Assembly: GCA_021735445.1 (NCBI GenBank)
Contig: JAIPHA010000013.1
Span: 1-38,051, forward strand
Source of the DNA: Candidatus Omnitrophota bacterium
GTDB lineage: Bacteria > Omnitrophota > Gorgyraeia > Duberdicusellales > 4484-171
DNA: 38,051 bases
Reading direction: 5' to 3'
Every line of letters starts with the position of its first letter. The first letter of the stretch is position 1. The position numbers were made by a program, and so were the translations under genes. The notes below the pieces were generated by a model, which saw only the letters and a program-made list of their open reading frames with translations, searched no databases and was not told where the DNA came from. Shown here one piece after another: positions 1 through 38,051 of this stretch.

Positions 1-112
1 ATCCTCTGGCTTAATCGTAAGAGGATTTATCGCATCAAAATAATGTATTAGATTCTCAAACAACGATGAACTATCTTTAAGGCACAGTCCAAATAAATAA
101 AATAAAAACTAT

Positions 113-184
113 GGAGCCGATCGGATTTGAACCGACGATCTCCTCGTTGCGAACGAGGTGTGCTCCCAGCTGCACCACGGCCCC
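113..184 (-). tRNA. tRNA-Ala (anticodon CGC)
   Basis: Reverse complement GGGGCCGTGGTGCAGCTGGGAGCACACCTCGTTCGCAACGAGGAGATCGTCGGTTCAAATCCGATCGGCTCC(A). Cloverleaf is complete, anticodon loop TTCGCAA gives CGC, T-loop is GGTTCAAATCC, and the G3:U70 alanine identity pair is present. Confidence 0.95.
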
Positions 185-280
185 AATTTAATAAGCTTTA
201 TCCAGTATTTTCCGAATATTACAATATAAATTTCATTGAATTTTATTAAAAAGGCTGGTTCTTTGAAGGTTTTTATTAGT

Positions 281-589
281 TTAGTTGTTAACAGTGATTC
301 TTAGCGGATCAGTGCCGCCGGGACCGGAATTATCATTTACCCAAAAAATATCTATGTTCAATCCGTTAATATTAAGGACATCACTGCCGCTCGGGTCATT
401 GCCTTCTTTTAATTCTTCTAAGGCATACACTAATCCGGCTTGAGCTGCCAGCAACCCCTTGTTTCTCCTTATTGCATGTTCGGTTAGATGGGCTTGTTGG
501 CGCATAAGATTTATCGCAGCTAAGGCAAGCAAGGAAATTACAATTAAAATTACAAAAACGGTTACTAAGACAAATCCTTTTTTTATCAT
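281..589 (-). CDS. Prepilin-like / PilX-type minor pilin-like protein
   Basis: N-terminus MIKKGFVLVTVFVILIVISLLALAAI looks like a type IV prepilin cleavage region plus hydrophobic helix. No Glu at +5. Confidence 0.55.
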   Translation of the reverse strand: MIKKGFVLVTVFVILIVISLLALAAINLMRQQAHLTEHAIRRNKGLLAAQAGLVYALEELKEGNDPSGSDVLNINGLNIDIFWVNDNSGPGGTDPLRITVNN

Positions 590-616
590 ATCTGTTTGCA
601 GCTTTAAAAGATTATT

Positions 617-853
617 TTAAATTGCCAAATCTTTCTTAGCTGTATTTTTCCTTTTTTCGTTTAACTTAATTCGATAGTTGCCATTTTTTCTTGCAACTAT
701 AATGTGATTTTCTCTGGCCAACCAGCCCAGGCTCATTAATATTAGTTTTTCCGGTTTGTCAATACCGTTTGTGATGCTGTCAAGGCTGGTTTCTCCGTGA
801 TCATCGAGAAAATTCCAAATCTCTCCGGCTACAATCCCAATTAATGTTACCAC
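617..853 (-). CDS. Small winged-helix protein (DUF2582-like)
   Basis: 78 aa; GEIWNFLDDHGETSLDSITNGI...LGWLARENHIIVARKNGNYRIKL resembles the DUF2582 winged-helix family. Confidence 0.65.
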   Translation of the reverse strand: MVTLIGIVAGEIWNFLDDHGETSLDSITNGIDKPEKLILMSLGWLARENHIIVARKNGNYRIKLNEKRKNTAKKDLAI

Positions 854-1078
854 TTATTCACCTCTATTTAAACTTTCACAGTTTGGGCATCTCCAATAAC
901 TTTTTTGGCTATTTAAAAAAGAAGAAAATTTGCATATTTCGCATGTTTTTTTGGTTAAGTTTATCTTTTTCCCCTTTTTAAGGGTACTTTTGTCACTAAA
1001 AATATACAGAATAAAATAAATTATTATCAAGCTGTCTAAGAAAACGCTAATAAATGCAGCAAAATCTATACTAATCAT
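854..1078 (-). CDS. Small membrane protein with C-terminal zinc-ribbon-like motif
   Basis: 74 aa; N-terminal hydrophobic helix, then CEIC...CPNC. Confidence 0.5.
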   Translation of the reverse strand: MISIDFAAFISVFLDSLIIIYFILYIFSDKSTLKKGKKINLTKKTCEICKFSSFLNSQKSYWRCPNCESLNRGE

Positions 1079-1626
1079 TTTACTAAAAGGTTAAATTTTG
1101 TCCAGAAGAATTTTGATTTTGAAAAATAAACGGATTCTTTCAAGCGATTGTAATTAGATATATTTTTGTGGGAATCTAAAGTGAGTTTTTCCGGGTAAAG
1201 CAAGATAACCTTACCGTAGGGAGAAACCAGAGCCTGATAAGATATTATTTTTTCCTTACTAAAGCCGGGCTCCTTTTCCCAGAGGAAAAATATGTTTTTA
1301 TTTTCTTTCCTCTGTTTTGCCGGAATGCTCTCAAATTTAGCATCTTTGTCGATTTCTTGATCAAATTTGTATTTATGGCCGGAGGAAGCCAGGGATTTTG
1401 CAAAATATGATTTTCTTATCTTGTTGGTAGAATAGTTTATTCCTTTAGGTAAATTAACTATTTGAGTATTGATTGACAATTCTTTTTTTTTAAGAATGTT
1501 GGGCCAGACATTAATTTCTAATTTTGGCTTACTGGTAAGGGTTAGGTTGGTTAAGGAAAAAAATAAAATGTGGATTATGCCTGAGAGGGCAAAAAAGGCA
1601 AAAAGTATTTTTATGTTATTTCTCAT
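1075..1626 (-). CDS. TonB-like / envelope-anchored hypothetical protein
   Basis: Single N-terminal TM helix; adjacent to exbD/exbB; C-terminus (ALVSPYGKVILLYPEK...) only vaguely TonB-like. Call is mainly positional. Confidence 0.35.
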   Translation of the reverse strand: MRNNIKILFAFFALSGIIHILFFSLTNLTLTSKPKLEINVWPNILKKKELSINTQIVNLPKGINYSTNKIRKSYFAKSLASSGHKYKFDQEIDKDAKFESIPAKQRKENKNIFFLWEKEPGFSKEKIISYQALVSPYGKVILLYPEKLTLDSHKNISNYNRLKESVYFSKSKFFWTKFNLLVK

Positions 1627-1659
1627 ACTTTTGCTTATTTAAATTTTACCGGCATGATT

Positions 1660-2061
1660 CTATTGTTCTTGGTCAGTTGTGGCAATTCCGATTTTATTAA
1701 TATTCAATTTTTTGCAGATATCCCAGATGGCTACCACTGTTCCCAGGCTGGCTCCTTTATCTGCTTTTAAGAAAACAGATTTTATTTTTTCCTGGCTGAA
1801 ATAATTTTTAATTTCTTTTATTGTGTAGGGCTCACCTTCCAGATAGATAATATCCTCTGAAGATATAATCAAGGTTAAGGGGCCTGAGTCAACTTTTTCC
1901 GAACTGATTGCTTTAGGTAGTTTTATGTTTATGCCCGGAACCATCACAAAATTTGACGAAAGCATAAAAAAAATTAAAAGCAAAAAAACGCAGTCAACCA
2001 AAGGAACAATGTCCATTTCTTTTAATCCGGCATTTATCTTGCTTTTCCGTTTAAATTTCAT
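1660..2061 (-). CDS. exbD: ExbD/TolR family biopolymer transport protein
   Basis: KEMDIVPLVDCVFLLLIFFMLSSNF...INIKLPKA is the ExbD/TolR signature. Start taken at internal Met (2061), 11 nt after GGAGG; the ORF extends to a GTG at 2079. Confidence 0.85.
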   Translation of the reverse strand: MKFKRKSKINAGLKEMDIVPLVDCVFLLLIFFMLSSNFVMVPGINIKLPKAISSEKVDSGPLTLIISSEDIIYLEGEPYTIKEIKNYFSQEKIKSVFLKADKGASLGTVVAIWDICKKLNINKIGIATTDQEQ

Positions 2062-2692
2062 TCGAGTAACTCCCTCCACTTAATATTTCGAGTAGTTCTG
2101 TCGAAGCTCTTTCGGCAACTAAAGTTAGTAGCCTTACTTTGTGAATAAAATAGTTATACATAATATAGCTGGGAATTGCTACCGACAGCCCGGCGGCGGT
2201 CGTAAGCAGGGCCGTCCAGATTCCCCCGGCTAAGTCGGTGGGGTTAACCATGCCGGCTGTTTGGGTAACTTGTTCTATGGTATAAAAACAATTTACCATA
2301 CCGATTACGGTGCCGAGCAACCCGAGCAAGGGGGTAATGTGGGCAATAGTTCCTAAAAAATTTAGATTTTTTTCTAACTTAGGCACCTCATACAGGGAAG
2401 CATTTTCCATAGCTTCCTCTATGGCTTTTTTGGGCTTTCTATTTTGCGAAAGGCCGGCTTTTAAGATATTAGTTCCGTAAAATGGTTTTTTTTGGCAAAG
2501 TTCAATTGCTTCGGTTATTTTGTTTTTTTTGGTTAATTCTATTATTTCCGAAAGAACTACAGTTTTTTTTCCGCTTATTGTTAAATAGAAAAAAAATCGT
2601 TCCAGCATGATCGCGACTGAAAATATAGAACATAAAACTATTGGCGAAATAAGCCAAAGCAGTTGTTTGTTTCCCAGGATAAGTTCTTCCAT
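2051..2692 (-). CDS. exbB: MotA/TolQ/ExbB proton channel family protein
   Basis: 213 aa with the TolQ/ExbB TM layout and motif LGLLGTVIGMVNCF...GGIWTALLTTAAGLSVAIPSYIMYN. Confidence 0.88.
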   Translation of the reverse strand: MEELILGNKQLLWLISPIVLCSIFSVAIMLERFFFYLTISGKKTVVLSEIIELTKKNKITEAIELCQKKPFYGTNILKAGLSQNRKPKKAIEEAMENASLYEVPKLEKNLNFLGTIAHITPLLGLLGTVIGMVNCFYTIEQVTQTAGMVNPTDLAGGIWTALLTTAAGLSVAIPSYIMYNYFIHKVRLLTLVAERASTELLEILSGGSYSNEI

Positions 2693-2718
2693 AATGCCTC
2701 CTTTTTGATTTTATTAAG

Positions 2719-5151
2719 TTATTTTTTAAGTTTCTCTAGCCGTATTTTTGCAATTTTTGATTCTTTAATTTCTAAATCTATAATTTTTTGATAGATTTTA
2801 CGGGCTAAATCTAGATTATTTTGATTTTCATAAATTTTAGCTATTCGAAAATAAGCTTTTACTTTATAGTTTACTTGTTGGCCGTCTTGATTTGGTTCTG
2901 GATAGGTGTAGATGAGTTTAAAATATTGCTGAATGGCTTTTTGGTTTAAATTTATCTTTTCCAAGCATATCCCCAAAGCAAATCTTATTTTAGCCGAGTC
3001 TAGCCCCTTTTCCAAGGCTTGTTTGAAGGTTTTTATGGCCTCCTGGTATCTTTTTGTTTCTTTTAGCAAAAAAGCCTTATCAAGGAGTGCAACCTTTGCT
3101 ATCTCTGTTTGGGAATCAATTAATTCCTGGTATAGTTCTAAAGCTATTTTATTTTTTTGCTTTTGCTGGTAAATTTTAGCAAGGTAAAGTTTACTTTTTA
3201 AGCCAAAAGATGTCGGTTGTGCCATCGCCTGCTTAAAATATTCCTCTGCTTTATCTAAATCATTTTTGCTCCAGGCAAGATGGCCTAATGCTAATAAGGC
3301 TTCTTGGTTTGTTAAAGGGTCTTTTGGATTCTTAGCGACCATTTTGTAATATCTTTCTGCTTCCTGAAAATTTTTCTCTTTTTCATATATCCCGCCTAAA
3401 TAAAAATTTACTGAATTGACATATTCGGAATCCGGATATGTTTTTAAAAACTTATTAAAGATATTTTTGGCCTTATCGAATTCTCCTAGGTTTAAATAAG
3501 CGAGGCCGGTATCAATATACGCAAGCTCCGATACAGACAAATTTTTATATTTTGCTATAATTTGGCTAAAAATTTCTAAAGATTGCTGGTATTTTCCTTG
3601 ATTAAAAAGGCATTTAGCATAAAGGTATTTTGCTTCGGGGATTATTTTTGAGTCAGGGTGCTTGTTGATAAGTTTATTGAGTGTGTCCTCTGCTTCCTTG
3701 TATTCATTTTGGGAAAAATAGCCAACAGCTAAATAATATTTTGCTTCAGGGATTAGTTTTGATTTAGGGAAATTTGCAGTAAGGTTGCGAAAAGCCAAAA
3801 AAGCTTTAGCCAATTCCTTCTTTTTTATAAAGACCATTCCGATTTGGAATTGGATATAATCGGCATAAAGGGTATTAGGATAGGTTTTCATTATTTCATT
3901 GTAGATATCCAGAGCTTTTTGATATTGATTTGATTCTTGATAGGTGTCGGCTATTTGAATCCGTGAGCTAATTTTTACCGCCCGGTCATTACTGTATTCT
4001 AAGGTTTTTTTAAATTCCGCTATAGCTTTTTTAAAATTATTGTTTTTCAAGTAAGACCAAGCCAGGCCGTAATGAGCTTTATTTTTTATATTTGTGAGAG
4101 CCGGTTCTGGAAATTTTTTTAAAACAGTGTTGTATGCCGAAAGAGAATCATTGATTCTTCCCATTTCATATAAAGTATCTGCTTTTTTTAGATAAACTTG
4201 AGCTAAAAATTTTCCCTGAGGATATTTATCAAGGTAGATACTAAAAGTTTCCAGCGCCTGAATATAGTCATTGGTGTCAAAGTAGTATAATCCCTGCAAA
4301 AAAAGCCTCAATTCGTCTTCGACTATTTTATCGATAGTCCTTTTAGCTAAAGAAGGTTTTTGTTGTTTCAGGTAGGTTAAGCCTAATCCCCGATAGATAA
4401 GGTCACGCAAATCATTATTGTTTGTGGTATTAAGAGATTGTTGATAGTAATTTAGAGCCTTTTTAAAATTATTTTTTTTGCGGTAAGCATTTGCTAGATA
4501 AAGGTATATACGATCTTTAATTTTTGTTTGCGGGTTTTCCTCTAAATATTCTTTTGCGGAAGAATCTATCTTGTAAAAATCGTCTTCTTTGCTGTAAATT
4601 TGCAGTAGGTTTTGATAGGATGTATCGACTAAATTTTGGTCGGTAGATTCTTTAATAATTTTTTCCAATTTAAGTTTTGCTTCTTCGGTTTGGTTTAATT
4701 CCAGATAGGTTAAGGCTTGAAGGTATTTCGCTTTTTGGTAGTAACCGGATTGACTATCTTTTTCTATTTTTTTAAGATGGTTTAGGCAGTTTATAAATTT
4801 TTCCTTTTTAAAAAATATTTTAGCCAACCAATAATTAATTTGGTCTTTTAGCCCAGCCGGGCGCTCTTTTTTTAATTGTTCTAATTCAGCTAAGCCTTTT
4901 GAATAGTTTTGCTGGTGATACAGGCATTTGGCGATATATAACCGCGCTTTTGGGGCCAGGTCGCTTTCGGGGAAGTTTTTAAGAAATTTTTTAAATAGGG
5001 ATAGAGATGCTTGATAAAATTCGTCGGAAAATGCCCCTGATGCTATTTGAAATTTTTCTTGGGCCAAACTGTTATTCTCAGCAAAAGAAAAAGGCCCAAG
5101 AGTAAAACTTAAAAAAAAGCTTATTAAAGTAATTATCGTTATTTTATTCAT
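2719..5151 (-). CDS. Large secreted TPR-repeat protein
   Basis: 810 aa with N-terminal signal-like sequence and many tandem TPR units (e.g. AKYYLAVGYFSQNEYKEAEDTLNKLINKHPDS). Confidence 0.85.
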   Translation of the reverse strand: MNKITIITLISFFLSFTLGPFSFAENNSLAQEKFQIASGAFSDEFYQASLSLFKKFLKNFPESDLAPKARLYIAKCLYHQQNYSKGLAELEQLKKERPAGLKDQINYWLAKIFFKKEKFINCLNHLKKIEKDSQSGYYQKAKYLQALTYLELNQTEEAKLKLEKIIKESTDQNLVDTSYQNLLQIYSKEDDFYKIDSSAKEYLEENPQTKIKDRIYLYLANAYRKKNNFKKALNYYQQSLNTTNNNDLRDLIYRGLGLTYLKQQKPSLAKRTIDKIVEDELRLFLQGLYYFDTNDYIQALETFSIYLDKYPQGKFLAQVYLKKADTLYEMGRINDSLSAYNTVLKKFPEPALTNIKNKAHYGLAWSYLKNNNFKKAIAEFKKTLEYSNDRAVKISSRIQIADTYQESNQYQKALDIYNEIMKTYPNTLYADYIQFQIGMVFIKKKELAKAFLAFRNLTANFPKSKLIPEAKYYLAVGYFSQNEYKEAEDTLNKLINKHPDSKIIPEAKYLYAKCLFNQGKYQQSLEIFSQIIAKYKNLSVSELAYIDTGLAYLNLGEFDKAKNIFNKFLKTYPDSEYVNSVNFYLGGIYEKEKNFQEAERYYKMVAKNPKDPLTNQEALLALGHLAWSKNDLDKAEEYFKQAMAQPTSFGLKSKLYLAKIYQQKQKNKIALELYQELIDSQTEIAKVALLDKAFLLKETKRYQEAIKTFKQALEKGLDSAKIRFALGICLEKINLNQKAIQQYFKLIYTYPEPNQDGQQVNYKVKAYFRIAKIYENQNNLDLARKIYQKIIDLEIKESKIAKIRLEKLKK

Positions 5152-5203
5152 TTTATGGTAATCAATATTATCATTTATTGTGCCGCTGTCAATTGCAAGC
5201 TCG

Positions 5204-7993
5204 CTAATTGAAAAATTCTTTTAGGAAACCGCCGGTGTATGATTTCTTAGATTTAGATACCTTTTCCGGGCTGCCGGAACTGATTATCCTGCCGCCGTCT
5301 TCTCCTCCGCCAGGGCCTAAATCGATAATATAATCAGCGCACTTGATCACATCCAGGTTGTGTTCGATTATACAAATTGTATTTTTTTTATCTACTAACT
5401 TTTGGAGGACAAAAAGAAGCTTTTTAATATCTTCGAAATGTAAACCAGTAGTCGGTTCATCAAGGATATAAAGAGTTTTACCGGTTGCTTTTTTACGTAA
5501 TTGCGAAGCTAGTTTTATTCTCTGGGCTTCTCCTCCGGATAAAGTTGTTGCCGGCTGGCCCAGTTTTATGTAGCCCAGTCCTACATCTTGAATAGTTCCA
5601 AGGATTTTTGTTATAGAAGGGATGTTGTTAAATAGCTGGCAGGCTTGATCAATGTTTAAATCCAAGACATCGGATATGCTTTTTCCTTTATACTTTACTT
5701 CTAAAGTTTGTTTATTAAACCTTTGCCCTTGGCAGATTTCACAAGGTATGTAGATATCCGGCAAAAAGTGCATCTCGATTTTTTTTGTTCCTTCGCCCCG
5801 GCAAGCTTGGCAACGGCCGCCGGAAAGGTTAAAACTAAAACGTGATTTTTTAAACCCCCTGGCTCGCGCTTCAGGTAATTTACTAAAAAGGTCCCTGATT
5901 GGGGTAAGTACCCCAGTATAGGTAGCGGGATTAGAGCGCGGAGTCCGGCCAATTGGAGACTGGTCCACGATAATTACCTTATCAATATTGTTTAAACCGT
6001 TAATCTTCTTAAAGCTGCCAGGCTTAAGCCGCGAATTATAGATGTTTTTTGCTAAAGCCCGATAGAGTATGTCTTCGACTAATGTAGATTTTCCTGATCC
6101 GGAGACCCCGGTTACACAAATGAAATTTTCTAAAGGAAACTTTACATCTATTTTTTTTAAATTATGTTCAGCGGCTCCGATTACTTCAAGATAAGGTTTG
6201 TTTTGATAGCTTCTTCTTTTTTTTGGTATTTCTATTTCTCTTTTCTGGCTTAAATATTGGCCGGTTAGGGATTTGGATTGTTTTATCCCATTGGTTTTTC
6301 CTGCATAGACCACCTCTCCTCCTTCAATTCCGGCTGCGGGCCCTAAATCAATGATATAATCGGAGGCATCAATCATTTGTTTGTCGTGTTCTACCACAAT
6401 TACCGTATTTCCTATTTTTTTTAGCTTTTCTAAAGTTTTGATTAAATTTTTATCATCGCGGGGATGAAGGCCGATGGTTGGTTCATCGAGGATATAGATT
6501 ACTCCTGAAAGCGCAGAACCAACTTGAGTGGCCAGTTTTATCCTCTGGGCTTCTCCCCCGGAAAGGGTAGAGCGAAGCCGGTCCAGGCAGATATAGGAAA
6601 GCCCGACCGTCAAACAAAATTGTAATCTTTTTTTTATTTCTTTAATAATTTCTTGAGCAATTTTTTTCTCTGAATTCGTTAGCTTTAGCTCAGAGAAAAA
6701 GTCAAAAGCGGACTTAATATCCATGCGGACTATTTCCCAAATATTACGTTTTCCTACAAACACCGAAAGAGATTCATTCTTTAGGCGCATTCCTTTACAC
6801 TCAGGGCAAGGTAGTTTTGACATATAGTTTGCAATATCATGTTTACGGTATTGAGAATCAGTTTTGTTAAATATTCGTTCAAGATGAGGAATAACGCCTT
6901 CATGCGGCTTAGACCAGAGATAAATCGTGTCATCTCCGTAAAGGATAATTTTTTGTATTTTTTTTGGAAGTTTTTTGTAAGGAGTATCCATTGAGATATT
7001 GAGTTGTTTGGATAATTCCCTTAACAGGGCACGATAATACATCATTGACCCCCTGCTTCCTTTCCGAAAAGGTTCAATGGCTCCCTGAGTGAGGCTTTTG
7101 TTTTTATCGGGGATAATTAAATCGGGATCAAACTCAAGGTGGATTCCCAAGCCATTACAGGCCGGGCAAGCTCCATAGGGGGAGTTGAAGGAAAACAGTC
7201 TGGGTTCAAGTTTGGGAAACGATAATTGACAATGAGCGCAGTTTAGGTGGGTGTTGAACAAAGTTTCTTTATTTGTGCTTAAATTATAAATTAAGATATA
7301 GCCTTCTGAATATTTAATTGCGGTTTCGACTGATGCGGCGATTCTTTTTTCGTCTTTTTTTGATACTTTTATCCGGTCAACTAAAATCTCAATATTATGA
7401 ATTTTATAACGGCTAATTTTAATTTCTTCATCTAAGTTGTATATTTGGTTGTCAGCTCTTATCCGGGAAAATCCTTCTTTGAGAAGGCGTTTAAATAAAG
7501 CCTGGTAAGAGCCTTTTTTGCCCCGGATAACCGGCGCAAGGATAAAAATTTTATGGCCCTTAAACGATTCGATCAGATGGTCGACTATTTCCTGAGGGGT
7601 TTGTTTCGATATTTGCCGCTTGCATCTGGGGCAGCGCGGCTTTCCGATTCTTGCGTACAAAAGGCGCAGGTAATCATATATTTCGGTTTGGGTGGCAACA
7701 ATTGAACGCAGGGATCCGCCGGCTTTTTTCTGCTCGATGGCGATTGCCGGGGAAAGTCCGTCAATATGTTCGACATCGGGTTTTTTCAGTTGTTCGAGAA
7801 ATTGGCGGGCATAGCTGGATAGGCTTTCCACATAGCGGCGTTGTCCTTCAGCATAGATGGTGTCAAAAGCCAGTGATGACTTTCCTGACCCGGAAAGGCC
7901 GGTGATTACGGTTATTTTGTTTTTGGGGATTTTGACATTTATCTTTTTTAAATTATGTTCTTTAGCCCCTTTTATTGATATGTAGTTATGCAT
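5204..7993 (-). CDS. uvrA: Excinuclease ABC subunit UvrA
   Basis: 929 aa; two Walker A motifs (TGLSGSGKSSLAFDT, TGVSGSGKSTL), two LSGGEAQRIKLA signatures, CxxC zinc motifs. Confidence 0.98.
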   Translation of the reverse strand: MHNYISIKGAKEHNLKKINVKIPKNKITVITGLSGSGKSSLAFDTIYAEGQRRYVESLSSYARQFLEQLKKPDVEHIDGLSPAIAIEQKKAGGSLRSIVATQTEIYDYLRLLYARIGKPRCPRCKRQISKQTPQEIVDHLIESFKGHKIFILAPVIRGKKGSYQALFKRLLKEGFSRIRADNQIYNLDEEIKISRYKIHNIEILVDRIKVSKKDEKRIAASVETAIKYSEGYILIYNLSTNKETLFNTHLNCAHCQLSFPKLEPRLFSFNSPYGACPACNGLGIHLEFDPDLIIPDKNKSLTQGAIEPFRKGSRGSMMYYRALLRELSKQLNISMDTPYKKLPKKIQKIILYGDDTIYLWSKPHEGVIPHLERIFNKTDSQYRKHDIANYMSKLPCPECKGMRLKNESLSVFVGKRNIWEIVRMDIKSAFDFFSELKLTNSEKKIAQEIIKEIKKRLQFCLTVGLSYICLDRLRSTLSGGEAQRIKLATQVGSALSGVIYILDEPTIGLHPRDDKNLIKTLEKLKKIGNTVIVVEHDKQMIDASDYIIDLGPAAGIEGGEVVYAGKTNGIKQSKSLTGQYLSQKREIEIPKKRRSYQNKPYLEVIGAAEHNLKKIDVKFPLENFICVTGVSGSGKSTLVEDILYRALAKNIYNSRLKPGSFKKINGLNNIDKVIIVDQSPIGRTPRSNPATYTGVLTPIRDLFSKLPEARARGFKKSRFSFNLSGGRCQACRGEGTKKIEMHFLPDIYIPCEICQGQRFNKQTLEVKYKGKSISDVLDLNIDQACQLFNNIPSITKILGTIQDVGLGYIKLGQPATTLSGGEAQRIKLASQLRKKATGKTLYILDEPTTGLHFEDIKKLLFVLQKLVDKKNTICIIEHNLDVIKCADYIIDLGPGGGEDGGRIISSGSPEKVSKSKKSYTGGFLKEFFN

Positions 7994-8019
7994 GTTTACA
8001 CTTTGATTCTTTTACTTAC

Positions 8020-8823
8020 TTAACTTCCTATTTTGAAGGAAGAAAAGATTTTTTCAAGAAGATGTTGAACCGAAAGGATTGTCAAGGCGCTTGTTTTGGG
8101 ATTCATTTTTGAAGAAGCGTTTTCAACCTCTATCTTTATTTTTGCCTCATCAGCTATAGCCTCTATTTTATGGATATTCCTTTTTATTTTTGGATTTAAT
8201 TTAATTACAACCTTAATCCCGTCAAACTTAGATGCAAGAAACAGAGTAGCAGCTACATTAATATTTTTGGGAAAGTGCCTTATCGCTTCGGTAACACTAC
8301 CTGAAAAGACAGTAACTGGTTTTGTTGTTTTGTTTGTATTAATTTTTTTATTCTTTAAATATTTGGTTCCGGCTAAACCAGCCGGAGGCTTAGAGGTCGT
8401 AAGAGTTAGTTTTCTTATATTTCCTTGAGCTAAAGCGGCGAGGCCGTCTATTCCGGATATTGCTCCGGAGGGGATATAGAGATTTATTTTTTTGGCCCGA
8501 ATTTCTTTCAGGATGTTTGGATTTTTTATCAAAGCCCCCACGCTTAAGATGATTAAGTCTTTTTTGAAATCCAAAGCATATTTTATCGCTTTTGAGGCGG
8601 CATCCTGAGAAGCGGCTTCTATTACCAAATCTACTTCTCTAACTAAATTTTTTATATTTTTTATTTTTGCTTTTTTTGAAAGCTTTTTATTAAGAGAAGC
8701 CGCAGCGGTTTTTCTTTTGTCAGCTAAAGCAGCCAGAACAAATTGACAGGATGCAGCCTTATTGATAGATAGAGCAACCCCCTCTCCAATCGCGCCACAG
8801 CCAACTATTCCTATTTTTTTCAT
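8020..8823 (-). CDS. nadX: L-aspartate dehydrogenase
   Basis: MKKIGIVGCGAIGEGVA Rossmann motif; VIEAASQDA, IPSGAISGIDGLAAL, FPKNINVAATLFLA match aspartate dehydrogenase. Start placed at the ATG preceded by AAAGGAGAAAAA; the longer ORF goes to 8847. Confidence 0.85.
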   Translation of the reverse strand: MKKIGIVGCGAIGEGVALSINKAASCQFVLAALADKRKTAAASLNKKLSKKAKIKNIKNLVREVDLVIEAASQDAASKAIKYALDFKKDLIILSVGALIKNPNILKEIRAKKINLYIPSGAISGIDGLAALAQGNIRKLTLTTSKPPAGLAGTKYLKNKKINTNKTTKPVTVFSGSVTEAIRHFPKNINVAATLFLASKFDGIKVVIKLNPKIKRNIHKIEAIADEAKIKIEVENASSKMNPKTSALTILSVQHLLEKIFSSFKIGS

Positions 8824-8871
8824 TTTTTCTCCTTTGAATGCAAACAAATACCAATATTATACAAATAAACG

Positions 8872-9720
8872 CTAATTTTTACTGACAATAATATTATCGA
8901 TAAGGCGAGTTTTACCAAAATAAACCGCAGCCCCAATGAAGGTTTTTCCTTCTATTGTTTTAATTTTCTCTAAATTTTTGGCGTTACGGATTTCGATATA
9001 ATCGATTTTTGCCGCTGGCTCTTTTGTTATTATTTTTTTCATTTCTTTAATTATTATTTTTGGGTTTTTTTCTTTGCCTTTTATCATTTTTTTTGCTTGG
9101 GTTAAAGCTCGATAAATAGCCCGGCTCTCCTTGCGTTCTTTTCTGCTAAGATAGGCGTTACGTGAACTTAAAGCTAATTTATCTTTTTCTCTTATAGTTG
9201 GCGCAATTTTTATTTTGGTAGCAAAGTTTAAATCTTTTGCTATTTTTTTAATAATCAGGGCTTGTTGATAGTCCTTTTGCCCAAAATAGGAAAGGTCAGG
9301 TTGAACTATATTAAAAAGCTTGGTAACTATTGTAGTTACTCCCTGAAAGTGACCGGGCCGGGACTTTCCGCATAATTTTTTGCTAATTTTTTTTTCCTGA
9401 ACAAAGGTAGAAAAGTCAGGAGTATATATTTTATCAGCTTGAGGATAAAATAAAAGGTTAACTTCGTGTTTTTTCAGCAATTGTTTATCTTTTTTAATAT
9501 TACGGGGGTATTTTTTAAAATCTTCAGAGGGGCCAAATTGTAAGGGATTTATAAATATGCTTACCACCAGGTAATCACTTTCTTTTTTTGCTTTGTCAAT
9601 CAAAGAAAGGTGCCCCTTGTGCAAGGCTCCCATAGTAGGGACAAAACCAACCGTTTTACCGTTTTTCCTGGATTCTCCTACTAATTTTTTTATTTTAGCG
9701 ATGCTTTTTGTGGTGATCAT
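8872..9720 (-). CDS. panC: Pantothenate synthetase
   Basis: GFVPTMGALHKGHLSLI, FINPLQFGPSEDFKKYPR, YFGQKDYQQ, LALSSRNAYLS. Confidence 0.97.
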   Translation of the reverse strand: MITTKSIAKIKKLVGESRKNGKTVGFVPTMGALHKGHLSLIDKAKKESDYLVVSIFINPLQFGPSEDFKKYPRNIKKDKQLLKKHEVNLLFYPQADKIYTPDFSTFVQEKKISKKLCGKSRPGHFQGVTTIVTKLFNIVQPDLSYFGQKDYQQALIIKKIAKDLNFATKIKIAPTIREKDKLALSSRNAYLSRKERKESRAIYRALTQAKKMIKGKEKNPKIIIKEMKKIITKEPAAKIDYIEIRNAKNLEKIKTIEGKTFIGAAVYFGKTRLIDNIIVSKN

Positions 9721-10124
9721 TTTAGGTTTGGTTCGATTTCTAAGAGGAGTTTTTTAATGAAATCTCTAGTTTTTATCCCGGGATGAGGAACCGTTAGTTT
9801 ATTGGTTTTTATTTTCTGGTTGCCATATAATAATATATCCAAATCGATTAAGCGTGGCGCATTTTTAAAAGTATGTTTTCGCCCCAACTTTGCTTCTATT
9901 TCTCTTAATCTATCCAAAAGCTCTTCCGGGCCTAAACTCGTAGTTATTTTTACCACTCCGTTTAAATAATCCGGCCCGGGGGCCCGGTGCGGCTTTGTTT
10001 TAAGAAAAGAAGTTTTTTTTACTATCTTTGTATTTTCAATAGTGTTTATTTCTCTAATAGCTCTTGTTAAGTTTTTCCATCGGTCACCGAGGTTTGACCC
10101 TAAACCTATCAACACATCAGTCAT
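9717..10124 (-). CDS. folK: 6-hydroxymethyl-7,8-dihydropterin pyrophosphokinase (HPPK)
   Basis: IGLGSNLGDR...KTKPHRAPGPDYLNGVVKI...APRLIDLDILLYG. Confidence 0.95.
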   Translation of the reverse strand: MTDVLIGLGSNLGDRWKNLTRAIREINTIENTKIVKKTSFLKTKPHRAPGPDYLNGVVKITTSLGPEELLDRLREIEAKLGRKHTFKNAPRLIDLDILLYGNQKIKTNKLTVPHPGIKTRDFIKKLLLEIEPNLK

Positions 10125-10125
10125 T

Positions 10126-11727
10126 TTAGCTGGTAAAGTTGTTTGTTATCGGCATTCGGCGGTCTTTGCCAAAAGCGCGTTCGCTGATTTTTATCCCAAT
10201 CGGAGCCTGTCTCCTTTTGTACTCAGAAGCATCTACCATTTTTATAATTTTTTTAACGATTTGTTCATCGAAGCCATTATCTATGATCTCCTGAAATCCC
10301 AAATTTTCTTCGATGTATAAGTGTAATATTTTATCTAAAAGCTCATATTCGGGTAAACTGTCTGTATCTTTTTGATTCGGCCTTAATTCTGCCGAAGGAG
10401 CTTTTTTGATTATTGATTCAGGTATTATTCTTTTTTTATCTTTTTGGTTTATAAAATGGGCCAATTGATAAACCGATGTTTTGTAGACATCCTTTAAAAC
10501 GCTAAAGCCGCCGGCCATGTCGCCATAGAGAGTGCAGTAACCGCAGGAAATTTCACTTTTATTTCCGGTGGTTATTACTAAATGGCCAAATTTATTAGAA
10601 AAAGCCATCAGTATATTTCCTCTAATTCTGGCTTGGAGATTTTCTTCGCTGCTGTCGGTGGGCAGGTTTTTAAAATAGGGTTTTAAATTTAGATTAAAAT
10701 TGTCAAAAATATTATCAATTCGTATTTTATAATATTTTATCTTAAGGTTTTTACAGAGCTTAATTGCGTCAGTTAAGCTTTCCGGAGAGGAGTAACGAGA
10801 AGGCATAATCAGGGCGTTTATTTTGTTTGAGCCAATAGCTTTTGCAACAATGGCTAAGGTCACTGCAGAATCCAGCCCGCCGCTTAAGCCTAGAATCGCT
10901 TTTTTAAAGTTATTTTTTATCATATAATCTTTCACTCCCAGAGAGAGGGCTGAATAGATGTTTTCAATTTTATTTGATTTTATTTTTATTGCCCTTTTTT
11001 TATACTTTTTTAGGTTAAAATAAAGTGTATCGGTCTGAAATTTTCCCGCCTGCTTTAACGGTTCCCCCTCCGGTGAGTAGATTAGGCTATTTCCGTCAAA
11101 AACTATTTCATCCTGGCCCCCGACAAGGTTAGAGTAAAAAATAAAGCTTTTTGTATTTTTAGCAAGAGAAGATAGGACTTTTTGCCTCTGTTTATTTTTT
11201 TTTATGCTAAATGGTGAAGCAGAAATGTTGATAATGAAATCAAGTTTTTTTTCTTTCAGTGTATTTAAGTGTTCTTTGACCCAAATATCCTGGCAGATGG
11301 TTAGGGTAAATTTTTTCTTATTGATTTCATAAATAGGCAGGGTGTCTCCTGGGAAAAAATACCTTTTTTCGTCAAAAACTCCATAATTGGGTAGATAGAT
11401 TTTATGGTAGATGTCAATTACCTCTCTATCCTGGATTATGGCGCAGCTGTTGTAGGTTTTGAGCCCATTTTTGTCAACAAAACCGATAAGTAAAGTGATG
11501 CCGGCGGTTTCTTTTTTTATTTTATTGAGAAATTTATAATTTTGTTTAATGAAATAATTTTTTAATAAAAGATCTTCAGGGGGGTATCCGGTTAAAGCCA
11601 GCTCGGGAAAAACTATAAAGTTTGCTTTGTTTTTCCTAGCTTTTTTAACCGTTTCGATAATTTTTTCAGAATTTCCTTTTAAATCGCCGACAGTTGAATT
11701 AATTTGAGCCAAAGCTATTTTTATCAT
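10126..11727 (-). CDS. nadE: Glutamine-dependent NAD+ synthetase
   Basis: N-terminal nitrilase domain (FPELALTGYPPEDLLLK, ICQDIW) plus NAD synthetase domain (GLSGGLDSAVTLAI, GNKSEISCGYCTLYGDMAGGF). Confidence 0.95.
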   Translation of the reverse strand: MIKIALAQINSTVGDLKGNSEKIIETVKKARKNKANFIVFPELALTGYPPEDLLLKNYFIKQNYKFLNKIKKETAGITLLIGFVDKNGLKTYNSCAIIQDREVIDIYHKIYLPNYGVFDEKRYFFPGDTLPIYEINKKKFTLTICQDIWVKEHLNTLKEKKLDFIINISASPFSIKKNKQRQKVLSSLAKNTKSFIFYSNLVGGQDEIVFDGNSLIYSPEGEPLKQAGKFQTDTLYFNLKKYKKRAIKIKSNKIENIYSALSLGVKDYMIKNNFKKAILGLSGGLDSAVTLAIVAKAIGSNKINALIMPSRYSSPESLTDAIKLCKNLKIKYYKIRIDNIFDNFNLNLKPYFKNLPTDSSEENLQARIRGNILMAFSNKFGHLVITTGNKSEISCGYCTLYGDMAGGFSVLKDVYKTSVYQLAHFINQKDKKRIIPESIIKKAPSAELRPNQKDTDSLPEYELLDKILHLYIEENLGFQEIIDNGFDEQIVKKIIKMVDASEYKRRQAPIGIKISERAFGKDRRMPITNNFTS

Positions 11728-11759
11728 AATAGCTCATTATACTTAAATTTATAGCTTAT

Positions 11760-12140
11760 TCAAGGATTGGATAGTTTATTAATTTGCCATCTTGAATCGA
11801 TCCATAAACCAACTACCTTTATTTTTGGGAAAGTATTTTTTAAAAATAAAACAGATTTTTTTATTTGTTGCAGATGTTGTTTAGGGCTGGTTGGATTTCC
11901 GGCGCAATCATGGTGGCCTGAAATAGCAATCAGGGTTGAACCGTGTTTGTCTATAGATAAATTTGTTCTTTTTATAATTGAATCGATTGTTTTAGTAGCG
12001 CTGCCTTCGGCGATTATTTTACAAGGGCCGGCTTCGGTTATTGCATCAACGTAACTTGTGTTGTACTCATCCTTTAGGTGCTTTATTATTGGTTCCTGAA
12101 TTCTTCCGTCCATGCAATGGATTGAGGTAGTAAATTTCAT
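11760..12140 (-). CDS. Short beta-carbonic-anhydrase-like protein
   Basis: 126 aa with HCMDGR (CxDxR) and GHHDCAG (HxxC), matching the beta-CA zinc-ligand layout, but much shorter than canonical beta-CAs. Confidence 0.6.
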   Translation of the reverse strand: MKFTTSIHCMDGRIQEPIIKHLKDEYNTSYVDAITEAGPCKIIAEGSATKTIDSIIKRTNLSIDKHGSTLIAISGHHDCAGNPTSPKQHLQQIKKSVLFLKNTFPKIKVVGLWIDSRWQINKLSNP

Positions 12141-12886
12141 TTTTGCCTATTTTTTTTATTTAAAATTATAGATGCTAAAAAAATCAATAATAATGATAGC
12201 CATTGTGAAGTTGAAAAAATAAGGAAAAATCCCCGCGGGTCACCGCGAAAAAATTCGATAATAAATCTAAAAACTCCATAGATTAAAAGATAATAACCGG
12301 TAAGCTTGCCGGGGCTCTTTGCTTTATTGCGAATCTTAAAGAGAAATATAAACAATATAAATAAAAAAACCGCCGAGATTATTTGGGTCGGGATTACCTT
12401 AGCGCCCCAGGATCCAGCTGGTGAATTGGGAGGAAATTTGATTCCTAAAAAGGATTGAGCCGGTAAGCCGTAGCAGCAGCCATAGAAAAAACAACCGATT
12501 CTGCCAAAACCATGAGCTAAAGGAATAGCCAATGCAAAAATGTCGGTAATTTTTAAAAAATTAATTTTATGCTTTTTCGATAAGATAAAAACGGATAATA
12601 TTCCAAAAATTATTCCGCCATAAAAAACAAACCCACTTCGGCTAAATATAATATTTAAAGGTTCGTTTAGAAAGTATTGCCAGTTTATGATTATGTATAC
12701 AATTCGCGCTCCGATAAAACCGGCAATTAATGTCTGAAAAAATATATTTGAAAACTGCTGCTTATCAATTCCTGATTCTTTAGCTCTTTTTTGCGAAACA
12801 AGGTATCCGAATAATACTCCTAAGAATATAAAGAATCCGTAGGTGTAAATTGTTACCGGGCCGATTTTAAAAAGGATAGGATGCAT
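12137..12886 (-). CDS. lgt: Prolipoprotein diacylglyceryl transferase
   Basis: 249 aa polytopic; HGFGRIGCFFYGCCYG is the Lgt signature; IEFFRGDPRG; 4-bp overlap with the downstream gene. Confidence 0.95.
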   Translation of the reverse strand: MHPILFKIGPVTIYTYGFFIFLGVLFGYLVSQKRAKESGIDKQQFSNIFFQTLIAGFIGARIVYIIINWQYFLNEPLNIIFSRSGFVFYGGIIFGILSVFILSKKHKINFLKITDIFALAIPLAHGFGRIGCFFYGCCYGLPAQSFLGIKFPPNSPAGSWGAKVIPTQIISAVFLFILFIFLFKIRNKAKSPGKLTGYYLLIYGVFRFIIEFFRGDPRGFFLIFSTSQWLSLLLIFLASIILNKKNRQK

Positions 12887-12964
12887 AAGTAAGTTGTATG
12901 TTGTAGGTCACATGCTAGAAAATATTTTTCAATAAAACTTGTGAGATGTGACTGATGACTTGGT
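12887..12964. repeat. Degenerate intergenic short-word/palindromic sequence (lgt-dtd gap)
   Basis: gttgtatgttgtaGGTCACATg...gtgagATGTGACtgatgact; inverted GTCACAT (12907-12913) / ATGTGAC (12946-12952); fills the gap between the two CDSs. Confidence 0.5.
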
Positions 12965-13399
12965 TCATATTATAAGGTTTATGTTTACCGGGCCGTCCAG
13001 CTCGAGATTTATATCCATATCAGCGCCAAATACCCCTGATTGAACATTTACTTCATTTTGCAGTAAAACTATTAATTTAGCAAACATTTTTTTTGCGGCA
13101 TCAGGCGGCATTGCTTTCTCAAAAGAAGGCCGCCTCCCCTTTTTAGTTGAAGCGCAAAGGGTAAAGCTGGGAATACAAAGTATTGAATAGCCTTTTTCTT
13201 CAACCGATTGCGAAATCTTTCCGGAATTGTCGGCAAAAAGACGCGTGTTGACAACTTTTTGAGAAGCAGCTGTAAGGGTTGACTCGGTGTCGCCAGATTC
13301 AATACCAACAAATACCGCTAACCCTTTTTCGATAGCAGCCTTAACCTTTCCTTCTACCTTAACAGACCCTTTATTTATCCTACTAATTAATATTTTCAT
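12965..13399 (-). CDS. dtd: D-aminoacyl-tRNA deacylase
   Basis: MKILISRINKGSVKVEGK...GLAVFVGIESGDT...SFTLCAST KKGRRPSFEKAMPP...GVFGADMDINLELDGPVNINL. Confidence 0.96.
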   Translation of the reverse strand: MKILISRINKGSVKVEGKVKAAIEKGLAVFVGIESGDTESTLTAASQKVVNTRLFADNSGKISQSVEEKGYSILCIPSFTLCASTKKGRRPSFEKAMPPDAAKKMFAKLIVLLQNEVNVQSGVFGADMDINLELDGPVNINLII

Positions 13400-13402
13400 T
13401 TT

Positions 13403-13563
13403 CGCTTAAAAGGGGACGCGCTTAAAAGGGGACGTTTCCCTCTGTTATAAGTTACTGCAAATAAAGAAGTTATGAAACAGTGTTTTCCGCAAAATATCGG
13501 AAAATGCCAGTCTGTAAATCATTGAACAACAAGAGGTTGTAAACGAGGGAAACGTCCCCTTTT
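13403..13563. mobile_element. MITE / REP-like non-autonomous palindromic element
   Basis: Perfect 19-bp inverted repeat AAAAGGGGACGTTTCCCTC (13424-13442) / GAGGGAAACGTCCCCTTTT (13545-13563); left side preceded by an exact 16-bp tandem duplication CGCTTAAAAGGGGACG (13403-13418, 13419-13434); internal hairpin TTTTCCG..CGGAAAA. Confidence 0.75.
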
Positions 13564-13581
13564 GGGGCCCTCTTGGTTAGG

Positions 13582-13613
13582 ATTATAGCATGTTTAGCTG
13601 AAAATGCTATAAT
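13582..13613. promoter_or_regulatory. Inverted repeat ATTATAGCAT-N12-ATGCTATAAT; candidate terminator or promoter element
   Basis: Perfect 10-bp inverted repeat just downstream of the radical SAM gene; each arm contains TGCTATAAT (extended -10-like) on opposite strands. Function unresolved. Confidence 0.35.
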
Positions 13614-13615
13614 TG

Positions 13616-14530
13616 TTAGCCGACTAGCTCTCCTTGCCAAATATCTTGTTTTTCTAGTTTTTTATCCAGCTCCTGTAATACTTTGCTTTTTTGGTTTAAC
13701 CATTTTGGGGCGATTAGTTGGCTTGGGTTTGCATCAGAGACTAAGCGCAGAATCACAAGATTTTTGGGAATAAGTTTTAAGAAATCTATCAAGATATCCA
13801 GATATTGGCTTTTGCTGAGGAGTTGGATTTGTCCTTTTTTGTATTGCTTTGCTAGTGTTGTATCTTTTACAAGGTGTAAGCAATGAATCTTTAGGCCCCA
13901 AAGAGGCATTTGAGCTAAAGTGCTAGCAGTTTCAAGCATATCCTGTTTTGATTCTCCGGGAAGGCCTAAGATAATATGAGCTGCCGGGTGGATGTTTTCA
14001 TATCGCTTTGTTAATTCCAGGGCATCTTTAAAAGCTTTAAAGTTGTGTTTGCGGTTGATTTTTTCTAAAGTTTTATCATGAACCGACTGCAGGCCATATT
14101 CGATATAAACCTTATAATCTTTAGAGAATTTATCTAATAAATCTAGTTTATCTTTGTTGATACAATCCGGGCGGGTTGAGACTGAAATTCCGACTATATT
14201 CTCAAAACCTTTGATCTGATTATATTTTTTCTCCAAAGTTTGAATGTCGGCATAAGTATTGGTAAAACTCTGGAAATAGGCAATGAATTTTTTTGCCTTG
14301 TAACGTTGGCGGGCAAACTGGATAGATTCGGCTATTTGTTGTTTGATTGGTTTTCTTTTGCTTTCTGTGTAGCGGCTGAAGGCCTTGTTGTTACAGAAGG
14401 CGCAGCCCTGGCTGCTTAGTTTACCATCAAGGTTTGGGCAGTTAAAGCCGGCGTCTAAGCTCAGACGGTGCACTCTTACCCCAAAGGTTTTGCGTAAATA
14501 CTGGTTGTAGGAATAGTAATGCTTTTTCAT
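13616..14530 (-). CDS. TIGR01212-type radical SAM protein (YhcC-like)
   Basis: LRKTFGVRVHRLSLDAGFNCPNLDGKLSSQGCAFCNNKAFS, CxxxxxxCxxC-type cluster, YIEYGLQSVHDKTLEKINRKH. Confidence 0.9.
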   Translation of the reverse strand: MKKHYYSYNQYLRKTFGVRVHRLSLDAGFNCPNLDGKLSSQGCAFCNNKAFSRYTESKRKPIKQQIAESIQFARQRYKAKKFIAYFQSFTNTYADIQTLEKKYNQIKGFENIVGISVSTRPDCINKDKLDLLDKFSKDYKVYIEYGLQSVHDKTLEKINRKHNFKAFKDALELTKRYENIHPAAHIILGLPGESKQDMLETASTLAQMPLWGLKIHCLHLVKDTTLAKQYKKGQIQLLSKSQYLDILIDFLKLIPKNLVILRLVSDANPSQLIAPKWLNQKSKVLQELDKKLEKQDIWQGELVG

Positions 14531-14533
14531 ATT

Positions 14534-14613
14534 TAGATTGGAGATTACAGATTGGAGTTTAGCAGATATATCTTATTATCTCCAATCTCTCATCTCCCAT
14601 CTGCTATCTGTCC
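14534..14613. repeat. Dispersed palindromic intergenic repeat, copy A (queH/radical SAM gap)
   Basis: tagattggagattacagattggagtttagcagatatatcttattatctccaatctctcatctcccatctgctatctg; near-identical to copy B at 18073-18149; AGATTGGAGAT/ATCTCCAATCT inverted. Confidence 0.8.
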
Positions 14614-15137
14614 TGCAGGCTATAAGCGCAGCCGCAGTAGTTTTGGCGGTAAAGATTTAATTTTTTACTTATCTCCAGCGCCTTTTTAAAACCATCTTTC
14701 TTTTTAAAATCTATTTCTAAGAAGTTGTCTTCTGCGAGGTTTTTGCCGATTTTAAAGATTGTTTGGCTTTGTTTATGGGGGCTGATGGTTAAGGTGGTAG
14801 TAAAGTAGTCGAGATTGTTGTCTTTTGCTTTTTTATACGTTTCTCCAAGCCTCAACTGAAAGCAGGCATCGCAGCGCCTGCCTCCCTCTTTTTCATCTTT
14901 AAAAATTGCGCAGTTTTTTTTCCACCGGCTGAGATCGTAACCAGAGCTAAGAAGTTCTATTTTATAAAATTTAGCTATTTTTTGGGCTGCTTGTTTTCTC
15001 AAACAGTATTCTTTATAAGGATAGATATTAGGATTATAAAAATACCCTGATACCAGGTAGCCTTTCGACTGTAATGCTTCAATTGCATGGCTGGCGCAAA
15101 CTCCGCAGCAGATATGGAGTAAAACTTTATTTTTCAT
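14604..15137 (-). CDS. queH: Epoxyqueuosine reductase QueH
   Basis: LLHICCGVCASHAIEAL...FYNPNIYPYKEYCLR...GGRRCDACFQLRL...TTTLTISPHK...RQNYCGCAYS. Confidence 0.92.
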   Translation of the reverse strand: MKNKVLLHICCGVCASHAIEALQSKGYLVSGYFYNPNIYPYKEYCLRKQAAQKIAKFYKIELLSSGYDLSRWKKNCAIFKDEKEGGRRCDACFQLRLGETYKKAKDNNLDYFTTTLTISPHKQSQTIFKIGKNLAEDNFLEIDFKKKDGFKKALEISKKLNLYRQNYCGCAYSLQDR

Positions 15138-15140
15138 AAA

Positions 15141-15920
15141 TTACCGGCTAAAGTATTCTTTAAGGGTGATAAAGTTTATTTTTTCTTTTAGTTGGCTAAG
15201 ATTATCATTTAGGAATTTAAAAGTGTTTTTCTTAGGATGGGCAATAATAATTAGCTTATCTTTTTGGTTTTTGGCAATCATCTCATAAATTCTCTTTTTC
15301 ATCTCTTCTGGTTGGTCTGTTGCGTCAAGAAAGAGTTTATTGCAACCGGTTTTCATAGACATTTTTTTGGCAATCTGATAAGCAACCGATTTTGGACTGG
15401 TGTGGCTATCGATAAAAATTAAATTTTTTTGTTTAATCTTTTTTAAAATTTGTTTCATTAATTCTCGGTTTTCGGTTGCTTTCGAGCCCATATGATTGTT
15501 TACTCCGATAGCGATTCTGATTGAGTTTAAGTAATTAGCCAGTAACCGGTTTATTTGGTTTTTTGTTAAGTTCGAACTAATAAATTCATATTTATCGGTT
15601 GAGTAATAGTTTGCTTTTTTGGGCTCAAGGGGCAGATGGATTAAGACTGAAAAACCGGTTCGGGACGCGATGTGGGCGATATTTTTTGAAAATTTTAATC
15701 CGGGAATTACAGATACAGTTACGGGTATTTTTAGGTTGTAAATTTGATGCAGGCTTTCCAGGCTCTGGCCTAAATCATCAAAAATTAAGGCAATTTTTAT
15801 TTTTTTGCTTTTTTCTTTATCTAAAACATTTTTTAAAGAGCCTTTTTGGAGATAAAAATAGGAAAAAAATAAGATAAAAATTAAAGTGATTAACAATATA
15901 ATTTTTAAGCTTTTAGGCAT
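15141..15920 (-). CDS. Divergent polysaccharide deacetylase (YibQ/DUF610 type)
   Basis: ALIFDDLGQ...VTVSVIPGLKFS...VLIHLPLEP...GVNNHMGSKAT...FIDSHTSPKSVA; N-terminal TM helix. Confidence 0.85.
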   Translation of the reverse strand: MPKSLKIILLITLIFILFFSYFYLQKGSLKNVLDKEKSKKIKIALIFDDLGQSLESLHQIYNLKIPVTVSVIPGLKFSKNIAHIASRTGFSVLIHLPLEPKKANYYSTDKYEFISSNLTKNQINRLLANYLNSIRIAIGVNNHMGSKATENRELMKQILKKIKQKNLIFIDSHTSPKSVAYQIAKKMSMKTGCNKLFLDATDQPEEMKKRIYEMIAKNQKDKLIIIAHPKKNTFKFLNDNLSQLKEKINFITLKEYFSR

Positions 15921-16541
15921 TTAAAGGCGGCTAAATTTTAAAAAGGCTTGTTTAGGATTGTCTGATTTAAGTATGGCGCTTCCAATACAAATATAATCTA
16001 AATTGGTATTTTTTATTTTGAGGAAATTTTCTTCTTTAACTCCTCCATCAATAGCTGTTTTTTTGTCAGGCCAAGTTTTATTGAATTGGTTGATTTTTTC
16101 TAAAACCTGCGGAATAAAAGGCGCTCCGTAGAAGCCGGGGTTAACTGCCATGAATAAAATCAAATCTATTTGGTCAATCAAGGCGGCTAAATTTTCGATT
16201 TTTGTTTCAGGGTTTAAGGATACTCCTGCTTCCATGTTATGTTTTTTAATTTCGGCTATCAGCTGTTTATGGTTTATTTTAGTTTCAAGATGAAAGATTA
16301 TCCGCTTGATTCCGATTTTACAGGCAGGCCCTATCCAGGCATAAGGATTTTCAACCATAAGGTGAAGCTCAGCCGGGACGGTTAATTCAAGATTGCTTAA
16401 CTCTTGGCTGGTTATGCTTTTTGAGGGGACGAATTCACCGTCCATGATATCTATCTGGACCAGTTGCGCGAATTTAGAGCAGCAATCAAGCATTTGCTCT
16501 ATTTTCTTTTTGTCTTGACTGAGTAAAGCAGGTACGATCAT
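15921..16541 (-). CDS. rpe: Ribulose-phosphate 3-epimerase
   Basis: MIVPALLSQD...QIDIMDGEFVPSKSI...LHLMVENP...MAVNPGFYGAPFIPQVLEKI...AIDGGVKEEN. ORF extends to 16568 into the upstream degenerate repeat; start at the 16541 ATG preferred. Confidence 0.93.
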   Translation of the reverse strand: MIVPALLSQDKKKIEQMLDCCSKFAQLVQIDIMDGEFVPSKSITSQELSNLELTVPAELHLMVENPYAWIGPACKIGIKRIIFHLETKINHKQLIAEIKKHNMEAGVSLNPETKIENLAALIDQIDLILFMAVNPGFYGAPFIPQVLEKINQFNKTWPDKKTAIDGGVKEENFLKIKNTNLDYICIGSAILKSDNPKQAFLKFSRL

Positions 16542-16550
16542 GGTATTTGT

Positions 16551-16618
16551 TTGACGTTCGACGTTCAATGCTCAACGTTCAACGTTCGGCGTTGAACGAA
16601 ACGTTAAGAGTTAACGAA
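16551..16618. repeat. Degenerate AACGTT-word intergenic repeat with perfect hairpin
   Basis: gacgttcgacgttcaatgctcaacgttcaacgttcggcgttgaacgaaacgtt; CGTTCAACG (16576-16584) - TTCGG - CGTTGAACG (16590-16598) perfect stem. Confidence 0.7.
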
Positions 16619-17764
16619 GTGGGTTTTTAAAATAGCTAAAAGTTCTTTATTAGGCGTAAAATTTTTTGTTTGCCAAAAGTTTTTAATCTGGGATTTTTCT
16701 TTTTTCCAATAAAGGGGGTAATTTTGCCAGCCATAGGCTGGCCCCTCTCTTTTTACATAATTATTGTTGCCTAGATATTGGAACAGGCCATCGGGAAAAG
16801 TCGAATTTGCTACAGCTTTATAGGTCCAATAAGTGTAGCCAAAACCGTAATCATCAAAAACAGAGAGAAGGTCATCAAGGTATTTTTTTTCTCCCCAAAA
16901 GCCGCCCCGCCAATTGATACCGAATTCACCCACCAGGATATCAATCTTATTTTTTTTGGCAAAATCTGCATAAGGTTTCATATATTTGTAAATTGTTGAT
17001 TTATTCCACCACTGGCCTTCAATTTTTCCTGGATAGCTCAATCCTTTTACAAAATCATAGGTGTAAGAAAGCGGTGAATAGGCATGAATGCTGATTTTTA
17101 CATTTTCAGAAATTAGATCGGCGAGAAAACTAATTTGTTGAGCCCAGCAATTTCCTTCTAAAAAGATAGGGTTTTTTTTGTCAGAGCATTTAACCGCAGC
17201 TATTGCTTTTTTATAGTAGTCTTTGATTAAATCTGTGTTAGTTTTTTTGGTGACTGGTTCGTTGAGCAGGTCGTATCCGCCTAAACCGGAATGATCATTA
17301 AATTGATCAGACAAGTAAGCCCAAAGCTTGACAGCTCTATCTCTGTATGCTTTTTTTTGCCAAAATTTTGCCGATCCGTCTGAATCACCGTGCCAGTCAC
17401 AGTTTTGTGCTCCACAGGCAGCGTGAAGGTCTAAGATTATCTTTAGTTTAAATTCAGCTGCCCAATCCAGGGCGTTTTTTATATATTGTGTGCCGGTTTT
17501 AGAGTAAGCGTATGGTTTTTTTTCAATCAGTTTTTGGTTGAAAGGGAGCCTGATGTATTTTGCTTTGGTTTGCGCGATATTTTTAAAGTCATTTTTTTGG
17601 ATAAAGTTTTTCCGAAAAAGATTTTCAAATTTTTCAAGCTCGCTCTTTCCCTGTTTTTTTCTAAATTGATGCTTGATTTGGGTTTCAGCGATATTCGGGC
17701 CGCCGAGAATATAGCCTTCGACAAGAAGCCAACTGCCCAGGTTTATTCCTTTAATTCTTTTCAT
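16604..17764 (-). CDS. Glycoside hydrolase family 5-like protein
   Basis: IKGINLGSWLLVEGYI...LDLHAACGAQN...YDLLNEPV (acid/base) ...ILVGEFGINW (nucleophile)...YTYWTYKA; no signal peptide seen. Confidence 0.85.
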   Translation of the reverse strand: MKRIKGINLGSWLLVEGYILGGPNIAETQIKHQFRKKQGKSELEKFENLFRKNFIQKNDFKNIAQTKAKYIRLPFNQKLIEKKPYAYSKTGTQYIKNALDWAAEFKLKIILDLHAACGAQNCDWHGDSDGSAKFWQKKAYRDRAVKLWAYLSDQFNDHSGLGGYDLLNEPVTKKTNTDLIKDYYKKAIAAVKCSDKKNPIFLEGNCWAQQISFLADLISENVKISIHAYSPLSYTYDFVKGLSYPGKIEGQWWNKSTIYKYMKPYADFAKKNKIDILVGEFGINWRGGFWGEKKYLDDLLSVFDDYGFGYTYWTYKAVANSTFPDGLFQYLGNNNYVKREGPAYGWQNYPLYWKKEKSQIKNFWQTKNFTPNKELLAILKTHFVNS

Positions 17765-17767
17765 TTT

Positions 17768-18064
17768 TTAAGTAGGCAGATGGTTGTAAAGTTTTTTGTA
17801 GGGACAAAGGTAATCATTTTTCCAATGAAGGCGCAGTAACTGTTTTATGGGAACGCATTTAAAAATCTCTCCGCCTATGGTTTTTCTAATCCCAAATCTC
17901 TCAGGGTAGATATCACAATAAGATTTATCATTTTTATTTTTTTTAAGATGGATACAGGGGTCGTCTAAAGCACCGCAACAAGCCCCGCACCTTAAACAGA
18001 GGTTTTCCCATTCGCGTTCTTTTTTCTCTAGATGCGTTTGGCAATCTTTTAATTCAATTTCCAT
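17768..18064 (-). CDS. YkgJ-family cysteine cluster protein
   Basis: CLRCGACCGALDDPCIHL...YCDIYPERFGI...CPYKKL. Confidence 0.8.
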   Translation of the reverse strand: MEIELKDCQTHLEKKEREWENLCLRCGACCGALDDPCIHLKKNKNDKSYCDIYPERFGIRKTIGGEIFKCVPIKQLLRLHWKNDYLCPYKKLYNHLPT

Positions 18065-18072
18065 AAAATTAT

Positions 18073-18149
18073 TAGATTGGAGATTGCAGATTAGAGTTTA
18101 GCAGATATATTTTTTTATCTCCAATCTCCTATCTGCCATCTCCAATCTA
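18073..18149. repeat. Dispersed palindromic intergenic repeat, copy B (hppA/YkgJ gap)
   Basis: Perfect 12-bp terminal inverted repeat TAGATTGGAGAT (18073-18084) / ATCTCCAATCTA (18138-18149); shares most of its length with copy A at 14534-14613. Confidence 0.85.
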
Positions 18150-18150
18150 T

Positions 18151-20256
18151 TTATTTAAATAAAGTAAATGAAATTACCAGGCCGCTAAATACAATTGAAA
18201 CCATTGACATTAGCTTGATTAGAATATTTAAAGAAGGCCCGGCAGTATCTTTGCAAGGGTCTCCGATGGTGTCTCCGGTAACCGCTGCTTTATGGGAAGC
18301 GGAGCCTTTGCCGCCAAGATTTCCTTCTTCAATGTATTTTTTGGCATTATCCCAGGCGCCTCCGGAATTAGCCATCATGATTGCAAGAACAAACCCGGAA
18401 GCCAAAGCTCCAATTAGCAGTCCGATGGTACCTTTTGCCCCTAAAAGAATACCAACTGCTATCGGAGCAATAATTGCCAAAAGCGAAGGTAAAACCATCT
18501 CTTTTTGAGCTGCTTTTGTGGTAATGGCTACACAACGGGGGTAATCAGGTTTAGCTTTTCCCTCTAGCAATCCTTTTATTTGAGCAAACTGCCTTCTGAC
18601 TTCTTCGATAATCGAAGCTGCTGCCCTGCCCACGGCTTTTAAAGAAAGTGAGCAAAAAACAAAAGGCAAAAGCGCTCCGATGAATAAACCAATAATTATA
18701 TTTGGTTCAAGCAGAGTTAAATCTAAATCCAAAGCTATCTCTAAGCGGCTGGCTTCATTTATTAGATGGTTGCGGTAAGCAACGATTAAAGCCAGAGCCG
18801 TAAGAGCCGCTGACCCGATAGCAAAGCCTTTACCTGTTGCGGCTGTGGTGTTTCCCAGTGAATCGAGCTGGTCGGTTTTCCTTCTTACTTCCGGCCCGAT
18901 GTCAGACATCTCCGCTATCCCCCCGGCATTATCAGCTACCGGTCCATAGGCGTCGGTAGCTAAAGTTATTCCTAATGTTGAAAGCATGCCAACCGCAGAT
19001 ATCCCGATACCGTAAAGGCCTATAGTAAAGTTTTGAAAACCGCCGCTTATTGCAAAACTGCCTAAGATAGCTGCGCTGACTGTAATTACTGCGCCAATCG
19101 GAGAGATCATACCTAAAGCAAGGCCTTCAATGATAAAAGTAGCGGTTCCTGTTTGGGAAGATTTTGCCAGTGTTTTAGTTGGTTTATAGTGTGCCGAAGT
19201 AAAATATTCGGTAAATTGGCCGATTAATATACCGGCTACCAGGCCGATAAAAACTGAACCAAAAATACCCATATGCTGAGGAAGGTAATTTTTTACGATA
19301 AAAAACGAAAAAACAATAGTCAATGCCGCTGCAGTCCAAACACCTTTGCGTAAGGCTTTAAGTAATGAATCTTGGGTAGCGTCTTCTTTGGTGCGTACGA
19401 AAAAATAACCTAAAAGAGAAGCAATAACTCCTCCGGTAGCCAACAGCAAAGGTGTTATGATGCCTTTTAATCCCAGCCCCGCCGCCGCGGCAAGAGCCAT
19501 AGCCGCTACTATTGAGCCAACATAAGATTCAAAAAGGTCGGCTCCCATTCCGGCTACGTCACCAACGTTATCTCCGACCTGATCGGCGATAACCGCAGGG
19601 TTTCTCGGGTCATCTTCAGGTATCCCAGCTTCGACTTTACCTACTAAATCAGCGCCTACATCAGCTGCTTTAGTATATATTCCTCCCCCTAAGCGGGCAA
19701 AAAGAGCATAGCCTGAAGCGCCCATTCCAAAACAAAGCATAGTTGAGGTTATTGCGGTAAAAAGGTCGCTTCCGTAAGGAAGGGGGTTGTTTGAATAATA
19801 TGATTTTAAAAATATAAACCAGCTGGCCAGAAAGATTAAGCCAAGGCCAACTACGGTAAGGCCCATAATCATTCCAGCGCTAAAAGCTACTTTTAAGCCT
19901 TTGTTTAAACTAATTGATGTGGCTTGGGTAGTACGGGCGTTTGATTTTGCCGCAACATACATTCCTAAAAAACCGCAAAAACCGGAAAATACTCCTCCGG
20001 TTAAGAATGCAAAAGGAACAAATATTACCAGCAACCCTTTTAAAGCCATTGCTAGTAAAATCAGAAAGACCACAATAAAAAATATTCCCACCACTTTGTA
20101 TTGTTGGCGCAGATAACCTTTTGCGCCTTCAAAAATATAATTAGTGATTTCCACCATGCTTTCGTTGCCTTGAGGCTGCTTGAAGATCCAACGAATTAAA
20201 ATCCCACAAAAAATTAAAGCTAGCACCGACCCTGCGAAGACAAAAATTAGATCCAT
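18151..20256 (-). CDS. hppA: Membrane-bound ion-translocating pyrophosphatase, likely K+-dependent type
   Basis: 701 aa; [79 protein letters not shown] carries Ala at the K+-dependence position. Confidence 0.97.
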
Positions 20257-20257
20257 T

Positions 20258-21538
<1,281 letters not shown>

Positions 21539-21548
21539 TTAAAATGAT

Positions 21549-23132
21549 TTATAATTTTATTGCCTTTGCCGATATTATGCTAGGGTTGGCTTTAATTTTT
21601 TTGACTACGTCTTCTTTAGCCGCGTTATCGATATTCAGTATCGTAAGAGCTGTACCTTTTGGAGCATGCCTGCCTAAGCTCATTCCTGCGATGTTGACTC
21701 CGTTTTTTCCTAAAGTGGTGCCCAAGAACCCAATCACCCCAGGCATATCTTTGTTGTTTATAACCAGCATATGTTGTGACGGAGATACTTCAAAGTAGAC
21801 GTTATCTAAGCTTATAAAGCGCGGGTTTGAGTTAGCAAAAAGTGTCCCTTCTAAGCTTTTTTCCTCTTTGTCGGTAGTTATGGTAAGCCGGAGAGAGTTT
21901 ATATATTCTTCTTCTTCCGGTTCTTTAATTTGTTTGATCTTTATTCCGCGTTGTTTAGCGATATCAATAGCATTCATCTGGTTTATATCCTTTTCAACTT
22001 GCCGGGCAAGTAAACCTTTTAAAAACATCCCTCCGATAATATCCACTTTTTGGGTAGATATTTTGCCACGGTAGGATATTTTCACGGTTTTTATTGCTCC
22101 TTCGGCGAGTTGAGAGATAAAAGAACCCATTTTGTCAGCAAGGTTAAAATAAGGCTGGATAATTTGATAAGCCTCAGGTTCAAGTTGAGCGTAATTGATG
22201 GCATTATTTATTGATTTGCCTAAAAGCGCATCTTTTATCGAATTAGCTGCTTCGATAGCAACATTCAATTGGGCTTCTTTTGTTGATGCCCCCAGGTGTG
22301 GGGTTGTGATCAGGCTTTGGGATTCGATAAATTTTAGTTCTAAAGGAGGTTCTTTGGAATAAACATCAACGGCAGCTCCCGCTATTTTTTTATCAGCCAA
22401 GGCTTTAGCTAACGCGTCTTCGTTGATGATTCCTCCGCGCGCACAGTTTATAATAAAAGCGCTGGGTTTCATCTGTTCAAATTCTTTACTTGAGATTAAA
22501 TCCTTGGTTGCGTCGGTTAAAGGGGTATGGACCGTAATAAAATCTGAATTTTTAATTAAATCGTCTAAATCAACCGATTCAATCCCCAAACGTTCTGCAA
22601 TCTCTTTTTGCAAAAAGGGGTCATAAACCAAGACCTTCATCCCAAAAGATAGAGCACGTTTGGCGACTTCTTTGCCAATCCTTCCCAGTCCTACTATGCC
22701 TAGTTTTTTTAGGTAAAGCTCGGTGCCTTTAAATTTGGACCTTTCCCATTTTTTATTTTTTAAAGAATTATGGGCAAAAGGAATATTTCTTGCCGCAGAA
22801 AGGAGCAGAGCAAAGGTCTGTTCGCAGGTTGAAATAGTATTTCCTCCCGGTGCATTCATAACTATTATCCCCCGGTTGGTGGCGGCTTTAATATCGATGT
22901 TGTCAACTCCTACTCCTGCTCTGGCGATAAATTTTAGGTTTTTAGCTGCGTTTAGAATATCTGCGCTAAGTTTTGTCCCGCTGCGTATGACTATTGCCTG
23001 GTAGGCGGTTATCTCTTTTTTTAATTCTTCCGGAGAAAGGCCATATTTACAATCGACTCTAAACCCGGAATCTTTTAAAATTTGAACACCTTCCTTATTT
23101 AGCTTATCGGATATGAGAATCTTATCAACCAT
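21549..23132 (-). CDS. serA: D-3-phosphoglycerate dehydrogenase (ACT-domain long form)
   Basis: 527 aa; IRSGTKLSADIL, ARAGVGVDNIDIKAAT, GIVGLGRIGKEVAKRA, C-terminal ACT (INNKDMPGVIGFLGTTLGKNGVNIAGMSLGR). Confidence 0.97.
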   Translation of the reverse strand: MVDKILISDKLNKEGVQILKDSGFRVDCKYGLSPEELKKEITAYQAIVIRSGTKLSADILNAAKNLKFIARAGVGVDNIDIKAATNRGIIVMNAPGGNTISTCEQTFALLLSAARNIPFAHNSLKNKKWERSKFKGTELYLKKLGIVGLGRIGKEVAKRALSFGMKVLVYDPFLQKEIAERLGIESVDLDDLIKNSDFITVHTPLTDATKDLISSKEFEQMKPSAFIINCARGGIINEDALAKALADKKIAGAAVDVYSKEPPLELKFIESQSLITTPHLGASTKEAQLNVAIEAANSIKDALLGKSINNAINYAQLEPEAYQIIQPYFNLADKMGSFISQLAEGAIKTVKISYRGKISTQKVDIIGGMFLKGLLARQVEKDINQMNAIDIAKQRGIKIKQIKEPEEEEYINSLRLTITTDKEEKSLEGTLFANSNPRFISLDNVYFEVSPSQHMLVINNKDMPGVIGFLGTTLGKNGVNIAGMSLGRHAPKGTALTILNIDNAAKEDVVKKIKANPSIISAKAIKL

Positions 23133-24258
23133 AAATAACCTCCTCTAACCGTACCAGTGAACTGCCGGATTTAAATTGATGCCCTACTTCTTTCAATGCA
23201 ACTTCAAAAAGCGAAAAGCAAGAAATTAGGTCTTGAGCGTTTATCCAGCCCATATGGGCAATTCTTACAATTTTATCTTTTAATTGGGCTTGCCCGCCGG
23301 CGATAGCTAAGCCGTATTTTTCTCTGAGAATCTTTACGATTTGGGAAGATTTTATATTATCGGGCAGCTTAATCGCGGTAGTTGAAGCCGATGGGCGGCT
23401 GGAAAGAATTGAAAGGCCTAAGGCCTTTGCTGCCGCACGGGTGGCTTTGGCTAATTTTTCAAATTTTTCCCAACGTTTTTCAATTCCTTCTTTATTAAGA
23501 GCGTCTAAGGCAACGGCTAAGGCGGCAACAATGGTAACTGCCGGGGTGTAAGGGGTGTCATTGCTTTTATGTTTATTTAAGGCTTTTTTTAAGTCAAAAT
23601 AGTATTTGGGTAAATCAGACTCTTTCATTAAGCTTTTTGCTTTATCGCTGACGCTGACAAAAGAAAGGCCGGGCGGAAGCATTAATCCTTTTTGAGAACC
23701 GCCAACTACTATGTCAACGCCCCATTGATCGGTAAGGAGCTTGTCCTGGCCTAAGCCGCTTATCGCATCGACTACAGTTATTGCGTTTGCTTTTTTAGCG
23801 ATTTTTGTAATATTTTCGATATCGTGTACTGTTGCGGTTGAAGTCTCACAAAGTGTAGTCAGGACAGCTTTTACCCCTTTATTCTTATTGAAAATTTCTT
23901 CCAATTTTTTGCAATCAGCAGCCGCGCCCCATTCTACCTTCATTTCAATTACATCCAGAGAAAAACTATTTGCGATCTCAGCCCAGCGTTGCCCGAATTT
24001 TCCTCCCGATATTGCAATAATTTTGTCGCCTTTTGAAAATAAATTACTAACAGCTGCCTCCATCGCTCCTGTGCCGGAGGCAGAAAGGATAACTACAGGG
24101 TTTTTGGTACAAAGGAGACTCTGAAGCCCTTGGTGGGCATCTGCTAAAATATTTCTGAATTCATCAGTACGGTGGTGGATTATCTCTTTAGCTAAAACTT
24201 CCCGCAAGAAAGAAGGCACCGGAGAGGGGCCCGGAGTCATTAATTTTTTATGTTTCAT
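23125..24258 (-). CDS. Class V aminotransferase (alanine-glyoxylate / serine-pyruvate aminotransferase-like)
   Basis: MTPGPSPVP...HHRTDEF...SASGTGAMEAAVSNL...VVDAISGLG...VVGGSQKGLMLPPGLSFVSVS (PLP lysine); overlaps serA start by 8 bp. Confidence 0.9.
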   Translation of the reverse strand: MKHKKLMTPGPSPVPSFLREVLAKEIIHHRTDEFRNILADAHQGLQSLLCTKNPVVILSASGTGAMEAAVSNLFSKGDKIIAISGGKFGQRWAEIANSFSLDVIEMKVEWGAAADCKKLEEIFNKNKGVKAVLTTLCETSTATVHDIENITKIAKKANAITVVDAISGLGQDKLLTDQWGVDIVVGGSQKGLMLPPGLSFVSVSDKAKSLMKESDLPKYYFDLKKALNKHKSNDTPYTPAVTIVAALAVALDALNKEGIEKRWEKFEKLAKATRAAAKALGLSILSSRPSASTTAIKLPDNIKSSQIVKILREKYGLAIAGGQAQLKDKIVRIAHMGWINAQDLISCFSLFEVALKEVGHQFKSGSSLVRLEEVIYG

Positions 24259-24272
24259 AATATCTCCTCTTT

Positions 24273-24875
24273 TTATTTATTTTTTTTAGTTTTTTCGATA
24301 ACAGTATCGACTATCCCGTAATCTTTTGATTCGGCCGCTGACATAAAATAATCACGGTCGGTATCTTTTTCAATTTGACTTACTGGTTGTCCGGTGTGTT
24401 CAGAGAGAATTTTATTTACCTTGCCTTTGACGTTGATTATCTCTTTAGCGTGAATAGCAATATCTGCTGCTGTTCCTTGATAACCGCCCCAGGGCTGATG
24501 AATCATTATTCTGGAATTTGGCAAGGCAAACCTTTTCTTTCTTGTTCCCGAGGCAAGCAACAGCGCTCCCAGTGACGCCGCCTGGCCAATACAATAGGTT
24601 GCTACATCACATTTTACAAATTGCATAGTATCATAAATTGCCATTCCTGCGGTTATGGCCCCTCCGGGTGAATTAATATATAAATTTATATCTTTTTTTA
24701 CATCTTCCATTTGAAGAAAAAGCATTTGAGCAATAACTACATTAGCAACGTTGTCATCTACCGGCGTTCCAATAAAAATTATTCTATCTTTAAGAAGGCG
24801 AGAAAAAATATCATAGGCACGCTCGGCTCGGCCGGTTTTTTCGATAACCATTGGGACATAGGCTTGATTTTTCAT
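24273..24875 (-). CDS. clpP: ATP-dependent Clp protease proteolytic subunit
   Basis: 200 aa; [66 protein letters not shown]. Confidence 0.97.
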
Positions 24876-24902
24876 TTCTCCTCCTTTAATCCGGTTTGTT
24901 TT

Positions 24903-25790
24903 TTAACTAAATTTTGCTTCACTTAAAATAAGGCCTAATACAGCTTCGGCCATTTTTTTATCTTCTTTTATTCCTTCTTTTTTGGCGACTGCGCGCAAAA
25001 TATAGAAAAACTTTACTTCATCTTTAGCCAGAGGTTCTAATTTTTTTTCAAAATCATCTCTGTACTTTTTTAAATCCTCTTCTTTTATCCCCTGTTGTTG
25101 AAGTTGCTGCATTTGCCGGTTGATTAATTGTTGATGGTACCGTTTCACTTCTGCGCTGGGGACTTCGGTTTTGACCGATTTAAGAAGATGAGTTTTAATT
25201 TGATTATCAATGTTTTGCCTTCTTTTTTGCAAACTATCAAGATGAAGCTGGGTTTCGATTGCATCTTTAAAGGAATCCATGTCTGGATAAGAAGCCCATT
25301 TAGCGAGTTGTTGGTCATCAAGGCTTTTTTCGGTTATTTTTTTAACTTCTTCTTTAAACTTTTTGATCATGCCTTGAATTTGCTTAGAATCCGGTTTAAC
25401 TTTTTGGTCTTTTATCTTTATACCCTTATAGGTGCTGTCTTTAACTTCTATTTGTGGTTGAGTTTCAACTTCAGCTGTAAAGCTTAAGGCGTCTTCAGTA
25501 ACTTTTAGATCAGAAACCTGAGGCATTCCCGCGGGAGATATTTTACTTTCTTCCAGTGCCTGCTGATAAATTACCGGAAGGTGTTGTTTGATAAATTCAT
25601 CTTGAAGCGTTTTCTGATGATGTTTTTTTACTACCTCTAAAGGGGCTTTTCCCGGCCGGAAACCAGGTACTTTTAGTTTCTTTGAAGCCTCGCTGTAAAA
25701 TTTATTTTTCTTATCGATAAAATCTTTTCCAGCTACTTTTATATCTAATTTATGTTTTAATTTATCAATTTTTTTAACATTTACTTCCAA
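24903..25790 (-). CDS. tig: Trigger factor, apparently without the central PPIase (FKBP) domain
   Basis: 295 aa; N-terminal ribosome-binding signature KKLKVPGFRPGKAPLEVVKKHH then directly a helical C-terminal chaperone-like region; adjacent to clpP. Confidence 0.85.
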   Translation of the reverse strand: MEVNVKKIDKLKHKLDIKVAGKDFIDKKNKFYSEASKKLKVPGFRPGKAPLEVVKKHHQKTLQDEFIKQHLPVIYQQALEESKISPAGMPQVSDLKVTEDALSFTAEVETQPQIEVKDSTYKGIKIKDQKVKPDSKQIQGMIKKFKEEVKKITEKSLDDQQLAKWASYPDMDSFKDAIETQLHLDSLQKRRQNIDNQIKTHLLKSVKTEVPSAEVKRYHQQLINRQMQQLQQQGIKEEDLKKYRDDFEKKLEPLAKDEVKFFYILRAVAKKEGIKEDKKMAEAVLGLILSEAKFS

Positions 25791-25803
25791 GTCTACCTCC
25801 TCT

Positions 25804-25863
25804 TTTTTTTATCTGTGTCTTTTGTAACCGTGCTATAGCGTGCTTTCTGTGCCATCTGTGGCA
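25804..25863. repeat. Degenerate TCTGTG-word intergenic repeat (tig-lptB gap)
   Basis: atctgtgtcttttgtaaccgtgctatagcgtgctttctgtgccatctgtggcac; shares TCTGTGCC(A/C)TCTGTG with the gap at 35556-35633; GTGCC-ACAGAT-GGCAC hairpin on the minus strand. Confidence 0.55.
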
Positions 25864-26586
25864 CTACATTTTAAAATCTTTGCCTAAATATACCTCTCTG
25901 GCCCGGTCGTGGCTGGTTAATTCTTCTGAATTGCCAGCAGTCAAAATTTGGCCTTCTGTTATTAAATAAGCTCTATCGGTAATCGAGAGAGTTTCGCGAA
26001 CATTGTGGTCGGTAATGAGTATCCCTAACCCCTTATCCTTTAGTTCGCTAATTATCTGCTGGGCTTCTTTTACCACGATCGGATCAATCCCGGAAAATGG
26101 TTCATCAAGGAGAAGAAAAGAAGGGTTAGTTACCAAAGCCCGGGTAATTTCCAGCCGGCGCATCTCTCCCCCGCTTAATGTATAAGCTTGATTTTTGCGT
26201 AAATGGGAAATATTAAGCTCTTCTAAAAGTTCGTTTAGCCTCCGGAGCCTCTCGTTGCGGTTTATCGGCAAAGTTTCAAGAATTGCTAAGATATTATCTT
26301 CGACAGTAAGTTTTCGAAAAACCGATGGCTCCTGAGACAGGTAGCCGATACCGAATTTAGCCCTTAGATGAATCGGTAAATAGGTAATATCTTCGTTGTC
26401 AAAAAGAATCTTGCCGTTATCCGGCGGAATGATCCCTACAATCATATAAAAGCTGGTAGTTTTTCCGGCACCGTTTGGCCCAAGCAAGCCTACCACTTCC
26501 CCTCTCCTTACCGAAAGGGATAGATCTTTTACTACAGCATTTGTTCCGTAGCTTTTAGTTAAATTTTTAACTTCTAAAAGGCGCAT
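25864..26586 (-). CDS. lptB: LPS export ABC transporter ATP-binding protein
   Basis: GLLGPNGAGKTTSFYMIVGI, FGIGYLSQEPSVFRKLTVEDNI, LSGGEMRRLEI, LLLDEPFSGIDPI, ITDHNVRETL. Confidence 0.96.
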   Translation of the reverse strand: MRLLEVKNLTKSYGTNAVVKDLSLSVRRGEVVGLLGPNGAGKTTSFYMIVGIIPPDNGKILFDNEDITYLPIHLRAKFGIGYLSQEPSVFRKLTVEDNILAILETLPINRNERLRRLNELLEELNISHLRKNQAYTLSGGEMRRLEITRALVTNPSFLLLDEPFSGIDPIVVKEAQQIISELKDKGLGILITDHNVRETLSITDRAYLITEGQILTAGNSEELTSHDRAREVYLGKDFKM

Positions 26587-26613
26587 TTTTTAAAATTTAT
26601 AACGGGAATTAAA

Positions 26614-27441
26614 TTAATCTATTCCAAAAAAACCTGAAGAACCGTTATCGTTTTCTTCAGGAAAATATATTAAACGCGGACTGCCTTCTAAAATAAGCTT
26701 TTCTTCTTCGGCCAGATAGATAGCTTTTTCGGCAAAAGTAACGTTACTGTCTCTTACGATTTTAACATGGCCTTGGGATATTATTTTAATAATCTTTTTT
26801 TCTTTTGTGTCAAAAAAAAGAGTCGCTAGGTCGGAAAAAAGCTTGCCCTGTTTATGGTTTACTACTACATTTTCTTTGAAAGTTGCCTGGCCCTTATTGT
26901 AGTCTACTTCAAGCGGGCCGGAACAAGTAATCGTAGTAGCGTCTTGCTGGTCTTTTTCCTGATAGGAGACTTGGACGTCTTCTTTGAAATCCGCGGTTTT
27001 AAGTTGAGAATCAGCATCAAGGCCTTTGGCCTTGACTAAAAGAGAATCTTTTTCGGTTTCTACCCTTGAATCGGTTTTTATTTGATTTTTTGTCCGTTGC
27101 CAATTGAGGCAATCGGTTTTAAGATTCCAGCCCTCTTGATTTTTTATTTCGACATTTCCGTTGAGCCAAATATTTTGGTTTTTTTTATTCAACTTTGCCT
27201 GGTCAGACTTAACAAATATGGTGTCTTTATCCAGGTAGTAGTTGGCATCCATAGTCTGAATGTCGATTAAGTCTCCGTTAATTACAGCTTCTTTGCCTTT
27301 GATTTCCCAATCACTGGATCCGTCATTTTGAAAGTTAGAAAGATAGAAATCTTTTATCGTTTGTTCGTTGCCGGGATAACCGGCCGGGTAGAAAACAAAC
27401 GATAAAAACAATAAACTAATTATAAAACATATATTTTTCAT
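26614..27441 (-). CDS. LptA/LptC (OstA-like) LPS export periplasmic protein
   Basis: Signal sequence; repeated beta-strand OstA-like pattern (LNGNVEIKNQEGWNLKTDCLNW..., FKENVVVNHKQGKLFSDLATLFF...); adjacent to lptB and kds genes. Confidence 0.75.
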   Translation of the reverse strand: MKNICFIISLLFLSFVFYPAGYPGNEQTIKDFYLSNFQNDGSSDWEIKGKEAVINGDLIDIQTMDANYYLDKDTIFVKSDQAKLNKKNQNIWLNGNVEIKNQEGWNLKTDCLNWQRTKNQIKTDSRVETEKDSLLVKAKGLDADSQLKTADFKEDVQVSYQEKDQQDATTITCSGPLEVDYNKGQATFKENVVVNHKQGKLFSDLATLFFDTKEKKIIKIISQGHVKIVRDSNVTFAEKAIYLAEEEKLILEGSPRLIYFPEENDNGSSGFFGID

Positions 27442-27501
27442 AGCGTTTCCCAGAAAGCATATTAATATATCAGATAAAAAGATAAAGTCAATACCAGTAG
27501 T

Positions 27502-28047
27502 TTACCGGGGGTTTCGAATAAACTCTAAAATATCTTTTTTTGCGCCCTTTGCGTTGATTATCAAGTCAGCAACCTCTCTTACCGCCCCTTCCCCTCCGCG
27601 CCGGGAAGTTATGTAATCAGATATTTTTTTTAATTCCGGATAAGAATTTTTAACCGCTATTCCAATGCCGGCTTTTTCGATCATGCCTAAATCGATTAAG
27701 TCATCGCCGATAAAACAAATTTCTTTTTCGGCCACTTGGTATTTATTCTTAATCTCTTCCAGTTGGCGTTCTTTGGGAATTTCCCCGCCGCGTACTTCCA
27801 CAACATGCATGTCTTTGGCGCGTTTTTTTAAAATCGGCGAGTCTTTAGCTGAAAGAAATATAGTTTTTACGCCTATAACCGAAAGAAGGTATACTCCCAG
27901 GCCATCTTTTACATTAAACATTTTAAGTTCTCTGCCTCGGTCGTCATAAATTATTTCTTCTTTGGTGAGAACTCCGTCAACATCTAAAATTAAGAGTTTA
28001 ACCTTAGCCAATTTTTTCTTTATTTCTTTTATATTTTTCTTTTTCAT
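27502..28047 (-). CDS. kdsC: 3-deoxy-D-manno-octulosonate 8-phosphate phosphatase
   Basis: LLILDVDGVLT...IIYDDRGRELKMFNVKDGLGVYLL...CFIGDDLIDLGMIEKAGIGIAV; in a KDO cluster. Confidence 0.95.
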   Translation of the reverse strand: MKKKNIKEIKKKLAKVKLLILDVDGVLTKEEIIYDDRGRELKMFNVKDGLGVYLLSVIGVKTIFLSAKDSPILKKRAKDMHVVEVRGGEIPKERQLEEIKNKYQVAEKEICFIGDDLIDLGMIEKAGIGIAVKNSYPELKKISDYITSRRGGEGAVREVADLIINAKGAKKDILEFIRNPR

Positions 28048-28053
28048 CTTTTT

Positions 28054-28083
28054 CTATGGACTGTTGACTATTGATTCGGGACT
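28054..28083. repeat. Short degenerate GACTGTTGACTATTGA-word sequence (kdsC-kdsD gap)
   Basis: ctatggactgttgactattgattcgggact fills most of the intergenic gap; a short instance of the word-repeat style seen elsewhere in the window. Confidence 0.35.
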
Positions 28084-29079
28084 TTACACAAGTCCGGCTG
28101 CGATCAGATCCTGGATATCAAGCATTCCGATTGGATGATTATTTTTATCGACAACCGGTAGTTCATCTATCTTTTTTTTCTCTAAAACTTTAAGGGCTTC
28201 AGAGGCTAAATCACTATCTTTGATAGTTGTAGGTTTAGCGGACATAACAGATTTAACTTTTTTATTTAAAATATCCCTGTCTTTTTTTAAATTACGGCGC
28301 AGGTCACCGTCGGTAAATATGCCGATTATCTCATTTTTTCTATCCACCACGGTAGCTGCGCCAGCATGGGCGGAAGTAATTTTTAAGAGAACCTGGTCAA
28401 CCAATGCTTCGGCGTCAACGACCGGGTTTTGTTTTTTCTTTCTCATAATGTCTGAGACCTGAAGCAACAACCTTCTGCCTAAAGAACCCCGGGGATGGAA
28501 AGATGCAAAGTCCTTCTCTTTAAAACCTTTTATTTTTTGTAAAACTACCGAAATCGCATCGCAAACAGCCAGCATTGCCGTGGTAGACGTAGTCGGCGCC
28601 AGGCCTAAGCCGCAAGCTTCTTTATCTACAGCAACATCTATTATGATATCCGAGTATTGAGCCAGGCTTGAATTTATATTGCCGGTTATGGCGATAATCT
28701 TGGAGCCGATTTTTTTAACAAAAGGGGCTAGGTTTTGGATTTCATCGGTTTGGCCGCTATAGGATAAAATTATTACGATGTCGTTTTTTTTAATTCTTCC
28801 CAGGTCCCCGTGGACTGCCTCAGCGGCATGCAGCCAAAAGCTTGATGTTCCGGTTGAAGACAGGGTTGCTGAAAATTTTTGTCCGATTATTCCGGCTTTG
28901 CCCATTCCGGAAATCACGATTCGCCCCCTGCATTTCAGGCTTGCCTCAATTGCTTTGAAAAAATCATTTCCCAGTTTTGCTTTCACATTTTTAAGCCCTT
29001 GAATTTCGGTGGCCAAAACATCTTTGGCCCAATTAAGAACTATCTTTTGATTTAGTTTTTTATTTTTTTTCTCCATCAT
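28084..29079 (-). CDS. kdsD: D-arabinose 5-phosphate isomerase (SIS + CBS domains)
   Basis: VISGMGKAGIIGQKFSATLSSTGTSSFWLHAAEAVHGDLG...ACGLGLAPTTSTTAMLAVCDA...FASFHPRGSLGRRLLLQVSDIM plus CBS repeats. Confidence 0.96.
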   Translation of the reverse strand: MMEKKNKKLNQKIVLNWAKDVLATEIQGLKNVKAKLGNDFFKAIEASLKCRGRIVISGMGKAGIIGQKFSATLSSTGTSSFWLHAAEAVHGDLGRIKKNDIVIILSYSGQTDEIQNLAPFVKKIGSKIIAITGNINSSLAQYSDIIIDVAVDKEACGLGLAPTTSTTAMLAVCDAISVVLQKIKGFKEKDFASFHPRGSLGRRLLLQVSDIMRKKKQNPVVDAEALVDQVLLKITSAHAGAATVVDRKNEIIGIFTDGDLRRNLKKDRDILNKKVKSVMSAKPTTIKDSDLASEALKVLEKKKIDELPVVDKNNHPIGMLDIQDLIAAGLV

Positions 29080-29091
29080 AATCCTTTAAAT

Positions 29092-29883
29092 TTAACTTTG
29101 TTTTATTGCTTTTCTTACTGCAATTATTTTTTGAATTAAACTTTTTATTCCTTTTAGTTTAAAGGTTGTAAAGCGGTCTGACAAGGCTTTTTTCGGATCA
29201 GGATGAACCTCAAGAAAAAAACCATCTACTCCTGCTGCGGCTGCTGCCAGGCTAAGAGGTTTGACAAATTGGCTGTCTCCTCCGGAAATTCCCGATTCAG
29301 CTGAAGGCCTTTGGAGTGAATGGGTGGCATCAAAGATAACCGGATAACCGAATTTTTGCATAATTAAAAATGAGCGAAAATCAACCACTAAGTTATTGTA
29401 GCCAAAACAAAAACCGCGTTCGGTAATAATAATATTGGTGTTGCCGGTCGATTTGACTTTTTCGGCTATGTATTTTGTGCTTTCGGGGGATACGAATTGG
29501 CCTTTTTTAATATTGATTGTTTTTTTTGTCTTCGCGGCTTCTACTATTAAGTCGGTTTGCCGGCAAAGGAAGGCCGGAATTTGAATAATGTCTGCGACTT
29601 TGGCGACTTCTTTTATTTGGTGGCAACAATGGATATCAGTTAAAATAGCAAGGTTAGTTTTTTCCTTGATCTTTTTTAAGATTTGCAAACCAAGTTTGAT
29701 TCCCGGCCCACGGTAAGAATCAAGGGAAGTCCGGTTAGCTTTATCAAAACTTGCCTTAAAGATAAGTTTAATAGGTAAATCAGAAAGGTTGTTTTTAAGG
29801 TAAGTTGCGATTTTAAGGGTAGTTTTTTCATCCTCGATAACACAAGGCCCGGCGATAATGATTAATTTTTTTGTTTTTTTCAT
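29092..29883 (-). CDS. kdsA: 3-deoxy-8-phosphooctulonate synthase
   Basis: IIAGPCVIEDE...FKASFDKANRTSLDSYRGPG...ILTDIH...IIQIPAFLCRQTDL...VIFDATHSLQRP. Confidence 0.97.
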   Translation of the reverse strand: MKKTKKLIIIAGPCVIEDEKTTLKIATYLKNNLSDLPIKLIFKASFDKANRTSLDSYRGPGIKLGLQILKKIKEKTNLAILTDIHCCHQIKEVAKVADIIQIPAFLCRQTDLIVEAAKTKKTINIKKGQFVSPESTKYIAEKVKSTGNTNIIITERGFCFGYNNLVVDFRSFLIMQKFGYPVIFDATHSLQRPSAESGISGGDSQFVKPLSLAAAAAGVDGFFLEVHPDPKKALSDRFTTFKLKGIKSLIQKIIAVRKAIKQS

Positions 29884-30632
29884 GCGTATCCTTTTTCCAT
29901 TAACATTTCTTCGGCTTGGTGCAGGTCTTCGATTGTGTCGATTCCGAAAGAATCGAAATGAGTCTCAATGACTTTTATCTTGTATCCAGCCTCGATGGCA
30001 CGGAGTTGTTCTAGCTTTTCGGCTCTTTCCAGCTGAGAAATGGGCAGATTTTTAAAGGTATAGAGAAAGTCTTTGGTATAGGCATAAATCCCCAGATGTT
30101 TGTAGTAAAGCTTAGGGTTGTTGTCTTTGCTGCGGTAACAAGGTATCGGCAGGCGGGAGAAATAAATAGCAAAATCCAACCTATCGCAAAGCACTTTTAC
30201 TGTATTGGGATTGCTGACGTGTCTTTGGTCTTCTATTTTTTTCTTAACGGTTGCCATAAAAAAATCTTTAGCCGTAAGCATTTCTTGCGCTAAGCTGTCG
30301 ATTATCGAAGGGTGGATTAAGGGTTCATCGGCTTGAATATTGATTACTACTTTTGTGTCAATATCCCTTACTGCTTCGGCAATTCTGTCGGTCCCGGATG
30401 TATGTTGATTAGAGGTGTTGACCACTTCTGCCCCTATTTTTTTTGCTTCTTCTTCGATTTTGGGGTGATCACAAGCTATAATTAACTTATCGAGTAGATG
30501 CGCTCCTGAAGCGCTTTCCCAAGTCCAGTGGAGTACGGATTTTCCACAAAGGTCCTTAAGAAGCTTAACCGGAAGCCGAGTTGAGCCATAGCGGGCCGGT
30601 ATTACTCCGATGACATTAATTTCTTTTTTCAT
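29880..30632 (-). CDS. kdsB: 3-deoxy-manno-octulosonate cytidylyltransferase
   Basis: VIPARYGSTRLPVKLLKDLCGKSVLHWTW...HTSGTDRIAEAV...VINIQADEPLIHP...KHLGIYAYTKDFL. Confidence 0.97.
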   Translation of the reverse strand: MKKEINVIGVIPARYGSTRLPVKLLKDLCGKSVLHWTWESASGAHLLDKLIIACDHPKIEEEAKKIGAEVVNTSNQHTSGTDRIAEAVRDIDTKVVINIQADEPLIHPSIIDSLAQEMLTAKDFFMATVKKKIEDQRHVSNPNTVKVLCDRLDFAIYFSRLPIPCYRSKDNNPKLYYKHLGIYAYTKDFLYTFKNLPISQLERAEKLEQLRAIEAGYKIKVIETHFDSFGIDTIEDLHQAEEMLMEKGYA

Positions 30633-31605
30633 TGATTATCTTTATTAATTCCTTTTTATTTATTGTTGCTGCCCCCAGCTGGCCTACCACAGAGCCTGCG
30701 CCCAGGTTAGCGATTTGGGCTGCTTCGAAGCTGGTAGCTCCGCTGGCAAGAGCCAGTGTAAACAAAGAAATGACTGTATCGCCGGCTCCGGTTACATCAT
30801 AGACCTCTAAAGCAGCTGTGGGAATGTGCTTTATTTTTTTCTTTTCAAAAAGCATCATCCCGTCTTCTCCCAGGGTAAGAAGTATTGATTTTGGTTTTAA
30901 CTTATTTAAAAGTTTTTTGCCGATATTTTTTATTTCGTTTTTATTTCTGGCTTTCATTCCGGTAGCGATTTGAGCTTCGTTAAGGTTTGGGGTCAGGGTG
31001 GTGACTCCCCGGTAATATTGAAAATGGTCTTCTTTTGGGTCTACGGTAATAATTTTGTTTTTTTTATCACAAAGGCTGATAAGCTCTTTGATTAATAAAG
31101 GGTTAACTACTCCTTTTCCGTAATCTTCGACGATGACCGCGTCAAATTTATTAAAATTATTTTTTAGTTTATCAATAATGTTTTTTGTAATTTTTTCCGG
31201 AAAGTTATCGTTAGACTCCCAATCGAGCCTAACTACTTGTTGGTGGTGGGCGATAATTCTTGTTTTTAAGGTGGTACGGCGGTTTTTATCTTTAAAGATA
31301 AAATTGGTCGCAAGTTTTTTTTTACTAAGCAAAGAACGCAGCCGTTGCCCAAATTCGTCTGTGCCGGTTAAGCCGCAAAGAGTTACTTGAGCGCCTAAGT
31401 CTATCAGATTCATCCCGACATTTGCAGCTCCGCCGGCTTTAAAATTTTCTGATTTAGCCCAGACAACCGGAACGGGCGCTTCCGGAGAAATACGGTTGAC
31501 TTGGCCGAAAACATGACGGTCTAAGATAAGGTCTCCCACTACCAGGATTCTTTTATTAGCAAATTTAGAAATTGTTTTTTTAAGATTCTCTTTTTTTATT
31601 TTCAT
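30616..31605 (-). CDS. rfaE1: D-glycero-beta-D-manno-heptose-7-phosphate kinase (RfaE domain I)
   Basis: ILVVGDLILDRHVFGQVNRISPEAPVPVV...GGAANVGMNL...VDPKEDHFQYYRGVTTLTPNLNEA...YDVTGAGDTVISLFTLALASG. Confidence 0.95.
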   Translation of the reverse strand: MKIKKENLKKTISKFANKRILVVGDLILDRHVFGQVNRISPEAPVPVVWAKSENFKAGGAANVGMNLIDLGAQVTLCGLTGTDEFGQRLRSLLSKKKLATNFIFKDKNRRTTLKTRIIAHHQQVVRLDWESNDNFPEKITKNIIDKLKNNFNKFDAVIVEDYGKGVVNPLLIKELISLCDKKNKIITVDPKEDHFQYYRGVTTLTPNLNEAQIATGMKARNKNEIKNIGKKLLNKLKPKSILLTLGEDGMMLFEKKKIKHIPTAALEVYDVTGAGDTVISLFTLALASGATSFEAAQIANLGAGSVVGQLGAATINKKELIKIINEKRN

Positions 31606-32630
31606 TTTTCTAATACTTTTTTAATGGCTTTACGGCGCAATATTTTCAAAAAAACATCAACAACTTTTGGGTCGAATTGTTTGCCTTTTTGTTTTTTTAG
31701 TTCTTCTTTTACAGCTTCTAAGGGGCTTCCTTTTCTGTAAGGACGGCCAAAATACATAGCGTCGAAGGAGTCAATTACAGACAAGATTCTAGCTCCTAAA
31801 GGAATTTGATCCTTTTTCAACCCGGAAGGGTAACCTTTGCCGTCATATCTTTCGTGGTGGTATAAAACTATGGGCATAACCGGTTTTAATGATTCAAGAT
31901 CTTTGATAAATTCAGTACCTTTTTGAGGGTGTTTGGTAATTAGCTCAAATTCTTCTGCAGTCAATGGTTTTTGTTTTTTGAGAAGTTTCTTGGGAAGGTT
32001 CATTTTGCCGGCATCATGAAGGAGCGCGGCAAATTCTAATGATTTTATTTCTGCTTTAGACAAAGACAGTTCTTTTTCCATCGCTTTTAAAATGCGAAGA
32101 ATTTGTTTGGTGTGAAGCCGGGAAGTGGGTACGTGTTGACTGAGGAAGCTCGATATAGATTTTATATAGCTTAAAATCAATTTTTGTTGCTCTTTATACA
32201 GTGTAAAGATTTTAAGGGCTAAGCTGGCCTCTTCGCAGAGGGAGTAAAACCATTTTTTTTCCCGAGCGCTAAATTTTTTGAGGTTTTTGCCTCTTTTTAT
32301 GTAAATTCCGCCTAAAGTTTTAACAAAGGTAAAAGGATACACCAGGCGTTTATCTAATATTATTTCGTTTTCTTGTTTAAGAATATTTTTCTCGACTTTG
32401 GTAAGTATTGAAATACCGCCTGTTTTATTAATTTTTGTTTGGTTCTTGAAACTTACTTTGATGTATGTTGTTGAACTAATTGCCCGCAATACCACAGTCA
32501 CCTTATCAGCTTTAAAAGCATTTTTATAGATTCGCGCTATTCCAATAGCAAAACTTTTTAAGTCGGTAAAAGTGGTAGCTAGCCTATAGATCGTATGGTA
32601 TGAAGAAAACATATTTGAGCTGGGATTCAC
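31602..32630 (-). CDS. HD-GYP-type phosphohydrolase with N-terminal sensory (GAF-like) region
   Basis: LLHDAGKMNLPKKLL...ITKHPQKGTEFI...LYHHERYDGKGYPSGLKKDQIPLGARILSVIDSFDAM. Confidence 0.88.
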   Translation of the reverse strand: MNPSSNMFSSYHTIYRLATTFTDLKSFAIGIARIYKNAFKADKVTVVLRAISSTTYIKVSFKNQTKINKTGGISILTKVEKNILKQENEIILDKRLVYPFTFVKTLGGIYIKRGKNLKKFSAREKKWFYSLCEEASLALKIFTLYKEQQKLILSYIKSISSFLSQHVPTSRLHTKQILRILKAMEKELSLSKAEIKSLEFAALLHDAGKMNLPKKLLKKQKPLTAEEFELITKHPQKGTEFIKDLESLKPVMPIVLYHHERYDGKGYPSGLKKDQIPLGARILSVIDSFDAMYFGRPYRKGSPLEAVKEELKKQKGKQFDPKVVDVFLKILRRKAIKKVLEK

Positions 32631-33103
32631 TTGTTCTCCTTTTTTAGTTTATTGTATAAGTCATCAAGGCTTTGTGAAATTATTTTAGTTTCAGAAAGAA
32701 CCGGCATAAAGTTGGTATCGCCTCTCCAGCGCGGGACAAGATGAAAATGCAGGTGCTCGGTTATCCCCGCTCCAGCGGTTTCTCCGATATTTAATCCGAG
32801 GTTAAATCCATCCGGTTGTAAAACTTTTTTAACCATTTTTTTTATTTTAATCATGACCTTATAGATATCAAAGATTTCCTCTTTTTTTAACTTTTCAAAA
32901 TCGGATGTGTGCCGGTAAGGAGTAACTAAAAGATGGCCGTTATTGTAAGGGTAACGGTTTAACACCACAAAGCAATGCAAAGAGCGTAAAATTATATGAT
33001 TTTTTTTATCTTTTTTTTGCTTATTGATTTTGCAAAAAAGGCAACCTGAATCTTTTTTTTGGCTAACATATTTTATGCGCCAGGGAGCCCAAAGTTTATC
33101 CAA
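32627..33103 (-). CDS. HIT-family protein
   Basis: WAPWRIKYVSQKK...CLFCKI...YPYNNGHLLVTPYRHTSDFEKL...ITEHLHFHLVPRWRGDTNFMPV. Confidence 0.95.
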   Translation of the reverse strand: MDKLWAPWRIKYVSQKKDSGCLFCKINKQKKDKKNHIILRSLHCFVVLNRYPYNNGHLLVTPYRHTSDFEKLKKEEIFDIYKVMIKIKKMVKKVLQPDGFNLGLNIGETAGAGITEHLHFHLVPRWRGDTNFMPVLSETKIISQSLDDLYNKLKKENK

Positions 33104-33593
33104 TGTATTGAATCCTCCTTCTTATCCGGCTGTCCTCTATTTCTATAATTCCATAGCTTTTTTTAGAAGTTGTTATTGTATCACCAACTGAGCCAGGATT
33201 AAAATATATTTTATCGTTTAATTGATGGTTAACCGGTTGGTGGGAGTGCCCGAATACAAAAATATTTATTTTGTCAAAATCATCCTGAAACTGGCTGGTG
33301 ACGTATTGCTCTATCGTGCCGGATATGCCCCGGCCATGGATAAGGGCGAAGGTGAATCCGGCTAATTTAACTATTATTTTTTTAGGCAATTTATTTGTGA
33401 TTTGTTGATCATCCATATTGCCTGCTACAGCATAAGTTTTAATCTTTTTAGTTAACTGATTATATGCTGGATAAACAGTAAAATCGCCGGTGTGGAAACA
33501 ACAATCGCTTTTGGCTATTTCATCCTCTAATTCCTTAAAGAGGGTTTCGCCCGAGTTGGTTAGATGAGTGTCTGAAAGTACTAGTATTCGCAT
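33096..33593 (-). CDS. YfcE/MJ0936-type metallophosphoesterase
   Basis: MRILVLSDTHL...CCFHTGDFTVY...VAGNMDD...ALIHGRG...FVFGHSHQPV...YFNPGSVGD. Confidence 0.93.
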   Translation of the reverse strand: MRILVLSDTHLTNSGETLFKELEDEIAKSDCCFHTGDFTVYPAYNQLTKKIKTYAVAGNMDDQQITNKLPKKIIVKLAGFTFALIHGRGISGTIEQYVTSQFQDDFDKINIFVFGHSHQPVNHQLNDKIYFNPGSVGDTITTSKKSYGIIEIEDSRIRRRIQYIG

Positions 33594-33614
33594 AGTGTAT
33601 TTAGCCGGTATCTA

Positions 33615-35177
33615 TTAGAGGTATTGTAAAAAATTTGGTTTATTGTAGATATCTAAGAGATAATTTACTTTATTCCGGTCCCAAAGAGTAATTTTTTTGT
33701 TCTTTGCCAGCAAATTAGCGGTATCAGTTAACCGGTCTAAAGAGATAAATATTTTTTGAACGTTTTTCCCTTTAATATTGCTGCCTTTTTTAATAAATTC
33801 AAGAAGGTCATTGTCGTCGGCAACTCTTTCTTTTATTCCCGCGAAAACGATTTTTTTCCCTTCCCCAATTAAAAGATGGAATCCGTTTTCCGGATAAGAA
33901 ATTGTCTTCACATTATCTAATTTGGGCAATATAAGCTTATCTTTATCAATCGACAAAGAATCGTCTTTAAAGGTCATAAAGAGTTCGAGTATTTTTTTCA
34001 ATCTATTTTTTACAAACTCTTCTTTAAATACATTTATTTCTTCTTGTATCTCTATTTGCCAGAGGTTTTTCCTTTTTTCCGGATCAAATACGGGAAAAAC
34101 AGAATAAAACTTAAAGAAATGAGCCAACCAAAACGAAAAAAGCCTGTCTTTTATCTTATAGATATTGCCATGTTTGTTTAGATAATTAAGAGTTGTTAAT
34201 TTGTTGAGCTTGTGGTTTATGTCACGGCTGGAGGCTCCGGAGAGCTCTTTTAAGCTTTCTTTGCGCATGTAACCTTTGGCTAATAAAAAAAGAAGTTTAA
34301 CCACAGAAAGAGGCTCTTTGAAATGGTAGCTAATTCTATCTATTCGGTTGTTGAACTTTTGAAAAAAATAAGTCTCTTTTTTAAAAAGCAAGCTTTCCAA
34401 TATTTTTACTATGGCATTTTCTTCAACCTCGTTGTAAAGCTTTTTGATCCTTTTTTGAAATAATTGGTAATATCCTCTGTTGTTTCCGATAATATTAATA
34501 AAAAAGGAAATAAAAATGGGAGAAGGTGAGACTGTATGCAGCTTATTTTCAAGCCAGAGAAAATTGGAAAAAAAATTGTTGCTATTAAGATATATTTTTT
34601 CAAAATTGCCGAAAAGAAAGTTTAATTCATTGCCTAGTATTTTGTTTGCGGTATTCGGGCAGGATGAGCCGATTATTAACATGCATTTTCTTTGCGAGAT
34701 TGCAAAATGAGCAAATTGTTGGTAGAAATTGTTGAAAAGTTCATTCACTTGCGGAAAGTTTTCGATTATAAAAATACAACTCTGGCCGCTCTCTTTGATG
34801 AATTGGTTTATTAATTCTAATATTTCTGAAAAATCAATATTTTTCTGCAATAACTTTTTGATTAAGCCGGTAGTTTCAGGCAAAAGGTCAGAGCAAATCG
34901 TTATCAGCTGGTCCAGATTTGTGGTGGTAGAACTGTATTCGGAAAGTAAGGAGAAAGAAACCGACTTAAGCAGGTTGAATCTATCTAAATGGGTGGGGTC
35001 AAGATAAATATGGGCTAGTTGATTGACTTTTTTTTCGGATAAGTATTTATCGAGTAAATTTGATATTTCATTTTTATCATCAGCAAGGATGGCTATATTC
35101 TGGCGATAACCTTGCCGAAAAGAATCGATCCTTTTAACGAGAGTGGTTAAGCTGTAATTTTCTTTAAAAGGCATCAT
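33615..35177 (-). CDS. Divergent ATPase_2 / archaeal-type ATPase-like protein with degenerate P-loop
   Basis: 520 aa; N-terminal NIAILADDKNEISNLLDKYL at the P-loop position lacks GK[ST]; CIFIIENFPQV Walker-B-like; wHTH-like LSGASSRDINHKLNKLTTLNYLNKHGNIYKIKDRLFSFWLAHFF typical of the family. Confidence 0.5.
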   Translation of the reverse strand: MMPFKENYSLTTLVKRIDSFRQGYRQNIAILADDKNEISNLLDKYLSEKKVNQLAHIYLDPTHLDRFNLLKSVSFSLLSEYSSTTTNLDQLITICSDLLPETTGLIKKLLQKNIDFSEILELINQFIKESGQSCIFIIENFPQVNELFNNFYQQFAHFAISQRKCMLIIGSSCPNTANKILGNELNFLFGNFEKIYLNSNNFFSNFLWLENKLHTVSPSPIFISFFINIIGNNRGYYQLFQKRIKKLYNEVEENAIVKILESLLFKKETYFFQKFNNRIDRISYHFKEPLSVVKLLFLLAKGYMRKESLKELSGASSRDINHKLNKLTTLNYLNKHGNIYKIKDRLFSFWLAHFFKFYSVFPVFDPEKRKNLWQIEIQEEINVFKEEFVKNRLKKILELFMTFKDDSLSIDKDKLILPKLDNVKTISYPENGFHLLIGEGKKIVFAGIKERVADDNDLLEFIKKGSNIKGKNVQKIFISLDRLTDTANLLAKNKKITLWDRNKVNYLLDIYNKPNFLQYL

Positions 35178-35261
35178 TTAGTTAAAACATTGAAACTTAT
35201 ATTTTGTTATAATTACAATAAAATATATGATATCTGAAATTTAAATAAAATCAATAATTAA

Positions 35262-35355
35262 TTAGATTTACCCGCATACTTATCGTATTTAAAAGAGCTT
35301 AGCATATGCATTTTATAGCTTCAAACTATGATTAGCCTATGGAGCGGGCGAGCGG
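35262..35355. repeat. 94-bp direct repeat, copy 1 (contains duplicated tRNA-Gly 3' end)
   Basis: ttagatttacccgcatacttatcgtatttaaaagaGcttagcatatgcattttatagcttcaaactatgattagcctatggagcgggcgagcgg; one mismatch to copy 2 at offset 137. Confidence 0.97.
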
Positions 35356-35363
35356 TAAAATCT

Positions 35364-35381
35364 CTTGGCCGCAAGGCCAAG
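35364..35381. other. Perfect 7-bp hairpin with GCAA tetraloop between the direct repeats
   Basis: CTTGGCC-GCAA-GGCCAAG, flanked by an imperfect outer inverted repeat GGTAAAATCT (35354-35363) / AGATTTACC (35401-35409). Confidence 0.7.
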
Positions 35382-35398
35382 CCTACTGCTTATGCCTG

Positions 35399-35492
35399 TT
35401 AGATTTACCCGCATACTTATCGTATTTAAAAGAACTTAGCATATGCATTTTATAGCTTCAAACTATGATTAGCCTATGGAGCGGGCGAGCGG
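35399..35492. repeat. 94-bp direct repeat, copy 2 (overlaps 3' end of tRNA-Gly)
   Basis: Same 94 bp as 35262-35355 with a single G/A difference (35297 vs 35434). Confidence 0.97.
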
Positions 35493-35550
35493 AATCGAAC
35501 CGCCGTTACTAGCTTGGGAAGCTAGTGTTCTACCATTGAACCACGCCCGC
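35480..35550 (-). tRNA. tRNA-Gly (anticodon CCC)
   Basis: Reverse complement GCGGGCGTGGTTCAATGGTAGAACACTAGCTTCCCAAGCTAGTAACGGCGGTTCGATTCCGCTCGCCCGC(T); anticodon loop TTCCCAA. Confidence 0.95.
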
Positions 35551-35555
35551 AGAAT

Positions 35556-35633
35556 CACAGATATCACAGAATGCGTGTAAAATCATGTTGTAGAGAAGAC
35601 ACAGAGTCTCTTACTTCATCTGTGCCCTCTGTG
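35556..35633. repeat. Degenerate CACAGA/TCTGTG palindromic intergenic sequence (tRNA-Gly/thiC gap)
   Basis: CACAGATATCACAGA (35556-35570) versus TCTGTGCCCTCTGTG (35619-35633): inverted, 12/15 matched; further inner CACAGAGTCTC. Confidence 0.6.
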
Positions 35634-35635
35634 TT

Positions 35636-36889
35636 TTACTTAAGTAAGTCGCATTTATCGATAATCTTTAAAGAACAAAACTTACCGCACATAGTGCAAA
35701 TATCATCAGAAGGTTTTATCTTCTGATGATAGCTTTTGGCTTTTTTCTGATCCAGGGTTAAGGGAAAAGTTTTTTGCCATTTTCTTTGAGCGCGATAATC
35801 AGAAATTTTTCTATTTTTCTCCCATTCATCTTTAAATCTGAGAAGATCCACCGAATGGGCTGCTATTTTTGAAGCGATTACCCCCTCTCTGATATCGTTG
35901 ATATCAGGATGGCGAAGATGTTCTGCCGGTGTTACAACACAGAGGAAATTAGCGCCGTAGTAGGCCGCTATGGTCCCGCCGATTGCTGAACTTATATGGT
36001 CATAGCCTGCCGCAACATCGGTAGGTAAAGGGCCTAATACATAAAATGGCGCGCCATGGCATATTTTTTTCTCTAGTTTGATGTTTGTTTCGATTTCATT
36101 TAGCGGTATATGGCCTGGCCCTTCTACCATCACTTGAACACCCTTCCTCCAGCATTTTTTAACTAATTCTCCTAAAACCTGCAATTCTGATATCTGGAGG
36201 TTGTCAGTAGAATCAGAGATAGCCCCGGGCCGCAATGCGTCACCTAAGCTTATTGATATATTGTATTTTTTTGCTAAATTTAGAATTTTATCAAAATTTA
36301 GATAAAGAGGGTTTTCCTGCTTGTTTACAAGCATCCAACGCGCCAGTATGGCTCCGCCCCGGCTGACAATGCCACCGGTGCGTTTGTTGTTTTTAAGGTA
36401 TTCCAGCGAATTTTTTAAGATTCCGGAATGAATCGTAAAAAAATCTACTCCTTCTTGAGCTTGCTTTTTTAATGTCTCCCAGATGCAATCAAATGACATT
36501 TGCTCAAAAGAACCGTTTTTTTTCTCTGCATTTACCGCTGCTTCATAAATTGGTACGGTTCCAAGAGGTATTATTGATTGTTTTATAATTTGTTTACGTA
36601 AAATTGAAGGTTTTGCGCCAATGCTTAAGTCCATAACCGCATCGCTGCCACAACGTATGGCTTCTTTCAGTTTTTTCATTTCTTCCGAAACATTAGGTTT
36701 TTCTGAAGAAACGCCGATATTTGTATTAATTTTTACCTTAAAGCCGTCCCCGATCACTACCGGATTTTTAATTTCTTTTTGGTTGTTTAGGGGAATTACT
36801 GCTTTATTGTTTCTTAGTTGTTTTTCTAAAAAAGATAGGCTTACTTTTTCTTTTTTTGCAATATTTTTTAAGAAACTTTTTTTAAACAT
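35636..36889 (-). CDS. thiC: Phosphomethylpyrimidine synthase
   Basis: GSDAVMDLSIGA...PLGTVPIYEA...FDCIWETLKKQAQEGVDFFTIHSG...VMVEGPGHIPLNEIETNIKLEKKICHGAPFYVLGPLPTDVAAGYDHI...CTMCGKFCSLK. Confidence 0.97.
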   Translation of the reverse strand: MFKKSFLKNIAKKEKVSLSFLEKQLRNNKAVIPLNNQKEIKNPVVIGDGFKVKINTNIGVSSEKPNVSEEMKKLKEAIRCGSDAVMDLSIGAKPSILRKQIIKQSIIPLGTVPIYEAAVNAEKKNGSFEQMSFDCIWETLKKQAQEGVDFFTIHSGILKNSLEYLKNNKRTGGIVSRGGAILARWMLVNKQENPLYLNFDKILNLAKKYNISISLGDALRPGAISDSTDNLQISELQVLGELVKKCWRKGVQVMVEGPGHIPLNEIETNIKLEKKICHGAPFYVLGPLPTDVAAGYDHISSAIGGTIAAYYGANFLCVVTPAEHLRHPDINDIREGVIASKIAAHSVDLLRFKDEWEKNRKISDYRAQRKWQKTFPLTLDQKKAKSYHQKIKPSDDICTMCGKFCSLKIIDKCDLLK

Positions 36890-37530
36890 TTTTTAATTTC
36901 CTTTATTTCTTGGCCCGGATTAGGCGATAGTAAAACAGCAGAAGAAACTGCTACATTTTTTATATTATATTTTAAAACAGAATCTATATTATATCTAGTT
37001 ATTCCTCCAATAGCAAATATTACTTTTTTGGATTTAGCTAGCATTTGTTTTATTTCATTATTTTTTAAGGGGTTTCGGTTGTTTTTTTTAGTTTTTGAAG
37101 CAAAAAACGGGCCAATTCCCAGGTAATCAATCTGGTTTTGGTTGGTATTGATTAATTCTTTTAAGCAATGGATAGTTTTTCCTAAAACCTTTTCTTCTCC
37201 AATTATCTTTTTTGCTTCATTTACGGGTATATCGGATTGGCCCAGATGCAGGCCGTCGGCCTCTGCCAGGTAAGCAATATCGGGCCGGTCGTTAACAATA
37301 AAAGATTTTTTAGCTTTTTTGAATAAGCGGGAAAGCTTTTTTGCCAGGCTCAAAAAATCAAAATCATTAGAATCTTTGGCTCTTAATTGAATCAAATCCA
37401 ATGGAGTTTTAGAGAGGTCTTCAGCCAGTTTTAAGAGATTTTTATTGTTTCTATCTGTTATCTGTTTGTCGATTATCAGATAAAGAAGGCCATTGGAGGA
37501 TAATTTCTTTCTCAAGGTCATAGATTTCAT
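36868..37530 (-). CDS. thiE: Thiamine-phosphate synthase
   Basis: LYLIIDKQ...LIQLRAKD...FIVNDRPDIAYLAEADGLHLGQSDIPV...YLGIGPFFASKTK...FAIGGIT. Confidence 0.94.
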   Translation of the reverse strand: MKSMTLRKKLSSNGLLYLIIDKQITDRNNKNLLKLAEDLSKTPLDLIQLRAKDSNDFDFLSLAKKLSRLFKKAKKSFIVNDRPDIAYLAEADGLHLGQSDIPVNEAKKIIGEEKVLGKTIHCLKELINTNQNQIDYLGIGPFFASKTKKNNRNPLKNNEIKQMLAKSKKVIFAIGGITRYNIDSVLKYNIKNVAVSSAVLLSPNPGQEIKEIKKCLKKVS

Positions 37531-37894
37531 AGCGTAAATTTTTGAGTTTAGCAGTATTTTTTCTATCGGTTATTTTAGAAAATTCTTCTAAAACCCGCAA
37601 AGATTCTTTTGCTCTTTGCAGGTTTCGATATAATGTATCAAATAAACCATCCCGTTTATTTTCAAGAGAATCCAGCTCTCTGCCTAAATCCTGCATTGAG
37701 TCACGTTCTGTTATCGCTGCCTGGATTAAAACCGGTTCAACTAATTTTACTAATTTGTGGCGGTAGTTTCTTGTTTCTTTTCTTAAGCGGTCATCTTTTA
37801 GCGCGAAACGAAAGATGTCTTCTACGACTCTTAAGCCTTCCTTGCAACGGTTAAAATTAGCATCAATAATCGGGAGATATTTCTTTTTATCCAT
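37451..37894 (-). CDS. thiD2: ThiD2-type HMP-phosphate kinase-like domain protein
   Basis: DANFNRCKEGLRVVEDIFRFAL...RETRNYRHKLVKLV...AAITERDSMQDLGRE...NLQRAKESLRVLEEFSKI resembles the ThiD2 domain often fused N-terminal to ThiE; overlaps thiE by 80 bp. Confidence 0.8.
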   Translation of the reverse strand: MDKKKYLPIIDANFNRCKEGLRVVEDIFRFALKDDRLRKETRNYRHKLVKLVEPVLIQAAITERDSMQDLGRELDSLENKRDGLFDTLYRNLQRAKESLRVLEEFSKITDRKNTAKLKNLRYEIYDLEKEIILQWPSLSDNRQTDNR

Positions 37895-38051
37895 TTTTTT
37901 TGATTTGCTTTATTATATTTGTAGTTGAGTAACCCGGAGAGATTTTAACCTGAACTATCTTTTCTACCAATTTATGGCCGATTATTTTATTTTTGGGCCA
38001 GTCCTGGCCCTTAACCAAGATGTCAGGCCTAAGGGATTTGATTAACAGGTA
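37887..38051 (-). CDS. rfaE2: RfaE2/HldE C-terminal nucleotidyltransferase domain protein (C-terminal part only; runs off window)
   Basis: Manual translation YLLIKSLRPDILVKGQDWPKNKIIGHKLVEKIVQVKISPGYSTTNIIKQIKKNG*; LRPDILVKGxDW and GYSTTNII are typical. Not in the supplied ORF track (no start inside window). Confidence 0.85.
   Translation of the reverse strand, partial: YLLIKSLRPDILVKGQDWPKNKIIGHKLVEKIVQVKISPGYSTTNIIKQIKKNG

Follow-up and report, generated by a model that had tools for sequence, protein, structure and literature searches.

The window considered here is a stretch of 38,051 nucleotides from the genome of a Candidatus Omnitrophota bacterium, and it carries a tRNA-Gly(CCC) gene whose 3' end takes part in a direct repeat. 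A sequence-only reading had described this repeat as two 94-bp copies, and it is there as described (35262-35355 and 35399-35492, 93/94 identical, offset 137 from start to start), as is the detached 3'-end fragment of the tRNA that the left copy was said to contain, CCGCTCGCCCGCTCCA. The right copy covers the last 16 nt of the tRNA-Gly(CCC) gene, from C61 to CCA. The inverted repeats that had been noticed in the spacer are also present, but the true helix is longer than noted and reaches into both repeat copies, having the form GCGG-G-TAAATCT / AGATTTT-A-CCGC around CTTGGCC-TTGC-GGCCAAG. Along the minus strand one therefore reads tRNA-Gly, a left (T) domain of 64 nt, a hairpin (H) domain with the sequence GCGGGTAAATCTAACAGGCATAAGCAGTAGGCTTGGCCTTGCGGCCAAGAGATTTTA, then CCGCTCGCCCGCT(CCA), a second T, and another H of which 14 nt, its first, are present. 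The features of this locus, and those of a second one at the left end of the window, are as follows.

35477-35550, minus strand: tRNA-Gly(CCC) with its CCA encoded (ARAGORN and Rfam RF00005); the putative insertion point is the T-loop/T-stem boundary, ATT^CCGC.
35480-35492, minus strand: proximal target copy, C61 to the discriminator, CCGCTCGCCCGCT, belonging to the working tRNA (repeat comparison).
35413-35476, minus strand: left (T) domain, 64 nt past the CCA, including AAGTTCTTTTAAA (sequence).
35352-35412, minus strand: hairpin (H) domain, with X=GCGG, the unpaired G, stem, linker, CTTGGCC-TTGC-GGCCAAG, stem, and X'=CCGC (covariance model R1).
35343-35355, minus strand: distal target copy, repeating the 3' end of tRNA-Gly, with CCA after it at 35340-35342 (repeat comparison).
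35262-35339, minus strand: truncated next unit, with a second T domain and GCGGGTAAATCTAA, only the 5' half of H (repeat; a similar truncated last unit occurs in genomes G002 and G020).
111-185, minus strand: tRNA-Ala(CGC), the second unit-bearing tRNA of the window; its target copy, C56-N73, is at 112-129.
1-110, minus strand: beginning of the second element, with T ending in CTAATACATTAT and then the 5' half of H, interrupted by the contig end.

Folding of the window locus as a single sequence is uninformative (z = -0.98, not significant), and for this reason the structure was decided by comparison across loci. The covariance model of H, R1, matches the hairpin of the window with 34.3 bits (E=8.1e-6), and the X' of this hairpin consists of the first bases of the distal tRNA-Gly copy. 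The same anatomy recurs in independent assemblies, so that the repeat is generally no assembly artefact, and it is probably one locus of a dispersed, tRNA-associated element family in Omnitrophota. The number of units in the window's own genome could nevertheless be under-assembled, with contigs frequently ending in such arrays. An assembly break at a unit array is seen at the left end of the window itself: the end of contig C14 (L318) overlaps positions 1-110 and continues through a full H as far as a duplicated tRNA-Ala 3' end, and the tRNA-Ala(CGC) unit is thus split between the two contigs. This unit is without the otherwise conserved unpaired G.

Other features near these genes are worth recording. 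Positions 35551-35610, upstream of tRNA-Gly (CACAGATATCACAGAAT...), recur on contigs C34 and C36 of the genome and represent another dispersed repeat near tRNAs. Positions 33615-35177 encode an ATPase-like protein of 520 aa that matches nothing in Pfam, relatives of which lie directly after tRNA-Gly in G011, G031, and G035. Moreover, the tRNA-Gly(TCC) of the same genome (C27, L003 3022-3095) shares about 50 nt of the tRNA-Gly(CCC) trailer but lacks H, which points to gene conversion or to a unit remnant.

Regarding the extent of the phenomenon, the neighbourhoods of tRNA genes were read as stretches, and the last 12 nt of each tRNA were sought 20-260 nt downstream of it, the 3' ends of the genome's other tRNAs serving as control. 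In the window's own genome, the tRNA's own 3' end recurs for 10 of the 36 tRNAs (Fisher p=7e-11), and similarly for 10/33 in G009 (p=6e-13), 5/32 in G003 (p=6e-5), and 4/35 in G036 (p=7e-5), against about 1% for the control ends; G043, which belongs to another order, gave 0/35. Eight of the ten in the own genome are Gly(CCC), Gly(GCC), Leu(TAG), Arg(TCT), Arg(ACG), Trp, Phe, and Ser(GGA), while Gln and Glu(CTC) complete the set with a different form of duplication, and these copies behind many other tRNAs rule out a phenomenon restricted to tRNA-Gly. At tRNA-Gln (C10, about 123887-124483, L140) the duplication is of 28 bp and covers the whole T-arm; a match to a Y1 (RAYT-like) transposase starts about 200 nt downstream of it, and this duplication is possibly a separate element type.

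The comparison with related genomes that had been suggested for the tRNA-Gly(CCC) locus gave H and the 3'-end copy in G002, G003, and G004, the three other species of the genus with a readable H, while in G001 the contig ends inside the unit. The same layout is found in other genera, with two identical 121-bp units in G009 and one unit plus a truncated one in G020, and in another family, where G036 has two units and then the contig end. A scan of 386 genomes of the class with a Gly-specific pattern returned true units in the window's family only, which is a limit of the pattern and not of the element; outside Omnitrophota a genome-wide pattern scan gave only a few other matches, and the one of them looked at more closely, the Stappia record, is a tandem tRNA. 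With the covariance model of H, about 145 matches were obtained in 28 of the 38 family genomes, often in tandem and many at contig ends, together with two weak matches in G036 and, for the tRNA loci of G043 and the tyrT region of Escherichia coli, nothing below E=0.7.

The element lying between the target copies measures 105-130 bp and consists of a weakly conserved left part followed by a hairpin, X-G-S-linker-hairpin-S'-D, that abuts the second copy. In the standard plan, T has about 60-70 nt (61-71 nt at most tRNA loci), X 4-5 nt, and S 6-8 nt, X and S being separated by an unpaired G; the linker, an apical hairpin, S', and the single base D come next, and X', the first bases of the copied target, starting with C, closes the helix. 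The outermost 4 bp of the right-end hairpin are therefore formed by X of the element and the first four bases of the distal target copy. This pairing is perfect in 18 of 20 loci as opposed to 24 of 352 combinations with the X' of other targets (permutation p<1e-5), and X differs between tRNAs (X:X' being GCGG:CCGC, TTCG:CGAA, GTTG:CAAC, TTTG:CAAA, CTTG:CAAG, TCGG:CCGA, and others).

A seed alignment of 12 elements has 98.1% of its cells paired and both-sided changes in 12 of the 18 pairs, whereas slid strands reach at most 43%; for 51 matches of the covariance model, these values are 98.3% and 17 of 18, with 34-43% in the slid controls. Trimming of the seed alignment was manual and guided by the X:X' pairing, and the model matches were themselves selected for pairing, but the sliding control, the scarcity of G-U pairs, and the kept mismatch do not depend on this in an obvious way. 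G-U pairs account for 5/862 in H, whereas acceptor stems of tRNAs from these genomes have 5.2% (p=4e-10), and across 80 matches the conserved unpaired G faces A, G, or T but in no case C. The stems of H are kept while its linkers drift, and T frequently ends in GCCTAATACATTA at unrelated targets; no terminal inverted repeats were seen, but only the hairpin of the right end. A simple automatic search for stems beside the copy is too weak for single loci, and a curated alignment with a covariance model is required.

Two other descriptions of H were considered and set aside. The apical loops are mostly of 3-4 nt and varied in sequence, and a UNCG tetraloop was dropped; the idea that H is a degenerate second tRNA gene, suggested by a length near that of tRNA-Gly and by its start, GCGGG, does not hold elsewhere, where the start of H is unlike its tRNA. 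In addition, a boxA-like motif (GTTCTTTA) occurs in T domains (for example L032, L118, and L123), being found after 10/23 tRNAs with units and 11/131 without.

The target sites are sharply defined. The junction is TT^C (the caret marking the point of junction) in 41 of the 43 loci with a readable proximal copy, which starts there, at T-loop C56 (or C61) in tRNAs, and runs approximately to the discriminator base. The duplicated pieces of target have 13-22 bp, and among these 43 loci copy lengths gather at 17-22 bp wherever the match is not lengthened by a tandem unit; the element plus one duplication measures 126-153 bp in 42 of them, and the distance from copy start to copy start is 126-180 bp across all. 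Most units stand behind tRNAs (Gly, Ala, Leu, Ser, Arg, Trp, Lys, Tyr, Val, Pro, Asp, and Glu), one is behind the tmRNA (L314), and some adjoin a tRNA-Leu gene at its 5' end, on the strand opposite to it. Others are located at gene starts, namely at rpmE, with a 20-bp duplication that includes the Shine-Dalgarno sequence and the start codon (ATG), at fpg, with a 22-bp duplication of the first codons, and at the genes for a CDP-alcohol phosphatidyltransferase (pgsA-like), rpmH, and a UvrD helicase. At L304 and L319-L321, units of 153 bp stand in tandem and antisense to the gene whose start they occupy (pgsA-like, uvrD, rpmH).

In L288, L301, L313, L281 (Asp), and L307, CCA follows the distal copy and not the proximal one, and the duplication therefore stops at the discriminator; this distribution is consistent with an element that entered an existing gene and duplicated it as far as the discriminator base. 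In L298 and L315 the polarity is reversed, and it is the proximal copy that has the CCA. Since the element is flanked by a copy of the tRNA's own end, the tRNA is left intact.

The units turn over. Presence is variable within the genus: Val(TAC) has a unit in G001 and G004 and none in G000 and G003, Leu(TAG) and Phe have one in G000 and none in G003, and a remnant is all that is found at Arg(ACG) in G003. The distal tRNA-end copies at Trp and Arg(ACG) of G003 (L158 and L172) are split by a different hairpin repeat (TCCCGACG...CGTCGGGA) right after CAACTC/CGACTC, and other copies are split by GCCTGCC...GGCAGGC palindromes (L279 and L281). The identity of H averages 87% for the same tRNA within the genus, and for different targets it is 0.64 within a genome and 0.63 between genera, so that dispersal may be old, units at different targets being no more alike when they share a genome than when they come from different genera; close cross-target pairs do exist, such as Arg(TCT)/Val(TAC) with 88-89%. 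Two trailers of one array are near-identical within a genome and sometimes unrelated between genomes (G000, G002, and G004), hence the repeats of one array have been homogenised, and the identical tandem units seen in arrays indicate duplication in place. Gly-GCC carries the same H in G000 and G003, a retention that could equally mean a useful RNA.

Taken together, dispersed copies are found at unrelated loci between direct copies of the target, as in MITEs, and the duplications at unrelated targets, the constant length, the fixed junction, and the shared H argue for a gene-less insertion element. Our main reading, to which we assign a probability of about two in three, is a dispersed, MITE-like family of non-autonomous insertion elements of 105-130 bp with a preference for tRNA T-loops, whose arrays then expand and homogenise. 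Among the options left by the sequence-only reading, its "tiny non-autonomous element" is the best fit, with a conserved element recurring behind many tRNAs and in several species. A tandem duplication explains the growth of arrays as a second step, but as a one-off event it is refuted by the H shared with other tRNAs and gene starts; nor did unit number vary without structural conservation, as had been envisaged, the structure being strongly conserved.

The scar of an excised island fares worse, given that a 120-bp structured element recurs behind many tRNAs in various species and that no larger insert separates the copies at any of the 43 loci measured; none of the six window genes adjoining the locus that were scanned is an integrase. 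In its general form, this explanation takes the units to be tyrosine-integrase islands that deletions have reduced to att scars of about 120 bp. In its favour, identity blocks from the T-loop to the 3' end are the usual attB of tRNA-targeting integrases, but length, hairpin, and junction are uniform at dozens of loci, the duplications also occur at the starts of rpmE, fpg, pgsA-like, rpmH, and uvrD, and there is no phage match, the pattern matches in viral contigs being chance ones without the structure. We regard it as largely refuted, with a probability close to nil.

A more serious competitor, albeit an improbable one, is a functional RNA resembling rtT, released from the primary transcript of the tRNA between two tRNA 3' ends, with a helix kept by selection on the RNA. 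The sequence-only reading, too, had listed a structured RNA co-transcribed with the tRNA, an option that is possible but disfavoured by the near lack of G-U pairs. The tyrV/rttR locus of E. coli shares the layout, its 178-bp units all closing with a duplicated 3' end of tRNA-Tyr, and rtT is released there from the tRNA transcript (PMC4986893); stems kept amid drifting linkers and the boxA-like motif enriched after unit-bearing tRNAs (10/23 vs 11/131) point the same way. The near-absence of G-U pairs relative to the acceptor stems speaks against such an RNA, as do the units antisense to the gene at gene starts and at tRNA-Leu 5' ends, the patchy presence even within the genus, and the lack of any match in Rfam. 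The same scarcity of G-U pairs would suit pure replication error, in which slippage or template switching at tRNA genes repeatedly makes both duplication and palindrome with no mobile element, for template switching corrects imperfect palindromes and yields perfect stems without wobble intermediates (PMC8794818). The X:X' match fits this as well, and the arrays of identical units show duplication in place, yet error by itself appears very unlikely when H has a sequence common to different tRNAs and genera (up to 89%), T often has the same end at unrelated targets, and length and junction are constant; furthermore, palindrome correction would erase the G mismatch, which is kept.

For the insertion element, the kept G mismatch argues that the right end is also under selection, and a hairpin with such a mismatch could be an end read by an enzyme. 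A recombinase or transposase acting in trans would recognise the folded hairpin end and insert the element at TT^C, duplicating the target, and insertions at tRNA or tmRNA 3' ends would survive because the duplication rebuilds the RNA. The match of X to the target may arise in either of two ways, X guiding the choice of target or template switching correcting an imperfect palindrome after insertion. Tandem units would then grow, shrink, and homogenise by recombination between repeated tRNA ends, and the outcome at 35262-35492 would be the order tRNA, unit, truncated unit, in an A-S-A pattern. A reverse transcriptase (PF00078) was found in 6 of 38 genomes, but not in the window's own genome or in most of the unit-rich ones, and a Y1 transposase in 30 of 38, with none in the unit-rich G017 (16 H matches), G059, and G033. 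A resident enzyme of either type as mobiliser is not supported, both being missing from unit-rich genomes, although these are incomplete metagenome-assembled genomes (MAGs). No longer, autonomous copy was seen among the loci read, and no clean pair of empty and filled sites was found between close relatives.

These results turn an odd repeat into a genome-wide and sharply defined family, with tRNA T-loops as landing sites, a duplicated tRNA end, and a hairpin that fits its target. They raise the question of which enzyme reads the folded end and whether X guides target choice or is corrected afterwards, and the units may explain assembly breaks at tRNA genes in several Omnitrophota assemblies. 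No description of the Omnitrophota elements was found in searches of open-access papers. There is a reasonable chance that the hairpin end matched to its target embodies a new principle. More tentatively, and with the odds against it, one might propose a new class of mobile element in which the right end, when folded, forms base pairs with the adjoining host sequence, the pairing segment is rewritten or chosen for each tRNA target, cassette-like arrays build up behind tRNA genes, and the tyrT/rtT repeats of E. coli are a relic of the same kind.

Among known systems, MITEs are likewise short, gene-less, and dispersed, with target duplications on their flanks, whereas the Omnitrophota elements are not bounded by terminal inverted repeats and have a hairpin at one end, a tRNA preference, and a target-matched X. 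REP/BIME sequences with their RAYT enzymes and the ends of IS200/IS605 share a hairpin that has a conserved mismatch and, at its base, a short tetranucleotide resembling a guide, but they are not known to make target duplications, and Y1 enzymes are not always present together with the Omnitrophota units. The attC cassettes of integrons bear a resemblance only, in that tandem units terminate in a folded site where one base is unpaired and the apex is variable; no integrase was found, the H consensus (X-GG-A...) is without the RYYYAAC/GTTRRRY boxes, and target duplications are present. Casposons, which are Cas1 transposons, insert at tRNA-Leu 3' ends with 14-bp duplications (PMC6977970), and there too the target duplication keeps the tRNA working; they differ in being large and gene-bearing with terminal inverted repeats, while the elements described here are gene-less, with a 13-22-bp T-loop duplication and one hairpin end.

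The closest known object is the set of rtT/tyrT repeats of E. coli, and rtT-like elements have been found among BIMEs (PMC2965389). The Rfam RtT model has no match at the gathering score, nor at E<=5 on the window locus, there is no sequence match, and the E. coli copy starts at A58/A59 without the X-G-S-D form. In both systems, tandem units stand behind a tRNA whose 3' end is repeated at the close of each unit; the 178-bp repeats behind tyrV, which give the rttR/rtT RNA, contain a 5' segment, GGGGAAGGAT, complementary to ATCCTTCCCC of the tRNA-Tyr 3'-end copy. What is confined to one tRNA operon in E. coli extends in Omnitrophota to many tRNAs, the tmRNA, and some gene starts, and the Omnitrophota units thereby suggest an origin for these long-known repeats.
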